A stretch of DNA of 64,000 bases from Nitrosarchaeum sp. (lineage in GTDB: Archaea > Thermoproteota > Nitrososphaeria > Nitrososphaerales > Nitrosopumilaceae): assembly GCA_021414365.1 (NCBI GenBank), contig JAIOOR010000007.1, forward strand, positions 1 to 64,000, given 5' to 3'. Position 1 is the stretch's first letter; each line of letters opens with the position of its first letter. The notes beneath the pieces were generated by a model. The model was not told the DNA's origin. It searched no databases and saw only the letters and a program-made list of their open reading frames with translations. The position numbers were made by a program, and so were the translations under genes. This document shows, in pieces, positions 1-64,000 of this stretch.

Positions 1-141
1 GACTTGCCTATCATCCAGCAGACAAAACATTTGGTAGCTTTAGTGGTGTTGCTATGACAGTTGATGGATCCGTTGCCCAAACTCAAACATATCAGGCACC
101 TCCTCCACCAAAACCAAGTAGAGGCACATTGCCTAAAGGAT
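1..141 (+). repeat. Direct repeat, copy 1 (identical to 807-947)
   Basis: At least 141 bp identical to 807-947 at an offset of 806 bp. Identity stops exactly where the LPKGF phenylalanine codon begins to differ (TTC here, TAG in copy 2). The left boundary is cut by the window edge. Confidence 0.9.
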
Positions 142-146
142 TCTAA
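1..146 (+). CDS. 3' end of an LPKGF-motif protein (partial)
   Basis: The open frame enters from the left edge and ends at TAA 144-146, giving a tail that finishes PSRGTLPKGF. Bases 1-141 are identical to 807-947 in the next gene, so this is the end of a near-identical tandem paralogue. The tail has a PPPPKP stretch before the LPKGF end. I do not recognise the family; function unknown. Confidence 0.7.
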   Translation, partial: LAYHPADKTFGSFSGVAMTVDGSVAQTQTYQAPPPPKPSRGTLPKGF

Positions 147-361
147 TTCAATTATTCTTTTATTTTATATTTTCAGTATTTTTGATCAATACTGTGTTTG
201 ATTCTTTTGGTTGATATTTTCTATCCAATTTTACCTGTATTTGTAAAATCTTTTAAAATATGTGAAATTTTTACATATTGTGATCGATTTTAGGATAAAT
301 TTTAATTAAGAATTTTGCCTGATCAAAATGTAAATAAACAATGTGATATTTACTGAAAGGA

Positions 362-949
362 ATGGCAACTAAAAAGCAAACAAAACAAGATCTTGAAGAC
401 AAGATTGCAGAATTAGAAGCTAAATTGAATACATTGGCAACACAACTTGAAGCCAAACCAGCTGAAGTAAAACCAGCTCCGGCAAAACCAGCTGAAGTAA
501 AACCAAAAGGCACATTGCCAAAAGGATTTGAAACAAAACCAGCAGATGCACCAAAACCATCTGAGACAAATGCACAACTACCATCTACTATACAATCAGC
601 ATTAGAGAACGCTTATCAAAACGCCAAAATGACTGATTTTCATTGGTATAGAGCACATGTCACCGGTTATTCTCCAGCTCCAAACAGATACTTTGTAAGA
701 AGAACTGCTCCAGTAGGTAAAGTTCCAACAACAAATTGGAATGATCAAAAAGCAAAAGTTCCTGGATATACACAACCATCAAACCAGTACTTTGCAACAA
801 GACCAAGACTTGCCTATCATCCAGCAGACAAAACATTTGGTAGCTTTAGTGGTGTTGCTATGACAGTTGATGGATCCGTTGCCCAAACTCAAACATATCA
901 GGCACCTCCTCCACCAAAACCAAGTAGAGGCACATTGCCTAAAGGATAG
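362..949 (+). CDS. LPKGF-motif coiled-coil protein, probably frameshifted at 947
   Basis: 195 aa, no signal peptide. Residues 5-32 are a heptad-rich helix (QDLEDKIAELEAKLNTLATQ), followed by a Lys/Pro/Ala linker with PAEVKPKGTLPKGF, then a Tyr/Arg/Pro-rich region (HWYRAHVTGYSPAPNRYF) and a PPPPKP segment. It stops at TAG just after PSRGTLPKG, losing the Phe that completes the motif. A coding-like frame resumes at 945 with another charged helix and two more LPKGF motifs. Adding 1 nt or removing 2 nt relative to an ancestral Phe codon explains the break, so 362-1166 was probably one gene of about 270 aa. The start ATG is preceded by GAAAGG. No known family recognised. Confidence 0.6.
   Translation: MATKKQTKQDLEDKIAELEAKLNTLATQLEAKPAEVKPAPAKPAEVKPKGTLPKGFETKPADAPKPSETNAQLPSTIQSALENAYQNAKMTDFHWYRAHVTGYSPAPNRYFVRRTAPVGKVPTTNWNDQKAKVPGYTQPSNQYFATRPRLAYHPADKTFGSFSGVAMTVDGSVAQTQTYQAPPPPKPSRGTLPKG
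807..947 (+). repeat. Direct repeat, copy 2 (identical to 1-141)
   Basis: Second copy of the 141-bp identical block. Its right end coincides with the reading-frame break at 947, which suggests unequal recombination or gene conversion between tandem LPKGF genes, or a mis-assembly of them. Confidence 0.9.
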
Positions 950-1166
950 AAAAGAACAGCTAGCAGAATATGAAAGAGATTACTTGCAAAGAATCGAGCA
1001 ACAAAGAATAGAAGAAGAACAATCCTATCAACAAGCTGTTGAAGAAGAAGTGCAAACTAGAGCAAATGTAACTCATAGAGCTTTACCAAAAGGGTTTGAA
1101 CCAACACCATCTCCTGCAAAACCAGCTGAAGTAAAACCAAAAGGCACATTGCCAAAAGGATTTTAA
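945..1166 (+). pseudogene. Out-of-frame C-terminal part of the LPKGF protein
   Basis: From 945 the frame reads DRKEQLAEYERDYLQRIEQQ, a strongly charged Gln/Glu/Arg helix, then RALPKGFEPTPSPAK and a final PAEVKPKGTLPKGF before TAA. The end duplicates the block at about 482-529 almost base for base. No good start codon lies at the beginning of the coding-like part, so it is best read as the continuation of the 362 gene after a frameshift. Confidence 0.55.
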
Positions 1167-1200
1167 TTTTTTTAATCCTTTTTCTTAACTCTTTTTTAAT

Positions 1201-1659
1201 TTATTTTAAAAAATCATCCAAGATTTCTTTTGAATGTCCTGCAGGTTTTACTTTGGAGTATATTTTGAAAATTTTTCCTTTCTCGTTAACTAGAAAAGTG
1301 CTTCTATTAACTCCCATATACTCTCTTCCCATGAACTGTTTTTTACCCCAAACTCCAAATTGCTTTGATGCCGACTTGTCTACATCTGCAAGAAGTGGAT
1401 ACTTGATTCCCATTTTATCACAAAATTTTTTGTGGGACTCTACATCATCGGGGCTAATGCCAATTATTTCAATTCCTTCTTTTTGAAATTTTTTGTAATC
1501 TTTGGAAAATTCGTCTGCTTCTATGGTACAACCTGGTGTGAAGTCTTTTGGATAAAAGTAAATGACATGCTTTTTTCCTTTAAAATCACTTGATTTTACA
1601 TTATTGCCCTCTGAATCCTTTAACTCAAATTTTGGGACTGATTCTCCTTCTGTTATCAT
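1201..1659 (-). CDS. bcp: Peroxiredoxin, PrxQ/Bcp family
   Basis: 152 aa, full length for PrxQ/Bcp thiol peroxidases, which reduce H2O2 and organic peroxides using thioredoxin-like donors in the cytoplasm. The peroxidatic Cys44 lies in DFTPGCTIEADEF. The resolving Cys found five residues later in E. coli Bcp is Asp49 here. Instead Cys80 (KKFCDKMG) sits 36 residues downstream, the spacing of the alpha-3 type PrxQ, so an intramolecular Cys44-Cys80 disulfide is likely. Divergent from the aquaporin, sharing the 1660-1757 promoter region. Enzyme class is certain from the motifs; the disulfide partner is inferred from spacing. Confidence 0.93.
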   Translation of the reverse strand: MITEGESVPKFELKDSEGNNVKSSDFKGKKHVIYFYPKDFTPGCTIEADEFSKDYKKFQKEGIEIIGISPDDVESHKKFCDKMGIKYPLLADVDKSASKQFGVWGKKQFMGREYMGVNRSTFLVNEKGKIFKIYSKVKPAGHSKEILDDFLK

Positions 1660-1701
1660 GATATTTCATTTATTGTTCCATAATTAATTACTTTAACTTC
1701 A

Positions 1702-1720
1702 GGAGTATTGTATCCACTCC
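1702..1720. promoter_or_regulatory. Inverted repeat upstream of the aquaporin TATA box
   Basis: GGAGT-N9-ACTCC lies directly before the TATA-like TTTATAT (about 1727-1733) that serves the ATG at 1758. Its position next to the BRE/TATA region suits a regulator site, but the arms are only 5 bp. Confidence 0.3.
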
Positions 1721-1757
1721 GAATCTTTTATATGGAAATTGAATTGGATTTTGCTTG

Positions 1758-2462
1758 ATGGTAAATACAAGAGCATATCTTGCAGAGGGAATCGCAACAT
1801 ATGGTTTGGTATTTTTTGGACCTCTTTCAGTAATTCTAGCAATTGCATCATTTGGTGAATCATTAACCACTCAGTCTGTATTCTTTATAGCGATTGGACA
1901 CGGTGCAGCTATCGGTTTAATGGTGTATGCATTTGGTCACATATCAGGTGCTCACATCAACCCAGCAGTCACGATTCCTATGATGATTACAAGAAAGATT
2001 GGAATTGTAGATGGAGTTGGTTATATTATTTCACAATTAATTGGTGCAGTTGCAGCAGCTGCTACACTAAAAGCAATTCTTCCAGAATTGGGTGCCAAAG
2101 TAAACTTTGGAACTCAAAGAGGCCCAAGTGATCTAATTAATCATAGTATTGGATCTGGATTTGCAGTAGAAACAGTATTGACATTTTTCTTAGTAACTGT
2201 AGTGTTTATGACTGCCGTTCACAAAAAGGCATCTCCTGGATTACATGGATTGTCCATTGGTGGCATTATCTTTTTGATACATCTAGTGGGTGTTCCATTA
2301 ACTGGCGCATCCGTAAATCCTGCAAGAACATTCGGTCCTGCATTAATCTCTGGATTCTGGGAATTTCACTGGATGTATTGGGCAGCACCAATTCTAGGTG
2401 GAATAATTGCCGGTTTGATAATGAATTATGTCTTTGTCAACAAGGCAGAAAAGGAAGCATAG
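1758..2462 (+). CDS. Aquaporin / glycerol facilitator (MIP family)
   Basis: 234 aa with six hydrophobic segments and the two pore-forming half-helices: NPA at 68-70 (SGAHINPAVT) and NPA at 187-189 (TGASVNPARTFGPA). Both NPA boxes are intact, so it should be a functional channel for water and possibly small neutral solutes such as glycerol, ammonia or CO2; selectivity cannot be read here. ATG 1758 is preferred over TTG 1755 because TTTATAT at 1727-1733 predicts a leaderless start. It is unlinked to a glycerol kinase. Confidence 0.93.
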   Translation: MVNTRAYLAEGIATYGLVFFGPLSVILAIASFGESLTTQSVFFIAIGHGAAIGLMVYAFGHISGAHINPAVTIPMMITRKIGIVDGVGYIISQLIGAVAAAATLKAILPELGAKVNFGTQRGPSDLINHSIGSGFAVETVLTFFLVTVVFMTAVHKKASPGLHGLSIGGIIFLIHLVGVPLTGASVNPARTFGPALISGFWEFHWMYWAAPILGGIIAGLIMNYVFVNKAEKEA

Positions 2463-2620
2463 TCTTTTACATTAATTTTAAAATGTTAATTTGAAAATTC
2501 ATTTTTGTAAAAAATTATTATTGCGTTGTTGTTTTTTAAAATTAATAACATCCACTCAAAGCAGAAATGAATTGTTAAATCGCAATCCAAATTAAGCCTA
2601 AACCCATTAATTATTTCGTT

Positions 2621-2695
2621 GGACTCGTTGCATAGCTTGGATAGTGCGAACGCTTGCGGAGCGTTAGGTCGTCGGTTCAAATCCGACCGAGCCCG
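2621..2695 (+). tRNA. tRNA-Arg(GCG)
   Basis: Full cloverleaf: acceptor 2621-2627/2688-2694, D stem GCAT/GTGC, anticodon stem AACGC/GCGTT with loop TTGCGGA (anticodon GCG, codons CGC/CGU), T arm GTCGG-TTCAAAT-CCGAC, discriminator G2695. CCA is not encoded and there is no intron. One oddity is an A-C mismatch at acceptor pair 3-70 (A2623, C2692). Confidence 0.9.
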
Positions 2696-2731
2696 CTTTA
2701 CTTAAATCTAATAATGTGCTAGAAAACTAAA

Positions 2732-3709
2732 ATGAAAAACCCTTTGAAAATCTCACATGCTATTTTGTTGTCTTTATTAGTGGTTTTGGTGTCTTCTCTT
2801 TTCATTCCAATATCAATTAATGCAGAAATTACACCATTAAAACAACTAAAACAAGGAATTAGTCCAGATAAAATTACATGCACCAAAGGACTACAACTTG
2901 TACTAAAACAAACAACGGGTATGCCTTACTGTATCAAAGAGTATAGTATTGAGAAATTAATTCAACGAGGTTGGGCAATTCATTTCTTATCTGATTACTC
3001 TGACGGAAATAATAATTCTAAAATCTTTAAAATTGGAAAGTACGAAGTGCAAACTGAAAGTGTACAATATTCTGACATATCAATTGGTTTTTTGGCAAGA
3101 CCTGTATTTGAAGAATCTTTTCCAGGTGTAATTATGATTCATGAGTGGTGGGGATTAAATGAAAATATCAAAGAGATGGCTAAAAAGTTGGCATCACATG
3201 GTTATGTTGTACTTGCTGTTGATCTTTATGGTGGACAAGTAGCTACAACTTCTGATGAAGCAAGAAATCTTATGATGTCATTTGATAAAAATGGTGGAAT
3301 AAAAAATATGAATTCTGCAGTATCTTATCTTGAAGACCATTACTCTCCCGTAAAAATTGGTTCTTTAGGTTGGTGTTTTGGCGGTGGTCAATCTCTTAAT
3401 CTTGCACTAAATAACAAACTAGATGCAACTGTGATTTATTATGGAAGTCTAGTTACTGATACAAAAACCCTCTCTGCTATTACTTGGCCTGTTCTTGGAA
3501 TATTTGCAGAACTTGATAAAGGAATCACAGTTTCTACAGTTCATGATTTTGAAAATTCACTTAATCAATTAAAAATTAACAACAAAATAATTATCTATCC
3601 TGGAGTTGATCATGCTTTTGCAAATCCATCAGGTAACAGTTATGCCCCTAATGCATCACAAGATGCATGGCAAAAGACACTTGACTTTTTAAATTCTAAT
3701 CTAAAGTGA
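2732..3709 (+). CDS. Exported dienelactone hydrolase-family protein
   Basis: 325 aa. Residues 7-31 form a Sec signal peptide or anchor (LLSLLVVLVSSLF...INA). Residues 35-81 form a small domain with two Cys (ISPDKITCTKG...MPYCIKE...IQRGW) that I recall from other thaumarchaeal exported proteins. Residues 100-325 are an alpha/beta hydrolase of the dienelactone hydrolase type: Glu138 in MIHEWWG, nucleophile Cys215 in GWCFGG, Asp262 in AELDKG and His294 in GVDHAFANP. It probably hydrolyses an ester or lactone outside the membrane; substrate unknown. TATA-like ACTTAAATCTA at 2700-2710 predicts a leaderless start at ATG 2732. Confidence 0.87.
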   Translation: MKNPLKISHAILLSLLVVLVSSLFIPISINAEITPLKQLKQGISPDKITCTKGLQLVLKQTTGMPYCIKEYSIEKLIQRGWAIHFLSDYSDGNNNSKIFKIGKYEVQTESVQYSDISIGFLARPVFEESFPGVIMIHEWWGLNENIKEMAKKLASHGYVVLAVDLYGGQVATTSDEARNLMMSFDKNGGIKNMNSAVSYLEDHYSPVKIGSLGWCFGGGQSLNLALNNKLDATVIYYGSLVTDTKTLSAITWPVLGIFAELDKGITVSTVHDFENSLNQLKINNKIIIYPGVDHAFANPSGNSYAPNASQDAWQKTLDFLNSNLK

Positions 3710-3718
3710 TGTTTGTTT

Positions 3719-4144
3719 TTAGAATGTCCTTGTTTTTCTTAAAAAAATAGTGACTGCCATCATATAACATGCAGTTGCAATTACTTCTGATACCAACGAT
3801 GCGATGTAATTCTCCATTCTAATCTCAAGAAAATAATACAATGATGGCCATCTAATTGCAAGATAAATAATTTCTCCAACTCCAAATGATGAGATCATAC
3901 TGAATATCTCTTTTCGAATCAAACTTGATTTCATCTGTTTATATCTACTCTTATTGTCCAGATAAAACAAGGTTGAAAAAATTCCAAAATAAATCACATA
4001 TCCGGTAACGATTGTGATTGTTGTAGTAATTTGGTTCTCATACCCTACTAGTAATTGAGCAACGATTGCAGAAAGTGATGCTGAAACAATAAAACAAATT
4101 ATAAAATTTCTATTAATCTGCAGTAATTGCTGATTCATTTTCAT
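3719..4144 (-). CDS. Four-helix membrane protein, unknown function
   Basis: 141 aa with about four hydrophobic segments (residues 14-32, 41-61, 83-100 and 115-135) separated by a basic loop (DNKSRYKQMKSSLIRKE). The end is basic (RKTRTF). No motif recognised. Convergent with the hydrolase; its start faces tag, with a short shared promoter region at 4145-4198. Confidence 0.75.
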   Translation of the reverse strand: MKMNQQLLQINRNFIICFIVSASLSAIVAQLLVGYENQITTTITIVTGYVIYFGIFSTLFYLDNKSRYKQMKSSLIRKEIFSMISSFGVGEIIYLAIRWPSLYYFLEIRMENYIASLVSEVIATACYMMAVTIFLRKTRTF

Positions 4145-4198
4145 ATTTCATCTTAAATCTAGTAACTATTATTTTATGTTAAATCATCTAATATTATT

Positions 4199-4753
4199 AT
4201 GAAGACCAGATGCAGTTGGGCAAAAGATGAACTAAATATCGTATATCATGATGAAGAATGGGGAAATCCACAACATGACGACCAAAAATTATTTGAATTT
4301 ATTATTCTTGAAGGTGCACAGGCAGGACTGACTTGGTCTACCATACTTAAACGACGAGAAGGCTACAGAAAGGCTTTTTCTAATTTTGTTCCTCTTAAAG
4401 TTTCAAAATATACCTCAAAACATGTTGAAAAATTACTAGATAATTCAGAAATAATTAGAAATAGATTAAAAATTAATTCTGCAATAAATAATGCAAAACA
4501 GTTTTTGAAAATTCAAAAAGAATTTGGTTCATTTGATAACTATGTTTGGAGTTTTGTAAATCATAAACCCATAAAAAATAATTTCAAAAAACTCTCTGAT
4601 GTACCTGCATCTTCTCCTATTTCTGAAAAAATGAGCAAAGATCTAAAAAGTCACGGATTTAGTTTTGTAGGTCCTACAATTTGTTATGCTTTCATGCAAG
4701 CAATTGGAATGGTAAACGATCACACTTCTGACTGTTTTAAATGTAAAAAATAA
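4199..4753 (+). CDS. tag: DNA-3-methyladenine glycosylase I
   Basis: 184 aa, full length. Base-excision repair enzyme removing 3-methyladenine. The Tag zinc site is visible as Cys5 and His17 at the N-terminus (RCSWAK, VYHDEEWG) plus His and Cys in VNDHTSDCFKC at the C-terminus. The catalytic-pocket Glu lies in FIILEGAQAGLTW. Family assignment is firm. Convergent with the next gene, with 2 nt between stops. Confidence 0.95.
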   Translation: MKTRCSWAKDELNIVYHDEEWGNPQHDDQKLFEFIILEGAQAGLTWSTILKRREGYRKAFSNFVPLKVSKYTSKHVEKLLDNSEIIRNRLKINSAINNAKQFLKIQKEFGSFDNYVWSFVNHKPIKNNFKKLSDVPASSPISEKMSKDLKSHGFSFVGPTICYAFMQAIGMVNDHTSDCFKCKK

Positions 4754-4755
4754 TC

Positions 4756-5064
4756 TTATTTTGCATTTGTGAATTTTTTGATTGTTTCAGAATATAGATT
4801 CATTGGAACAATTTTGACTGTACTAATGGATGAAATTCCAACATCGATGCATAATTTTTCTATATCATGTGCATGAACTGCGTCAATAACTATAATCCAT
4901 TCATGTTCTAAAACAGACATATAAAATTCTACAATTTTATTTATGTTGTATTTCTTCATTTCAGTATCCATCTTAGTTTTAAGACTCATGAAAATTTGCT
5001 TACTGTTTTCATTGTTTAGAGGACACAATTCTGGACTATGTATGGCAAATACTCCAAAAAGCAT
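4756..5064 (-). CDS. Small alpha/beta protein, unknown function
   Basis: 102 aa. Strand-helix-strand pattern (MLFGVFAIHSPELC, EHEWIIVIDAVHAHDIEKLC, STVKIVPMNL) resembles small dimeric alpha/beta-barrel (ferredoxin-like) proteins, but no family is recognised. Three Cys are scattered. Its start faces the ferritin gene across a 155-bp divergent promoter region (5065-5219). Confidence 0.7.
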   Translation of the reverse strand: MLFGVFAIHSPELCPLNNENSKQIFMSLKTKMDTEMKKYNINKIVEFYMSVLEHEWIIVIDAVHAHDIEKLCIDVGISSISTVKIVPMNLYSETIKKFTNAK

Positions 5065-5219
5065 GAAGATATTATTATTTTCCGATATTTATCTGATGTC
5101 TTTTTTTATTTACAATGTAATTGTTTTCATTCCAATTATTTTTACAAAAACCGTGACTCTATGATTATGGTTTTTAGCAAGTTTTTTTAATGGAGTGTTA
5201 CATCATAATCTTAGAATCT

Positions 5220-5717
5220 ATGAAAATTTCTAAAAACATGCAAACTGCATTAAACAATCAAATTGTACTTGAAGCAAACGCCTCAAACAGCTATATGGCA
5301 ATGGCATCTTGGTGTCAAGTTACAGGATATGATGGTAGTGCTAGTTTCTTTTATGCTCAGTCTAATGAAGAACGAGAACACATGTTAAAAATTATTCATT
5401 ATCTAAATAATTTGGGAATTCCTGCGGTTATCCCGGCAACAAAATTACCTGCATCTAGTTTCAAATCTCTTGAATCAATTCTAAAAATTGCTCTGAACAA
5501 CGAACAAATTGTTACTACTGCAATTCATAAGATGGTTGAAATTGCTCAAAAAGATAAGGATTATTCCACATCTGCATTTTTGGGATGGTTTGTCAATGAG
5601 CAAGTGCAAGAAGAGACAAAGTTTGAAACCTTAATTCAAAAATTTGATCTAATTGGAAGAGATAAACTTGCAATAAACGAAATTGATAAAATTCTAGCAT
5701 CATCTAAATCTGATTAA
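5220..5717 (+). CDS. ftn: Ferritin, non-haem FtnA type
   Basis: 165 aa four-helix ferritin that oxidises and stores iron in a 24-subunit shell. Ferroxidase-site residues are in place: Glu18 (helix A), Glu51 and His54 (SNEEREHML), Glu95 (ALNNEQIV), and Glu127 with Gln130/Glu131 (VNEQVQEETKF). ATG 5220 gives the standard FtnA N-terminus (MKISKNMQTALNNQ); an upstream TTG at 5190 would add ten atypical residues. The T-rich TATA-like stretch TTTTTTTAATGG at 5182-5193 lies about 30 bp before it. Confidence 0.94.
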   Translation: MKISKNMQTALNNQIVLEANASNSYMAMASWCQVTGYDGSASFFYAQSNEEREHMLKIIHYLNNLGIPAVIPATKLPASSFKSLESILKIALNNEQIVTTAIHKMVEIAQKDKDYSTSAFLGWFVNEQVQEETKFETLIQKFDLIGRDKLAINEIDKILASSKSD

Positions 5718-5743
5718 GTTATTTTCTAAAATCATTAATACTG

Positions 5744-5760
5744 GATATCTTTTTGATATC
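5744..5760. promoter_or_regulatory. GATATC-T5-GATATC inverted repeat before the 5763 gene
   Basis: A 17-bp hairpin-capable repeat ends two bases before the start codon at 5763, over the expected transcription start (TATA-like CTAAAATCATTAAT at 5727-5739). It could be an operator or the 3' hairpin of the ferritin transcript. Confidence 0.4.
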
Positions 5761-5762
5761 TC

Positions 5763-6098
5763 ATGACAGTTACAGTTACAAAAATACCTGGTGGAATAAC
5801 TCAATTATTTAATACTGAAACAGGTAGAGTGACATACAAATGTAAAGCCGAATCTGGTTACATGCTAATTGAAGCATTTGAAGGAATTGTACAATTTAAT
5901 CAAAAAGGTGCAATGGCTACCGTCACTGGTCATTTAACATCACTTGATTCCTGCACTGTACTCAAAGAAAACGATCCTGGTTACGAAAAAGCATTAATTG
6001 CAATAATTCTTGCACAAAAAGAATTTGCTCAGCACAAATCTGAAGTATATCAAAAAGAAATTCAAGACTTAGAAAAAAAATTATCTAGTCTCAAGTGA
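5763..6098 (+). CDS. Conserved-looking small protein, unknown function
   Basis: 111 aa. N-terminal half predicted beta (TVTVTKIPGGITQLF, VTYKCKAESGYMLIEAFEG), C-terminal 35 residues an amphipathic or coiled-coil helix (HKSEVYQKEIQDLEKKLSSL). Cytoplasmic. No domain recognised. It follows ferritin by 45 nt on the same strand but appears to have its own promoter. Confidence 0.75.
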   Translation: MTVTVTKIPGGITQLFNTETGRVTYKCKAESGYMLIEAFEGIVQFNQKGAMATVTGHLTSLDSCTVLKENDPGYEKALIAIILAQKEFAQHKSEVYQKEIQDLEKKLSSLK

Positions 6099-6182
6099 AT
6101 GCCATTACCGTAGATGTATTGTATGATTTTGCTTAATCTATTTTGTATTGGTGCCAAGAACCCATTTTTCTTTGATTCTTGT

Positions 6183-6299
6183 TTATTTTTTTCCTTGATA
6201 CTTTTCACATTTACATCCTTTTACAAGACATCTGCCATTTCCCTCATAGTGAATTGAATTATCGTGATAACATCCAATCTTCTTATTATTGCAATTCAT
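6183..6299 (-). CDS. 38-aa Cys/His-rich microprotein
   Basis: ATG 6297-6299 to TAA 6183-6185. Reads MNCNNKKIGCYHDNSIHY, then EGNGRCLVKGCKCEKYQGKK. Five Cys (3, 10, 24, 29, 31) and two His (12, 17) in 38 residues suggest a single zinc-binding knuckle. It is the only gene-like frame in the 6099-6355 gap. Function unknown. Confidence 0.6.
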   Translation of the reverse strand: MNCNNKKIGCYHDNSIHYEGNGRCLVKGCKCEKYQGKK

Positions 6300-6364
6300 A
6301 ATACCTCTCTATTTTGAACTTGATTATAGACAATTATAATTATACATGAGGCATATTGCATGCA

Positions 6365-6514
6365 TTGACTAATATCAAGAATATAGGGCGTTTTTTTCTT
6401 TTTATTATAGGGGGAATAATTGCAATTATTGTTGGCTCTTTTATGATTCGTGGAACTATGCATTTATGGGATAAACCTAATTCTGAAAAAAAGCATGACA
6501 AAAATAATGACTAA
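6365..6514 (+). CDS. 49-aa single-pass membrane microprotein
   Basis: From TTG 6365 the frame encodes LTNIKNIGRFF, one hydrophobic helix (LFIIGGIIAIIVGSFMI), then a polar Lys/Asp tail ending KKHDKNND at TAA 6512-6514. TATA-like TTATAATTA at about 6334-6342 supports a leaderless start near 6356-6365; TTG 6356 is an alternative. Unknown function. Confidence 0.45.
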   Translation: MTNIKNIGRFFLFIIGGIIAIIVGSFMIRGTMHLWDKPNSEKKHDKNND

Positions 6515-6543
6515 AAAATAAGTATCTCTGACTGATTTTACAC

Positions 6544-6843
6544 ATGCTGCATGATTCATCCATACGAAAATCAATTGATGATTATGTTAAACTACGAATA
6601 AGGGACATACCTTCTGAAATCCATCAAACTTTTCCCAATGTCAAAAAAATTTGGAAATGTGAAAACCAAGTGGACTTTCTTTATGGATATTATGTGGGTA
6701 AGATTGAGGAAGGTACTTTACATTATCTTCTCAAAGCAACACGTGCATCTTCAAGTGGATTTGTTGATGTTTTTGAAATTCGGGGAGTTATTGAAACATA
6801 CCGAACAGATCTAAAAAATTCAATTGAAAAAGCACTTACTTAG
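6544..6843 (+). CDS. Small protein, unknown function
   Basis: 99 aa, mixed alpha/beta. A central strand pair (VDFLYGYYVGKIEEGTLHYLLKA) and a Ser-rich turn precede a C-terminal helix. No Cys pair, membrane segment or recognised domain. 29 nt after the 6365 microprotein on the same strand. Confidence 0.7.
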   Translation: MLHDSSIRKSIDDYVKLRIRDIPSEIHQTFPNVKKIWKCENQVDFLYGYYVGKIEEGTLHYLLKATRASSSGFVDVFEIRGVIETYRTDLKNSIEKALT

Positions 6844-6877
6844 TGAAGTAGAAATACTGCTTTGATGTATTGATAAT

Positions 6878-7051
6878 ATGGTTGGACCTCAAGACGGTGG
6901 ATTTGGTTTTGATCAATCAAAAAAATACACCCGTGTCGATAATATTGATCAGGTGTGTGTTCAATGCCAAGCTGGCCAACACAAAAAATGTCTAGTAAAA
7001 TTAAAACAACAGGATAATTGTGAATGTGAACACTGTTTAATCTATGGATAA
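6878..7051 (+). CDS. 57-aa Cys-rich zinc-knuckle-like protein
   Basis: ATG 6878 to TAA 7049-7051. Begins MVGPQDGGFGFDQSKKYTR and contains CVQCQAGQHKKC then CECEHCLIYG: six Cys and one His arranged as C-x2-C-x5-H-x2-C and C-x-C-x2-C, a likely zinc-binding fold. No enzymatic motif. Third microprotein of the plus-strand run 6365-7201. Confidence 0.65.
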   Translation: MVGPQDGGFGFDQSKKYTRVDNIDQVCVQCQAGQHKKCLVKLKQQDNCECEHCLIYG

Positions 7052-7102
7052 TTTTTTCACGATTAAGTAGATTCAATAACCTGTTTTTTGAATTCATGAA
7101 TA

Positions 7103-7201
7103 ATGTCTAAAATTAAGATGATTGCTACTTGGGTTGGTATTATTGGTGGCGGTATTGCCTTTTTCTTTTTCTCACTCTATCTTGTAGATTTTATGCGTTA
7201 A
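7103..7201 (+). CDS. 32-aa single-pass membrane microprotein
   Basis: ATG 7103 to TAA 7199-7201. Begins MSKIKMIATWVG, followed by one hydrophobic helix (IIGGGIAFFFFSLYLV) and the tail DFMR. Basic N-terminus and short tail fit an in-out single-pass peptide such as a small respiratory-complex subunit, but no specific family is recognised. Confidence 0.55.
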   Translation: MSKIKMIATWVGIIGGGIAFFFFSLYLVDFMR

Positions 7202-7237
7202 ATCTGAAAATTAAATATTATTTAATTATAGTTTGTA

Positions 7238-8020
7238 TTACTTTGAACCTTGACTTTCTTTTAATTTTTCAAACTCGTTTTTAGTCTGATTGTGCTCTTT
7301 ACGCTCCTTTTCTAATAACGCCTGAACTGTCTCAATCTCCTTTTCTGCCAAACTTAATTTTGATTTTAATGAACCCACAACTACACTTGCAGCTTCTATC
7401 ACTCCTTTCATTTCTTTTTTATCTGTACTTTCTATGAACTCTTTTTCATTATGTGAAAAAACACCCGTTCCATTAAAATTACTCTGAATATTTTTTTCTT
7501 CTTGTTTGGCATTGTATAACCTTGAAGTTATTGCCTCTAGTTCTTTTTGTGTCTCAATTTGTTGAGTACGTATTTGATGTAAAGAAGACTGCTCTTCTAT
7601 GAATTTATCGTTAATTTCATTATACTCTTTTGTTATCTTTTCAAGTTCTTGTTTCTTTTTTGAAAGATTTGTTTCTACCTTATCTAATTCTTCAATTGAT
7701 TTTTTATTTTTGTTAAATTTTTCATTTACGTCATTTAATTTTAATTTAATGTCTTTGTATTCTAAATATATTGTATCTAATTCCATCTTTTTTTGGTTTG
7801 ATTCTTTTTTTACTGACATCAAATTGCTTGTTGCTATGCCGTATTCTTCTTTTACATCATTAAGTTTTTTTGTAATGTTTTCAATTTCTTCTTGTTTTGT
7901 TCTGAATTCTTTTTGTAAACTTTCTACTTCTGTTTCAAGTGACTCCTTTAAAATGATCTCTTCATTTTTTTCAGATTCCATTTTATCTGATTGCTCTTTT
8001 TTCTTTCCAAAAAGACCCAT
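7238..8020 (-). CDS. Long coiled-coil protein
   Basis: About 260 aa from ATG 8020 (MGLFGKKKEQSDK); an upstream ATG at 8041 would add a hydrophobic heptapeptide. After a basic N-terminus the protein is almost entirely Glu/Lys/Leu heptads to residue 180, has a short break (FNGTGVFSHNEKEF) and ends with a second coiled coil. No ATPase motif, so it is not a complete SMC. Possibly structural or cytoskeletal. Followed upstream by a small membrane protein on the same strand. Confidence 0.75.
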   Translation of the reverse strand: MGLFGKKKEQSDKMESEKNEEIILKESLETEVESLQKEFRTKQEEIENITKKLNDVKEEYGIATSNLMSVKKESNQKKMELDTIYLEYKDIKLKLNDVNEKFNKNKKSIEELDKVETNLSKKKQELEKITKEYNEINDKFIEEQSSLHQIRTQQIETQKELEAITSRLYNAKQEEKNIQSNFNGTGVFSHNEKEFIESTDKKEMKGVIEAASVVVGSLKSKLSLAEKEIETVQALLEKERKEHNQTKNEFEKLKESQGSK

Positions 8021-8056
8021 GATTATCACAAATTTCCCCAAAAGATGAACGTTTCT

Positions 8057-8254
8057 TTAATTTTTTACTCTTGTTCGAACAAACTTGATGTAAAAACCAA
8101 TTCCCCCAATTAGAATTCCACCAATCAGTGAAATTGTTCCTAGTTCTCGATAATCTGGATATATGTTGGGAGCTAAAATCAGGAGCATTGCCCCAATTAT
8201 TATCATAGTAAAACTTCCACCGCCTTTCGTTTTGTTGTGTTCATTATGAGGCAT
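8057..8254 (-). CDS. Small two-helix membrane protein
   Basis: 65 aa. His/Lys/Gly N-terminus (MPHNEHNKTKGGGS), two hydrophobic helices (MIIIGAMLLILAPNIY and ISLIGGILIGGIGFYI) and a basic end. Lies 3 nt after the lysyl-tRNA synthetase stop, so probably co-transcribed. Function unknown. Confidence 0.7.
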   Translation of the reverse strand: MPHNEHNKTKGGGSFTMIIIGAMLLILAPNIYPDYRELGTISLIGGILIGGIGFYIKFVRTRVKN

Positions 8255-8257
8255 TTC

Positions 8258-9844
8258 TTAGATGTATTCTGAGAGTGTTTTAGCGACTTGTTTTCTTCCA
8301 ATATCTGTGATTAACGGACCAATTTTAGGTCCCCTTGATGTGCCTAGTATTATCTGATATAATGTTTTGAAGAAATCTTTTGGTTCTACATTATTTGATT
8401 TTGCGATTTGATATATTGTATTTTGAATATCTTCTGGTTCTTTTTCTTCATTGAGTGCATTCACTAGTAATTTTAACACATTTTTTATTGATTCATCTAT
8501 GCTTATTTCTATTTTTTCTTGATGGTCAAATTCATCTGCAAAATTTCCTGCAAGTTCAATTAACTTTTCTATTTCTGGTTCTGGATTTTTAATTACACCG
8601 TAATCTAATAATTTTTTCATGACTCTTTCTGTTCTGTTCTCTTTGAACATTTTGGCCAATTCGACTAACAATCTATAATTGACATGAACGTCTGATTTTT
8701 TTGGAGGATTTAGTAAATTTACATATTCATAGAGTCCTTTTGATTTGATTAATTTGGCTTGATTATCCACTTTGATTTTTCCAAAAAATATGTCTTCTAA
8801 TTCGTTATACTCATTCATTAATGATGGAATGTCTTCTAATCCTAATTCTCTAGCCCCTGTAATTCTTTTGTATAACAGCAACAATATGGATTTTGGACTG
8901 CCAAATTCTAACCATCTCTGTCCTGTAACTACATTTCCCAATGATTTTGAAATCTTTTTTCCTCCTTTATCTAGAAACATTTCATATTTGACATGATGAG
9001 GATGTGGAAAGTGCAAAATTTCATCTGATACCCAGTCATTTACTTTTACAGAATCCATGATGTCTTTTCCATATGCTTCAAATCTAATATCAAATGCAGC
9101 CCATCTGGCAGCAAATTCTACTTTCCATGCTAGTTTTCCTAGATCTTTTGTAATGTCTGCTTCTCCTTGATGGTTGCAGCCTCTGATCATTTTAGAGCCA
9201 ATTTCTGCATCATGGCACTTGTATCTTACTTTCTTTTCATCTGATATGTACTCAAATGCTTCTGCAGTGTAAAGTCTATTACAGTTTGAACAGACTGGAA
9301 AATACGGAAGAAATTTTTGATATTTTTCTTGACCTACAAGTTCTGAAATTTTGTCTCCTATTTTTGAGCTGTTTTGCAAAATTGTGTGAATTTGATCTTT
9401 TAGCAATCCATTTTTGTATGTGTCTCTTGCTCTTCTAAATTCATATTTTATTCCCATTTTGTCAAGACCATCCAAAAGAATACTGCTCATGTGCATTCCA
9501 TATGATTCATGACAACCAAATGGATCTGGGATTAATGATACTGGTTTTGCCAAATGTTCTTCTAAAGAATCCGGAAATCCCTCTGGAATCTTTCTTAAAC
9601 CATCTAAATCGTCCGAATATGCAATTAATTCTGATTTGTATCCAAAGTTTTCTAGAGCAAGCTTAACTCCATATGCTCTTACTGCATCTCCTAAACTGCC
9701 AATATGTGGTACTCCGGAAGCTCCAAGACCACTTTCAACTCTTAAAAGATCTAAACTTCTACCTATGGATTTTTCTCGTTCTAGTAATTCATGAGCTAAT
9801 TTATCTATCCATGTTCCTTTTCCAAATATTTCTTGTTCTGACAT
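8258..9844 (-). CDS. lysS: Lysyl-tRNA synthetase, class I
   Basis: 528 aa, normal for the archaeal class I enzyme that charges tRNA-Lys. The HIGH-type signature is PHIGS at 46-50 and the KMSKS-type loop is KISKS at 297-301. CSNC (186-189) and Cys210/Cys223 form the zinc-finger insertion. The C-terminal helical domain is complete. It begins 3 nt after elp3, so both sit in one minus-strand unit; Elp3 modifies the wobble uridine of tRNAs. Confidence 0.96.
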   Translation of the reverse strand: MSEQEIFGKGTWIDKLAHELLEREKSIGRSLDLLRVESGLGASGVPHIGSLGDAVRAYGVKLALENFGYKSELIAYSDDLDGLRKIPEGFPDSLEEHLAKPVSLIPDPFGCHESYGMHMSSILLDGLDKMGIKYEFRRARDTYKNGLLKDQIHTILQNSSKIGDKISELVGQEKYQKFLPYFPVCSNCNRLYTAEAFEYISDEKKVRYKCHDAEIGSKMIRGCNHQGEADITKDLGKLAWKVEFAARWAAFDIRFEAYGKDIMDSVKVNDWVSDEILHFPHPHHVKYEMFLDKGGKKISKSLGNVVTGQRWLEFGSPKSILLLLYKRITGARELGLEDIPSLMNEYNELEDIFFGKIKVDNQAKLIKSKGLYEYVNLLNPPKKSDVHVNYRLLVELAKMFKENRTERVMKKLLDYGVIKNPEPEIEKLIELAGNFADEFDHQEKIEISIDESIKNVLKLLVNALNEEKEPEDIQNTIYQIAKSNNVEPKDFFKTLYQIILGTSRGPKIGPLITDIGRKQVAKTLSEYI

Positions 9845-9847
9845 TTC

Positions 9848-11434
9848 CTAATTCAATGATTTTGTCATATATGGTCCATATAACGAATACCCTAATTTCT
9901 GATAATATTCTCTTGTTCCTACAGCACTAATAACTAGAATTTTTTTGACATCGAATTCTTCTTTGGATATTTTTTCAGCTTCTCTCATTAAATTTTTCCC
10001 CAATCCTGAATGTTGAATTTCTTTTTCTCCTTTTTCTCCCAACTTCAATGATTTTCCATAAACATGTAATTCGCGTACAATACATGAATCCTTCCCAATT
10101 TCTTTTCTATGTGCCAAAATGCTAGGTTTTCTTAATCTCAAAAACCCGTAGATTGAATCATTTGTATCTTCATATGACAAAAATACCTCGTTGCCACCCG
10201 ATGATTCATAATTAATCCTGGTTAATTTCGGCTCCTGCTCGGGTGTTTTTTTGTTTGACAATCCTGCCTCTCTACACCTGATGCATTTACATGACATCCC
10301 CTGCTTACTTAGATTTTGGTGAACTATTTGTCTAAGGTTTCCTGATTTAGGACCTGCTATGATTTCATTTGGTGATATCTCTCTTTGTACTCTCATTATT
10401 CTAACCCATTTTGGGACATTTTTCTTCACTTCCGTTAAAACTCTGATCATATCTTGATCTGAATATGGAGTATACTCACTGCGTCTGTATTCTTCGTAAA
10501 GTGGAGTGTTTTCTATTACTAGAGATGGGTAAATCTTTAACATGTCTGGTTTGAAACTAGCATCTTCAAACAATTTCTTAAAGTCTTCAATGTCTTCTTC
10601 TGGAGTCATTGTAGGTAGACCTGGCATCATATGTGCTACGATTTTATATCCCGCATCTTTTGAAATTTGAAATGATTCTATCACGTCATTATAATCATGT
10701 CCTCTATTGACAATTTTGTATACTCTTTCTTGGAGTGATTGTACCCCGATCTCAATTCTAGTTATTCCATAGTCTAACATCATATCAACATGTTTTTGTT
10801 TGCAATAGTCTGGTTTTGTTTCTATTGTAAATCCAACATTTCTTATTTTTGCATGCTCGTTATTTGATTTCGCTTCCTCCAAACTCTTTGAGTCAATTCC
10901 ATTTAGTGCGTCATAACAAGATTTGATAAAATTTTCTTGATAATCTTTTGGCATAAATAAAAATGTCCCACCAACAATTACTACTTCCATCTTTGATGGA
11001 TCATGTCCAAACGCTATCAGTTTTTCAATTTTTGTTGTGATTTGAAGTTTGGGATCAAATTGATTTTCAATTGCATTAAGAGTTGATGGTTCCTTTCCTG
11101 TATAGCTGTTAGGCGAATTTGTTTCAATTCCTCCCGGGCAATACGTACATCTCCCATGAGGGCACGCATATGGTTTTGGCATTAGTGCAATTATTGATAC
11201 TCCCGACGCTGTTTTGATTGGTTTTTTAAGCAAAACTTTTTGTAATTTAGAGAAATCTGCATTTTTTACCGTTGAGAGAATTTCATGATTTCTAGGAATT
11301 CGCTCAAGGGCATATTTTGCACATATTTTTTTTATTTCGTCTTTTACCTGTTTTTTAGTAGGTTCATTTATTGTCAATAGATTTTGTGTAATTTCAGAAC
11401 ACGCCTTTGAAAATATGGGCTCCAACTTATTCAT
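9848..11434 (-). CDS. elp3: Elp3, tRNA U34 carboxymethyltransferase
   Basis: 528 aa. Radical SAM domain with the Elp3 cluster CPHGRCTYC (Cys91, 96, 99) and a C-terminal GNAT acetyltransferase domain (about 380-528; SGLGKNLMREAE, SAVGTREYYQKLGY). Archaeal Elp3 works without Elp1/2/4-6 and makes cm5U34 in tRNA from acetyl-CoA and SAM. CKCIRCREAG in the linker is a conserved Cys patch. Upstream of lysS in the same direction with a 3-nt gap. Confidence 0.96.
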   Translation of the reverse strand: MNKLEPIFSKACSEITQNLLTINEPTKKQVKDEIKKICAKYALERIPRNHEILSTVKNADFSKLQKVLLKKPIKTASGVSIIALMPKPYACPHGRCTYCPGGIETNSPNSYTGKEPSTLNAIENQFDPKLQITTKIEKLIAFGHDPSKMEVVIVGGTFLFMPKDYQENFIKSCYDALNGIDSKSLEEAKSNNEHAKIRNVGFTIETKPDYCKQKHVDMMLDYGITRIEIGVQSLQERVYKIVNRGHDYNDVIESFQISKDAGYKIVAHMMPGLPTMTPEEDIEDFKKLFEDASFKPDMLKIYPSLVIENTPLYEEYRRSEYTPYSDQDMIRVLTEVKKNVPKWVRIMRVQREISPNEIIAGPKSGNLRQIVHQNLSKQGMSCKCIRCREAGLSNKKTPEQEPKLTRINYESSGGNEVFLSYEDTNDSIYGFLRLRKPSILAHRKEIGKDSCIVRELHVYGKSLKLGEKGEKEIQHSGLGKNLMREAEKISKEEFDVKKILVISAVGTREYYQKLGYSLYGPYMTKSLN

Positions 11435-11512
11435 ACTTGTATTGCATTGTACATAAATCCATTAAATACCATTACTGTTTTTCAATATCTTGATTTGATT
11501 ATTTTACAAACA

Positions 11513-12754
11513 TTACTCTTTCTTTTCTTCTGATGATTCTACGTTCTTTTTTAGGTCTTTTTTGTATTCCATCTTTAACCAAATTGGTGTTATGATAGTA
11601 GTTGCTGCGACCATAATTACAATAGTTGAATACACATTTGAAGTTAAAACTCCTGTAGATATGCCTACGCCAGCTACGATTAATCCTACTTCCCCTCTTG
11701 AAATCATTCCTATTCCGACTCTCATTCCACTCCTTTTGCTTTTCAAAAAATACATTGCAGGTAATCCACATCCTCCAAGTTTTGTTACAATTGCAAGTAT
11801 TATGATTACTCCGCTTAGAGCAATAATCTCTAAATTAACTGATCTTAGGTCAACTTGTGCACCAATTATTGCAAAGAATAATGGCGCAAAGATCAGACCA
11901 ATCTGTCTTACGTACCCTTCAACTTTTTCAAATACTTTGGTAGTTGAAAGTGACATTCCTACCGCAAAAGCTCCTACAATAGGAGAAAGTCCAATTGACC
12001 CAGCTAATGCAGCTGCGCCAAAAAATGATGCTGTAGCTATTCCCTCTACACTGCCTTTGGCTTTCCATAATCTTGGTGTGATTATTTTTGGCATAATCAC
12101 AACAGCCACAATAAGCATTACTGCAAACAATCCTAATACCTGAAGTATTGTGATTGTTACTTCCATGATGTCTATGTTTTCTACTCCTCCACTACTTCCT
12201 GAAATTGATATTACCACCGACAATACTGCTATTGCTAAAATATCGTCTACTACAGCAGCTCCTATGATGAGACGGGCTTCTGGGGTTTTGAGTTTTCCAA
12301 ATTCATTTAACACTTGAATTGAAATCGCAATACTTGTTGCGGTTAATGCTGTTGCAATAAGCATTGATTGTAATGCATCAAAACCAAATATCTGAAAAAC
12401 TGCAAATCCTGCAAAAAATGGAATGACTACTCCTAACGTCGCAACTGTAAATGATGCCTTTCCTCCTTTGAGAAATTCTTTTGGTGTCATTTCTAATCCT
12501 GCCATAAACAAAATCACTATTGCCCCCATTTCTCCTAAAACCTTGATCTCGTTATTGATGTGAAGCAATGGTAATCCATCCGTTCCAATAATGTATGCTC
12601 CTAACGCAAATGGTCCTACGACAATACCTGCAATTAACTCCCCAAGAACAATTGGAAGTTTGAGCCTAAGAAACAGCTCAGCCATTAATTTCGCAGCAAA
12701 TAATAAAATTCCTAACCCAATAATTGTTTGAATTAAATCTGACTCTGCTACCAT
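11513..12754 (-). CDS. Kef/Nap-type cation:proton antiporter (CPA2)
   Basis: 413 aa with about twelve hydrophobic segments, ending in a basic/acidic cytoplasmic tail without a TrkA-N domain. CPA2 features are the N-terminal GELIAGIVVGP segment and the VVDDILA motif (two Asp in the ion-binding helix). It probably exchanges Na+ or K+ for H+ to hold internal pH and salt. A separate transcription unit from elp3. Confidence 0.92.
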   Translation of the reverse strand: MVAESDLIQTIIGLGILLFAAKLMAELFLRLKLPIVLGELIAGIVVGPFALGAYIIGTDGLPLLHINNEIKVLGEMGAIVILFMAGLEMTPKEFLKGGKASFTVATLGVVIPFFAGFAVFQIFGFDALQSMLIATALTATSIAISIQVLNEFGKLKTPEARLIIGAAVVDDILAIAVLSVVISISGSSGGVENIDIMEVTITILQVLGLFAVMLIVAVVIMPKIITPRLWKAKGSVEGIATASFFGAAALAGSIGLSPIVGAFAVGMSLSTTKVFEKVEGYVRQIGLIFAPLFFAIIGAQVDLRSVNLEIIALSGVIIILAIVTKLGGCGLPAMYFLKSKRSGMRVGIGMISRGEVGLIVAGVGISTGVLTSNVYSTIVIMVAATTIITPIWLKMEYKKDLKKNVESSEEKKE

Positions 12755-12829
12755 TTTTCTCTCAATCTAACTTCAGTAATTGCTAATATAAGGTGGTATT
12801 TGGTTGAAAATTATTTCGTATTTGTATAA

Positions 12830-13852
12830 TTATATTATTTTAGAAGAATTTACGAAAACTCCCCTCTTCGATATTATCTGTCCTATGTTCTGACTTGCAA
12901 TTTTATGTTTTTTGAAAATTGATTTAATTTCATCTGCTTGTTCTTTTGGTGATATGACACAAAACCCCACTCCCATGTTAAATGTCTTGTACATCTCTTC
13001 TTGTTTTACACCTTGCTCTTCTATTAATTTCATGATTGGAGGAATCTTTGGTAAATTGTCTATTTCAAATCCAATTTCTTTTAACCTCATTAGTTTAGTA
13101 AATGCTCCACCTGTTATGTGAGCTAATCCATTCACTTTGCATTTTTGGACGATTTCTAAAACTGGTTTTACATAAATCTCCGTTGGAGTTAACAGTGCAT
13201 CTCCTATGACTCCGACCCCTTTAACTTTGTCTTTTACAGAATATTTTGTTAATAGAGCCTTTCTTGCAAGTGAGTATCCATTTGAGTGAATCCCACTGCT
13301 TTTTGCCCCGATGATTATGTCTCCTGTTTTTATTTTATTTCCAAGTACTATGTCTTTTTTTGATACGAGGCCTACTACCATCCCTGCTAAATCAAATGAA
13401 AATCCTTTTCCTGCAATGACATCTGGCATTATTGCTGTCTCTCCTCCGACAATAGGCATTGCAGATTTTTTTGCACCTGTTACTAATCCTTCCACAATTT
13501 TTTTGAAAATGTTTTGATCATTTTTGTTTGCAGCAATGTAATCTACAAATGACACTGGTGTTGCACCAATACAGATTATATCATTTACATTCATTGCAAC
13601 ACAATCAATTCCAATTGTATTGTATTTTTTCATCAAATTTGCAATTACTACTTTGGTTCCTACACCATCAGTATGTGTAGCTAATAGTTTTTCTCCTGGA
13701 ATCTCTACTATTCCGGCATAATGTCCAAAACCATGCGCTATCTTTGCCATTTTTTGAAGTTTATGTGTGGATTCAATTAGCCTGCCTATTGCTGCTTGGC
13801 TTTGTTTGATTTTAGTTATGTCCACGCCTGCCTTTTTGTAGGTTAAGACCAT
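12830..13852 (-). CDS. purM: Phosphoribosylformylglycinamidine cyclo-ligase
   Basis: 340 aa, full length. Fifth step of purine synthesis: ATP-dependent closure of FGAM to AIR. PurM signatures: THTDGVGTKVVIA near the N-terminus, GGETAIMPDV in the centre and HITGGAF in the C-terminal domain. No other pur gene is in the window. Confidence 0.96.
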   Translation of the reverse strand: MVLTYKKAGVDITKIKQSQAAIGRLIESTHKLQKMAKIAHGFGHYAGIVEIPGEKLLATHTDGVGTKVVIANLMKKYNTIGIDCVAMNVNDIICIGATPVSFVDYIAANKNDQNIFKKIVEGLVTGAKKSAMPIVGGETAIMPDVIAGKGFSFDLAGMVVGLVSKKDIVLGNKIKTGDIIIGAKSSGIHSNGYSLARKALLTKYSVKDKVKGVGVIGDALLTPTEIYVKPVLEIVQKCKVNGLAHITGGAFTKLMRLKEIGFEIDNLPKIPPIMKLIEEQGVKQEEMYKTFNMGVGFCVISPKEQADEIKSIFKKHKIASQNIGQIISKRGVFVNSSKII

Positions 13853-13899
13853 AGTTTCATGCGTATTTGCTGTGAATAAAAGAATTTGCCTGGTCTAAA

Positions 13900-14637
13900 T
13901 CACATGTACATACCGGCAAATTCTTCTCTATGTTTAACATATTTTTGTGATAATTCCCCAAATTCTGAATTAATCCTGTCTTTTTCTTTCTCCAAATCTG
14001 ACGTATTTATTTGCATATCGTAAAATCTGTTTAGTGCCTCTATCAGTGTCGCAGCTGCTGCAGGATCTGGTAATGTTTTATTTGCTTTTACAAGCAATGC
14101 AATTCCTTGAATCTTTCTTACAATGCATTCGTTTAAAATTCCACCTGGAATTCCTGTGATGAATCCCTGAGGAATTACACTGATGTCTTTGTCTGCCATC
14201 GTTCTTATCAAATCTTCTCTTGCTGCACAATATGCTTTATCATCATGTTCCTCACTTGGAATTCCATCTAGGATTACCATTTCTTTTGAACCGTTCTTAT
14301 CACTCCAATCCAAAATAGCTGAAACAATAGAGTAAATTCCCTCCATCCTTAATGTTATTTCGCATATTATCGTACATATCGTGCCTTCTTTATTTGCATA
14401 GACTCTGAAAGGATGACGTAATCTCCCATTCATAAAAACTGTTGATGGTGGAAGGTATTTTGATCTCATCAATCCTATTTCTTCCATTTTCAATTGCTCA
14501 ATTATGTGATTGACTGCAAGTGGTCCTACAAGACCTGCTCCTACAAATCCTGCAAATATTATTGGACTGTTGAGTTCTGTTTTTTTAATTTCAAATATTT
14601 CTGCTTCTGGAAACTCTCCTTGCATTATTTCCGTCAA
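13900..14637 (-). CDS. PAC2-family protein (proteasome assembly chaperone-like)
   Basis: 245 aa. PAC2 fold: FAGFVGAGLVGPLAVNHIIEQL at the N-terminus, DGIPSEEHDD and FITGIPGGILNECI in the middle, and a C-terminal helical tail. Archaeal PAC2 proteins are homologues of eukaryotic proteasome assembly chaperones; their role in archaea is inferred. A second copy lies at 60919-61632. 10 nt separate it from the winged-helix gene upstream (14647), suggesting one operon. Confidence 0.9.
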   Translation of the reverse strand: MTEIMQGEFPEAEIFEIKKTELNSPIIFAGFVGAGLVGPLAVNHIIEQLKMEEIGLMRSKYLPPSTVFMNGRLRHPFRVYANKEGTICTIICEITLRMEGIYSIVSAILDWSDKNGSKEMVILDGIPSEEHDDKAYCAAREDLIRTMADKDISVIPQGFITGIPGGILNECIVRKIQGIALLVKANKTLPDPAAAATLIEALNRFYDMQINTSDLEKEKDRINSEFGELSQKYVKHREEFAGMYM

Positions 14638-14646
14638 TTGTTCTAT

Positions 14647-14994
14647 CTAATTACTTTTTTGAATAAACAGATTCAACATTATTCTTCCTTTGTCTGTTAA
14701 TGAATAGATCACATTTGCTCCGACCGCTTCTTTTTGTATAAAGTTGTAATTTACACAAAGATGTAGGTAATTAAGAAATGATCTTTTCATTCTTATTTTC
14801 GATTTTGAATACAAATCTGAAAACGTCATCGGGTTTCCTCTAAGTTGATACAGTAATTTCAAAAGAGATAATGTACTGTAATCCCGCGTTCTTGCTTTCA
14901 CCGCATCAAGTATTTGAACATCTCGTTTTATAATAAAATCCTCGAATTGGTCAGCTACTTCTACAGGTATGTATGTTAGTCTTGCTCGCATCAT
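14647..14994 (-). CDS. Small winged-helix transcription regulator
   Basis: 115 aa. Residues about 35-110 form a winged helix: helices RDYSTLSLLKLLYQLRG and TFSDLYSKSKIRMKRSFLNYL (recognition helix), then a hairpin wing (IQKEAVGANVIYSLTDKG). First gene of the unit with PAC2. A perfect 17-bp palindrome overlaps its start codon, so autoregulation is likely. No ligand or metal domain seen. Confidence 0.85.
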   Translation of the reverse strand: MMRARLTYIPVEVADQFEDFIIKRDVQILDAVKARTRDYSTLSLLKLLYQLRGNPMTFSDLYSKSKIRMKRSFLNYLHLCVNYNFIQKEAVGANVIYSLTDKGRIMLNLFIQKSN

Positions 14995-15010
14995 ACCGTA
15001 CAGTACGGTA
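14994..15010. promoter_or_regulatory. 17-bp palindromic operator candidate
   Basis: TACCGTAC-A-GTACGGTA, a perfect palindrome with 8-bp arms. It covers the first base of the regulator's start codon (14992-14994) and the region where a leaderless transcript would begin. It is GC-richer than its surroundings. Best read as the autoregulatory site of the 14647 regulator. Confidence 0.6.
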
Positions 15011-15152
15011 CATTACCTTATTAATGTTAAACTCGAGCTTTGTTGATCAATCTAGATTGTTTTTTTACACCTTGTTTTGTGCCTATTTGCTCTAAGAATA
15101 ACAATTTGGAAAAATTTACTCTTATCTTCCATTAATACTGGATTATGTGATT

Positions 15153-15168
15153 TGCAATAATTATTGCA
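15153..15168. terminator. Palindrome straddling the cofH stop codon
   Basis: TGCAATAATTATTGCA, a perfect 16-bp palindrome centred on the stop codon (15161-15163). As RNA it forms a weak hairpin followed by T-rich sequence on the minus strand. Candidate 3'-end signal for the cofG-cofH unit. Confidence 0.35.
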
Positions 15169-16426
15169 CTCTGGGATTTTTGTATTTAAATTTGTTAATT
15201 TTGATTAGCTCTGCATATGAACCAAATTTAGATGAATCTGCAATTTTATCCAACTCATCGTCTATTTCGCCATCCTTGTCAAACCTTTTTAATATTTTGT
15301 AATTAGTGCTTCTTTCTGCAGGTATTCTTCCAATTTCTCTAGTTAATCTTCTTATCTCTTTTGGTCTTATCAACTGACCATGATTAGAACCTGCAGATGT
15401 TGAAATACTTTCATTGATTAATGTCCCACCAAAATCATTGGCTCCCCACATTAACAATAGCTGTGACATTTTTTGTCCTTCTTTTACCCATGACATTTGA
15501 ATATTGTCAATGTGATTATTTAGCATAATTCTTGCAATTGCATGTGTCAATAATACATCATTACCACTTGCCCCTTGTCTTATCTCATCATGTATTTGAT
15601 GTTTGTACATTGGTGCTTCACTATGAATAAAATTAAGTGGAACAAACTCTGTAAATCCGCCCGTCTCTTTTTGAATCTCTCTGATTTTTGCAATGTGATT
15701 AACCCTGTCTTCAGCTGTTTCAATATGTCCAAACATCATAGTTGAAGTTGTATTGATTCCAATACTATGAGCAGTTTTGATAACTTCAATCCAATCTTTT
15801 ACACTAATTCTTCCAGGCGAAATCCTGTCTCTTAATTTTTGATCCAATATTTCTGCAGCTGTTCCTGGCAGAGTATTTACTCCAGATTCTTTGAGTCGCT
15901 GTAAATATTCTCTAATTGTAGTACTCGATCTTGATGCTCCATAAAGAACTTCTTCTGGAGAAAATCCATGAATATGAATATCTGGAATTTCTTTTTTAAT
16001 TTCTCTGCATATATTTTCATACAAATCTCCATCCATATCTGGTGGAAGACCAGCTTGAATGCATACTTCAGTTGCCCCTAACTGATAGGCTTCTTTTGCT
16101 CGTCTTACAATTTCTTCTGTTGGAAGGAAATAACCTTCCTCCTCTCTAAAATCTCTGCTAAATGCACAAAAACCACATTGCTTGATACACACATTGGTAA
16201 AGTTGATGTTTCTATTTACAACATATGTGACTGTATCGCCCACTCTTCTTTTTCTAATTTCATCTGCAACCAATCCTACTAAATGAAAATCTATTCCTGA
16301 TGTATTGTACAGTGTTAATCCTTCCTTTGCAGATATTTCTTTATCTGATAATGACTTGTTTAAAATTTCAGAGACTGAAGAATCTGAATTTTTAAGCAAT
16401 ACATCTATGTTGATACTCATTTCCAA
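15161..16426 (-). CDS. cofH: FO synthase subunit 2
   Basis: 421 aa. Radical SAM enzyme that, with CofG, makes FO (8-hydroxy-5-deazaflavin), the chromophore of coenzyme F420, from tyrosine and a ribityl-uracil. The CX3CX2C cluster is Cys80-Cys84-Cys87 in CIKQCGFCAFSRD. The CofH-typical GWVKEG-like segment reads MSWVKEGQKM, and a C-terminal NDFGGTLINE segment is present. Overlaps cofG by 10 nt, so translation is coupled. Confidence 0.95.
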   Translation of the reverse strand: MEMSINIDVLLKNSDSSVSEILNKSLSDKEISAKEGLTLYNTSGIDFHLVGLVADEIRKRRVGDTVTYVVNRNINFTNVCIKQCGFCAFSRDFREEEGYFLPTEEIVRRAKEAYQLGATEVCIQAGLPPDMDGDLYENICREIKKEIPDIHIHGFSPEEVLYGASRSSTTIREYLQRLKESGVNTLPGTAAEILDQKLRDRISPGRISVKDWIEVIKTAHSIGINTTSTMMFGHIETAEDRVNHIAKIREIQKETGGFTEFVPLNFIHSEAPMYKHQIHDEIRQGASGNDVLLTHAIARIMLNNHIDNIQMSWVKEGQKMSQLLLMWGANDFGGTLINESISTSAGSNHGQLIRPKEIRRLTREIGRIPAERSTNYKILKRFDKDGEIDDELDKIADSSKFGSYAELIKINKFKYKNPRVQ

Positions 16427-17586
16427 TACTCCGCTCTTACCAAACCCTCTTCATCTTCGATACTTTTCATCTTACTTCTTAACTCTTTGCCAATAAATGA
16501 AAAAAATTCTGGATACACTGGAAATCTGCATTTTAATTCAAATCCTGCATTTTTTGAATTTTGCTCAATTTTTTTAATCTCCGGCCAAGAAAATTCAGGA
16601 TTCACATAATCTGGTGTAAGTGGAGAAATTCCCCCCCAATCATTAATTCCAACTGTTAGGAAACTATGATATGAATTCGGAGATAAATTTGGAGGAATTT
16701 GTATGTTCATTTTTGGAATGATTATTCTCGTTAATGCAACAATTCTCTTGAAATATTTTTCATCTGTTGGAGGAAATTCCTTCATCACAGTGTCTTGTTT
16801 TGGTTGAAAATTTTGTACAATGACTTCTTGTATGTTTCCATACTTTTCTTGTAATTTTCTTATTGCTAAAATTGAATCTATTATTTCAGTTGGAGTTTCA
16901 CCTATCCCTATTAGTATTCCAGTTGTCATCGGAATTCCTAATCTGCCTGCATTTTCTAGCACCTCGAGTCTTGCTTTTGGTTTCTTACTTGCTGCTAAAT
17001 AATGAGGCATTCCTTTTTTTGTTAGTCTCTCACTAATGTTTTCTAACATTATACCCATCGAAACATTGCTTTTTTGTAATTCTTTCATGTCTTCTTTATT
17101 TAAATTTCCTGCGTTAGTATGAGGAAACAATCCCATTTCTATAGCTAATTCAGATGCATGAATCAAATATTCTGTAGTTGATTTGAACCCATTTGTATTT
17201 AGCCAATCTCGTGCCTCTTGGTATCTTTGCTCAGGTTGCTCCCCTGTTACAAATAATGCCTCAACACATCTGTATTTTTTTGCAAGACTCAAAAGTTGCT
17301 TTATTTCTTGCTTTGACATTAATGATGTTTTTTCTTCTCTTGGCTCTGCTTTGTATGTACAGTATGAACATGTGTCCTTACACAAATTCACGATATTGAA
17401 AAATGCTTTTTTTGAAAATGTAACTGAATCTTTTTTAAATTTCTCTCTTAGCATCTGAGCTGTTGAAAATAACTCTGTGGAATTATTTTGTGAATTTTCA
17501 TATGTTTGTATAATTTCCTCTCTGGAAATTGCCTTGTCTTCTAAAACATTGTTTAAACTCTCAGAGTTTAACACAAGTTTGTTCAA
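16417..17586 (-). CDS. cofG: FO synthase subunit 1
   Basis: 389 aa. Radical SAM partner of CofH in FO formation. Cluster Cys69-Cys73-Cys76 in CKDTCSYCTYKAE; the C-terminal half has NDWGGISPLTPDYVNP, typical of CofG. First gene of the cofG-cofH pair. The later F420 steps CofC and CofD are at 39769-41329; CofE is not in the window. Confidence 0.95.
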   Translation of the reverse strand: MNKLVLNSESLNNVLEDKAISREEIIQTYENSQNNSTELFSTAQMLREKFKKDSVTFSKKAFFNIVNLCKDTCSYCTYKAEPREEKTSLMSKQEIKQLLSLAKKYRCVEALFVTGEQPEQRYQEARDWLNTNGFKSTTEYLIHASELAIEMGLFPHTNAGNLNKEDMKELQKSNVSMGIMLENISERLTKKGMPHYLAASKKPKARLEVLENAGRLGIPMTTGILIGIGETPTEIIDSILAIRKLQEKYGNIQEVIVQNFQPKQDTVMKEFPPTDEKYFKRIVALTRIIIPKMNIQIPPNLSPNSYHSFLTVGINDWGGISPLTPDYVNPEFSWPEIKKIEQNSKNAGFELKCRFPVYPEFFSFIGKELRSKMKSIEDEEGLVRAEYWK

Positions 17587-17634
17587 TAGTTGTTTTGCTT
17601 GTCTAGAAGTATTTATGCTTGTATTGTTTTAATT

Positions 17635-18771
17635 TCAATTAGGTCTTTCTTCTAAGTTAACTGTAACGTTAGTTGTTCTACCATCACGTAGAATCTCTAA
17701 AACCATTTCATCACCAACCGATTTTGCCCTCTGTAGATGGATCAGAATATCGTCTATTTTTCTTACTTGCTTACCGTCTACTGATAAAATAATATCTCCC
17801 CCAATCTGATATTTCATACCGTCTATTTCTACAGTTTGGTTGGAACCATGTAACCCAGCTTTCTCTGCTGGACTATCTTTAATTACTGAAACTATGAGAA
17901 ATCCGACCGTATCATTTAGCTTTAACACTTTGGCAAGATCAGGTTCGATATCTCTTCCAGTTATCCCAATCCATGGATGATGATATGTTCCATCTTCAAT
18001 TAATTTTGGAATGATCTTTGCTATTGTTTGGGATGGAACTGCAAATCCAACTCCTGTAAATTCCCCTGTTGTGGACTGTATGGCTGTGTTTATTCCAACA
18101 ATTTCTCCACGCATATTCAATAATGGACCACCAGAATTTCCTGGGTTAATTGCTGCATCTGTCTGAATTACATCTGGAATTGAATATCCTGACCCAGAAG
18201 GTAAAAGTCTCCCTAGTTGACTTACAATTCCGGATGTCATGGACCCTGACAAACCAAATGGGTTTCCAATCGCAGCGATGGATTCTCCAACTTTAAGATT
18301 AGATGAATCTCCTAGTGATAATGGGTGTAATAATGACAAGTCCGCATTTACTTTGATTACTCCCATATCTGTAAATTCATCATAGCCGATCAATTCTGCA
18401 TTATATGAACGACCATCAAGAAATGTAACTACTAATTTTTTTGCGTTCTTTACAACATGGGCATTTGTAATTATGTGCCCTTTTTTATCAAAAACAAAAC
18501 CTGATCCAATTCCACTTGTCCCATTTGATTGATCTGTTCTCTGAACATTAACTCTAACTACTCCTGGTTCTGATTTTTCAAATATTTCAACCAATGAAAG
18601 ATTTTTTGAATATTCTGAAATTGGTTTTTCAGTAACATTTGGGATTGATTTATCATTTATACTAACTTCAGATTTAATCGCAGTAGGTGGCGCTATTAGA
18701 AAAATTGCAAAAATGACTGTGACAATTACAGCACCTATTGCAACTCCTACTAACATTTCTGATTTACTCAT
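17635..18771 (-). CDS. HtrA/DegP-type membrane-anchored serine protease
   Basis: 378 aa. N-terminal membrane anchor (about 6-28), then a trypsin-like domain with the triad His105 (TNAHVV), Asp135 (TDMGVI) and Ser213 (NPGNSGGPL), and one PDZ domain (about 265-375; GFLIVSVIKDSPAEKAGL). The catalytic domain faces outside and would degrade or refold damaged exported proteins. All catalytic residues present. Confidence 0.95.
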   Translation of the reverse strand: MSKSEMLVGVAIGAVIVTVIFAIFLIAPPTAIKSEVSINDKSIPNVTEKPISEYSKNLSLVEIFEKSEPGVVRVNVQRTDQSNGTSGIGSGFVFDKKGHIITNAHVVKNAKKLVVTFLDGRSYNAELIGYDEFTDMGVIKVNADLSLLHPLSLGDSSNLKVGESIAAIGNPFGLSGSMTSGIVSQLGRLLPSGSGYSIPDVIQTDAAINPGNSGGPLLNMRGEIVGINTAIQSTTGEFTGVGFAVPSQTIAKIIPKLIEDGTYHHPWIGITGRDIEPDLAKVLKLNDTVGFLIVSVIKDSPAEKAGLHGSNQTVEIDGMKYQIGGDIILSVDGKQVRKIDDILIHLQRAKSVGDEMVLEILRDGRTTNVTVNLEERPN

Positions 18772-18808
18772 TCAAAATCGCTACTTGATTTTCTATGTAA
18801 AAGTATTG

Positions 18809-20014
18809 CTATACATTAATTGAATTTTGAATGTGGTCTTTCATTGAATACTCTCTTCCTCTCCAAGACACAGTGTTGTTTTTAGCATGTAGTAACCCAC
18901 TCAAAAAACCTAATACAACCACAAAACTCCCTATAGGTGCAAACAAAACATAGACTAATCTTAATTTCAATAGTCTCTTTACCTCAATTATTGCTCCAAT
19001 GTAAATCGTAATTGAAGCAATTGTTGAAACAACAAATAGAATTGAAAATGACCCTGCCTCTGGTATTCCTGATGCAGAATATGCTAAGATGGGAAATGGC
19101 ATAAAAAGTAAAAACAAAACTGCAAAAAAGCTACCTATTGCTATTTTTTCACTTTGAAGATACAGCGGAACCATGAGTCTTTTGAGTGCGTTAAATAATG
19201 TGGTTTTATCTCGTGCCCACACCGCTTCAATTAGGTGATCTCCTCTTACAATTCTCATTTTATGTCCTGACTCTTTTACTTTTTTCCCAAGTGCCCCATC
19301 CTCAATAATTTCATGCTTGACTCCTTCATGCATTCCTACTGATTCGTAGGTTTTTTGTTTGATTATGAAAAAACTACCAAAAAAATACGCTGTTTTTTTT
19401 GCAGGATTATTTACCCTAATTGCTGAAAACCTTGAATGAAGAAATACCGAAATCATGGGAAGTGTAATTGCTGTCCAAAAGTCCATCACTCGCATTTTTG
19501 GAATTGCCGATAATGCATCTAAATTAAAAGAAAGTAAATGTGATACCGCAAGTGAAATAACTTTTTCTGAATGTTTTGTATCTGCATCTGTAAATAACAA
19601 AAGTTCTCCAGTTGCTTTTTTGTATCCTTCCATACATGCCCAATTTTTTCCCATCCAACCATCTGGTTTTGTTCTCGCATTGACTGGTATTATTTTGGTA
19701 CTTTTTTTTGCATATTCTGAAATAATTTTATTTGTTGCATCATCTGATGAGTCATCAATTACAATAATTTCATAATTTGTATAGTCTTGATTGATTAATG
19801 AATCCAAACATTTTCCAATAAACTCCTCCTCATTTCTTGCAGGAAGAATAATTGAAACCTTGGGATTGTTGTGAACTTTACTCTCAAATTTATCTAGGTA
19901 TGGAGTAAATCTAGCTGAATCCATCAGTGATTTAATTAAAAACACCCATGCAAAAGACACTCCGATTAAAATGACCGTTAATGAATAATTCAATACATCA
20001 ACAATTAATTCCAT
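18809..20014 (-). CDS. Membrane glycosyltransferase, family 2
   Basis: 401 aa. N-terminal helix (about 10-30), GT2 domain with VSIILPARNEEEFIGKCLDS, the nucleotide-binding VIDDSSDDA and LFTDADTKHS (DxD-like), then three or four C-terminal membrane helices. Transfers a sugar from a nucleotide donor to a lipid or glycan acceptor at the membrane; acceptor unknown. Lies 5 nt downstream of the SRPBCC gene, same unit. Confidence 0.9.
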   Translation of the reverse strand: MELIVDVLNYSLTVILIGVSFAWVFLIKSLMDSARFTPYLDKFESKVHNNPKVSIILPARNEEEFIGKCLDSLINQDYTNYEIIVIDDSSDDATNKIISEYAKKSTKIIPVNARTKPDGWMGKNWACMEGYKKATGELLLFTDADTKHSEKVISLAVSHLLSFNLDALSAIPKMRVMDFWTAITLPMISVFLHSRFSAIRVNNPAKKTAYFFGSFFIIKQKTYESVGMHEGVKHEIIEDGALGKKVKESGHKMRIVRGDHLIEAVWARDKTTLFNALKRLMVPLYLQSEKIAIGSFFAVLFLLFMPFPILAYSASGIPEAGSFSILFVVSTIASITIYIGAIIEVKRLLKLRLVYVLFAPIGSFVVVLGFLSGLLHAKNNTVSWRGREYSMKDHIQNSINV

Positions 20015-20019
20015 AAATC

Positions 20020-20436
20020 TTATCTCTCTGCTTGTTCTTTGATTTTTTGCAGTGCCTGCACTGTTCCATTTTCAATGTGTTTTTTTATTACTCCTGTGAA
20101 CATTCCCATCATACCTGTAAGCTTGATGTCCCATTTAGCTTTCAATACTGTTTTTTCATCTTTTGTAGTTAATGTGATGATTTTAATTCCGTCTATGATC
20201 CCTTTTGTGAATGTGATTTCTATTTTCTCTTTAGGTTGTATCTTAACTTCTTGCATGCATTTTTGATCTCTAAATGCAATGGTTATCTCCCTAGTGATTG
20301 TATCTCCATTTTTTGACAGATTTTTTACCTCTTTAGTTCCCTTCCAAAACTCTGGCTCGTTATCCAAATTTGATACTATGTCCCAAACTTTGTCTATTGG
20401 AGCACTAATTTCAACTGAAATTTGAATTTCTGCCAT
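20020..20436 (-). CDS. SRPBCC/START-like ligand-binding protein
   Basis: 138 aa. Polyketide cyclase/CoxG-like fold: VEISAPIDKVWDIVSNLDNEPEFW at the start, then alternating strands and a long C-terminal helix (HIENGTVQALQKIKEQAER). These proteins bind hydrophobic ligands. The paired glycosyltransferase suggests a lipid or polyprenol link, which is inference. Confidence 0.85.
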   Translation of the reverse strand: MAEIQISVEISAPIDKVWDIVSNLDNEPEFWKGTKEVKNLSKNGDTITREITIAFRDQKCMQEVKIQPKEKIEITFTKGIIDGIKIITLTTKDEKTVLKAKWDIKLTGMMGMFTGVIKKHIENGTVQALQKIKEQAER

Positions 20437-20489
20437 CTTTTACTCGTTGATTTCGCATTAAATATATTAGATTCCTATCTGATGCTATA

Positions 20490-20572
20490 TTGGCTGTGAT
20501 GGGCAACATGCCTAAAATCCAGAACAGTAACTCCAGTTCTAACGGCAATTGCCAAACTTCCGTCACAGTCAA
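20490..20572 (+). ncRNA. Candidate structured leader RNA
   Basis: The 13-bp closing stem pairs 20490-20502 with 20560-20572 (two G-U pairs). Inside are GGCA-ACA-TGCC (20502-20512), AGAAC-N10-GTTCT (20521-20540) and GGC-AATT-GCC (20544-20553), giving a junction fold. TATA-like TTAAATATATT (20458-20468) predicts transcription start near 20489, exactly where the stem begins. It ends 11 nt before the 20584 gene. No tRNA, C/D or H/ACA signature fits. It could be a regulatory 5' leader or an independent RNA. Confidence 0.5.
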
Positions 20573-20583
20573 TTACCCTTAAA

Positions 20584-20799
20584 ATGAAACCCTCACGATA
20601 CATGCCAAAAATTGGAACATTTGATGGAGCCGGATTCTGGAAAAATGCATACGCTCATCAACGCGCCAAGTTACTAAAAATTGTAAATGTTCCAGATGAC
20701 CAAATAACTGAATTAGTTAATAAAAAATACATTGAACTTCCTGCGGCTTTAAAATATGAAATTGAGACAAGTGGCATTGATAAAAAATCTTTAATATAA
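20584..20799 (+). CDS. Small protein with structured 5' leader, unknown function
   Basis: 71 aa, cytoplasmic, no Cys. Begins MKPSRYMPKIGTFDGAGFW followed by a helical, basic middle (AYAHQRAKLLKIVNVPDD). No domain recognised. The predicted transcript carries about 94 nt of highly structured leader, unlike the leaderless genes around it, and there is no clear ribosome-binding site. Confidence 0.7.
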   Translation: MKPSRYMPKIGTFDGAGFWKNAYAHQRAKLLKIVNVPDDQITELVNKKYIELPAALKYEIETSGIDKKSLI

Positions 20800-20840
20800 A
20801 ATTTCGAAATTCATTTTAACAGGTTAATTCAGGACTTTGT

Positions 20841-21167
20841 ATGACTTATGTATCATATGAAGATTTTGCAAAATTAGATATTCGTGTAGCAAAAATTATT
20901 TCAACTGAACCAATTCCAGGTAAAACCAGAATTATTAAAGGAATTATTGATCTTGGAAATGAAAAAAGAAATGTGATAATTGGTGGTGCACAATATTATA
21001 AACCCGAAGTTGTTGTGGGAAAAATTGTTATAGTCATTGCAAACTTGGAACCTAAAACCATGGCAGGCATAGAGTCAAATGCAATGCTATTAGCAGCTGA
21101 TGTTGATGATAAACCATTTTGGTTAACCGTAAATGAAGACATTCCTTTAGGTAGCCCAATAAAATAA
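20841..21167 (+). CDS. Stand-alone tRNA-binding (EMAPII/MetG-C) domain protein
   Basis: 108 aa OB fold of the Trbp111/CsaA/MetRS C-terminal type: FAKLDIRVAKIISTEPIPGKTR, the GGAQYYKPEVVVGK core and IVIVIANLEPKTMAGIESNAML. In archaea such a separate domain can bind tRNA next to MetRS or act as a CsaA-like chaperone; MetRS itself is not here. Confidence 0.9.
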   Translation: MTYVSYEDFAKLDIRVAKIISTEPIPGKTRIIKGIIDLGNEKRNVIIGGAQYYKPEVVVGKIVIVIANLEPKTMAGIESNAMLLAADVDDKPFWLTVNEDIPLGSPIK

Positions 21168-21183
21168 TTTGAAAATAAATTTA

Positions 21184-21203
21184 ATCTACGATTAATCGTA
21201 GAT
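21184..21203. terminator. 20-bp perfect palindrome between convergent genes
   Basis: ATCTACGATTAATCGTAGAT, 10-bp arms, spanning the tbp stop codon (21192-21194) and lying 16 nt after the tRNA-binding-domain gene. Forms an 8-bp hairpin with a TTAA loop on either strand, so it could end both convergent transcripts. A protein-binding site is the alternative. Confidence 0.5.
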
Positions 21204-21752
21204 CATCAAGTTTTTTTCTTCTAATAACGCATGTAAGTTATTCACAGATCTGTATACATCTGGTTCTTTTTTGGCACCAGTACATACAAGTTTTCCAGAA
21301 GAGAATAACAAAATTACTGTTTTTGGGTCTAACATTCTATGAATCAATCCTGGAAATTGTTCTGGCTCATACATGCTTCTCGGTAGAGTTCTTGCAGCCT
21401 GCTCAAGATGAATTTTTCCACCTAGGTTAATTGATGCTACAATGTTTTGGATTTCAACTGTAGCATCTTTTTTTACTTTAATCCCGCCTTTTCGAAGTTT
21501 TTGTACTACTGTTTTTACTGCTTTTCTGGCCATTTCTTCAGATTTTGAACCTGTGCATACCATTTTTCCTGATGTGAAAATCAAAGTTGCTGTTTTTGGA
21601 CTCTTGAGTCTAAAAACCAGACCTGGAAATTGATCAGGATGGTATTCAACATCTGGGAATGTTCTTGTGATCTCATTCAAGTCCATCTTTTGATCTACTG
21701 AAGCAGATGCTACAACATTTTCTACGCTTACAATAGGCTTGGTTTGTGGCAT
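21192..21752 (-). CDS. tbp: TATA-box binding protein
   Basis: 186 aa with the two tandem saddle repeats: VENVVASASVDQKMDLN with FPGLVFRLKSPKTATLIF, and VQNIVASINLGGK-like with FPGLIHRMLDPKTVILLF (the second repeat begins IQNIVASINLGGK). Nucleates archaeal transcription with TFB (38742-39650). It lacks the long acidic C-terminal tail of some archaeal TBPs and ends NLMIYD. Confidence 0.97.
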   Translation of the reverse strand: MPQTKPIVSVENVVASASVDQKMDLNEITRTFPDVEYHPDQFPGLVFRLKSPKTATLIFTSGKMVCTGSKSEEMARKAVKTVVQKLRKGGIKVKKDATVEIQNIVASINLGGKIHLEQAARTLPRSMYEPEQFPGLIHRMLDPKTVILLFSSGKLVCTGAKKEPDVYRSVNNLHALLEEKNLMIYD

Positions 21753-21894
21753 ATTCAGGTTTTTTCTATCAGAACTATAATAAAAGCACTCGCCATTTTT
21801 TCACCTTCGAGTAGATATTTTTCATAATTCCAACAGCCTACAATTTTTATCCAATCTTGATTATACGAATGATTTAATTTAGATCTGCCTATTT

Positions 21895-23025
21895 TTGATT
21901 CTGTTGGATTTTACAAATATTGATTTTAATCAGATCTTTGGGACAAATGATCAGTCCAACCCAATAATGATGCTGATTTGGATTCTGCCAATTTTCATTT
22001 TTGTTTTCTATGGACAGAGGATTCAATTAGCAATAACATCTGGAGAAATAAAAAAAGGAATAAACAAACTAGATAATTACAAAACTCAATCTAGAAACGA
22101 ATTGATCGATTATATCAAAAAAAATATGAATCCAAAAGATGACCCCACCAAAAAGATTGATCGTTTTTTAGATTATTTTACAATAATGCCAGTTGATATG
22201 GATCCAAATGGAATTGTATCTAAAATCAGACACACTATAAGATCTAGAGAAGACTATACTAGACAACATGTGAAATCATTATCTCCTCAAACAAGTGAAT
22301 TGGAATTAAGCAAAATTCAAACACTTCTGGAAATTGCTACTTCTTTGCAAATGATTTACAAGGTAATTAATCACATGTACTTGACTGCAAAAAAACAAAA
22401 TAATTACCCTTTAATTTTACCACTTCAAATGATTCTTCCATTTATTATGGAAGAAGCTGAAGCAATGCAAAAAGCCATCCCATCTTTTAAAATGTGTCAA
22501 CCCATAGGTGATGGTATAGGCCCTATGGTTGTAGGTCAAATGATGCTTGGCACCAAAAAGGAATCTATCGCTTTTCAAACTGTTCTTAGTGAAACCCAAT
22601 TTGATGAAAGAAAATTATTTTTGTTAAAAGCCGAAGGTCCTGGCTCAACTGTTGGCAGACCTGGCGATGCAGTAGAGAAAATCGTTGCTAAAAATAAACC
22701 TGATTTTATAATTATGGTGGATGCTTCGCTAAAAATGGAGGGTGAAGAATCTGCAACCACTGCACAGGGATTTGGTGCTGCGATAGGAGGTATTGGAACT
22801 GAACGATTTCAAATAGAAGATATTGCAACAAAAAATAATATCCCTATTTTTGCAATTGTAGTAAAACAATCAGTCAAAGAGGCAATCACCCTGATGACTA
22901 AAGATATAGCAGACAAAGCAGACAATGTACGCTCACAAATCTATGATATGATTCATGATAATACAAAACCTGGTCAATCAATTCTGTTAATCGGTGTAGG
23001 AAATACAATGGGTGTGTCGCAATAA
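21895..23025 (+). CDS. DUF1512 family protein, membrane-anchored
   Basis: 376 aa. N-terminal membrane helix (about 23-42), then a cytoplasmic region with MCQPIGDGIGPMVVGQMM and a C-terminal nucleotide- or metal-binding-like domain (KAEGPGSTVGRPGDA, IIMVDASLKMEGE). The archaeal DUF1512 family has no established function that I know of. TTG 21895 fits a leaderless start from TTTAATTTAG at about 21873. Its TAA overlaps the ATG of the next gene (TAATG), so the two are translationally coupled. Confidence 0.85.
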   Translation: MILLDFTNIDFNQIFGTNDQSNPIMMLIWILPIFIFVFYGQRIQLAITSGEIKKGINKLDNYKTQSRNELIDYIKKNMNPKDDPTKKIDRFLDYFTIMPVDMDPNGIVSKIRHTIRSREDYTRQHVKSLSPQTSELELSKIQTLLEIATSLQMIYKVINHMYLTAKKQNNYPLILPLQMILPFIMEEAEAMQKAIPSFKMCQPIGDGIGPMVVGQMMLGTKKESIAFQTVLSETQFDERKLFLLKAEGPGSTVGRPGDAVEKIVAKNKPDFIIMVDASLKMEGEESATTAQGFGAAIGGIGTERFQIEDIATKNNIPIFAIVVKQSVKEAITLMTKDIADKADNVRSQIYDMIHDNTKPGQSILLIGVGNTMGVSQ

Positions 23026-23204
23026 TGTTTTCAAAAGAAAAAATCACCATTACATACACTATGGAAAAATGTAAGCAATGTAATTTTGAAAGAAAAAGAA
23101 AATTCAAAGATGGTGATTTTCTTTTTGCTGAGACCTCAAAATGTGACTCCTGTAATGGAATGACTATGATAGAAAAAATCTTTGGCGAAATTATTGAGAA
23201 ATAG
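23025..23204 (+). CDS. 59-aa zinc-ribbon protein coupled to DUF1512
   Basis: ATG 23025 shares one base with the DUF1512 stop. Begins MFSKEKITITYTMEKCKQC and later has KCDSCNGMTMIEKIFGE: two CxxC knuckles (Cys16/19 and Cys40/43) make a single zinc ribbon. Likely acts with the DUF1512 protein because of the coupling. Its 3' end overlaps the map gene by 14 bp. Confidence 0.75.
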   Translation: MFSKEKITITYTMEKCKQCNFERKRKFKDGDFLFAETSKCDSCNGMTMIEKIFGEIIEK

Positions 23205-24087
23205 TTGTTACTGTAACCCCGTCCTCATTTGGAATAAACGTATGTTCTGCCTGAGCAACTCTTTGTTCGTTTATTTCAATTAATACTGGGTATGCTTGAA
23301 CTGACTTTTTATTAATTAGAAATTCTAATAATTCTCTAGCTCTTTTTTCCTCCCAATCTTTTGTAAACCATCTTAATGCAAAAGGTAACATGTTAAAATT
23401 CTCCCATATGTAATCTAGTAATTTGTCTGCTTCATAGTTTTTTGTTTTTTTTCTCGAATTTAGTGCAAATATGTTTTTTATTTTACCGTTTCTTACAAAA
23501 CCTCCTCCTTTTTCTGTAGTGACAAATGGTTCACACGCATAAGCTGTATTTTCTGCTAATGTGAATCCACCAATGGACCAAATATTTGGAATGGATCTTC
23601 CTGCATGTATTGTATATTGTCCTAAAGAATGACCACTAAGATTTGCGATTGGCTTGAATCCGTTTTGTTTTATTGTTTTTTCTATTGTTCGTCCAATGTC
23701 ACTTGCTTTGACTCCAACTTTAATCACAGACATTGCATTACTTAATGCCTCTTCTGCAGTCTTGATCAATCCATCATACTGTGCATCTTGACAAACCGTA
23801 ACTGCCGTATCTGCAATGTATCCATTGATTTGAGCACCAAGATCAATTTTGACCAAATCTGATTCTGCAATTACTATGGGATCGTTTGGCTCTGCTGTAT
23901 AATGAGCTGCAATTTCATTAATACTTGCATTTACAGGAAATGCACATTTTGCGCCTCTTTTTTTAATTTGATTTTCTACTTCCTCACAAACCTCGTAAAC
24001 TGTTTTTCCAACCCAATTTCTCTCTCTTACCATCTCTCTTACTTCAGCTGCAATCTTTCCAGCTTTGAGATAATCTTCTAATTGCAA
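23191..24087 (-). CDS. map: Methionine aminopeptidase, type II
   Basis: 298 aa, archaeal/eukaryotic type with the helical insertion. Removes N-terminal Met from new proteins using two metal ions. Ligand region: LVKIDLGAQINGYIADTAVT (metal Asp residues), His in LSGHSLGQYTIHAGR and Glu in YACEPFVTTEKG and AQAEHTFI. All sites present. Confidence 0.96.
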   Translation of the reverse strand: MQLEDYLKAGKIAAEVREMVRERNWVGKTVYEVCEEVENQIKKRGAKCAFPVNASINEIAAHYTAEPNDPIVIAESDLVKIDLGAQINGYIADTAVTVCQDAQYDGLIKTAEEALSNAMSVIKVGVKASDIGRTIEKTIKQNGFKPIANLSGHSLGQYTIHAGRSIPNIWSIGGFTLAENTAYACEPFVTTEKGGGFVRNGKIKNIFALNSRKKTKNYEADKLLDYIWENFNMLPFALRWFTKDWEEKRARELLEFLINKKSVQAYPVLIEINEQRVAQAEHTFIPNEDGVTVTTISQ

Positions 24088-24163
24088 TGTTTTTCTTTTT
24101 TTACCTACCTTTAAAATGATTATCTCTGTGTTTTGATATTATATTCTTGTGCTTTTCTCATTA

Positions 24164-25396
24164 CTATGATCTATATGATTCTGCTTCTAAACATCTCATA
24201 ATTTGCTTGATCTCATACGGCTTGTAAATAACATCTGTAGGTTTGATCTCTCGTAGTTTTTTCTTGGTGGCAGTACTTTGATCTGCTGTAACCATAATTA
24301 CTTTGGCTTGAGGATCTATCTTGCGGATTTCATCCAGAAGATAAAATCCATCAAAATCTGGCATCATAATATCTAAAAATACAACTTCTGGACGAATTTT
24401 CTTAAATATTTCAAGTGCTTTTCCACCGTCAGTGCATCTTTCTACAGAAGAGATTCCTTTAATCTCTAAATACTCTGCAAAAATATTTACTGCGTCAGGA
24501 TCATCATCTATAACTAGTATGGTGGATTTTTTTTGTTTTACTTTTCTGTTATTTTTATTCTCTGCATGAATTCCTTTACCAGTTTCCCACAAAAATTTAC
24601 ATAAACTCTGCATATTTCTAACTATGTCATTTGAGTTTGTAACCATGACTGATTCTTCGTTTTTATTTTTATTTGAATATGATGATGTATTTCCTGACAT
24701 CAATACTTGAGATTTATTGCAAAGCAGTCGTCCAGATGTGGGCAACGTTGTAATTTTAAAATATTTAATTCCAAGTCTTTGTACATATTCAAGTTTTGTT
24801 GAAATTTCAATATCTGTCATTAATTTAATTATGACCTTTCGTTGGAATGCATTTTTTATGGCTTCTCGAACTGGAGTATAATACATTCGTATTATATCAG
24901 AAGGAGTCAATACAATATGTAATTCATCATTTGTATCTTCAATTATTTTTATCATTTGATCATAAATGTTCTCTCTGTTTGAAACTATAGTTAATTTTGG
25001 GAGTTCTATTTCTGATTCACAAAGTTTTAGATTTGATAAAATTTTTAAAAATTTAGAGCCGTTTTTTTCTAAATTCTCTACTTTTTGTTTTTGTTTTAAT
25101 ATGATGTTTTTTAATATTGTTTCTGGATCATTTGCTGAAAATTTAATCGGTGAAGACAATGTTGAAGTTGCAAATCCTAAATTTTTTAAATTCTCTAAAA
25201 TCTTATATGTTCTTACCCTCTCAATTTTTGTAAAATTACTAATCTCACTTGCTTTGGCAAACCCTAGCCTTGCTAATCCAACATATGTCTGTGCCTCATC
25301 TTCTTCTAAACCAAAATCTTGAAGAATGCTTATTTCGTTTAGTTCCTTTTCTTGACTATCTAGATCACCGTCTAAGATAATTTCCTGCGTGTGCAA
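24164..25396 (-). CDS. TrmB-like regulator fused to a response-regulator receiver
   Basis: 410 aa. Residues 22-95 are a TrmB winged helix (DEAQTYVGLARLGFAKASEI); 130-275 resemble the TrmB effector/PLD-like region; 291-405 are a complete CheY receiver with acidic pocket IDDD (297-299), phospho-acceptor Asp342 in FLDIMMP, Thr in MVTAD and Lys in YKPYE. This joins sugar-type transcription control to phosphorelay input in one chain with the output domain first. No histidine kinase is adjacent. Confidence 0.9.
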   Translation of the reverse strand: MHTQEIILDGDLDSQEKELNEISILQDFGLEEDEAQTYVGLARLGFAKASEISNFTKIERVRTYKILENLKNLGFATSTLSSPIKFSANDPETILKNIILKQKQKVENLEKNGSKFLKILSNLKLCESEIELPKLTIVSNRENIYDQMIKIIEDTNDELHIVLTPSDIIRMYYTPVREAIKNAFQRKVIIKLMTDIEISTKLEYVQRLGIKYFKITTLPTSGRLLCNKSQVLMSGNTSSYSNKNKNEESVMVTNSNDIVRNMQSLCKFLWETGKGIHAENKNNRKVKQKKSTILVIDDDPDAVNIFAEYLEIKGISSVERCTDGGKALEIFKKIRPEVVFLDIMMPDFDGFYLLDEIRKIDPQAKVIMVTADQSTATKKKLREIKPTDVIYKPYEIKQIMRCLEAESYRS

Positions 25397-25515
25397 TGAT
25401 GATTTATTGTATTTTTGTTATATCTTTAGGTGTGTTTACGCTATCTACAAACAATTTTGTTGTATACCTACTTTGTATCTGTCAAGCTTAAATTGGGCAA
25501 TTCTTAGGATTTACT

Positions 25516-25589
25516 GGGATCGTGGTCTAGCTTGGTATGATTCTGCGTTTGGGACGCAGAGGTCGTGTGTTCAAATCACGCCGATCCCA
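25516..25589 (+). tRNA. tRNA-Pro(TGG)
   Basis: Acceptor GGGATCG/CGATCCC, anticodon stem CTGCG/CGCAG with loop TTTGGGA (anticodon TGG), T arm GTGTG-TTCAAAT-CACGC, discriminator A25589. The next three bases are CCA (25590-25592), so the 3' end may be encoded. No intron. TATA-like CTTAAAT at 25487-25493 is 23-29 bp upstream. Confidence 0.93.
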
Positions 25590-25629
25590 CCATCATTATC
25601 TTATTATCAAATAACATCCTAACTTTATT

Positions 25630-25699
25630 GCCGAGCAATGAGGAAGAGTTAGAGTAATGAATTTGATATGAAGTAAAATTAATAGCTCTGAGCTCCGGC
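25630..25699 (+). ncRNA. Candidate C/D box sRNA
   Basis: Terminal stem GCCGAGC (25630-25636) pairs with GCTCCGGC (25692-25699, one bulged C). A C box-like ATGAGGA (25638-25644, 6/7) follows the 5' arm and a perfect D box CTGA (25688-25691) touches the 3' arm. A D'-like ATGA begins exactly 12 nt after the C box and a C'-like GATATGA is at 25665-25671. This is the geometry of archaeal 2'-O-methylation guides. It lies 40 nt after tRNA-Pro. Confidence 0.5.
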
Positions 25700-25733
25700 A
25701 TGTTTTTATGAATTATGAAGCACATCGTTTCTG

Positions 25734-25979
25734 TTGAAATTTGAAAAGCGAGATATTCTTCTCATTGTAGGTCTTTTGCTTTTCATGATAGGTCTGATTC
25801 CGTTTATGGCGCCAGTATATGCTGTGTTAATTGTAATTGTCATGTATTTTGGAATAAAATTCTATGTAGAAATTAGGGCAAAATCCATCAAAAAAGAGAT
25901 GGGTGAAGGCATATGTGTTGACTGTGGTTCTAAAATCACTGATCAAAAATGCCCAAATTGCGACTCTGCAGACGAATGA
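25734..25979 (+). CDS. Two-helix membrane protein with C-terminal zinc ribbon
   Basis: 81 aa from TTG 25734. Two membrane helices (about 8-24 and 28-43), a basic stretch (EIRAKSIKKEMGEG) and a zinc ribbon CVDCGSKITDQKCPNC (Cys61, 64, 73, 76). By the positive-inside rule the ribbon is cytoplasmic. It sits 135 nt before a 1091-aa exported protein on the same strand. Confidence 0.75.
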   Translation: MKFEKRDILLIVGLLLFMIGLIPFMAPVYAVLIVIVMYFGIKFYVEIRAKSIKKEMGEGICVDCGSKITDQKCPNCDSADE

Positions 25980-26114
25980 TTTCTACGGATGCCTTAAAAC
26001 GATAAAAATCAATTATTATATGTTGATTTTAAGATATATGACTTTAACAACTAGCTCAACTTTTCCTCAATTCAATTCTAAAATGAGACTTTTATGGACT
26101 TAATACAGGAAAAC

Positions 26115-29100
26115 ATGAAAAATATCTTAATCTTATTTTCTATTTTACTCTTTAGTGGATTGGTTCTCACAGCAAATGCTCAATCTGCAAATCATGTCGT
26201 GATAAATGAAATCGATATTAATCCTCCAGGTGATGATTCTAAATCTATTTCAGAATGGGTTGAGCTCTATAACCCGACTAGTTCTAAAATCGATATCAGT
26301 GGATGGCAAATTGCATCTACCACTGGATTGAAGAAAACATTGACTATCCCAACTGGTACATTTATTGAACCTGGAAAGTTTTTGACATTTTCATACCAAA
26401 GTTTGTGGTTTACTGATAATAACGAAATTGTAGAGCTAAAAGACAAAAATGCAATGGTTGTAGATAAGACTCCTTTATTTTCTGATATATTAAATGATTT
26501 TTCATCTTGGCAAAGAATCTATGATGGATATGATACAGATAATGTATCTGATTGGAAATTTGTAATTTCTACAGCTGGTTCTTCAAATGGCAAGTTAACA
26601 TCTGTAAAAGAATCAGATAGTATCATGGTTTCTATATCTACAGACAAGTCTTCATATTTGTTTGATGAAACTGCTATTATTCAAGGAAGTGTTTCAAAAC
26701 AAGTCTTTATTGAAAAACCATATTTCCATGCAGATGAAATACTGATAAAAATCTCCGGTCCTAATTTTGATAAAACAATATCCCTTTATCCTGATTTAAA
26801 ATTAAATTATAAAACCACTTTGAATCTTCAAAAAGTTCTTGGAATAAACAAGGGCACATACAATGTTTCAGTTATTTATGGTGGCGCATCCTCTCAAACC
26901 CATTTCTCTGTTGATGATAAAACTAAAACAAGTGTTGTCCAAGAAGAAGGTTCTCTAAGTCTTACTACTGATAAATCACAATATCTCCCAGGGGATTCTT
27001 TGTTAATAACTAGTGTTGCTACAAAAATAATTCCATTTGAGGGATTGAAATTTACTATAAAGGATCCAAATGGAAACGTAGCATCTACTGGCACTCTTTA
27101 TCCTACAAATGGACAATTTTCTACCAAAGTGTTTCTCACTACTGTAAATCCTGTTTATGGGCAATATTCTATAACTGCAGAATATTTTGACAAGGGTGCA
27201 CAGATATTTTTTGAAGTTGTAAAAGACATCAAAGAAACAAAAGCAATATCATTGTGGACTGATAAGGATGCTTATGGTTTAGGTGAAACTGTTACCATTA
27301 CTGGCAGATTAAACCAGCAGTGGATTGCGTTTATGGATTTAGAAATCATTCAAACAAAAAATGCAGCGCTTGCATCTAGTGCACTTGGAGGGGGCAATTC
27401 GGGATTTACAATTTCTGATACACTAAAGATATCTGGAGATGGTTCTTTTGCATATTCTTTCAAAATCCCCGACAGTGATACAAGGTTAGGGGATTACAAA
27501 ATTACTGTTTCAAAAGATATTGGCTCTGCATCCAAAATTATCCACGCTGTTGCTAATTCCACAGGATATGTACAAAGCACTGAACCTCTTTCACTTTCAA
27601 CAGACAAAGTGATTTATGATTTAGGTGATACTATGACAATTAACGGCTTTATTGCAAACTATGAGGCCAATTCCAATCTTCAAATTTACCCCGTAAAAAT
27701 CTCAATATACCATGCAGACGGAAGTCCATTGAATATAGTTGTACCACCTCCAAATGCTAAAACCATAAACAATAACGGAGTGATAATTAATTACGAATTT
27801 ACTGCAATTCCTGATTCATCTGGAAGATTTTCGCTTCAAACAAAAATTACCCAAAATACCTTCACTGAAGGTTCTTACAAGATAAAAGCTGAATATGTTG
27901 GACAAGTAAAGAGCATTGTTGTCGGAATTATTGATTCTTTAAAATCTAATGCTGTATTACTTACTCTGAATAAGCAAGTTTATGGATTGGGCGAACCAGT
28001 TCTTTTAACTGGATTGCTTCCTCCACTGGGTGGGAACACAGTCCAAATCTCCCTTGTAAAACCTGATGGTAGCACAGTTGATTCTGGTGCAACAATTGAT
28101 AATCAAAGATTCTCTTGGTCATGGGTCACTCCTATTACTGAAAAAGATTCATCAATAAAACAAGATGACCGCTCCATATCAAAATCAAATTACGGAATTT
28201 ATAAAATTCATATTTCATACCCTTCTACTAGCAAAGACGTTTTCTTCAAAGTTTCAGCAAATCCTGAATCTGACTCTTTATCTTTATCTCCACTAAACGT
28301 TTCACCTGAAAAATCTTTGTACAAAGCTGGAGAAAAATTAAAGGTTATTGGAAACGTCGTTGAAAAAGAACAAACTTCTCAAGGACTGATTCCAGAAAGA
28401 ATTACAATACTTGTACTTGATGGTAAATTCCCATTCAAACAAATCTCCGAATCTACTGTCTACCCAGATCATGGGACTTTTCAGAGCTCATTTGAATTAC
28501 CCGTGACTATTTTCACTGAGGGTGAATACAAAGTAAAAGCCGTGTATTCAGGAAAAACTGCTGAGTCTACATTTACTGTTGCAAATGATTTTGCTTATGG
28601 TTCTGATGACAAACTAAGTCTTTTACTTGCTACTGATAAATCTGAATACCATCCAGGTGATATTGTAACTGTATCTGGAAAGCCAAACAAGCTAATCTAT
28701 ATTGAAAAATTTGATGTTAGTGTAATCCAGAAAATAGAAGGCTCACTAACCTGTGGTTCATTTTATTGTGGCACACATGTAGGTCCTGTAACTACTATTA
28801 GGCCTAGTGAATCTGGTTCTTTTTCACACCAATTTCAAATACCTGATTCTTCATCTAGTATAGGTTCATATGAAATTACGGTCGATGCTGGGTTTGCAGT
28901 AAAATCTCTGATGTTTAATGTCGTAGAAAAACCAGTTGTCATAGAATCTGTAAAATCTTCGACTATTATTGAAAAAGTCAACCGAATCTTAGATGATCAA
29001 ATACCTGTTCTTACAAATGAAAAAACCGTAAATGGCACTGTTATGTTGCCCCGTGTGTTTTCTGGATCATTAATTGTTGCAAAGACTGATCAATCAAATG

Positions 29101-29390
29101 TGAATCTGATGGTTACCTCTGAATCTGGAGTTTGTGTTATTGGTCCTGAAGAAAATTGTCTTGTAAAAGACTCTACTAGAAAACAAGGACAAATTTATGA
29201 TGTTGTTACAGTGGATGGCATTAATCTTAAAGTCAGATACAGTGGTCCTGATGTATTTTTTGAGAAATTTGACATACTTCCAGAGTCTGACGATGGATTC
29301 TTACCTGATACAAACTGGAATGTCGATATAATCAAAGATTCTCAGGCATCTAGATTTTATTATAAAATCAATTACAGTGTACTAGGGTAA
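26115..29390 (+). CDS. Large exported protein: lamin-tail domain plus Ig-like repeats
   Basis: 1091 aa from ATG 26115 (MKNILILFSILLFSGLVLT signal peptide, cleavage after ANA likely); an ATG at 26094 is also possible. Residues 24-140 form a lamin-tail domain (VVINEIDINPPGDD, EWVELYNPTSSKIDISGWQI). Seven beta-sandwich repeats follow, each opened by a TDKSxYxxGD-like motif (for example TDKSQYLPGD, TDKDAYGLGE, TDKVIYDLGD, TDKSEYHPGD). No C-terminal membrane helix or sorting tail. Likely a cell-surface or secreted adhesive/structural protein. Confidence 0.87.
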   Translation: MKNILILFSILLFSGLVLTANAQSANHVVINEIDINPPGDDSKSISEWVELYNPTSSKIDISGWQIASTTGLKKTLTIPTGTFIEPGKFLTFSYQSLWFTDNNEIVELKDKNAMVVDKTPLFSDILNDFSSWQRIYDGYDTDNVSDWKFVISTAGSSNGKLTSVKESDSIMVSISTDKSSYLFDETAIIQGSVSKQVFIEKPYFHADEILIKISGPNFDKTISLYPDLKLNYKTTLNLQKVLGINKGTYNVSVIYGGASSQTHFSVDDKTKTSVVQEEGSLSLTTDKSQYLPGDSLLITSVATKIIPFEGLKFTIKDPNGNVASTGTLYPTNGQFSTKVFLTTVNPVYGQYSITAEYFDKGAQIFFEVVKDIKETKAISLWTDKDAYGLGETVTITGRLNQQWIAFMDLEIIQTKNAALASSALGGGNSGFTISDTLKISGDGSFAYSFKIPDSDTRLGDYKITVSKDIGSASKIIHAVANSTGYVQSTEPLSLSTDKVIYDLGDTMTINGFIANYEANSNLQIYPVKISIYHADGSPLNIVVPPPNAKTINNNGVIINYEFTAIPDSSGRFSLQTKITQNTFTEGSYKIKAEYVGQVKSIVVGIIDSLKSNAVLLTLNKQVYGLGEPVLLTGLLPPLGGNTVQISLVKPDGSTVDSGATIDNQRFSWSWVTPITEKDSSIKQDDRSISKSNYGIYKIHISYPSTSKDVFFKVSANPESDSLSLSPLNVSPEKSLYKAGEKLKVIGNVVEKEQTSQGLIPERITILVLDGKFPFKQISESTVYPDHGTFQSSFELPVTIFTEGEYKVKAVYSGKTAESTFTVANDFAYGSDDKLSLLLATDKSEYHPGDIVTVSGKPNKLIYIEKFDVSVIQKIEGSLTCGSFYCGTHVGPVTTIRPSESGSFSHQFQIPDSSSSIGSYEITVDAGFAVKSLMFNVVEKPVVIESVKSSTIIEKVNRILDDQIPVLTNEKTVNGTVMLPRVFSGSLIVAKTDQSNVNLMVTSESGVCVIGPEENCLVKDSTRKQGQIYDVVTVDGINLKVRYSGPDVFFEKFDILPESDDGFLPDTNWNVDIIKDSQASRFYYKINYSVLG

Positions 29391-29423
29391 GTTCAAAATA
29401 CTGATTATTTCCTATTTGATTAG

Positions 29424-29921
29424 ATGAATCTTCAAGTTTTGATGTTTTACCAAGATGATCCAAAAAAATGCACAGCTGCAAAAATGGTAAAATTTGGAAT
29501 TGCAAAAAATATCAAAAAAATTGGAAATCGAGGACTTGTATTAGATCCTTTTTCTGAAAAAACTCTTTTACCTAGTGATAAATCTTTGATAAACGCTATA
29601 ATTGGAATTGATTGTTCATGGAATCTTGTAGACCAAGCATTTTCAAAAAAATTTAATGGTATCAAAAGAAAACTGCCGCCATTACTAGCTGGAAACCCGA
29701 TTAATTATGCAAAACTCAATAAATTAACTACTGCAGAAGCGCTATCTGCATCATTATTTATTTTAGGTTTCAGGAATGAAGCACTTACAATCCTTGATAA
29801 ATTCAAGTGGGGGCATACTTTTTATGAATTAAATCAAAATCTTTTAGAAGATTATTCAAAATTAGAATCAGAAGATCAAATTGATGTAATTCTACAAGAA
29901 TATGGCCTATCTAATCAATGA
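29424..29921 (+). CDS. tsr3: Tsr3, rRNA aminocarboxypropyltransferase
   Basis: 165 aa. SAM-dependent enzyme adding the 3-amino-3-carboxypropyl group to a hypermodified small-subunit rRNA uridine. Family motifs: DDPKKCTAAKM, GIDCSWNL, and LPPLLAGNPINYAKLNKLTT followed by AEALSASLFILGF. Its last 7 nt overlap the convergent solute-binding-protein gene. Confidence 0.94.
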   Translation: MNLQVLMFYQDDPKKCTAAKMVKFGIAKNIKKIGNRGLVLDPFSEKTLLPSDKSLINAIIGIDCSWNLVDQAFSKKFNGIKRKLPPLLAGNPINYAKLNKLTTAEALSASLFILGFRNEALTILDKFKWGHTFYELNQNLLEDYSKLESEDQIDVILQEYGLSNQ

Positions 29922-32377
29922 TGTTTTCTTTTCTTAATGTATATTACAATTATTATTGTAATTACTACGATTATGACTAACCATATTTCTTCAAAATAAT
30001 TATTTTTATTAAATTCTATGTTCTCTTGATTTATTTCAGGTAATGTTTTGTTATTTTTTACTACTAGGAAACTTGTAGAATAGTAATCAGGTTTCAGAAC
30101 TGAATTGGAGATTGCAAATATTTTTACATCTTTTGCCCCAGTGCCAAATTTTTCCATTGTTTCTCCGGGAATCTTTATTTTTGTTACATTTTCATCTATA
30201 TTGATCAATTCTGAGACTGTTGAGTTTCCATCATTGTTTGTTACAAAATAGAGAATAGAATCTACATTTGTTGTTTCTATGTTTATCTCTAATTCACTTC
30301 CTTTTTCAATAATGTTAGGTACGTTTACATTCGTTATTTTGGGAAACACTGTTTTTTCAAATTCTGACCAATGTCCTAATTTGAATGGGTATGAATTATC
30401 GTCAAAAGCATTTACTGTGATTGTTCTTGATTCTGGTGAATACGAATCAAGATAAAATGGACCATTGCTAATTACAGCATGATTATGCGTACTAATCCAT
30501 TTGGACGATGCACTATATCTGTTATCAAAATAACTAAAATCTGTTTCAGATGACTCTAGTGCTTTTGGAACATGTTTTTTTTCACTAAAATCATTCAAAT
30601 AATCTTTAATCATTTGAGCGTCATTTGGAATAATTAATGAAACCCAACTGACATTTTTGTTGGCTGCCCCTGATCTTGAAAATGATGCCTTTCCATCTAA
30701 TACCTCTTGTTCCATTGCGGCTGAAATTTCCCATGGCACTGTACTCCACACTGATGCCCAATCTGCAATCTCTCCATCGTCAAAGTGCCAGTAATTTACA
30801 TAAACATCAATTGTATTCTCATCGATAACTTTGATTCCAATTAATGATTGAACTGTCTGTGAAGCTATAGGTGTAAACTCTATGTCATATGTTTTGTCAT
30901 TTTCATCTGTCTGCACTCCCCACTCCATAGTAAAATACAATGAATACAAAATATCATTCATGTCCATTTTTTGACCGTTATGCCAATTACTAAATTTGAA
31001 ATTAAATCTGATCTTGCTTGTTGCTTGAGTTCCAGATGGTACATCTTTCCATTGGTGCTCTATAGGATCCCAAACTTTAGCATCTTCCGGCAAATTTATT
31101 TTTCCTTTTGGTCCTACTGTGTCTACTTTCCAATCTGCTCTGACTGGAAATGTTTTTCCTGTAAATGGATGTTTGAAAGTAATAGGATCTGATATGATAT
31201 CCCATATTTGCCTGCTATAAGAGTCACTTAATCCCATTACAGGATTCCATGCTCCTTGATAGATTTGTTTGACTCCGATTACCAATTCTTTACTATCACT
31301 TCTAGAATTAATGGGAGTGAATCTACTTGGAACCCCTGCACCCAAATCATTTACGATTCCTTCCATTTTCTCATTTGCTACATATTGATCAATTTTACTT
31401 GCTAGGAAAATCCTTACTGATTGATCAATCCCCTCAGAAATTGCATCTCTGATTAAACTTGCTCTTTGTTCTTCTGACTCGAAATCACCTGTGTATATTT
31501 TTTGAGTCACATTATCCAAGTGTTCATTTTTGTAATTCCAAAATGAAGGATTGTTAAATCCTGGCATATTTGAAACCCATGGGGAATACATTTGAGCTAA
31601 TCCGACCGAATCATATTTCACAAAAGCTGATCTTTTCCATCCTTCCGTGTACAAACTCCATTTCAATTCTTTTGGATCAGATCCATACACTACAACAAAA
31701 GCTTTATTCAAATCCCCAAAATCTTTTTTAACCGTAAATCCCAACTTTTTTAATTCTGAAGATAAAATCTCCCCAATAGATTTTCTTACGGGATCATCTG
31801 TTCTAATAAAAATTGTAATTTCAATGGGTTTGTGATTGATTTCCCATTGACCGTTTGATTTTATGGCACCTTTCTCTTTTAATGCATTTGAAATAATCTC
31901 ATCAGCCAATGTGGGATTGTATCTGAAATTGTATGTCTCTAATTGTTTTAACACTGTGATGTATTCTGGATCCGATGGGCTATAGTAGGAAATTATTGGT
32001 GCTCCGTAACCTCCCATTAATTCATTAACAATTAATTTCCTATCAATTAGATAGTTTAATGCAAATCTGACATCTTTGAGTGAAAATGGATTAAACTCAT
32101 CTGACTCTGCTGGATTCACTAATATGCTATAAGATCCACCAGTTGAATCAAACACTTCTAACCCTTCACGTGATTTTTGATTTTCTAACCTATCTGAAGA
32201 AATTTTATCATAATATATGTCCAAATTTCCATTTCTTACTTCTTCAAGTGCTGTGTTTTCATCTAAATACTGAATAAATCTTACAGAATCAAAAAATGTA
32301 CTTTTTTCTGCAAATGAATTATTATCGATTAAATATATGACTAGGAATGCTAGCACAAATACTAGCAATATTTTCAT
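29915..32377 (-). CDS. Family 5 extracellular solute-binding protein, membrane-anchored
   Basis: 820 aa. N-terminal signal peptide (MKILLVFVLAFLVIYLI), a duplicated or extended peptide/nickel-type SBP_bac_5 region (SLKDVRFALNYLIDRKLIV; second lobe around WKDVPSGTQATSKIRFNFKF), a Ser/Thr-rich segment and a C-terminal anchor (about 790-812) with a basic end KKRKHH. Would capture oligopeptides or a metal complex outside the cell. No permease or ATPase gene is nearby. Long for the family (usually 500-600 aa). Confidence 0.9.
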   Translation of the reverse strand: MKILLVFVLAFLVIYLIDNNSFAEKSTFFDSVRFIQYLDENTALEEVRNGNLDIYYDKISSDRLENQKSREGLEVFDSTGGSYSILVNPAESDEFNPFSLKDVRFALNYLIDRKLIVNELMGGYGAPIISYYSPSDPEYITVLKQLETYNFRYNPTLADEIISNALKEKGAIKSNGQWEINHKPIEITIFIRTDDPVRKSIGEILSSELKKLGFTVKKDFGDLNKAFVVVYGSDPKELKWSLYTEGWKRSAFVKYDSVGLAQMYSPWVSNMPGFNNPSFWNYKNEHLDNVTQKIYTGDFESEEQRASLIRDAISEGIDQSVRIFLASKIDQYVANEKMEGIVNDLGAGVPSRFTPINSRSDSKELVIGVKQIYQGAWNPVMGLSDSYSRQIWDIISDPITFKHPFTGKTFPVRADWKVDTVGPKGKINLPEDAKVWDPIEHQWKDVPSGTQATSKIRFNFKFSNWHNGQKMDMNDILYSLYFTMEWGVQTDENDKTYDIEFTPIASQTVQSLIGIKVIDENTIDVYVNYWHFDDGEIADWASVWSTVPWEISAAMEQEVLDGKASFSRSGAANKNVSWVSLIIPNDAQMIKDYLNDFSEKKHVPKALESSETDFSYFDNRYSASSKWISTHNHAVISNGPFYLDSYSPESRTITVNAFDDNSYPFKLGHWSEFEKTVFPKITNVNVPNIIEKGSELEINIETTNVDSILYFVTNNDGNSTVSELINIDENVTKIKIPGETMEKFGTGAKDVKIFAISNSVLKPDYYSTSFLVVKNNKTLPEINQENIEFNKNNYFEEIWLVIIVVITIIIVIYIKKRKHH

Positions 32378-32411
32378 AATCCTCTTTTTTGATATTGTAA
32401 TAAAAATATAA

Positions 32412-32576
32412 TTAAATTATAATCGTATTTTCATTTACTATTTTACATGTATGATGCTTTGGAAGTGTCTTTTGTCCACAACTCATGCAAATCTCTTGAA
32501 ATATCAAACGACAATTTTGACATTTTTTATCTACATACAAAGGACTTCCACATCTTCTACAACTTTCATCAGGCAT
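32412..32576 (-). CDS. 54-aa double zinc-ribbon protein (MPDESCR family)
   Basis: ATG 32574-32576 to TAA 32412-32414. Begins MPDESCRRCGSPLYVDKKC; zinc ligands Cys6, 9, 19, 22 (first knuckle) and Cys30, 33, His41/42, Cys44 (second; CMSCGQKTLPKHHTC). It is a clear paralogue of the protein at 43886, including the identical MPDESCR start. It ends 34 nt before the start of the 820-aa exported protein, same strand. Confidence 0.8.
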   Translation of the reverse strand: MPDESCRRCGSPLYVDKKCQNCRLIFQEICMSCGQKTLPKHHTCKIVNENTIII

Positions 32577-32884
32577 ATTGGATATTGTGTGTGATTTAAC
32601 AAAAATAGACTGTCAATAGAATCAATAAAGTACCATGTTCTCCTGTACTATCATACCTCTACGTGATTTATGTTTGATATTGTTTTCCAAGACTTTCAAT
32701 AATTTTTATTTTAATAATGTTTCTCACACTGTTAAGCATTTATTTTTTATTTTGGTCCAAAGAAATAACCTAATCTCTATTGAAAACATACGCTATTCTC
32801 ATAAAATTTGTCTGAATTAATTTTTAATGTGTGCTTCCATTGACCTCACTCTTAATTTTTAATAAGTAAAAAAGGTTTTTCATA
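32577..32884. other. AT-rich intergenic stretch
   Basis: No convincing gene on either strand. A 61-codon plus-strand frame (32635-32820) has atypical composition. The palindrome, TATA box and hairpin locus begin at 32885. Confidence 0.6.
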
Positions 32885-32899
32885 ATTAACAATGTTAAT
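32885..32899. promoter_or_regulatory. Palindromic operator candidate, copy 1
   Basis: ATTAACA-A-TGTTAAT, perfect 15-bp palindrome containing the 13-mer TTAACAATGTTAA, which recurs at 33100. Its centre (32892) is 43 bp before 32935. A TATA-like CCTAAATA (32905-32912) lies between. Confidence 0.6.
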
Positions 32900-32934
32900 C
32901 ATTTCCTAAATACTACTTTCATAAATATGCTGTA

Positions 32935-33087
32935 ATGCAGAAGCACACATATCTACTCCGAGAGAAAAACACAAGAATTCACTCCCATTTCGATTCAACA
33001 CTGAATGGCTTTCATTTACTGCCTGGCTCCGATGTTTTCTCCAGATATGCTTCTGCATTTTTAAATCTCTTTTATGAAATAGTATAG
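32935..33087 (+). ncRNA. Hairpin-forming locus: candidate ncRNA or 50-aa microprotein
   Basis: 32935-33058 folds on itself: ATGCAGAAGC/GCTTCTGCAT (10 bp), ATATCT/AGATAT (6 bp after a 4-nt bulge), GAGAAAAACA/TGTTTTCTC (9 bp, one bulged A), and an apical ATTCA-ACAC-TGAAT. It is GC-richer than its flanks. TATA-like CCTAAATA predicts transcription start at about 32935, the first base of the stem. The same point is an ATG opening a 50-codon frame (MQKHTYLLREKNTRIHSHF...) to TAG 33085-33087, so it could be coding, non-coding or both. Confidence 0.45.
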
Positions 33088-33099
33088 TACAGTCATTAG

Positions 33100-33112
33100 T
33101 TAACAATGTTAA
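33100..33112. promoter_or_regulatory. Palindromic operator candidate, copy 2
   Basis: TTAACA-A-TGTTAA, identical to the core of 32885-32899. Its centre (33106) is 43 bp before the C2H2 gene start at 33149, the same distance as copy 1, with TATA-like TAAAAG at about 33121-33126 in between. Confidence 0.6.
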
Positions 33113-33148
33113 GGAACTACTAAAAGAAATTATTTCTAATATTGTCAT

Positions 33149-33304
33149 ATGGAGTTTACTAAAACCTGCCCCCTATGCAAACAACATTTTCTTTCACTTA
33201 TTACCTATATGTCCCATATCAAGAGTGATCACAATAAAGTTTCTCCAGATATGATCACAAAAGATACTGCTGAATTAAAATGGTCATGGACTAAAAATGA
33301 CTGA
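33149..33304 (+). CDS. 51-aa C2H2 zinc-finger microprotein
   Basis: ATG 33149 to TGA 33302-33304. Begins MEFTKTCPLCKQHFLSLITY and continues MSHIKSDHNK: C-x2-C-x12-H-x4-H (Cys7, Cys10, His23, His28), a classical finger, followed by 23 residues without Cys ending KWSWTKND. Possible DNA or RNA binder. The palindromic operator upstream suggests tight regulation. One of three C2H2 small proteins in the window. Confidence 0.75.
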   Translation: MEFTKTCPLCKQHFLSLITYMSHIKSDHNKVSPDMITKDTAELKWSWTKND

Positions 33305-33628
33305 TTTTGATAATTTATTCTTCATTTAGTGATTAAAAAATGTTCTAAAACACTAAATCTGTGCCTATTTTAATCACAATCATAAAAAAATTTCAAATTT
33401 ATAATTAAATTGTCCATTTTTAATTAAATCTAGATCGTTATGTTGATAACTCAACTTTCAAAATATTATACATATCAAAATAAAATTACAAATACCATCA
33501 TCCTAAAAAAAACAAAAAATTTACAGGTGATTCATTAATTATTATTTTTTTAAAATGAAAAAATAGTTTCCTATTTCTGATCGCTATTGTATATTGCACT
33601 TTTTATATTTGATATTTACAATCTGTTT
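33305..33628. other. AT-rich intergenic stretch with a 10-bp inverted repeat
   Basis: No gene seen. GTGATTAAAA (33329-33338) and TTTTAATCAC (33368-33377) form a perfect 10-bp inverted repeat around a 29-nt loop, 25 nt after the C2H2 gene, suitable as its 3'-end hairpin. The rest is featureless A/T. Confidence 0.5.
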
Positions 33629-33784
33629 ATGAAAAAAGAATTGAAACCTTCAGAGCTTCACATGATGATGAATATGTTAAAAACTGCAATTAATCAAGAT
33701 CGTGAATTTACTGCAGATGAATCAAATAAATTTAATGACTTGTTTGAAACAATACTGGAAAACAAAATTATCCGCAAATTCTAA
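33629..33784 (+). CDS. 51-aa helical protein, unknown function
   Basis: From ATG 33629: MKKELKPSELHMMMNMLKTA then INQDREFTADESNKFNDLFE, two amphipathic helices; no Cys. An upstream in-frame ATG at 33587 would add a hydrophobic segment (YIALFIFDIYNLF) and make it membrane-bound; the shorter form is favoured by its hydrophilic start. No family recognised. Confidence 0.55.
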   Translation: MKKELKPSELHMMMNMLKTAINQDREFTADESNKFNDLFETILENKIIRKF

Positions 33785-33848
33785 ACCATCCTGTTTTTTG
33801 ACACTTTTCCTAAAACCTATATCGTCTTAATTATGAATAAAAAATAAC

Positions 33849-34484
33849 ATGCAATTTAATCATACTTTGATAACTGGATTAAATGGAATCATTCCAGGAG
33901 GCATATCTGTTGATGATTTCACTGCTATTACAAAAGCAAATGTTATAGATTCACAAAAAATTCTTGATGGATACATCAAAAGTGGAATTGGAACAAAACT
34001 AGAAAGCAAATATTATTTTGAAGATGGTGATAAACTCAAAGCTGCAATTGAATTGATAAAAAATGGTGCTCCTCTAGATGAAATTTCAATCATACTTGAT
34101 TGGAGGGATTTTGAAGGACTAGTTGCTGAAATTTTATATTCAAAAAACTTTGCAATTATAAAAAATCTTGTTCTCACCAAGCCTCGAATGGAAATTGATG
34201 TAATTGGTATACGGTTGGGTATTGCAATGTTAATAGATTGTAAGCATTGGAAACGCTATAGTTCTTCGACTCTCTCCATGGCAGTAAAAAAGCAAATAGC
34301 AAGAACAAAACACTATATTTTAAAAACTCCGGGCGCTATAGCAGTGCCTGTGATTGTGACTTTATATCATGATAAAATAGACTTTATTGATCGGGTGCCT
34401 ATAGTACCAATTTTTCAATTTTCATCTTTTGTGGATGAATTTTATGGTAATCTTGATCAAATGAATGCCATAGGAAAAAAATAG
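33849..34484 (+). CDS. Restriction-endonuclease-like (PD-(D/E)xK) protein
   Basis: 211 aa. N-terminal winged-helix-like region (1-75), then an Mrr-type nuclease core: Glu89 (WRDFEGLVAEIL), Asp117 in EIDVIG and Asp130-x-Lys132 in LIDCKHW. The core is complete, so it should cut DNA. No methyltransferase is nearby, so a housekeeping or repair role is more likely than a restriction system. Confidence 0.85.
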   Translation: MQFNHTLITGLNGIIPGGISVDDFTAITKANVIDSQKILDGYIKSGIGTKLESKYYFEDGDKLKAAIELIKNGAPLDEISIILDWRDFEGLVAEILYSKNFAIIKNLVLTKPRMEIDVIGIRLGIAMLIDCKHWKRYSSSTLSMAVKKQIARTKHYILKTPGAIAVPVIVTLYHDKIDFIDRVPIVPIFQFSSFVDEFYGNLDQMNAIGKK

Positions 34485-34597
34485 TGATTAATTTGGCTGT
34501 GTTGATTTTGGACAAAAAATTTGTCAATTTCATGTCAAGTAACGGTCTATTTGTAATGAATAAAATCATTAAAATAAATTCATGTGGTAAATAAATT

Positions 34598-34693
34598 ATG
34601 AGAAATAGAATAATCTGCAAAGATTGTCATCAAGAACTAGAAACACGTTCCGAACGTAGCATAAGGAAATGTGAAGGCTGTCAGCTACAATAG
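34598..34693 (+). CDS. 31-aa zinc-knuckle microprotein
   Basis: ATG 34598 to TAG 34691-34693. MRNRIICKDCHQELETRSER then SIRKCEGCQLQ: Cys7, 10, 24, 27 form one zinc knuckle; nine Lys/Arg make it basic. TATA-like TTAAAATAAATT centred near 34573 predicts a leaderless start. Unknown function. Confidence 0.6.
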   Translation: MRNRIICKDCHQELETRSERSIRKCEGCQLQ

Positions 34694-34724
34694 ATCCTAA
34701 TTTGATCAATTGATATTCGTTTGC

Positions 34725-36464
34725 TTATATGAACAGTGTAATTATGAATAGAATTACACTTCCAATCATGAATCCTTTTGTAATTTTTAAAGAATTATCA
34801 AGTGCTTTGGAATAATCTTCGTATATTCCACGACCCATTACTTTTACATCTGTTTCATTTTCCAAAATTTCAAATTTTGCAGATGTGATTTTTGACTCTG
34901 CATTTTTTGCAATTTCTAAAAACCACTTTGATAATTTTTCTGCACTTGTAATTAGTCCTAATTGATAGTATCCATTTCTATTTCTGGCTTTAACTGGAGC
35001 ATAATGTGTATCTGAAGTACATATTTCTAATAATCTATATCCAGCGCTTGCAAAATTTTCTACAATTTTCTCCCTTATTCCATTTTCCATGTTGTTTGCA
35101 TCTGCCCAACCTAGGAAGAATTTTTTATCGTTAATTTTAAGGCAAACTATTCCAAGACCACCCATTGCCAAATCTTCTGTCCAAACATCCATGTTATCTG
35201 AATTTGCATAACCAAATTCTAATTGGTAGCTTTCTTTTGTAATTAAAGAATCAAGACATGATTTTGCTGCTTTTAGCATGTCTTCACCATCTTCTTTTGA
35301 AATTTCTTCACCCATTGCATTATGGCAATCAACGATTAATGTTCTGGTGTAATTCCTGTTTTTGGCGTATTGTTCAATTTCTTTTTTCATATAGTTTGGA
35401 ATATCTTCCATTCCAAATGGTGAGAGTGAGAGAAACAATAATGGATTTCTTCCAAATAGTAATCCTGTCACTCTAGCTTTGTTAATCTGAACTGTAACTG
35501 GCTCAGTACACATCAACCCTTCTTCTTTTACAGTACTTTTGTCCAAGTTTTTTAAATAATTTTCAACTTCATTTTTTGATGGTAGGTTTAGTGAATGATC
35601 TGAAATACTATGCATGATCATTGCTGAAGAATCTAAGTTTTTGTACATCAAATATGGGATGTTGCTTCCTCCAACTGGATGATATGGTCCTGGATGAATC
35701 TCAGGTAAAACCATTCTAAATTCAGAGCTTCCGTTAGATGATCTGAGTCTTATTTGAGATGTTGACACTTTTGTTTTATATGAGCGTTGTTCAATGATTT
35801 CTTCGGCTTCTGAAAAATCATTTCCTTGTGATGCCAAGTATGCTTGAATTGTTCTGTGTGTGCTCTCCATACCTGGTCTTCCAGCTCTGTCTGTTAATAC
35901 TGACCACACACTGGCAATTATCAAAAATACTATTCCAAATCCAATTGACATTGGATTTGTTAAAGTTGAACTCCACATATCATAAGGAATTATCACTAAA
36001 AACATGGCAAGTGGTTGTATCATGCATATTGCCCATGCTTTTCTGATGCTTGCCCCTAATGTTGTAGTAAAAATTCCTATTCTGAAACTAGCAAACAAAA
36101 ACATTCCATATGTTACAAAAAACAATGATGTCTCTTTTACTAGAACAACACTTGCAAGCAGTCCCATGAGCAGTACTGCAATCCATAACATATTTCCAAA
36201 AAGTGATGCATGTAGTGATTTTGAATATTCTTTTTTTCTAGTAAAACGTGTATCTACTAATTGAGTTAATGCCAACACTCCAATTACTAATGGAATTCTA
36301 AACCAAATTTCATTTGAACCCTTGTATCCAAAATAAACTGTGGCTGTAATCACAGCTGCAATAATCAATGAACCTATAAGTGAAAAATAATGTGATGCCG
36401 GATTAATTAATGTAAGGGAAAACCTATTATGTATATTTGAAACGTCATCTGAAGATTTTTCCAT
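34725..36464 (-). CDS. DUF2070 family membrane protein
   Basis: 579 aa. Six or seven membrane helices in the first 190 residues, a large cytoplasmic domain with PEIHPGPYHPVGGSNIPY, HSISDHSLNLPS and IVDCHNAMGEE (conserved His/Asp suggest a metal-dependent hydrolase-like site), and a final membrane helix. Archaea-specific; function unknown. The Sec61-beta gene ends 3 nt upstream, so the two form an operon. Confidence 0.9.
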   Translation of the reverse strand: MEKSSDDVSNIHNRFSLTLINPASHYFSLIGSLIIAAVITATVYFGYKGSNEIWFRIPLVIGVLALTQLVDTRFTRKKEYSKSLHASLFGNMLWIAVLLMGLLASVVLVKETSLFFVTYGMFLFASFRIGIFTTTLGASIRKAWAICMIQPLAMFLVIIPYDMWSSTLTNPMSIGFGIVFLIIASVWSVLTDRAGRPGMESTHRTIQAYLASQGNDFSEAEEIIEQRSYKTKVSTSQIRLRSSNGSSEFRMVLPEIHPGPYHPVGGSNIPYLMYKNLDSSAMIMHSISDHSLNLPSKNEVENYLKNLDKSTVKEEGLMCTEPVTVQINKARVTGLLFGRNPLLFLSLSPFGMEDIPNYMKKEIEQYAKNRNYTRTLIVDCHNAMGEEISKEDGEDMLKAAKSCLDSLITKESYQLEFGYANSDNMDVWTEDLAMGGLGIVCLKINDKKFFLGWADANNMENGIREKIVENFASAGYRLLEICTSDTHYAPVKARNRNGYYQLGLITSAEKLSKWFLEIAKNAESKITSAKFEILENETDVKVMGRGIYEDYSKALDNSLKITKGFMIGSVILFIITLFI

Positions 36465-36467
36465 GTC

Positions 36468-36638
36468 CTATCTCGGAAGCAAAAATATGTCTACAAGCCA
36501 TGAAACAACAATTAAGCTAATTGGAATTGATACAACTATTTTTGGATCAATTTTGAATCCTTTGGTTTCATCCTCAAAGAATCTCATGAGGCCTCCACTT
36601 GATGCTGGTAGTGGGGCTCCCTTCTTTTTACTGCTCAT
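36468..36638 (-). CDS. secG: Preprotein translocase subunit Sec61-beta
   Basis: 56 aa from ATG 36638 (MSSKKKGAPLPASSGGLMRF); ATG 36650 adds four residues. Canonical tail-anchored form: basic Ser/Pro N-terminus, FFEDETKGFKIDP, then one membrane helix (KIVVSIPISLIVVSWLVDIF). Third subunit of the SecYE-beta channel that exports the signal-peptide proteins listed here. Confidence 0.93.
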   Translation of the reverse strand: MSSKKKGAPLPASSGGLMRFFEDETKGFKIDPKIVVSIPISLIVVSWLVDIFLLPR

Positions 36639-36924
36639 TGTTGTTTTCAAAACTAGGATTTTGACATAAATACTTTATTCTCTGCCAAAATTGGCATTAA
36701 TTGTAAAAAGTGGCTATTTTACGCTTAATTTATTCTATATGTTGATCCATGGGATCACATGTGTACTTTTTGTCACAGATAAAAACAAAATGAAAAAATT
36801 TGGTCTTCATGTTATTCACGTGATAAAATATGACTGTATATTGAAGTATGTTGGATTTTTTACGAGATAAAGCTTTAACAAAATCATCTATAATTGTTAA
36901 AACGATCAGATATGCACTTGTCTC

Positions 36925-37251
36925 TTATTTTTCAATTTTTTTTATTGTTTCTATGATGGAATTAATTGATCTCAGAATGTCCTGTTGTTTTTCATGATTT
37001 GTTTCTTGTTCTAATTCTTTTGATAACTCTGATAATTTTTTTCCTAATGTTATCTCTAATGTAGATTTTGTTGCTTGTTGTTTGTCTTTAATCTGGATCT
37101 CTCTTTTTTCAGGTTCGCTCCCGCATTTGATACATAGTGCATGTCCTTCTTTCATTACTCTTACTCCTGAACAATATGGGCATGGTTCACTTAGCAGTGT
37201 TGCTCCATTCAATAACATGTCTGCTGCCTTTTTCGTCAGTTCTTTTGACAT
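36925..37251 (-). CDS. SSSCA1/ZNRD2-type zinc-ribbon protein
   Basis: 108 aa. N-terminal domain of the Sjogren autoantigen p27 family: helix KKAADMLLNGATLLSEPC, zinc ribbon Cys24, 27, 40, 43, and a C-terminal coiled coil (LGKKLSELSKELEQETNHEK). The archaeal role is unknown. Divergent from the SUI1 gene. Confidence 0.9.
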   Translation of the reverse strand: MSKELTKKAADMLLNGATLLSEPCPYCSGVRVMKEGHALCIKCGSEPEKREIQIKDKQQATKSTLEITLGKKLSELSKELEQETNHEKQQDILRSINSIIETIKKIEK

Positions 37252-37353
37252 GTGCTAAGTTGGAATTTCTCTCTAAAAAATGCAATTATTTGCTTTTTAA
37301 TTCGTCCTCAAACAAGGCTTAATAGTGCGTAAAATCAAAATAATTTAGAACGT

Positions 37354-37662
37354 ATGGCGGTAATTTGTAATACATGTGGGCTTCCTGAAGATCTATGTGC
37401 TTGTGGTGAACTCGCTAAAGATAGTACAAAAATTATAATTCGTTTGGAAACTAGAAGATTCAAGAAAAAAGGAACTATGATAGAAGGACTTGATCCTAAA
37501 TTAAATAATCTAGAAACCGTTGCCAAAGAATTGAAAAACAAATATGCTTGCGGCGGAACTGCAAAAGATGGATACATATTTCTTCAAGGTGATCATCGAG
37601 ATACAATCAAAGATACTCTAATTCATTTAGGATTCCCTGAATCTAGCATCGAACTTCATTAG
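37354..37662 (+). CDS. Translation initiation factor aIF1 (SUI1)
   Basis: 102 aa. N-terminal zinc-binding CNTCGLPEDLCACG, then the SUI1 fold (KIIIRLETRRFKKKGTMIEG, ACGGTAKDGYIFLQGDHRD). Checks start-codon selection on the small ribosomal subunit. This matters in a genome with many leaderless and TTG/GTG starts. The CPBP gene follows by 7 nt. Confidence 0.96.
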   Translation: MAVICNTCGLPEDLCACGELAKDSTKIIIRLETRRFKKKGTMIEGLDPKLNNLETVAKELKNKYACGGTAKDGYIFLQGDHRDTIKDTLIHLGFPESSIELH

Positions 37663-37669
37663 ATAGACA

Positions 37670-38662
37670 TTGCAAATATCTGATAACATTTCTCAAATTA
37701 TACGAATTCCCCATTTAGCACTTTTATCAATTATATTTTCTATGATGCTACTATCGTTTCCATTTGGGGTATTTGTTGTGTTTGATACTGATATTGGTAA
37801 CGATATTAATTTTCAATATCCGTTAAACCATTTGACTCTCTTTAAAGAAATCGGTTATCTTATTCCATCTGGTGTTGAAATAGGAGATCTTTTTATTGTT
37901 TTATGGTCTGCGTATGCTATTCTTTTTGCAATTGCTATTCTTGGTCCTGACTATGGATTTCTAAAAACACTTTCTATTCATCTTGGTCATGGAAAATTAG
38001 AAACAAAATCAAACTACATGTTTACAATCACAAAATGGTTTTCAATTCTCATTTTACTGTCGATCATTATTGATTTTGTACAACAGGGATTTGGAATAGT
38101 TACTCTGCCTCCGTCAGTAGATAATGATCTTACTCAATTTTTGTATGTGAGTCTATCTCCAATTGTAGAAGAATTTGGATTTAGATTGATGCTCATAGGT
38201 TTGCCATTATTTGTGTTTTATTCCCATAAATTGTCCTTGAATCATTTTTTAAAATCCCTTTGGAATCCAAGTAGTAATTTACATATCAGTGATTTTAAAA
38301 AACCGCTTATTTTGATAGTCTTAGTTGGTATCTTTTTTGGTTTATCTCATATTATGACGGGTGAACCTTGGAGTGAAGGAAAATTTGCACAGGCATCTGT
38401 AAGTGGAATTATTCTTGGATGGTTATATTTTCGGTTTGGTTTGATTCCTGCAATTCTCGTTCACTGGGGAACAAATTATTTTATTTTCTCATATGCTAAT
38501 TTTATATCTCAAATTAATCAGATTACTGTAGAGGACGCATTTTCACAGCCTCTAATAGACACCATGGAATTATTATTTTTCATATCTGGTATATTTTCAG
38601 TATCTATATTGTTGATCAATCACTTTAAGTCTAAAAGAGAATCAAAATTAAGAGTTGAATGA
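37670..38662 (+). CDS. CPBP (CAAX-like) intramembrane metalloprotease
   Basis: 330 aa, about eight membrane helices. Abi/CPBP motifs: EEFGFR (Glu167, Glu168, Arg172), FFGLSH and HWGTNYF. An intramembrane glutamic/metallo-protease; the target is unknown. TTG start 7 nt after SUI1. The C-terminal tail is basic (KSKRESKLRVE). Confidence 0.9.
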   Translation: MQISDNISQIIRIPHLALLSIIFSMMLLSFPFGVFVVFDTDIGNDINFQYPLNHLTLFKEIGYLIPSGVEIGDLFIVLWSAYAILFAIAILGPDYGFLKTLSIHLGHGKLETKSNYMFTITKWFSILILLSIIIDFVQQGFGIVTLPPSVDNDLTQFLYVSLSPIVEEFGFRLMLIGLPLFVFYSHKLSLNHFLKSLWNPSSNLHISDFKKPLILIVLVGIFFGLSHIMTGEPWSEGKFAQASVSGIILGWLYFRFGLIPAILVHWGTNYFIFSYANFISQINQITVEDAFSQPLIDTMELLFFISGIFSVSILLINHFKSKRESKLRVE

Positions 38663-38741
38663 TATCTTGAGTTTATTTCTAAATTGTTTTGAAATTCAAT
38701 GTGTTTTTTTACAGTTTAATTTATTTTGATTTTAAATTATT

Positions 38742-39650
38742 TTAAAGATCTAATGCAAGTTTTAGCCCTTTGTATCTATTTCTAATGGTGACCTCTGTAA
38801 CTCCCGCTGCTTCTGCCACGTCTCTCTGAGTTTTACTTTCACCATTTGTAACACATGCTACATAGAGTGCAGCTGCTGCAAGTCCCATGGGATCTTTTCC
38901 TGCAGAAATTTTTTGCTCTTCTGCAGTCTGCAGTATTTTTGTAGCTGCTCTTTTTGTTTTTTCAGACAATCCTGCCTTACTTGCAATTCTTGAAATGCAT
39001 TTTACAGGATCCACTACTGGCATTTTCAAATTAAGCTCCCTTAGTAATAGACGGTAGCATCTTGCAATGTCTTTTCGTTTAATGTTACTTGCTTGACCAA
39101 TATCTTTTAGTGTTCTTGGTGTTTCTGTATCTCTACATGCAGCATAGAGTGCAGATGCAATTAATGCAGAAATTGAACGTCCTCTGACCAAACCTTTCTC
39201 TAATGCTTTCCGATAAATATAAGCAGCCTTTTCAATAACTGCATCGCCTACTGCTAATTTGTCTTTTAATCTATCTAGTTCGCTAAATGCCTGTCTAAAG
39301 TTTCTATCAACTGGCTCATGAACTTGACTTCTACTATCCCAAGTTCTTAACCTCTCAATGGTACTTTTCATGGCAGAAGTTAGTGGTTTGCCTGTTGCAT
39401 CTCTATTTTGAGGATTGATTACTGTTGCCAGTCCCATATCATGCATTGCTAATGATGTTGGCACTCCAGCCCTGCTTTTGTTTTCACCCTCATTAGAAAA
39501 TGATCTCCATTCGGGACCTGATTCATCCACTTTTTCAGTAATAACAAAACCACACTTTCCACAGAAATTCTCTCCCGTAGTGGCATCTGTGACTAGTGTA
39601 CCTTGCCCACATCTTGGGCATCTGTCTTTGGGATTTACATTTTTAACCAT
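38742..39650 (-). CDS. tfb: Transcription initiation factor TFB
   Basis: 302 aa. Zinc ribbon Cys11, 14, 30, 33 (CPRCGQG, CGKCGF), B-finger region ESGPEWRSF, and two cyclin folds (RDTETPRTLKDIGQASNIKR; GESKTQRDVAEAAGVTEVTI, recognition helix for BRE). Partner of TBP at 21192. Thaumarchaea often carry several TFBs; only one is seen here. Confidence 0.97.
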   Translation of the reverse strand: MVKNVNPKDRCPRCGQGTLVTDATTGENFCGKCGFVITEKVDESGPEWRSFSNEGENKSRAGVPTSLAMHDMGLATVINPQNRDATGKPLTSAMKSTIERLRTWDSRSQVHEPVDRNFRQAFSELDRLKDKLAVGDAVIEKAAYIYRKALEKGLVRGRSISALIASALYAACRDTETPRTLKDIGQASNIKRKDIARCYRLLLRELNLKMPVVDPVKCISRIASKAGLSEKTKRAATKILQTAEEQKISAGKDPMGLAAAALYVACVTNGESKTQRDVAEAAGVTEVTIRNRYKGLKLALDL

Positions 39651-39768
39651 TTTTTTCCTTTCAAAACCTTTTATGATGATATTTAACCATTGCTAATTCA
39701 TTTCTTATAAATCTGATGGTGATCCATGTCTAAAATCATCAAATTTAACAAAAATAACTTATTATTTC

Positions 39769-40407
39769 TTATTTAACAACTAAGATACTTCGAATTTTCT
39801 TAGCAATCTCTGGTTTTTCATTTTGCTCTAGTAGAAAATTCAAATCTTCTATATTGTCTACATCCCACATAATTCTTTTTACAAAAACTAGTGCTACATT
39901 TCTTGTATGTTCTTTTGCAGTGCTCATATGAATTTTATAACTGTCTTCATCATAATGTGTTATCATCAAATCTGTGGGCATTCTTACAAGTGCGTTTGTA
40001 CCGTCAAATCTTCTGGATGGAACGACTATTGCAAAATTTGGTGGTGTTTTGTAGTTTAACATAAAATCTATGTCTTGAGTTTTGATAAATGGTATGTCTT
40101 GGGGAAAAACAATTGATGCATCAAATTGATTTTCTAAAAGATATTTGTCCGCTAAAGCTACTGCATTATTGACACTTTTTTCATCATTATCTGGAATAAT
40201 CACCGTATTGTATTTTTCCCCTATTTGTATTGCTTTTTCTTCTTTTGTTACGATTACTATTTTATTAATTTGTGGAGAAATTGATAGTGTGTGAATTATT
40301 TCTTCTAACATAATTTTGCATAATTCTTCTTTTTGTTGTAATGTTAAATCTAAACGCGTTTTTGCTAGAGAGAAAGTCTTTACAGGAATGATTGCTGCAA
40401 TTTTCAA
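39769..40407 (-). CDS. cofC: 2-phospho-L-lactate guanylyltransferase
   Basis: 212 aa. Activates phospholactate (or phosphoenolpyruvate) with GTP in F420 synthesis. CofC signatures: AIIPVKTFSLAKTRLD at the N-terminus, VFPQDIPFI for metal binding and SRRFDGTNALVRMP. It starts 1 nt after cofD, in one operon. Confidence 0.94.
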   Translation of the reverse strand: MKIAAIIPVKTFSLAKTRLDLTLQQKEELCKIMLEEIIHTLSISPQINKIVIVTKEEKAIQIGEKYNTVIIPDNDEKSVNNAVALADKYLLENQFDASIVFPQDIPFIKTQDIDFMLNYKTPPNFAIVVPSRRFDGTNALVRMPTDLMITHYDEDSYKIHMSTAKEHTRNVALVFVKRIMWDVDNIEDLNFLLEQNEKPEIAKKIRSILVVK

Positions 40408-40408
40408 A

Positions 40409-41329
40409 TTATACGTGTATTTGTTTTAAAATAAAATTTGCTAATGCGTCTTCAGCTAGTTTGTTGTTCATGGTGATTTTTGTTTCAAACACTTTCATAT
40501 CTAAACTCTGAATTTTTTTTACTAATAATCTATCTTTAGAATCAATTACTATGTTTGAGCATACATCTGAATACATTTTTGCAAGTCCATATGCGTTTGT
40601 TTCAATTCCTGCCGCCTCCATGTATTTAGCAGCTGGTCCACTAATTGCTTTGTCTCCGATTAGTGGACTAACTGCAACAACTTTCTTTTTGATTTTTGAG
40701 AGTTCTTTTCTAATTCCTTTAATTTGTAGCATTGGTCCAATTGATGTGAGTGGATTTCCAGGTGCTAAAATTACCATGTCTGCATCATGAATTGCATTAA
40801 CAGCTTCAGGGTTTGGGCGAGCCTTGTCTGCTCCAATATACTGAATCCCTTCAACTGGGTCTCTTCCTCTATGTTTTACCCAGTATTCTTGAAGATGTAA
40901 TTCTCCTTTGTCCGTGGTAATTCTTGTTTCAACACTGTTATCTGTAACTGGAATTATGTTTGCACTAACTGCAAATTTTTCACACATCCATTTTGTAATA
41001 TCGCTCAAATTTTTGCCATTCTTTAACATGTTTGTTCTTATCAGATGAGTTGCTGCATCTCTGTCTCCTACTCTAAACCATGTTTCCTCTCCAAACACCT
41101 CCATCTGTCTTAGAAAATTGAACGTATCTTTTTTGATGCCCCATCCTCTCTCTTGATCTAATAAATCTGCTAAACCATAAACAATTGTATCAATATCTGG
41201 ACATACGTATAATCCATAAAGCCAATAATTATCTCCCACATTACTTATTACGTTGACTTTAGATTCTTGGGCTACTAATCCTCTGACTAGTTTTACCGAA
41301 CCTGTCCCACCTGCTAGTACTGTAATCAT
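40409..41329 (-). CDS. cofD: 2-phospho-L-lactate transferase
   Basis: 306 aa. Transfers the lactyl-phosphate group from CofC's product to FO, giving F420-0. Starts ITVLAGGTGSVKLVRGL; other family motifs are SNVGDN, YVCPDIDTIVYGLAD, DRDAATHLIRT and LAPGNPLTSIGPML. First gene of the cofD-cofC unit. Confidence 0.96.
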   Translation of the reverse strand: MITVLAGGTGSVKLVRGLVAQESKVNVISNVGDNYWLYGLYVCPDIDTIVYGLADLLDQERGWGIKKDTFNFLRQMEVFGEETWFRVGDRDAATHLIRTNMLKNGKNLSDITKWMCEKFAVSANIIPVTDNSVETRITTDKGELHLQEYWVKHRGRDPVEGIQYIGADKARPNPEAVNAIHDADMVILAPGNPLTSIGPMLQIKGIRKELSKIKKKVVAVSPLIGDKAISGPAAKYMEAAGIETNAYGLAKMYSDVCSNIVIDSKDRLLVKKIQSLDMKVFETKITMNNKLAEDALANFILKQIHV

Positions 41330-41445
41330 TCCATTTTCTCCTAAAACTGTAAATCTAATTATTGTCTCTCCATATTACTTTTTCAGAAATTCCCGATCTA
41401 ATTTTTTAGGATAAGTTTATTACTAATTAATTTACGATTTTATTC

Positions 41446-42801
41446 GTGACTAGGACTGTATTTTTAGCAGTTTTGATTGCTGGAATGTTTGTAATTGGTT
41501 CTAGCTCTTCTGTTTGGGCAGCGCAAGTTGATGCCAGAATCAATCCTAATAGTGATACCTCTCCATTTTCATACCATTATCAGAAAACAATATTTATTGA
41601 ATATCCAGATGGAGGAAAACTCTTTGATGAACTTCATGAAAAAGAGTGGACAGTAACTGGTTCTGCCGACTCTTCAAATCCCGGAGTTCAAAAATTAATT
41701 GAAAGTCTTAATACTAAAATGCAAAATGATAAAAGCCATGCAAAAATTTCTGATTTAAAAATATCATATGAAATTTATCTTAAAGGAAGAAATCTCAATA
41801 CATCTATTGATTATAAGATAATAATTGAAGGTTTACTTTCTAACTATGTAATTACAAAGGATCAGGTACGCACACTAATTGATATGGGTTGGAGAGGAGT
41901 TGGTACTAATGATCCTGTTATAATTGATGGTCAAGAAATTAACTTTCCAATTAGTATCTTAAAAGAAAAAGAGCCTGAAGTATTTTCAGTTCTTTCAGGA
42001 ACTGAAGCAGAGTCTATACTATCAAAACCTCTTATCAACGCTGATTATATTTTAGAGCAGCCAATGACTAACTGGCACTTTTTGTTTGATCCTACTGGAA
42101 TCAATGTTGATGCTGGAACATTTGGTTTAGACAAATCTATCTCTGGCTTTGTTGTATCTAAATGGACAATGGGTGAAAGTAGTCTTAGAGAAGGTAGACA
42201 AGTGGAAAAGACTTTCTCAGCAGATGTTGTAGCTGATAAAAATTACGCAGTTAGAAGTGTTCAGTCTGCAGATCAAGGAAATATAGCTGCAATTGGATTT
42301 GGAGCATTAGATGTTATTGATGGTTTGGAAATTGCAGGAATTACTCCCAAGCCCCCAAGTGGATACGCTACAACTTCTACTGGTGGATTTCCTATAACTA
42401 TCATTTATGGTATGGCAGGATTGGCTGCAATTGGCGGTATTGCATTTTTCATATTTAGTAACAGATCATTAAAGAATGAAAAAATAGGTCAACAAGGAAT
42501 TGACCCAGGTAGATTAGTAAGTTATCAGACAAGTGCATCTTCTGGTGGTTATCAAACCAATAGAGGTGAAGCATATCTTGCTGACACAAATGACTATGAG
42601 CAGACTAGGAGTGTGTATGAGGAACATCAACAAAGTCCGTCACTCACAGTCTCTAGTCAAGAGGAAGCAGCATGTGGTTGTGCGGCATCTGAAGAGATTG
42701 GCACTGAGTGTGATTGTGTTATGCATGGTTCATGTTTATGTGATGCAACATGCAAATGTGGTGCTGATCTTTGTAAAGAAACAGCATCTTCTATGAGATA
42801 A
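41446..42801 (+). CDS. Exported membrane protein with a metallothionein-like cytoplasmic tail
   Basis: 451 aa from GTG 41446. Signal peptide (residues 1-26, cleavage near VWA-AQ), an extracellular domain of about 285 residues, one membrane helix (316-338) and a 113-residue tail. The tail ends with nine Cys in 34 residues, mostly as CxC pairs: 410/412, 422/424, 430/432, 436/438, plus 443, and His427. This looks like a soft-metal (Cu, Zn, Cd) cluster-binding site inside the cell. No enzyme motif seen. Confidence 0.8.
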   Translation: MTRTVFLAVLIAGMFVIGSSSSVWAAQVDARINPNSDTSPFSYHYQKTIFIEYPDGGKLFDELHEKEWTVTGSADSSNPGVQKLIESLNTKMQNDKSHAKISDLKISYEIYLKGRNLNTSIDYKIIIEGLLSNYVITKDQVRTLIDMGWRGVGTNDPVIIDGQEINFPISILKEKEPEVFSVLSGTEAESILSKPLINADYILEQPMTNWHFLFDPTGINVDAGTFGLDKSISGFVVSKWTMGESSLREGRQVEKTFSADVVADKNYAVRSVQSADQGNIAAIGFGALDVIDGLEIAGITPKPPSGYATTSTGGFPITIIYGMAGLAAIGGIAFFIFSNRSLKNEKIGQQGIDPGRLVSYQTSASSGGYQTNRGEAYLADTNDYEQTRSVYEEHQQSPSLTVSSQEEAACGCAASEEIGTECDCVMHGSCLCDATCKCGADLCKETASSMR

Positions 42802-42828
42802 TCCATTTACAAAAATATTTTAAAAATT

Positions 42829-43116
42829 TGTGTGTGCTGGGAGTAACCCTCCTTCTGTTTTCACGATATTGCGCTTTGCAGCCTACCTGAACTTGGTACA
42901 GGATCCTAAAGTTCTGTTTGGCTTTGCTCCATGTGGGACGTCTTTTTCATTCCTTCTCTGGAAATCTCAGGTTTTACCATCATCGTGCGCCAGGTTGGAT
43001 TCTTTTCTGCTCCGTTGCCAACCATCTCTGATTATCCATCTCCGGATCACATTTCCTGTATGGAGGGAGGAGTTTCCTCTGCCGTAGCAGCGTGTCGTGC
43101 TCCAGCTCACACATTC
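42829..43116 (-). ncRNA. rnpB: RNase P RNA (archaeal type A)
   Basis: About 288 nt. On the minus strand the P1 stem pairs TGTGTG-AG-CTGG near 43113 with CCAG-CACACA near 42831. Conserved region I reads GAGGAAACTCC (about 43069-43079), and the 3' part has ACAGAAGG followed by GGTTACTCC, the partners that build P4. TATA-like AAATTAAA (43131-43138) predicts a start near 43110. Higher GC than its surroundings. Exact ends are estimated. Confidence 0.88.
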
Positions 43117-43131
43117 TAGGTGTTTTTTGAT

Positions 43132-43773
43132 TTAATTTGAAGATTGCCTTTCTGGCTTTTTACCTATAATAAACAATGTTCCAAACTCACGCTTCCATTT
43201 TTTTCTACTCTTTACATCTCTAACATGTTTTGTTTTTGTTTCAAATCCTGTATCTGCAAATTTTTTTTTCCATTCTTTTTTTGAAAGTAAATGCATTTGA
43301 ATTTTCATCATGTTGGCCCATTTTACAGTTGCCCTGTTATCTGAATAAAAATCTGTACCACAAAAAAACACTCCTCCAGGTTTTAATAGTTTGTATATTT
43401 TTTTGAGAGCAGTATCTAAAGAATTTACATAGTATAATGATTCCATTGAAAATATAAAATCTAATTTGCCATGATTTTTTAAGGATTCGATATCTGTGTG
43501 AATGTATTTTTCTTTAATACTTTTTTTCTTTGATTTTGCTTGCAAGATCATATTTTTGCTTTTATCTATACCTGTGGCATTTTTGCATAGTTTGTTTTCT
43601 GCAATTTTTCTCACTACCCATCCATTACCACATCCTACATCTAGAAATGAAAACTGTTTTTCAAATGAAACTGTTTTTAAAAATTTGATAACGTTTTTCC
43701 TGTGCTCTTTTTCCATTATCTTATCTCTGCCATTATTAGCCCATTCATCAAAAATTTTACTTACTGAATCCAT
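43132..43773 (-). CDS. SAM-dependent methyltransferase (class I)
   Basis: 213 aa. Rossmann-type: motif I FLDVGCGNGWVVRKI, acidic GIDKSKNM, DFIFSMESLYYV and LKPGGVFFCG. The basic tail (RDVKSRKKWKREFG) might bind nucleic acid. Substrate unknown. Confidence 0.88.
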   Translation of the reverse strand: MDSVSKIFDEWANNGRDKIMEKEHRKNVIKFLKTVSFEKQFSFLDVGCGNGWVVRKIAENKLCKNATGIDKSKNMILQAKSKKKSIKEKYIHTDIESLKNHGKLDFIFSMESLYYVNSLDTALKKIYKLLKPGGVFFCGTDFYSDNRATVKWANMMKIQMHLLSKKEWKKKFADTGFETKTKHVRDVKSRKKWKREFGTLFIIGKKPERQSSN

Positions 43774-43885
43774 TGATTTGAGAAAATCGTCTTTTAATTA
43801 TAATCTTCGTCTTACTGAGCTTTGATATGAACGAGTTCTACGTTTTACTTATATCCAAATTTTTGATAAGAAATTTGAAAATAAC

Positions 43886-44098
43886 TTGCCAGATGAATCA
43901 TGTAGAAATTGTGGGGGGAGACTGGTTGATTATTGCAAGTGCACTCAATGTAATAAAACAATTAAAATGATTTGCACTTCATGCGGGACTAGAACTCTTG
44001 AGCAATTTCACAGCTTTTGTATTTCTTATAAAATTCTCTCAAACAGTTCTCCCGTAATAAATAAGTCTGATAACTCTTATCTGGAAATGTTGGCTTGA
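43886..44098 (+). CDS. 70-aa double zinc-ribbon protein (MPDESCR family)
   Basis: Starts at TTG 43886, supported by the identical MPDESCR opening of its paralogue at 32412. Ligands Cys6, 9, (17), 19, 22 and Cys30, 33, His42, Cys45; second knuckle CTSCGTRTLEQFHSFC. The C-terminal 25 residues are polar. Lies about 100 nt before a 980-aa exported protein on the same strand. Confidence 0.8.
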   Translation: MPDESCRNCGGRLVDYCKCTQCNKTIKMICTSCGTRTLEQFHSFCISYKILSNSSPVINKSDNSYLEMLA

Positions 44099-44200
44099 TA
44101 CTTTACAAATCAGACAAATTTTTAGTATAATTGTTTCCCAAGTTTTAAGTAATATGAAAGCAAAATTTTATTTCTGAAACGAGAAATCATAGTTCCAGGA

Positions 44201-47143
44201 TTGGTATTGTTGCTAATTATGCCTGTATATGCTAGTGCTCAAAGTTCTGAACGCATTAGCTTAATTGATAATTTTGGTGATTTTGGTCGTGGTGAGCCTT
44301 TTTTCATTTATGGCCAAGTATCTACATTTGTTGACGGATCTTATCTTATTATGGAAATTATTAATCCTCAAGGAGATTTATGCCAAATTCAACAAATCAT
44401 TCCATTATCTAATGGTGCTTTCATAACTGATGTTATTCCATTACAAGGTAGAGTATGCGGTCTAGTTGGAGACTATGAAGTCAAGTTGTTTTATGGAGAA
44501 TATTCTACAACTGCTAGTTTTAGAGTAAATGATAATTCTTTCTCCAAACCTGATTCAGATGAATTAATCACATCTGCAAAAAATTCACTTTCAAAAAGTA
44601 TGTCTGTAATTAGTGAAAAATCTGAAATTGATTCTACTTTTATTAGTGAACTAAACAATGCACTTTTGTCAAATGATTTATCTGAAATAGAACAAGCATA
44701 TGTTGATCTCTGGATTAAATTCTATTCTGATGACTTTTTTTCTGAAGTAATTCCTGTTCTTAGACCAGCTGTTTCTTCATCATTAGAGTCTGTTTCACAA
44801 ATGCTATCTGATCAAGAGATTTCATCTGATATTGCAAACTCTATTGATGAGAAAATCTATTCATCTGTTTTTTATTATGAGATTGGAGATAAACATCACT
44901 CCATTGATTTACTTTCTGATGTGTTTGTAGATATTAGAAACAGTAATCCGAAAAAAACTCCCGTGACAAAAATTTTGACCTTTGATGATCTTGAGGATAC
45001 TTTGTTAAATTTAATGAAAAAATCTGATACTGTAATGAGTAGACCAGTGAAAGAAGAAATCGGTTTTATTTTTGCAAGAGGTACAGCTCCCGTACATACA
45101 CAAGAAATTTCTAATCTTATTGAACTTTTATCAAAGGCTAGATATCTCGATGTAATTTCAAGAAAACAAAGTGATCTGTATCGATTAGTTCAAAATGATT
45201 GGGATACTCTAAAGCCTTCTCTTGAAAGTAAAGAATCCATTGAAAAATTACTTGCGGCAAGTGAGAAAGTAAGTCACCTCCATCAGGCTGCAATATTGCT
45301 AAAAGAATTAGATGATGTTGAACACTTTATCACTTCAAATTCTAATGAAAACTCTGATCTTGCAAATATTCTCAAGCCTGATTGGGACAATCTTAAATCT
45401 CAACTAGAATTGGCATCCTCATCTGATGATATTATTGAATCTGAAATTCAAATCAATCAAATGAGTCAAATCATCGACATTTCCTCAAGAATCACTAAGG
45501 CAGTTGAAATATCTAAAGAAAATGGAGTCAACTCTGATCTTATATCTAATTGGAATTCTCTTTTAGAAAAAGTTCAAAATGCAAATTCTGCTAATGAAAT
45601 ATTAAAAATTGTTTCTGAATTTGATCAATCTATGAATGAATTAAGAGACAAAAGAAGCCCTTTGACTGTTTTAAAATTTGAATATCAAACAATGAAACAA
45701 AAAGCTGAACTTCAAGCTGACTACAATAATCTGTATCTCATTGACAATGCCTTAAAAATTCTAAATACTGCAGAACAGATGGAATCTGGAAATCCATCTG
45801 TTATGAGAATTGATAGGATTGAAGTTTTGTTGACTTGGGTAAGCGAGCAAGCACCTAAAATAAAATCAGATTTAAATTCCTATGATGAAGCTGCTTTCAA
45901 AGTACGTGCAACTGATATTTTACAGAGAGCAAAATCATTAGACGATTTAGTGGAGACAGGTTTACGTACTCATAAATTCTTACCTGGATACATCGACTTT
46001 ACCAGTTCATTTAGCGAAAAAATTGATAATGTCCGAGATCTTGTAATAAAAAATGATCTTAATGAAGCAGACAAATTAGTTGGAGATTTATTTAGTGAAT
46101 GGAATCAAGTTTCAAAAGCATATGCTGATGATCCGTATGGTTCAGATGTTGGATATAACGGAGATGAGCTAAAACGTATAGAGTACCGTGCAAAATTAGA
46201 TGCTTACTCTAATATGGTTGCAACTTTCTATAACAGTGAATTTTCTCCATATGCTGAAGAATTCAATAATATGATTTCCGACACCTCTCGCCTAATTGAT
46301 TATGGAAACTTTGTTGATACCGAATCCAAACTTTTGGAACTTGGTCAATTTTTAAACGATCATCTAGTTTTACATAATTCAAAAATAATTTATGATATCT
46401 CTTATGATCCTGAGAAAGATATTTGGGTAATTCGCGGTGCAGTTGACAAACCTGTTTTTGATAGAAGAGAGAACCTATACGTCACTGTTTTTAATATGGA
46501 TGGAAGTATCCACAGCAGTTTAGAGTTTACTGATACAAAGCAGGGGGATTTTTACACTCAATGGATAACTCCTGCAAGTCCTGGTCTTTATGTTGTTATG
46601 TTGCAATATCAAGATTCTAAGGCAACTCAGATAGTATATGTCAAAGAACGTTTTGAAAACAACTTTTCTGAAACTGATTTGAATATGGTTAAACTTGAAC
46701 GTGATTTTGAAGAGTTAAAAATATTTATTGAAAAATTTGGCGGTTCTTCATATGATGATTCTAGATTCACTTCTACAATTCATGATATTGAATTAGGCTT
46801 TATAAATAAAGATTCAAAACAAGTCAATGACAAATTAAATGATTTAAAATCCTTAATTGAAAAATACCTCCCGTTACGTTCAAAATCTGCCGTAATTGAA
46901 GTGCAATATGATAATGATCGCCTAATTATTTCAGGAGCAGTTCAAAAATCCGTAGCCTTTAGAGAAGACCTGTTTGTTGATATCTTTGATCAAAGAGGTG
47001 CCTTGGTAGATTCTATAACGCTAAAAGATAACTCGTCTGGCTTGTTTAATGAAGTTTTATCGCGTCCATTTGATTCTGGTATCTATGTAGCTCAACTGCA
47101 ATATCACGATGTAACAGTTAATGATTTTTTTACTGTCAAATAG
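44201..47143 (+). CDS. Large exported helical protein with C-terminal beta-domain repeat
   Basis: About 980 aa. Hydrophobic signal segment (VLLLIMPVYASAQ); the frame is open back to 44153, so the true start may be upstream (CTG 44174 or ATT 44165 would add LKREIIVPG, the basic residues a signal peptide needs). An N-terminal beta domain (35-110) is followed by about 600 residues of long helices. Two related beta domains end the protein (WVIRGAVDKPVFDRRENLYV and LIISGAVQKSVAFREDLFVD). Probably a surface stalk. No C-terminal anchor. Confidence 0.85.
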   Translation: MVLLLIMPVYASAQSSERISLIDNFGDFGRGEPFFIYGQVSTFVDGSYLIMEIINPQGDLCQIQQIIPLSNGAFITDVIPLQGRVCGLVGDYEVKLFYGEYSTTASFRVNDNSFSKPDSDELITSAKNSLSKSMSVISEKSEIDSTFISELNNALLSNDLSEIEQAYVDLWIKFYSDDFFSEVIPVLRPAVSSSLESVSQMLSDQEISSDIANSIDEKIYSSVFYYEIGDKHHSIDLLSDVFVDIRNSNPKKTPVTKILTFDDLEDTLLNLMKKSDTVMSRPVKEEIGFIFARGTAPVHTQEISNLIELLSKARYLDVISRKQSDLYRLVQNDWDTLKPSLESKESIEKLLAASEKVSHLHQAAILLKELDDVEHFITSNSNENSDLANILKPDWDNLKSQLELASSSDDIIESEIQINQMSQIIDISSRITKAVEISKENGVNSDLISNWNSLLEKVQNANSANEILKIVSEFDQSMNELRDKRSPLTVLKFEYQTMKQKAELQADYNNLYLIDNALKILNTAEQMESGNPSVMRIDRIEVLLTWVSEQAPKIKSDLNSYDEAAFKVRATDILQRAKSLDDLVETGLRTHKFLPGYIDFTSSFSEKIDNVRDLVIKNDLNEADKLVGDLFSEWNQVSKAYADDPYGSDVGYNGDELKRIEYRAKLDAYSNMVATFYNSEFSPYAEEFNNMISDTSRLIDYGNFVDTESKLLELGQFLNDHLVLHNSKIIYDISYDPEKDIWVIRGAVDKPVFDRRENLYVTVFNMDGSIHSSLEFTDTKQGDFYTQWITPASPGLYVVMLQYQDSKATQIVYVKERFENNFSETDLNMVKLERDFEELKIFIEKFGGSSYDDSRFTSTIHDIELGFINKDSKQVNDKLNDLKSLIEKYLPLRSKSAVIEVQYDNDRLIISGAVQKSVAFREDLFVDIFDQRGALVDSITLKDNSSGLFNEVLSRPFDSGIYVAQLQYHDVTVNDFFTVK

Positions 47144-48361
47144 TTACTTGTTTTTATTTTTTACCAAATTAAATAATTGTCTAACTGCTAATTTTGGATG
47201 ATTTACTGCTAATCTTAACATGTTTGCCAATCCGAAATCTGCTTTGATAAAATCCAAAAATTCTTCAGGCTTTAGTTCTTTGATGATGTCTAATTCTTTA
47301 TCCCACTCATCATCTGATAGTCCTATCCATCTGTCCTGAACTTTTCCTGCGGATTTTATTTTTGCTTGAATGTCTTTTTTCCAATTTTCTTCATATGGGT
47401 ATAATGCCGCTTCATCTGTTTTACCTGATTTTATTGCATCAGCTGCAATCCCTCCTGCTATTCTACCAAATTTTATTGCGTATCTTATTCCCTCCAATAC
47501 TAATGGATTGGCTTGCCCTGCTGAATCCCCCACCAAAATCAAATTATTGTATACTGTTTTTCTTGTCAATCCATCATTTGGAATTAATCCATAATGAAAT
47601 TCAATAGGTGTGATTTTTCCCAATTTACCAATAGGACCAGTTTTTGAATCCATCAATTCTTTTAATCTCTCTGTAGGGTCTACTGTTGATTCTGGCTTTC
47701 CTACGCCTACTCCTATTCTAACAATATTTCTTCCAACCGGAAAAATCCATGCATACCCTGCAGGAGAATATTTTTGACCCACCATGAGCCACCATGTCTC
47801 TTGATCAACATTTTCAGCTTGTACTTCATACTCTGCACCAGCTCCGAATCTTTCCCACTGTGTTACATATCCCATAGATTTTGATACAGTAGAAGAAAAT
47901 CCACTTGCATCTACGACCACTTTGGAATGAAATACTACTTCGCCTTCTTTGTTTACTCCGCTTACTCCTACAATATCGCCCGCTTTGTTTTTTATTATAT
48001 CTTTGATGTTTGTCTTGAGATGAATATCTGCACCATGATCTTCTGCTTGTTTTGCCAACCATCGATATGTTTTTCTTACATCTAAAACTGCTGCATGTGG
48101 TACTGTATCTGAAATTGTCACTTCATTATTTGGGGAACAAAATGAGTACTTTTTAATTGGATTGTAACAATCATCTGGAATGCCAAATTCTTTTATGTTT
48201 TGTATCCATGTTACACCACTAGTTCTAACGGAATGTGCAATGGTTTCTTCTTTCTCTAAAAGTGCAACTTTAATTCCTTTTTTTGCAGCTTCATATGCCA
48301 CTGAAGATCCTGCAGGTCCACCTCCCACTACAACTAAATCATAATTATATTCTGATGTCAA
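47144..48361 (-). CDS. Geranylgeranyl reductase-family FAD enzyme
   Basis: 405 aa. FAD Rossmann motif VVVGGGPAGSSVAYEAAKKG at the N-terminus, then the family GxGAEYEV-like segment and GDSAGQANPLVLEGIRYA. Saturates the geranylgeranyl chains of archaeal membrane lipids or prenylated quinones. Its stop codon directly abuts the stop of the preceding convergent gene (47143/47144). Confidence 0.93.
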   Translation of the reverse strand: MTSEYNYDLVVVGGGPAGSSVAYEAAKKGIKVALLEKEETIAHSVRTSGVTWIQNIKEFGIPDDCYNPIKKYSFCSPNNEVTISDTVPHAAVLDVRKTYRWLAKQAEDHGADIHLKTNIKDIIKNKAGDIVGVSGVNKEGEVVFHSKVVVDASGFSSTVSKSMGYVTQWERFGAGAEYEVQAENVDQETWWLMVGQKYSPAGYAWIFPVGRNIVRIGVGVGKPESTVDPTERLKELMDSKTGPIGKLGKITPIEFHYGLIPNDGLTRKTVYNNLILVGDSAGQANPLVLEGIRYAIKFGRIAGGIAADAIKSGKTDEAALYPYEENWKKDIQAKIKSAGKVQDRWIGLSDDEWDKELDIIKELKPEEFLDFIKADFGLANMLRLAVNHPKLAVRQLFNLVKNKNK

Positions 48362-48424
48362 CTTTATTGCTTTGTTGATCCTTGAATATAATTTTGAGGT
48401 ATGGCGAGTGTATTGTCTTTTTAA

Positions 48425-48634
48425 TTATTTTTTTAAGATAGGATTTCCTGCACCATCGTTTTCTCTTTCTGAATCAAATGTACTCATATGAGCCAGATCT
48501 CTATGCATAAAACTATGTGTTTCCCCTTCCTTTTTTCTACAAAATTTCCCATGAATTGTCTGCTCGATCTTTAATGTGTCTTCATTTTCATGAAATAACT
48601 GCTTCCCGCAATCTGGACACGTGAATTCAGGCAT
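48425..48634 (-). CDS. Small zinc-binding protein
   Basis: 69 aa. CPDCGKQLFHENEDTLKIEQ with Cys6 and Cys9, His29 and Cys32 could form a C2HC finger. The C-terminal half is polar (THSFMHRDLAHMSTFDSE). Upstream of the reductase on the same strand. Function unknown. Confidence 0.65.
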   Translation of the reverse strand: MPEFTCPDCGKQLFHENEDTLKIEQTIHGKFCRKKEGETHSFMHRDLAHMSTFDSERENDGAGNPILKK

Positions 48635-48750
48635 GACTGTCTTTTACATCAAATCTATTTAGATGTTTCAGAAATAACTCTGAAATTTATTTAATTGCCT
48701 TATTTTTTTAAACCGAAACTTTAGATGTTTAATTTACCCATAGTTGGTTA

Positions 48751-48876
48751 ATGGTCGAATCCGATGTCACTTCATTTGTGATCTGGTCTATAATTACAGT
48801 AATAATTATGGGCGTTACTGGTTTTAGTTACAGATCGTATAATAGGAAAAGAAAAAATGAAAACCCTGCATCTTGA
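48751..48876 (+). CDS. 41-aa single-pass membrane microprotein
   Basis: ATG 48751 to TGA 48874-48876. MVESDVTSFVIWSIITVIIM then GVTGFSYRSYNRKRKNENPA: one hydrophobic helix and a basic tail. TATA-like GTTTAATTTA at 48727-48736 lies about 20 bp upstream. Its 3' end overlaps the DUF99 gene by 20 bp, so the two are coupled. Confidence 0.55.
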   Translation: MVESDVTSFVIWSIITVIIMGVTGFSYRSYNRKRKNENPAS

Positions 48877-49438
48877 AAAAAAAGGTTTACGCTGTATTGC
48901 CATTGCTGAAAGTTTCAAAGAAAATTCAGAGAAATCAATATTGTCTGGATTAATCATGAGAAAAGATTTCGTAATTGATGGATTTGTATTTGGAAGTGCT
49001 ACATTGAAAGGCGATGATGCCACTGATCAAATACTGCACATGTATGATGAACTCCAGAGAACTGATATCAATTATATGCTTCTTTCTGGATTGATTATTT
49101 CAATGTACAATATAATTAATTTGAAAAAACTATTTGATTCATTAAAAATCCCTATAATCGGAATCGCTTATCGTGAATCTTTAGGAATTGAAAACTCGAT
49201 AAGACAACATTTTCCAAAATCTTTTGAAGCAAAAATCAACGAGTATAAAAAATTAGGAAAAAGAGAAAAAATTACTTTGAATACATCACATAATCTTTTT
49301 GTACGATATGAAGGATGTACAATTTCTGAAGTCACACGTCTCTTAAATGACTTGACACTACATGGTTCAATTCCTGAACCTCTTAGAGTATCTCAATTAC
49401 TTGCTAATGCATTACTTCAAAAAGGATTATCCTTCTGA
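48857..49438 (+). CDS. DUF99 family protein (endonuclease V-like fold)
   Basis: 193 aa. Archaeal DUF99 signatures KKGLRCIAIAES, VIDGFVFGSATLKGDDATD and IPIIGIAYRES. The family is related to endonuclease V, but the nuclease activity of this archaeal branch is not established to my knowledge. Convergent with the SDR gene, overlapping by 12 bp. Confidence 0.9.
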   Translation: MKTLHLEKKGLRCIAIAESFKENSEKSILSGLIMRKDFVIDGFVFGSATLKGDDATDQILHMYDELQRTDINYMLLSGLIISMYNIINLKKLFDSLKIPIIGIAYRESLGIENSIRQHFPKSFEAKINEYKKLGKREKITLNTSHNLFVRYEGCTISEVTRLLNDLTLHGSIPEPLRVSQLLANALLQKGLSF

Positions 49439-50188
49439 AGCTGTTTTTCCACCATCTACGTTTAGGATGGTGCCCGTAATCCAATTTGCTTCATCAGATG
49501 CTAAGAATAAGACTGCATTTGCAACATCTTCTGGCTCTCCTATTCTTGCTAATGGCAATCTTTCTTCTAGCACTTTTCTTGCTTGCGGATCATCCAGATA
49601 TGGTTTTATCATGCCTGAATTAATAATTCCAGGATTTACACAATTACATCTAATGTGTCTTCTTGCATATTCGACTGCAATTGATTTTGTAAACATTGTA
49701 ATTGCAGCTTTTGTTGCAGAGTAAGCAGCTAGATGTACCCTGGGTATTGCTCTTTCACTTGATATCGAACCAATGTTTACAATGGCTCCTTTTTTAACTT
49801 CAGACATTTTATTTAGTACTGCTTTTGTTATGTGGAAAACTCCAAACAAATTGATATCTATTAGTTTTTTAATTTCAGAATCTGCCATTTCATGAAAATG
49901 AACAGGATCATTTATCGCACCTGCGTTATTTACTAAAATATCTATTTTTCCATACGTGTTCATAATTTGATTAATTGTTTGTACTACTTCAGACTCGTTT
50001 GTCAAATCACATGACATGGATGTTGTGGATTTTTCATTCCCTATCTCTTTTCTTGCTTTTTCCAATCCTTCTAGTTTTCTTGCAATTAGAATGACTTGTG
50101 CTCCTTCCTCAGCAAATCTTTTTGCAATTCCTTTTCCTATATCGCTTGATGCGCCAGTGACTATAGCTACTTTGTCCTTTAATCGCAT
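49427..50188 (-). CDS. Short-chain dehydrogenase/reductase
   Basis: 253 aa, full-length classical SDR. NAD(P) motif [13 protein letters not shown] (the usual GxxxGxG is written GASSDIG), [11 protein letters not shown], catalytic Ser in NIGSIS and YxxxK as YSATK, ending [12 protein letters not shown]. Resembles 3-oxoacyl-ACP/CoA reductases; archaea lack classical fatty-acid synthesis, so the substrate is open. Confidence 0.93.
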
Positions 50189-50242
50189 ATTGTAATTTTA
50201 TTGATGTAGCTTATAGAATTTTTGGTAAATTTTAGTCACGAT

Positions 50243-51130
50243 TTATTTGTGATCTTGAGAATTGTTTATTTTTTTGACATATGCCAAAATTCCTGTATAG
50301 TCAATATCCCCAAATCCTTGTTTTACGGCGTCTGTGTATACTTCTTCTGCTTTTTTTATCATTGGCAAGTTAATCCCTAATGATTTTGCAGTATCTGTGA
50401 TGATGCTGATATCTTTTTTTAAATTTGATAGAGTAAATGTCGCGTTAAATTCATCCTGGATCATTTTGTATGCTTTATTTTCACTCATTCCAGTTTTGAA
50501 ATAGGTTGAATTTAAAATATCTAGGAATATCTTTGGATCTACATTTGCGCCTCTTGTCAGAGTAATACCTTCAGAGAGCGCTAGTGCAAGCATTGTTATT
50601 TGAAGATTCATTGAAAGTTTTACTAAATGGGCGGTTCCCTCTCTACCTAAAAAAAACATCTTGTTTGCAATTTTTTCAAAAACTTCTTTGAATCTATCAA
50701 ATGTCTTTTTATCACCTGAAGCCATTAATATCAACTCTCCAGTTCTTGCTACATTTGGTCCTCCCATTACAGGCGTGTCTATTTTAATTATTTTGTGTTC
50801 CAAGAATTTTTCTGAAATCTTTTTTGATTCTATTGGACTTATGGTGCTCATATCTGCAACTACTAATCCTTCATGTTTTCCTTCAATGATTCCATTTTTT
50901 CCAAATGATACTTCCTCTACTGCATCTGCATCTTTTACAACTATTATTACTAATTCAGAATTCTCTGCTACTTTCTTTGGCGAGTCTGCAATTTTTGCAC
51001 CCTTACTTTTTAGCTCATTAGTTTTTTCTGTTTTTCTATTGTATACTGTTAAATCAAAACCAGATTCCAATAAATGAATGCCTACCGCATTTCCAAGCAT
51101 GCCTGTTCCCACAATTCCGATTTTTGTCAT
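50243..51130 (-). CDS. Beta-hydroxyacid dehydrogenase (3-hydroxyisobutyrate type)
   Basis: 295 aa. N-terminal NAD(P) motif GIVGTGMLGNAVGIHLL, substrate loop DTPVMGGPNVARTGEL and catalytic Lys in GTAHLVKLSMNLQ. Oxidises or reduces a small beta-hydroxyacid or semialdehyde. 54 nt upstream of the SDR on the same strand. Confidence 0.93.
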   Translation of the reverse strand: MTKIGIVGTGMLGNAVGIHLLESGFDLTVYNRKTEKTNELKSKGAKIADSPKKVAENSELVIIVVKDADAVEEVSFGKNGIIEGKHEGLVVADMSTISPIESKKISEKFLEHKIIKIDTPVMGGPNVARTGELILMASGDKKTFDRFKEVFEKIANKMFFLGREGTAHLVKLSMNLQITMLALALSEGITLTRGANVDPKIFLDILNSTYFKTGMSENKAYKMIQDEFNATFTLSNLKKDISIITDTAKSLGINLPMIKKAEEVYTDAVKQGFGDIDYTGILAYVKKINNSQDHK

Positions 51131-51157
51131 AATGTGTTCTCCGATCTATGTGAATTA

Positions 51158-51544
51158 TTATTTACGTTCTTCATTTTTTACCTCCCAGTGACCATTGCCA
51201 AATCTTAATGCTTCAAATTCTAACTGCCCTATTGTCTTTTCATCTTTCCTAACTTTGGCATAATCAAATTTTTTCATTCGAAAAATTTTTTCTTTTGGTT
51301 TGTATCCTCCCTCAATTACTTTGATCTTGAATCTTTTACTTGCCTTGTTGATTAATTTTCTTGCAATCTGTACATCTCCTATCCATGAAAACATTTCAAA
51401 ATTTCCAAAATTTTTTGTAGAAATTGTATACCCGTACAGTCTAGCCTCTAATTTGTAACCTTGAGCCTTAGATTGTTCATTTAGCCATGAAACTACTTCT
51501 TCACCATATCCTTTTTCTATGCCAAATGTTTCAGAATCTCTCAT
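51158..51544 (-). CDS. Conserved-looking protein, unknown function
   Basis: 128 aa, basic, alpha/beta. Segments VVSWLNEQSKAQGYKLEARL, FEMFSWIGDVQIARKLINKA and KVIEGGYKPKEKIFRMKKFD. No Cys, signal or recognised motif. Precedes the dehydrogenase gene by 27 nt, perhaps in the same unit. Confidence 0.75.
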   Translation of the reverse strand: MRDSETFGIEKGYGEEVVSWLNEQSKAQGYKLEARLYGYTISTKNFGNFEMFSWIGDVQIARKLINKASKRFKIKVIEGGYKPKEKIFRMKKFDYAKVRKDEKTIGQLEFEALRFGNGHWEVKNEERK

Positions 51545-51605
51545 CTCTGAAAATGATTGTTTTAAACCATAATAATCATTTTCAAATATCTGTTAAACTA
51601 AAATA

Positions 51606-51992
51606 TTGATTAAGATAGCAATCATTGTGCTTACAATTGACTGTAGAGATGTTGCATCAATAAAGAGTGAATTGGTGGTTTATGTATCAGATCAAGTTGC
51701 TGCAATCCCGACTCTGAAGATCAATGAATTCATGTTGTCTTCATTAAATGACGAAAAAATTGATAAAAGCATAGTGATCACTGCCATCAAAGAATTCCTA
51801 GAGTCTATTGGTGAGGGGCAAAATTTTGCTGTGATCTCTAATAATGATATTATTATGATTAAATCAATTTCTGGAAAAATGATTCAAAGAGAATCCAAGT
51901 CCACATATGGGTTATTTTCATGCACACACTGCGGATTTGTTACTAGTTATGAGGTAGAACTTCAAAACCACATGAAAATTCATTATCTGTAA
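51606..51992 (+). CDS. Protein with a C-terminal C2H2 zinc finger
   Basis: 128 aa from TTG 51606 (in-frame alternatives nearby). Residues 1-95 are an alpha/beta domain of unknown type (FLESIGEGQNFAVISNNDII). Residues 104-126 are a classical finger: FSCTHCGFVTSYEVELQNHM then KIHYL, C-x2-C-x12-H-x3-H. Followed 140 nt later by another C2H2 protein. A finger tied to an effector or dimer domain suggests a small regulator. Confidence 0.8.
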   Translation: MIKIAIIVLTIDCRDVASIKSELVVYVSDQVAAIPTLKINEFMLSSLNDEKIDKSIVITAIKEFLESIGEGQNFAVISNNDIIMIKSISGKMIQRESKSTYGLFSCTHCGFVTSYEVELQNHMKIHYL

Positions 51993-52131
51993 TTTCTAGT
52001 TTTATGATTGTTACACTGCTATTTTGATTACTGATCTATTCTTTTTTAATTATAAAGTCAAAAATTATGATTTTTTTACAATTGATGATTTTCAACAGGA
52101 TCTTTATAAGTTCTGAATATAAAAAACACAT

Positions 52132-52329
52132 ATGGTCAAATTCAATAAAAACAATGTATCTAAAGTATATTGTACTAGATGTGATCTAATATTTGATTCA
52201 AGAAAGGCATTTGAGAAACATTCGGTTAAACATTCCTATACTGCTCTTTGTGAGACATGCCCTGTTGATATTGCCATTTCTAAATTTGTAAATCTCTTTA
52301 AGAGAAAACCATCACACAATTTGGAATAA
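52132..52329 (+). CDS. 65-aa C2H2 zinc-finger protein
   Basis: ATG 52132. KVYCTRCDLIFDSRKAFEKH followed by SVKH: C-x2-C-x12-H-x3-H. A second pair CETC (Cys40/43) could bind another metal or form a disulfide. The basic end is NLFKRKPSHNLE. Eukaryote-like finger spacing; function unknown. Confidence 0.8.
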   Translation: MVKFNKNNVSKVYCTRCDLIFDSRKAFEKHSVKHSYTALCETCPVDIAISKFVNLFKRKPSHNLE

Positions 52330-52471
52330 GTTTTTTCAAGTAATTTTCTAAATTTTTACTTGTGAATATTCGATGTTATTTTTTTATTTTAAATACCATT
52401 ACTATTCTTAGGGAAAAACCATTTGAGCCTACGTTGCTCTGTTTTTAAACTAGTGATGTGAATAATTCAAT

Positions 52472-52951
52472 ATGTCCTCTACTCTGAGCCTCATATTTTC
52501 AAATTACTTGTATGTTGTTTTGGCATCTACCGTTTTTACATTTATGCTAATTGGACTGTTAATTGTTTCACAGTATGTCTTCTTGGAACCCTACTTAGTT
52601 GGTCATATTCAACAAGGTTCAGAAATTGGTTTTGTTTTGATTGTTATTCTTTCAGCATTGTCTGGATTGGTAATCCCGATGAACATTTACCGAATTAATA
52701 TTTTAAAAAAATCTAAAGGGAAAATCAGTGGAAGTCTTTTTGGTTCATTTGTTGGTTCAATAGCCGGAGCTTGCAGTTGTGGGCCTATTGGATTTGCAGC
52801 AATCTCTACTTTTGGTTCAGTAGGTGCATCTGCTTTTTCATTTCTAACAAATTTTGAAATTCCAATTAGAGTAGGAGCAATAGCATTATTGGTATTTACA
52901 TATTATACAACAATCAAATCCATTAAAGTTGAATGTAGTATTGTTAAATGA
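52472..52951 (+). CDS. Four-helix membrane protein with a central GACSCGP loop
   Basis: 159 aa. Hydrophobic segments at about 10-32, 46-70, 82-118 (glycine-rich: GSFVGSIAGACSCGPIGFAA) and 130-150. The paired Cys in a glycine-rich membrane turn resembles thiol sites in small redox or metal membrane proteins, but no family is recognised. Confidence 0.75.
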   Translation: MSSTLSLIFSNYLYVVLASTVFTFMLIGLLIVSQYVFLEPYLVGHIQQGSEIGFVLIVILSALSGLVIPMNIYRINILKKSKGKISGSLFGSFVGSIAGACSCGPIGFAAISTFGSVGASAFSFLTNFEIPIRVGAIALLVFTYYTTIKSIKVECSIVK

Positions 52952-53030
52952 CATGCTCTAAAATTTTGCACGTTTTACATTTTCTGATTTTTATATGATG
53001 CATTCATATTCACATAAAATAATTAAAAAC

Positions 53031-53120
53031 ATGGCATCTCTTAAAGTTGGACTGAGCTTCTTTGTCCCATTTGCAATATTGACCGTGATGATTGCAGTTG
53101 ACACATTTTTTCATTTGTAA
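53031..53120 (+). CDS. 29-aa single-pass membrane microprotein
   Basis: ATG 53031 to TAA 53118-53120. MASLKVGLSFFVPFAILTVM then IAVDTFFHL. One helix with a central Pro. TATA-like CATAAAATAATTAAA at 53013-53027 is only about 15 bp upstream, so the exact start is uncertain. Similar in size to small oxidase or membrane-complex subunits. Confidence 0.45.
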   Translation: MASLKVGLSFFVPFAILTVMIAVDTFFHL

Positions 53121-53406
53121 TAATATTTTGAATAAAATACTGTTTTCTGATTTTTTTGAATATTTGGTACTGTTTGGTTAATTTTAACTAAATATTGATG
53201 AAATTACAATCATAAATCATACTAAATTCTAACCTAATGTGTTCTTGATTTTTAATCCAAGTAAAATTTTGATTCAGGCATTATAGATTTGGCGTTTGTT
53301 CAGATTTTTGCGTATTCAAAAAACTGCGTTTTGTCTTAATTATACACTAAAAGAACAAATTTTTAAAACCTTAGACTCTATTTTGTGGCAAAATCAACAA
53401 CATCAT

Positions 53407-53484
53407 ATGTCCATCATGTATGTTCCAATCAGACCTGGAAGACGAAATGCTGAATATGATGAATTAGACGATACAGATGAATAA
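53407..53484 (+). CDS. 25-aa acidic-tailed peptide, tentative
   Basis: From ATG 53407: MSIMYVPIRPGRRNAEYDEL then DDTDE. The open frame reaches back to 53296 but the earlier part has unlikely composition. TATA-like TTTTTAAAACC lies at 53357-53367. Reported because the charged tail looks designed rather than random; it may not be translated. Confidence 0.3.
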   Translation: MSIMYVPIRPGRRNAEYDELDDTDE

Positions 53485-53488
53485 CATC

Positions 53489-54412
53489 CTACATTATGTG
53501 CTCAAATGAGTTTTTAGGAACTTTGAGATTCAAAAAATTCATTGGCTGAATAATTTTTGCAAAAATCTCTAAACCTGTGATTGTTCTTATGCTTGGTTTG
53601 CTAAAATAAGAATTTGCGTCAACTGCAAAAACCTTTTCTGATTTTACAGCTCTTAATGAGTTCCACAGTTTGTTGTTTTTTAATATTTTATTATATTCCG
53701 ACATTGTTCGAAACACATCAAAACCACATGGCATCATAATAATGATGTCCGGATCTGAATCTATGATCTCTTTGATGCTTAGTCTTCTGGAATGTTCTCC
53801 AGTAGCACTTATCATGTTTTTTCCACCTGCATATGTGATCATTTCTGGAATCCAATGACCTGCAGTAAAAAATGGCTCAATCCATTCAATGGCAAGAACC
53901 TTTGGTTTTATCTTTGGTGTGTTGTCTCTTACGTTTTTTATTCTCTCTTCAAGTAATTCGGTGATCTCTTTTGCTTTATTTTCTTTGTCAATAATTTTTC
54001 CAATTCCGTTTACTGATTCTACAATTTCTTGTAAATTATGAGGATCCATTGAATGGATTAATGGTTTTCTTTGTAAAATCTGCAATATCCTTGTAATGTG
54101 ATTATTGTGTGCTGCACATGCCTCGCATGTTTCTTGAGAAATTATGAGATCTGGGTTTGCTTCTATCATATTTTTTTCATGCAATGTAAAGATTTCTTTT
54201 CCCTCACTTAGTAATTGACAAGTCTTTGTGTCTATCTCTTTACTGGATAATACATCTGAGTCAATTACTGAATTTATAACACATGGTTTTGTTTTTGCAT
54301 TTTCAGGATATTTACATTCATGTGTTACTCCATACAACATTTCCTCTGCACCTAACTCGTATAGTAATTCAGTAGCACTTGGCAAAAGAGACACAATTCT
54401 TTTCACTGACAT
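53489..54412 (-). CDS. BtuF/TroA-type cobalamin-binding protein without signal peptide
   Basis: About 307 aa from ATG 54412 (MSVKRIVSLLPSATELLYEL); an ATG at 54463 adds 17 polar residues. Periplasmic-binding-protein fold: GVTHECKYPENAKTKP, PDLIISQETCEACAAHNNH, IEWIEPFFTAGHWIPEMITY and DPDIIIMMPCGFDV. No signal peptide in either version, so it is probably cytoplasmic. Homologues are called cobalamin-binding proteins; thaumarchaea make B12. Confidence 0.85.
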   Translation of the reverse strand: MSVKRIVSLLPSATELLYELGAEEMLYGVTHECKYPENAKTKPCVINSVIDSDVLSSKEIDTKTCQLLSEGKEIFTLHEKNMIEANPDLIISQETCEACAAHNNHITRILQILQRKPLIHSMDPHNLQEIVESVNGIGKIIDKENKAKEITELLEERIKNVRDNTPKIKPKVLAIEWIEPFFTAGHWIPEMITYAGGKNMISATGEHSRRLSIKEIIDSDPDIIIMMPCGFDVFRTMSEYNKILKNNKLWNSLRAVKSEKVFAVDANSYFSKPSIRTITGLEIFAKIIQPMNFLNLKVPKNSFEHIM

Positions 54413-54511
54413 ATTTTTTCTTTGGATTTGTTCTTTAAACATCATACGTTGAGTTAAAGTCAATTTTACCGATTAGGCAAGTTAATAGGCACATTTTAGG
54501 CACAAATTTCA

Positions 54512-55669
54512 TTGTCTGCAAATTCACAGGATATCCGAAAAGCAATTCTGGCAAAATGGCATGAAAATTTATCAAAATATGGAAATTTGTTTTCATCCGA
54601 TTCGATTAGTGGTTCTAGTCCGCCATCCGTGTTTGTAGGTTCATACAATTATCCTAAAGTGTTTGTAGGACCAATGGTTCCACCAATACATGGTGATACA
54701 AGTTTACTTGACAGCCCTGAAAGATGGGCAGGTAAATCACTTGAAGATATTGTAAATTTTAGATTAAATCTAATTCGTGGAATTCAAAAAGTTTCAATTA
54801 ATCAAACCGAAGGGCGTTACATAGAAAATTTACAAGAAATCACAATGTCTTCAAAACCTACTGATTCTGATTTAGAATTTACCCAGACTACCTCCTCCAG
54901 TGTTTCACTTGATGGTGAAAGTGCACCTTTTGGACCTGTAGGTGAAATCAAGTCTGCAAAGTTTTACACTACGTCTGCCACAAAATCAATTGAAAAAATA
55001 TTCTATGATAAAGATCTAAACGCAAAAGATGCAGTCCTACATCTTTATAATTCTGGTATAGATATTTCAAAAATCCAAAAATGTTTTAGCATAGGAATGC
55101 TTGGGCAAAAAAGAAAACTGGTTCCTACGAAATGGAGTATTACTGCAACTGATGATATTGTTTCTAAATCACTCACCAAAGAAATATTGGATTATCCCTT
55201 GATTGATTCATCCAAAGTTTTTTTCTATGAGCATCTCGGAAATTTATTTTCTGTAATTTTGTTTCCACACAGATGGATTTACGAAATGATTGAAGCCTGG
55301 TATTCCAATGGTGTTTTGGGATTTGGCTTTGATTTTGAAGATGCGCGTGGGATTAATCATCCTCCTGCAATTGCGGGTGCATATTTTGCAGCTAAACTAG
55401 GGGTAACTGAATATCTAGAAAAAAATAAAATCCAATCAGGTGTGATCATCTTAAGGGAAATTAGACCAGAATATGCAATTCCTGTAGGTGTATGGCAGGT
55501 AAGAGAAGGCATTCGTTCGGCCATGATGCAAACTCCGATAATTGGTGATACTTTTGATGATGCTCTTACTTTGGCATCAAAGAAAATGAGCATTACAAAA
55601 CATGAATGGCTTTCAAAAGGAAACATTATGAAATTAATCCGTCAGAAAACCATTGCGGATTTCTTTTAA
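54512..55669 (+). CDS. nreA: NreA, archaeal DNA-repair protein
   Basis: 385 aa from TTG 54512. Nre family: SPPSVFVGSYNYPKVFVGPM, ERWAGKSLEDIVNFRL, FGPVGEIKSAKFY and WYSNGVLGFGFDFEDARG. The last residues, RQKTIADFF, are a full PCNA-interacting peptide (QxxIxxFF), as known for Nre proteins. No Cys-rich zinc motif is seen at the N-terminus. Helps repair DNA damage at the clamp; enzymatic activity is not established. Confidence 0.93.
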   Translation: MSANSQDIRKAILAKWHENLSKYGNLFSSDSISGSSPPSVFVGSYNYPKVFVGPMVPPIHGDTSLLDSPERWAGKSLEDIVNFRLNLIRGIQKVSINQTEGRYIENLQEITMSSKPTDSDLEFTQTTSSSVSLDGESAPFGPVGEIKSAKFYTTSATKSIEKIFYDKDLNAKDAVLHLYNSGIDISKIQKCFSIGMLGQKRKLVPTKWSITATDDIVSKSLTKEILDYPLIDSSKVFFYEHLGNLFSVILFPHRWIYEMIEAWYSNGVLGFGFDFEDARGINHPPAIAGAYFAAKLGVTEYLEKNKIQSGVIILREIRPEYAIPVGVWQVREGIRSAMMQTPIIGDTFDDALTLASKKMSITKHEWLSKGNIMKLIRQKTIADFF

Positions 55670-55756
55670 TGTTAAGATTTGATTTATCTGATTGAGAATA
55701 GTCTTTATTGATTATTACATCCTATTTCTAATCTACTTTTACTCTCAAAATCATTC

Positions 55757-55903
55757 ATGGATACGCTCATGTGTGTTAGATGTCATAAACCCATCCCAAA
55801 AACTGGAAATTATGCTATAGTTGTGTTTTTGGTCAAGGATAGACTGTCTGATCCATTTTATGAACATGTTATTTGCCCTAAGAAATTTTCCGTACTTCGT
55901 TAA
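55757..55903 (+). CDS. 48-aa Cys-containing microprotein
   Basis: ATG 55757 to TAA 55901-55903. MDTLMCVRCHKPIPKTGNYA, later YEHVICPKKFSVLR: CxxC-H near the start and His-x2-Cys later could form one zinc finger. ATG 55769 is an alternative start. 42 nt before the exosortase homologue, same strand. Confidence 0.6.
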   Translation: MDTLMCVRCHKPIPKTGNYAIVVFLVKDRLSDPFYEHVICPKKFSVLR

Positions 55904-55944
55904 TATGACCTTGATCTATTTATTGACCACATTTTAATTCAAAT

Positions 55945-56892
55945 GTGTTGCAAAACAAGAACTTGATAATTGGCATTGCTATAATTGCCAGTCCAATTGT
56001 TTTTGCACTTATTGCATTTCCTAATAGCTTTAGTTTAAGTTGGAATCAAGGACGAGGAGGATTCCTTTTTGCACTGGTGTTTATCATTGCTGAATTAATT
56101 GGTCTGAAAATTACAATTTCTAAAAATAAACTGATAACTGTAATTCCATTGGCTGCATTGGTAATTGTTTACATTGCCGGATTGGAATATGGTTTGAGAG
56201 ATTATCTTTTGGCATCTGCTGAACAATTTCATGTACAGTTGATTTATTCTTGGACATGGATGTGGGATTTTATAATAATGGGTATTTTTGTAATTACCGC
56301 ACTCAGTATATTTTTTGGTAAACGTTGGATAAGAATTGCACCTGCTGGACCAATCTTTCTTGCTGGCAGTGCTATTATTCTTTCTCTAGATGCATTTTTC
56401 CCATACGATACACTTGGTCCATTACAATATGTTGTACCTTATCTAGTTCAAACAAATGTTTGGCTGGTAAATCTATTTGATCTTGGAACTGCTACTGCAC
56501 GCGATAATATCATGTTCTTAAAGGGTGATTTTGGTCCAATGGTACTTCAGGTGTTTTGGCCATCTGCCGGAGTTCATAGTATCATAATCTATTCTTTGGT
56601 TATGGGGGCATTTCTATTGAAAATGAATATTCCTAGAAATAGAAAAGCTGTCTATTTTGGATTGGGAATTGCAGGAACAATAGGTGTCAACATGATTAGA
56701 ATTTTCTCTCTGTCTTGGTATGCTCTCAAAGTTACAACAGATGTAAAACAATGGGAGGAATTTCATTCTGTAGCAGGTGAGATTATGTTTTTGCCCTGGC
56801 TGTTTTTGTTTTTGTTATTGGTGATTCTAATAGAAACAAAGAGGCTAAAAAAATTAGAATCTGAAGGGAAATCTATTCCTAAAAATAACTAG
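55945..56892 (+). CDS. Exosortase/archaeosortase homologue with Ser in the Cys position
   Basis: 315 aa, eight or so membrane helices. The catalytic triad region reads FWPSAGVHSI (Ser207 where exosortases have Cys), NMIRI (Arg252) and EFHSVAGEI (His274). Thaumarchaeal members of this family (thaumarchaeosortase) are, as I recall, known for this Ser. Predicted to process C-terminal sorting tails of exported proteins. No protein in the window shows an obvious PEFG-type tail. Confidence 0.88.
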   Translation: MLQNKNLIIGIAIIASPIVFALIAFPNSFSLSWNQGRGGFLFALVFIIAELIGLKITISKNKLITVIPLAALVIVYIAGLEYGLRDYLLASAEQFHVQLIYSWTWMWDFIIMGIFVITALSIFFGKRWIRIAPAGPIFLAGSAIILSLDAFFPYDTLGPLQYVVPYLVQTNVWLVNLFDLGTATARDNIMFLKGDFGPMVLQVFWPSAGVHSIIIYSLVMGAFLLKMNIPRNRKAVYFGLGIAGTIGVNMIRIFSLSWYALKVTTDVKQWEEFHSVAGEIMFLPWLFLFLLLVILIETKRLKKLESEGKSIPKNN

Positions 56893-57973
56893 TAATGTTA
56901 CTTTGACCACGAACTTCTGAAAGTTCTGAAACTTTAACTCCTAATCTTCTAATTGTATTTTTTTGATCTTCCAGAGATTCTTTTAATAATTGTATGGCGT
57001 TTTTTTGCAACTCTTCCAAACTCGATGTGGAATTTTTTAACATTCTTGATTTTGTTTTGTTTGTTAAATCTGATTGAATAAATTGTATTCCAACTGATTT
57101 GAACATTTTGTTATTTTTTTGAATCACTTCAAATAATTCATTACATAACTCGTTAATGTTTTCTGCTAAAAAATCAAAATCAATTGAATCTTTTTTTAAA
57201 GTAGTAATTTTACTATATTGAACACTTGGGTCTCTCTCTTTTACTGGTTCATTATCAATTCCTCTGGCGGCATTGAATATGTATGTGCCGTGCTTTCTTC
57301 CAAATTCTTTATTCAATGTAAACACGTCTAATTTTTTTAGATCCTCTATTGTTTCAAAATTCATTTGTGTAAATCTCTCTTCTGTCTTTTTTCCAATACC
57401 TGGTATTGCTCGTATTTTTAATTGGCCTAAAAACTCGTCAATTTTGTCTGGTGATACAACTGTTAGTCCATCTGGCTTTTTGAAATCTGACGCAATTTTT
57501 GCAATTAGCTTATTTGATGAGATACCTATTGAACAACTCATTTTTAATTTTTCTCTGATTGAATTTTTGATTTGTTGTGCCAAATGACTTGCTCTGTTAA
57601 AATCTCCTTTAACTCTATCACTAACATCGAGATATGCTTCATCTTTTCCCACATATTCAAAAACATCTGCATTTTCCTTTATGATGCTCATGGCATTCTC
57701 TGAAATTTCTATGTAATAATCAAAATCTACTGGAAGAAACACGGCATCTTTTCTTTCCTCTAATCTTTTTTTTGCAAAACTAATTGATATTCCTGATTTT
57801 ACTCCGTATTTTCTGGCTATGTAGTTTGCAGTTGCAATTGCTCCGCTATCTCCGCCCCTGTCTGAAAAAACACAAACACAAACTGGTTTTGATTTTAGAT
57901 CTGGTGTTCGTATTTCTTCACATTGAGCATAGAAATAATCAAAATCTACATGGAAAACTACTCTATCTCCCAT
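56879..57973 (-). CDS. dinB: DNA polymerase IV (Y family)
   Basis: 364 aa, full-length Dpo4/Dbh type. Palm carboxylates in HVDFDYFYAQCEE and KDEAYLDVSD; thumb RAIPGIGKKTEERF; little-finger domain complete. The last residues, GQSNITSYF, form a PCNA-interacting peptide. Performs translesion synthesis. Overlaps the exosortase gene by 14 bp, convergently. Confidence 0.96.
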   Translation of the reverse strand: MGDRVVFHVDFDYFYAQCEEIRTPDLKSKPVCVCVFSDRGGDSGAIATANYIARKYGVKSGISISFAKKRLEERKDAVFLPVDFDYYIEISENAMSIIKENADVFEYVGKDEAYLDVSDRVKGDFNRASHLAQQIKNSIREKLKMSCSIGISSNKLIAKIASDFKKPDGLTVVSPDKIDEFLGQLKIRAIPGIGKKTEERFTQMNFETIEDLKKLDVFTLNKEFGRKHGTYIFNAARGIDNEPVKERDPSVQYSKITTLKKDSIDFDFLAENINELCNELFEVIQKNNKMFKSVGIQFIQSDLTNKTKSRMLKNSTSSLEELQKNAIQLLKESLEDQKNTIRRLGVKVSELSEVRGQSNITSYF

Positions 57974-58105
57974 TATTTTGATTGTTCATTTGATTATTAT
58001 TGTATTGTGTATTCACCTACATTATTTGGTGCCCAAAAATAGTTCAAGCTTAGGAATTGAATCTGAATATATGTAAAATAAACTAATTATTTTATAATTT
58101 GACTT

Positions 58106-58120
58106 GTTCGCAATTTGAAT
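58106..58120. promoter_or_regulatory. GTTCA-N5-TGAAC-like site, degenerate (8/10)
   Basis: GTTCGCAATTTGAAT matches 8 of 10 arm positions. It is 31 bp (three helical turns) before the perfect site at 58137 and directly upstream of a TATA-like TTTTTTAACA (58121-58130). Confidence 0.4.
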
Positions 58121-58136
58121 TTTTTTAACAACATTG

Positions 58137-58151
58137 GTTCAATTTTTGAAC
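58137..58151. promoter_or_regulatory. GTTCA-N5-TGAAC site upstream of the Lrp gene
   Basis: GTTCAATTTTTGAAC, perfect palindrome arms, about 12 bp after a TATA-like TTTTTTAACA, i.e. near the transcription start of the 58197 regulator. Candidate autoregulatory site. Confidence 0.5.
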
Positions 58152-58196
58152 ACTTGATACTATCTTTGCACAACGAAATACGGATGTGATTCAACC

Positions 58197-58766
58197 ATGA
58201 CAATGGCAGAACCAATCATAAAACAACAAAAGGAGATTATCATCGATGCAGTAGATAGACAAATTCTCAATTTACTTATTGCAAATGCACGAGATTCTAC
58301 ACGAACGATAGTCAAAAAACTTGCAGGCATGGGAATCAAAATGTCTGAACGAGGAATGGGTAAAAGAATAGCAAGACTAGAAAAAATGGGAGTAATTCAT
58401 GGCTACACTGCAATGGTTGATCTCAAACAAGTTAGCATGCCAATCCTGCGTCTTGTAACTGTAAAATTTACATCTCCAAAGGATTTTGTTGAAAGACTTG
58501 AGAATATGAAAGAGTATCTCACAAATTCACCGTTTTGTGATTTTTCTGCAAGGACAAATGGTAATATTGATTGGATTGAGATGAAATTTTTCAACAATCA
58601 TGACCAGGCACAACAAGAAGAAGACATGTACAGAGCATGGTTTGGAGATATAATTGAGGATTACAGATCATATGACCTTGACATACACAAGATGGGTTGG
58701 CAGTTGTTTGATGAAGATGATTTTAATCGGTTTATGCAAAGTACATTCAAAAAACAAGACGTATAG
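58197..58766 (+). CDS. Lrp/AsnC-family transcription regulator
   Basis: 189 aa (ATG 58197; ATG 58203 also possible). Residues 15-75 are the AsnC helix-turn-helix (DAVDRQILNLLIANARDSTR, SERGMGKRIARLEKMGVIHG). The rest resembles a divergent ligand-binding domain rather than a canonical RAM domain, with acidic and aromatic stretches (EEDMYRAWFGDIIEDYRSYD). Flanked on both sides by GTTCA-N5-TGAAC sites, consistent with autoregulation and control of the downstream gene. Confidence 0.85.
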   Translation: MTMAEPIIKQQKEIIIDAVDRQILNLLIANARDSTRTIVKKLAGMGIKMSERGMGKRIARLEKMGVIHGYTAMVDLKQVSMPILRLVTVKFTSPKDFVERLENMKEYLTNSPFCDFSARTNGNIDWIEMKFFNNHDQAQQEEDMYRAWFGDIIEDYRSYDLDIHKMGWQLFDEDDFNRFMQSTFKKQDV

Positions 58767-58813
58767 TGTCTAATTTGATAAATTTTGTTTAGGCTCATAT
58801 AATTTTCAAACTA

Positions 58814-58828
58814 GTTCAGAAAATGAAC
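58814..58828. promoter_or_regulatory. GTTCA-N5-TGAAC site downstream of the Lrp gene
   Basis: GTTCAGAAAATGAAC, perfect arms with identical 5-bp spacing to 58137. About 12-14 bp after a TATA-like CATATAATT (58795-58803), the same geometry as at the Lrp promoter. It precedes the membrane-protein gene at 58919. A terminator hairpin is the alternative reading. Confidence 0.45.
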
Positions 58829-58918
58829 TGATCATATCACTATGACATTCAATATCTGAACAAAAATGATACAAAAAGTTAGATCCAATCTAATTACTTC
58901 TGTCACTTTGTTATTTGT

Positions 58919-59137
58919 ATGAGTACATACAGCATACAACAAGTATCCGAGGACACAAAAACAAAACTCGGAATAATAGGCTTGGTTGCCTTGCCTATAG
59001 TTGCAGCAGTGTATTCCTCTGAAAGTCTGTCTTTGGGACAAGTTCCAGAGATACTTACAAGCGGGGTATTCTCCATTGGGTTTACCTTATTCTCTTGGGG
59101 GATTGCTGCTAAAATGGCAATGAAGTTGAGAAAGTAA
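58919..59137 (+). CDS. Small two-helix membrane protein
   Basis: 72 aa. Polar N-terminus (MSTYSIQQVSEDTKTK), helix LGIIGLVALPIVAAVY, a loop, helix GVFSIGFTLFSWGIAAKMAM and a basic end KLRK. Function unknown. Possible target of the adjacent Lrp-family regulator. Confidence 0.7.
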   Translation: MSTYSIQQVSEDTKTKLGIIGLVALPIVAAVYSSESLSLGQVPEILTSGVFSIGFTLFSWGIAAKMAMKLRK

Positions 59138-59315
59138 TTTTATTTTTCTTTCTCAGTCTTTTTATTTTCTTTAATTTTCAAGCCTCTTGTGTCTCGTTTA
59201 TCTCGATAATGGGTATATCATATCTGTGAGATTAATCTAAAATTATGTTTTGGATGAAAATCCTGACAAATAATTGATACACTTCACCTAAATATTGAAT
59301 ATTTTTAATGATTGT

Positions 59316-59564
59316 GTGGCTTACCCCGTTACTTCTGATGAAAATGGTCTTAACATAAAGCCAGAATTGATGGAAAAAGAAAAACTATATCATCACGTGT
59401 TTAAGGACAAAGTTCTTCTTTTGTTCAAAGATTCACAAGATTTCTTAAATTGTTATGAAATTGAAGACGTTGAACTTGTAAATCAAGTAAAAAACAGCAA
59501 AAGTGATGATGAAGTTGAAAAAATCTTTGAAAAATACATCGAACGCGAAGACATCAAAAATTAA
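59316..59564 (+). CDS. Small acidic protein, unknown function
   Basis: 82 aa from GTG 59316; an open frame extends to TTG 59295, but TATA-like CTAAATATT (59288-59296) predicts a leaderless start near 59318. Begins (M)AYPVTSDENGLNIKPELM and ends in a charged helix (SKSDDEVEKIFEKYIERED). No motif recognised. Precedes alba by 41 nt. Confidence 0.65.
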   Translation: MAYPVTSDENGLNIKPELMEKEKLYHHVFKDKVLLLFKDSQDFLNCYEIEDVELVNQVKNSKSDDEVEKIFEKYIEREDIKN

Positions 59565-59605
59565 ATAAAAGCCAAAGAAGATTTTGTTGTTAAAGGAATA
59601 ATAAA

Positions 59606-60028
59606 TTGAGTGACCCTAAATCTAAAGACGCAGAAGACATTTTGTCTGAATTTGAGACTCATGTCTCTCCAGAACCTCAACTATCATCACCTGAACCCGA
59701 ACCTCAACTATCATCATCTGAAAGTGATCCTTCCGCAAAACCTTATCATGATCCTGAAGAACGCGATGTTATTTTTGTTGGAACTAAACCAATAATGACA
59801 TATGTTTCAGCCACTCTGACACAACTTTCAACAAGACATACTGTAACAATCAAAGCTAGAGGCAAAAGAATTACTCAGGCAGTTGATGTATCTCAAATGA
59901 TTGTTAAAAGAATGAACACTGTTGGATATGTTGTCAGTGATGTTAGAATTTTATCTGATTCACTTACCTCTCAAGATGGTAAAACACGTAATGTTTCTAC
60001 AATAGAAATTGACATTACTAAAAATTAA
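59606..60028 (+). CDS. alba: Alba chromatin protein with acidic N-terminal extension
   Basis: 140 aa from TTG 59606. Residues 53-140 are the Alba fold (FVGTKPIMTYVSATLTQL, KARGKRITQAVDVSQMIVKR), which binds DNA and RNA as a dimer. The extra 50 residues at the N-terminus are Glu/Pro/Ser-rich with a repeated PEPQLSS. Standard Alba is about 90-100 aa, so the tail is unusual. AAGGA upstream of the TTG is a possible ribosome-binding site. Confidence 0.93.
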   Translation: MSDPKSKDAEDILSEFETHVSPEPQLSSPEPEPQLSSSESDPSAKPYHDPEERDVIFVGTKPIMTYVSATLTQLSTRHTVTIKARGKRITQAVDVSQMIVKRMNTVGYVVSDVRILSDSLTSQDGKTRNVSTIEIDITKN

Positions 60029-60251
60029 TAACATTAGAATATTGATTCTAGTCTCTGTTTGTATCTTTGCTGTTGCAATTGTTTTGGGATTTATGGTGTA
60101 TTCATGTGGATTTAGACACATTACAATTATGAATGATCTAAAGTCATATGAAAAATCACTTGATCCTGAATTTTGTGATGCTTTAGTTGAAAAAATTAAT
60201 TTATTTAATCTTGATTGCAAGCCCGAAGTCGACATTCTAGATTGTGGCTAA
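60009..60251 (+). CDS. Small single-pass membrane protein with four Cys
   Basis: Frame from TTG 60009 (overlapping alba by 20 bp; TTG 60042 is possible). Basic start, helix ILILVSVCIFAVAIVLGFMV, then an outside domain with Cys in YSCGFRH, EFCDALVEK, LDCKPE and LDCG, suggesting two disulfides. It ends 4 bp inside the LysE-type gene. Unknown function. Confidence 0.5.
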   Translation: MTLLKINNIRILILVSVCIFAVAIVLGFMVYSCGFRHITIMNDLKSYEKSLDPEFCDALVEKINLFNLDCKPEVDILDCG

Positions 60252-60865
60252 ATTACATCTGATATGAATGAAATTCCAAAATATATCAATATGGAACTCA
60301 AACCAATCATTAAAATTTTATACTTTCTGTTTGAAAGAATTTTTGAGCTTTTAGAAGCAAGGTGTGCAACTGAATACAGCCATACAAAATCCATCCATAT
60401 GTGAAGCAAAAAAACAATAATGATTCCTGAAAATGCCCATATCAACATTGCATCTGAAATTAATTTGAAACCAATACTTAGCCACCATATAATGAAAAAT
60501 GGATTTAATGCGCTAAGTATGATTCCTGTAATGACTGCATCATGTTTTAAATTAAATTTATTTTCTTTTTTAATTTGCACTGTTGTTTTAATTTGAATTC
60601 CGGCAAACACAAAAAGTGCTATTGCTCCTAAAACCGAAATCCACGTTTGGAATTCTGGAAAAATTTCAAATGAAAACACACCGATTCCTAACAACACCAC
60701 GAGTGGTAATTCTACTATTGCATGACCTATTGCCATTTTGATTCCTGCTTTTCCTCCATTTTGTAGTCCATAAGCTACATTTGCTGTAAATAATGGGCCT
60801 GGTGTCATCACTCCTGACACCGAAACAAGAACGACAATTCCTGCAAATTCTAAAATTTGATTCAT
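60248..60865 (-). CDS. LysE/RhtB-family amino-acid exporter
   Basis: 205 aa, six membrane helices. LysE family start (VVLVSVSGVMTPGPLFTANV with the conserved TPGP), GIKMAIGHAIVELPLV, and ALNPFFIIWW in the fourth helix. Exports amino acids or related metabolites; substrate unknown. Confidence 0.9.
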   Translation of the reverse strand: MNQILEFAGIVVLVSVSGVMTPGPLFTANVAYGLQNGGKAGIKMAIGHAIVELPLVVLLGIGVFSFEIFPEFQTWISVLGAIALFVFAGIQIKTTVQIKKENKFNLKHDAVITGIILSALNPFFIIWWLSIGFKLISDAMLIWAFSGIIIVFLLHIWMDFVWLYSVAHLASKSSKILSNRKYKILMIGLSSILIYFGISFISDVI

Positions 60866-60918
60866 GAATTTTCTATTCTTGTTTGTAATTTATTATAAAA
60901 TAAACATAGTAATTTGGT

Positions 60919-61632
60919 TTATCTGTAAATTGAATCTTTTATTTGACGTGTTTCTTCATCTGTTTCTTTAATTGATTGTTCAGCTTTTTCTGCCTCTCTT
61001 TGTAAAAGTGGAATATCACACGATGTACCTGGAATTAATTGTGATATTCCGCTACATAACTGTGCACTAGATCTAAAGTCTGGACCTGTTCCCTCTGATT
61101 GAAATAGAATCACAATTACGTCTTGATTTGTAATACTGCCTTCATTAAGAAGCATTCCTGGTATTCCTGGAATTGTACCATGTTGGAGAACTTTTAACCC
61201 TGATTCTTTTAATTTTTTTCTTGCAGACTCTGTATTTCCAACTGCCATCATTCCTTCAATTCCAGCAAGTGATTTTACTGCAACACTGCTTACAATTAAT
61301 TGAATTTTATGTTTTTTCGCCCAGTTGAGCATTGTCTTTGCAACAACTCTGTGTAGTGATTCATCAATGGTAAGATATGACAAAAAAATTGAAACTTTAA
61401 GATCCTCGTTTACAAAAATTCTAGTTGGATAATTTGGTTTGCCTTCTTTAACTACACTGATTGGCGGAAAACTATCTGAATCAATTATCCCTACTATGTC
61501 AAACTGTGAAATTTGTATCATAGATTCAGTTGCAATTGCACTAGCAAATCCCATTGAAGGAAATCCATCTATGAGATAACCCCCCTCCAAATTAATTGGT
61601 TTCAACTCTCTAATCTTTATTCTAGAATACAA
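60919..61632 (-). CDS. PAC2-family protein (second copy)
   Basis: 237 aa. GGYLIDGFPSMGFASAIATE, LLNWAKKHKIQLIVSSVAVK-type core (written MLNWAKKHKIQLIVSS) and GTIPGIPGMLLNEGSI, then a charged C-terminal helix. Paralogue of 13900-14637. Two PAC2 proteins could form a heterodimer like eukaryotic Pba1-Pba2. Next to the deoxyhypusine synthase gene (33-nt gap), same strand. Confidence 0.9.
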   Translation of the reverse strand: MYSRIKIRELKPINLEGGYLIDGFPSMGFASAIATESMIQISQFDIVGIIDSDSFPPISVVKEGKPNYPTRIFVNEDLKVSIFLSYLTIDESLHRVVAKTMLNWAKKHKIQLIVSSVAVKSLAGIEGMMAVGNTESARKKLKESGLKVLQHGTIPGIPGMLLNEGSITNQDVIVILFQSEGTGPDFRSSAQLCSGISQLIPGTSCDIPLLQREAEKAEQSIKETDEETRQIKDSIYR

Positions 61633-61665
61633 TACACCACATTGAATTTTACTGAATAATAGTTT

Positions 61666-62616
61666 TTATCTACTTTGATTTTTTAGTCTTGAAGCAAGTG
61701 CTGCATAAATGAATGGCAAAATCGTAGTGACTTCGGCGTGAAGTGTTGCTTGTCTTGCTTGCTGTGTTACTTTTCCCCATGAAATAGCTTCTCTTACTAG
61801 TGCTCCGCTTAAACTACCGTCAAACTCTTGCGCAGTTGTAATGTAAAATGCATAATCCAAGCCTTCTCTGTATTGATTCCACCAAAGTGTATGGTGTTTT
61901 GAAATTCCACCTCCTATCATTAAGGCTCCAGATTTTTTTGCTTTGAAAATTAATCCTGACAGTAAATCTGCATCTGCAGCTAAATTTAATTTAAAATCAT
62001 TGTGTCTTTGAATGAATAACCATATCTGACTTCCTACAGCACCGTCCATAATTCCGGGAACCACTACATCGATTTCATTTTTGTAAGCCCAATACAGAAA
62101 TGAATTCTCTCCAAGATGCTTTCCTATCATCTTGCAAATTTGGGCAGTAGACATTTCTTTTACTCCTTTTTTGTATTCTTCTTCTAAAAATGACTGCATT
62201 TTTTCTTCGATAAGTGGACCGTAACTTTCCATTGGCACTAAAATATTTCCTAATCTATGGATGTGCTGATCTGCTAACTCTCCATCATCCATAGTAAACG
62301 AACCTTCGTTGTAATTTGAAAAATGTCGTGCAATATCATGATCCAAAGATCCACATGTTGTAATTGCAACATCAAACCACTTGTTTTTTATCATGTCTTT
62401 GATAATTCCACGCAATCCTGTAGATATTACTGCACCAACAAATGAAACAAATCTTAAACATTCTTGATCTGAGATCATTGTAGTCAAAATATCAAGACCG
62501 TCTGAAAGATTTACTGATTCAAACCCGCCTGATTTTGATATCTCATCAAAAATTTTTTCAATTGATGTGTTTGAATCAATTTCAATGTCTTTTACAGGAC
62601 GACCAGGTTTTATCAT
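61666..62616 (-). CDS. dys: Deoxyhypusine synthase
   Basis: 316 aa. Transfers the aminobutyl group of spermidine to a lysine of aIF5A. Catalytic Lys in MIGGGISKHHTLWWNQ; NAD-binding segments include ITTCGSLDHD and ITTAQEFDGSLSGA. Full length. aIF5A is not in the window. Confidence 0.96.
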   Translation of the reverse strand: MIKPGRPVKDIEIDSNTSIEKIFDEISKSGGFESVNLSDGLDILTTMISDQECLRFVSFVGAVISTGLRGIIKDMIKNKWFDVAITTCGSLDHDIARHFSNYNEGSFTMDDGELADQHIHRLGNILVPMESYGPLIEEKMQSFLEEEYKKGVKEMSTAQICKMIGKHLGENSFLYWAYKNEIDVVVPGIMDGAVGSQIWLFIQRHNDFKLNLAADADLLSGLIFKAKKSGALMIGGGISKHHTLWWNQYREGLDYAFYITTAQEFDGSLSGALVREAISWGKVTQQARQATLHAEVTTILPFIYAALASRLKNQSR

Positions 62617-62655
62617 ATCGTAATTTCTTTCTGACAGGTATAAAATTCTGCCTTT

Positions 62656-63171
62656 CTATAATGAATTGAAAGTATCTGCAAAAGAGTCTGCAGCACTTGA
62701 TACGATTCCTGGATGATATGATTCAATTAACCCATCCACTGATTTTCTATCCTTTACAAAATATTTTTTTTGTCTATTGTCTATCTGTATGGAAATAATT
62801 TCATCTTCCACAAGTTGAGACAAATAAAACGATACAGTAGATTGGCTTTTGCCTATTTTATCTGGAATTGCAGAAAATTCTACACCTTTATTTCCTTCTG
62901 ACATTAGGTATAAAATAATTTTTTTAGGAGTTTCTTTTCTTAATGCTGATATGATCTTTTGGTCTGAATTTGTTATGTTCAGTGGAAAAAATTTTGTTTG
63001 TTTTGGATTTCTTTCAATCTTAACCATGCCCCTACTCTCAATTTTATTTACGTAATGACTAAGAACTCCGTTTTTCATTCCACTCTGCTTCATTAATTCT
63101 CTGAATTGAATTCCTGGATTATTGTGGATAATTTCTAATATTGTTGATATTCGGTTATCTGATCTAATCAT
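62656..63171 (-). CDS. Tandem winged-helix regulator
   Basis: 171 aa with two winged helices: residues 5-60 (FRELMKQSGMKNGVLSHYVN) and 80-140 (EFSAIPDKIGKSQSTVSFYL). No ligand domain. Its start overlaps the end of the membrane-protein gene by 8 nt, a membrane sensor/regulator pair. A GTTCA-N5-TGAAC-like site lies upstream of the operon. Confidence 0.88.
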   Translation of the reverse strand: MIRSDNRISTILEIIHNNPGIQFRELMKQSGMKNGVLSHYVNKIESRGMVKIERNPKQTKFFPLNITNSDQKIISALRKETPKKIILYLMSEGNKGVEFSAIPDKIGKSQSTVSFYLSQLVEDEIISIQIDNRQKKYFVKDRKSVDGLIESYHPGIVSSAADSFADTFNSL

Positions 63172-63562
63172 TTCTAAATGCCCCTAAAGCTAACATTCCA
63201 ATCGTACCGAATATCAAAATATGACTTATCTCTAATAAACTTAATTCTCCGACATAAAAATAAGACGACCATACAGATTCGATTAGATTAACTACTGCCA
63301 CTGCAATAAATATTGAAAATGCTGACATGGTGAGCAAGAGTCTTTTTGTTCTCATTCTATAGTAAGCAATAATTGATAGAATTCCAATAAACACTGCGAG
63401 AATTAGTTCACCTATGTGAAGAGAGATGTGCAAAAAATGTCCTGGGTGAAGAATATGTGGAAAAATTATCGGTACACTGACTATGGCAATAATGGAAAGT
63501 GTGATGATTGTAAAAAGATTTGATTTTCTTTCAAAGATTGTTTCGAATAGCGACATAGACAA
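63164..63562 (-). CDS. Four-helix membrane protein paired with a regulator
   Basis: 132 aa. Four hydrophobic segments (about 18-36, 46-66, 75-95 and 105-127); the second carries two conserved-looking His (LHPGHFLHISLHIGEL), possible haem or metal ligands. First gene of the operon with the tandem wHTH regulator. Could be a membrane sensor; inference from gene order only. Confidence 0.75.
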   Translation of the reverse strand: MSMSLFETIFERKSNLFTIITLSIIAIVSVPIIFPHILHPGHFLHISLHIGELILAVFIGILSIIAYYRMRTKRLLLTMSAFSIFIAVAVVNLIESVWSSYFYVGELSLLEISHILIFGTIGMLALGAFRND

Positions 63563-63592
63563 AATTTACTATTATTGGATTTAACTAAACTG

Positions 63593-63607
63593 GTTCAATT
63601 ATCGAAT
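63593..63607. promoter_or_regulatory. GTTCA-N5-TGAAC-like site before the membrane-protein/wHTH operon
   Basis: GTTCAATTATCGAAT matches 8 of 10 arm positions. It sits about 5 bp upstream of the minus-strand TATA-like TAGTTAAAT (63580-63588) that serves the 63562 gene. Confidence 0.35.
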
Positions 63608-63762
63608 GAGTTAAAAAAATACCGAATACCAGAATAAGCAATTTCGAAAGCACATGTTTACTTGCGGTCGGCATTTTAACAGTCAGTTCAGATTAAAAAA
63701 GAACTTTGGTTCATTTTACGAATGTACCAAAATCATTAACATATTACACGTGAATTTTATTT

Positions 63763-64000
63763 ATGCATTCCAAAATTGCATTGGTTTTTGTATTTGTCAT
63801 AGCAATGGGACTGGTAGGCAGTGCATCTGCTCACAAGTCTGAAGTTGTTGGCGATTACAAAATCGAAGTAGGGTGGAAAAATGAACCACCAGTAGTAGGA
63901 ATGGTCATGATGAAATGGAACCTATGTCTGATCACAACATGGGCAATGCCATATCAACTGGAATTCTCAAAGGATTCACAGCAGATGTAATGTTAGGTGA
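63763..64000 (+). pseudogene. Exported protein gene with internal frame break, cut by window edge
   Basis: ATG 63763 (TATA-like region about 63733-63744). Signal peptide MHSKIALVFVFVIAMGLVGS, then AHKSEVVGDYKIEVGWKNEP, a start I recall from thaumarchaeal exported proteins. After PPVVG (about 63899) the frame becomes non-protein-like and ends at TAA 63988-63990. The other frame from 63900 reads NGHDEMEPMSDHNMGNAIST and GFTADVMLG, the expected His/Asp/Met-rich, metal-binding-like continuation, and stays open to the edge. So a deletion or frameshift at about 63897-63902 has joined the halves. Confidence 0.6.

Follow-up and report, generated by a model that had tools for sequence, protein, structure and literature searches.

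What do two identical palindromes that each stand before a small transcription unit control, and which protein reads them? The question arises in a 64,000-nt stretch of a Nitrosarchaeum contig (the window), where an exact search of the whole length found TTAACAWTGTTAA at 32886-32898, with arms that extend to 15 bp, and again at 33100-33112, and no further copy. The preliminary description of this DNA had proposed one regulator for both units, and it was right about the layout: each palindrome centre lies 43 bp before an ATG, and both TATA-like boxes begin 9 nt past their palindromes (Table 1). This shared element and its spacing suggest that a single regulator probably does serve both units.

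Table 1. Features of the two-promoter locus and the candidate regulator gene; positions are those of the window unless another contig is named.
Feature	Position	Strand	Basis or detail
Island of about 1.4 kb carrying the ncRNA and C2H2 module	32406-33807		Absent from most close relatives
Palindromic operator 1 (putative)	32885-32899		Core TTAACAATGTTAA at 32886-32898, arms reach 15 bp
TATA-like box, promoter 1	32906-32912 (CTAAATA); 32907-32912 (TAAATA)	+	Composite pattern across 400 genomes
Structured ncRNA, predicted 5' end about 32934/32935	32934-33060	+	Covariance model, homologues, covariation, indels
ncRNA helix 1, 5' arm ATGCAGAAGCA	32935-32945	+	Pairs with 33048-33058
Conserved CTACTCC segment of ncRNA, mostly unpaired	32953-32959	+	Alignment
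ncRNA helix 3, 5' arm GAGAAAA	32962-32968	+	Covarying helix; pairs with 33035-33041 TTTTCTC
Conserved apical ncRNA segment TTTCATTTACTGCC	33010-33023	+	Alignment of copies
ncRNA helix 3, 3' arm TTTTCTC	33035-33041	+	Covariation
ncRNA helix 1, 3' arm TGCTTCTGCAT	33048-33058	+	Pairs with 32935-32945
Palindromic operator 2 (putative)	33100-33112		Exact copy of the 13-mer
TATA-like box TAAAAG, promoter 2	33121-33126	+	Position relative to operator 2
51-aa C2H2 microprotein gene, predicted leaderless	33149-33304	+	ORF call, weak profile match
Winged-helix (HTH_45, MarR-like) gene, 103 aa	G000:C21:10228-10536		Divergent from a C2H2 gene

Across the Nitrosarchaeum genome that holds the window (G000; 1.88 Mb, 99.9% complete), the exact palindrome occurs eight times, against 0.2-0.6 copies expected under Markov models (P for at least eight copies per genome ≤ 2e-7) and two matches to a reversed-pattern control. 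Sites with at most one mismatch show no excess as a class in this genome (20, vs. 46 for the control), and thus the enrichment is restricted to the exact palindrome. Two one-mismatch sites, at C5:14905 and C21:8807, are placed as functional ones would be; the first (C5:14905-14917) lies between divergent starts, one of which belongs to a longer C2H2-type protein (MKNPFSKKNNCIQCDAKF...).

Palindrome, spacing and TATA position are all conserved in relatives, where the palindrome recurs in clusters. In 66 non-redundant palindrome sites, counted as 132 sides, ATG triplets peak at +35 (25), +36 (22) and +37 (9), compared with about three per position elsewhere, and in 60 of 62 promoters a T at position 9 past the palindrome opens an A/T-rich TATA-like box. 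Of 400 genomes of the order, 39 contain the composite TTAACWNWGTTAA-N7-CTAAATA, with 64 occurrences among the matches listed, while its reversed control had none in the same 400 genomes. The palindrome thus sits directly 5' of the BRE/TATA at a fixed spacing, as an upstream activator site would, and the distance from box to start would be compatible with a leaderless archaeal promoter. At four loci (L125:6885, L128:9318, L141:6362 and L146:3890) one palindrome serves divergent units whose starts lie about 36 nt to either side, which is expected of a symmetric dimer site. Judged by its sequence context, the palindrome is a shared promoter element with rigid spacing that has been kept across genera.

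At some sites (L118:9701 on the + side, L123:6427, L128:9673, L133:5104 on the - side, and L141:6716) palindrome and TATA are followed by short frames only, possibly marking a second ncRNA or a short-leader transcript in the cluster. Single-palindrome sites in other genera (L124, L127, L148, L090, L092, L097-L099 and L152) were set aside as non-regulatory, because they have no start at 35-37 and adjoin a sequence readable as a conserved protein C-terminus, '..LTPGMEIKGSK'. At L124:2206, L127:2152, L148:2072, L097:1501 and L099:1501 the 13-mer lies beside a conserved GGAATGGAAATAAAGGGGT element, which can be read as the C-terminus TPGMEIKGSK and is probably coding rather than regulatory. The promoter pattern found no match in viral contigs, and two RNA-pattern matches there were rejected as chance, since both the palindrome and the 3' arm are absent.

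The two units behind these promoters differ in kind. The preliminary description had treated 32935 as a start point and the unit after it as a hairpin-forming locus; the hairpin locus stands, and belongs to a family of structured ncRNAs, but its ATG is not a start codon. The frame at 32935 is broken in homologues by a 2-nt deletion (G001, G014) or a 1-nt insertion (G013), and frame lengths vary, ruling out a protein-coding reading of 32935-33087. From these comparisons the unit is a structured ncRNA and not an ORF, and its ATG is likely the RNA 5' end. A covariance model matched 14 of 121 relatives and then 27 of 250 genomes of the family. Matches in G220 and G298 were rejected, as palindrome and conserved motifs are both absent, leaving 27 copies in 25 Nitrosopumilaceae genomes from three genera. 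All 27 carry the palindrome (23 exactly, four with one mismatch), 35-37 nt before the ATGCAG that marks the predicted 5' end. The Nitrosarchaeum genome has three copies with common sequence and promoter (the window copy at 32934-33059, C5:9110-9229 and C15:100650-100769).

Support for the fold comes mainly from the inner helix 3, which reads GAGAAAA/UUUUCUC in the window copy and GGGAAAA/UUUUCCC or GGAAAUAU/AUAUUUCC in others, and which accounts for 7 of 10 pairs with changes on both sides. Over the 27 sequences we counted 48 both-side compensatory cells vs. 17.7 in shuffled and at most 21 in slid controls, in an alignment that was fitted to the model. The closing helix 1 (AUGCAGAAGCA/UGCUUCUGCAU) is paired in 98% of cells, and is too nearly invariant to weigh for or against the structure. 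Two further segments are conserved, the mostly unpaired CUACUCC and the apical UUUCAUUUACUGCC. The predicted RNA is about 125 nt long and restricted to some Nitrosopumilaceae; Rfam has no family that matches it at or above the gathering threshold. Elsewhere in the window, Rfam models mark an archaeal RNase P RNA (42832-43110, -) and tRNAs (25516-25589, + and 2621-2695, +).

Both units lie on an island. At loci L016-L029 the two flanks align, the interval is missing and the flanking genes are adjacent, and the syntenic loci of named Nitrosarchaeum genomes, which hold the closest named relatives of a flanking protein, lack the whole module. In G008 (L138) the same insertion place holds the ncRNA and no C2H2 gene; promoter and RNA therefore move as one unit. 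The ncRNA family is, as far as its homologues indicate, linked to the promoter element. A 54-aa zinc-ribbon-like protein (32412-32576, -) is a further product of the island, which is strain-specific and set between two conserved genes.

The second unit is the C2H2 microprotein gene, with its predicted start at 33149. Its product has a weak zf-C2H2_4 match, below cutoff in a profile search, and its relatives in G020 (47% identity) and G094 have the same palindrome at 35 nt. The 'two-gene module' of the preliminary description proved too small, as the palindrome appears to define a multi-gene regulon larger than this pair. Besides the ncRNA and a winged-helix gene, the recurrent targets comprise three types of C2H2 microprotein, DUF1059 proteins (PF06348), small basic peptides ending in ...RRKF, a membrane protein and a protein of about 148 aa without a Pfam match. 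A membrane cupredoxin-like protein is also among them (PF13473 at 25.5 bits, slightly below the cutoff of 27), and possibly a MoxR ATPase in the Nitrosarchaeum genome and G004. Cupredoxin and zinc microproteins together hint at a metal or redox signal.

We next consider the winged-helix gene, which in the Nitrosarchaeum genome shares a palindrome with a divergent C2H2 gene. Its divergent partners in genera g17, g20 and g42 are other small genes, which encode DUF1059 proteins in g20 and g42, with a palindrome of at most one mismatch in between. In families f2 and f8 a palindrome likewise precedes the winged-helix gene (an exact copy in G053, TTAACTATGTTAA in G141). Altogether such sites adjoin winged-helix genes in genera g1, g4, g12, g17, g20 and g42 and in families f2 and f8; the relatives at L167-L169, L171, L172, L174, L175, L179 and L182 have no palindrome nearby. 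A relative with at least 57% identity is found in 15 of 16 genomes that have two or more exact sites and in 0 of 13 others, a comparison of 29 phylogenetically dependent genomes from three genera in which the gene travels with its cluster, so that co-occurrence alone cannot single it out. G017, a fragmented assembly (85% complete), has sites and ncRNA and no winged-helix match. Beside the winged-helix cluster of the Nitrosarchaeum genome, L118:8276-8701 (-) encodes a 141-aa Prok-JAB (JAMM-like) protein.

The protein itself matches HTH_45 (PF14947; E 7.7e-6, 26.3 bits, cutoff 25.5) and falls short of the MarR cutoff (PF01047; 20.4 bits, cutoff 24.6). Conservation is high in the second of its helix-turn-helix segments, GLNxxKHKxIL. 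The AlphaFold model (pLDDT 86, pTM 0.76) has the winged-helix fold with flanking dimerisation helices. Its best fold matches in the PDB are MarR proteins (E 2.6e-4, TM 0.5-0.66, identity about 13-23%), led by the HpaR-DNA and AbfR-DNA complexes. Linkage and co-occurrence thus tie this gene to the palindrome, and it is the best candidate for the regulator, ahead of the C2H2 protein, because the palindrome is common to the gene and its divergent neighbour even in other families.

Taken together, we consider it probable that a dimeric activator, most likely this winged-helix protein, acts at both palindromes, which would yield the ncRNA and the leaderless C2H2 mRNA. Each palindrome would be the binding site of the dimer, directly upstream of the BRE/TATA, with transcription starting at or beside the base where the ATG begins; operator 1 would drive the ncRNA, and operator 2 the mRNA of the microprotein. 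The winged-helix protein would activate the regulon and regulate itself from its own divergent promoter. Binding and activation by this protein, the transcription starts, the sensed signal and the role of the ncRNA are what we infer from these patterns.

The same regulon could instead be governed by a repressor, or its palindrome read by a different regulator or an alternative TFB. MarR-type proteins often act as repressors, and several TFBs are present in many archaea; a MarR-like repressor could also occupy a position upstream of TATA. Still, a symmetric site common to divergent promoters fits a dimer better than a TFB, and it is the winged-helix gene that recurs next to the site across families. 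The site also stops 8 bp short of the TATA-like box and does not cover the TATA or start, and we favor activation because just upstream of the BRE/TATA is where Tgr/TrmBL1 activate (PMC4158304). We therefore regard this alternative as somewhat unlikely.

It is distinctly improbable that the C2H2 microprotein is the factor that binds the palindrome, governing its own gene as well as the upstream RNA. Its gene adjoins both sites and carries the C2H2 signature, and two more small C2H2 genes have the palindrome. However, the protein is rare (4 of 61 genomes), many genomes with sites and ncRNA lack it, and a 13-bp palindrome is long for a single finger. Moreover, in other families no C2H2 gene of the cluster was observed, yet the site adjoins the winged-helix gene. 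The microprotein is likely a target of the promoter and not its binder. That the palindromes are chance matches, as one 13-mer might be in AT-rich DNA, or functionless remnants of a duplicated or mobile unit, as the island missing from relatives and the three ncRNA copies could suggest, is highly improbable, given that site, TATA and spacing are kept before unrelated genes across genera, with no match in the control.

The activation by the winged-helix protein that we favor has a partial parallel in the Thermococcales glycolytic motif TGM (TATCAC-N5-GTGATA), a palindromic operator of several promoters that is bound by Tgr/TrmBL1, with activation from sites upstream of the BRE/TATA (reviewed in PMC4158304). 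The operator described here is likewise common to several promoters and upstream of the BRE/TATA, but it belongs to a different lineage, its sequence (TTAACAWTGTTAA) is not the TGM motif, its targets are microproteins and an ncRNA, and the candidate regulator is a winged-helix protein of about 100 aa without the TrmB effector domain. Among MarR/HTH_45 regulators, which it resembles in its HTH_45 match above cutoff and predicted MarR-like fold, the candidate is short and low in sequence identity, and is known from sequence and predicted fold. As with archaeal small regulatory RNAs, the ncRNA is predicted to be a short, structured intergenic transcript with its own promoter; unlike them, it has no Rfam family and is limited to some Nitrosopumilaceae.

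Open-licence papers held no description that we could find of such a regulon or sRNA in ammonia-oxidising archaea, where transcriptional control appears little explored. The ncRNA may act in trans, for instance through base pairing with the ribosome-binding or AUGAAA start regions of mRNAs. More tentatively, and with considerable doubt, this would be a new regulon in which a MarR-like activator switches on zinc/copper-type microproteins together with a regulatory RNA that acts in trans via CUACUCC/UUUCAUUUACUGCC. A single motif, its candidate regulator and a new RNA family would be open to joint testing, and the fixed geometry of palindrome, TATA and start would allow starts and regulon members to be predicted accurately from sequence alone.
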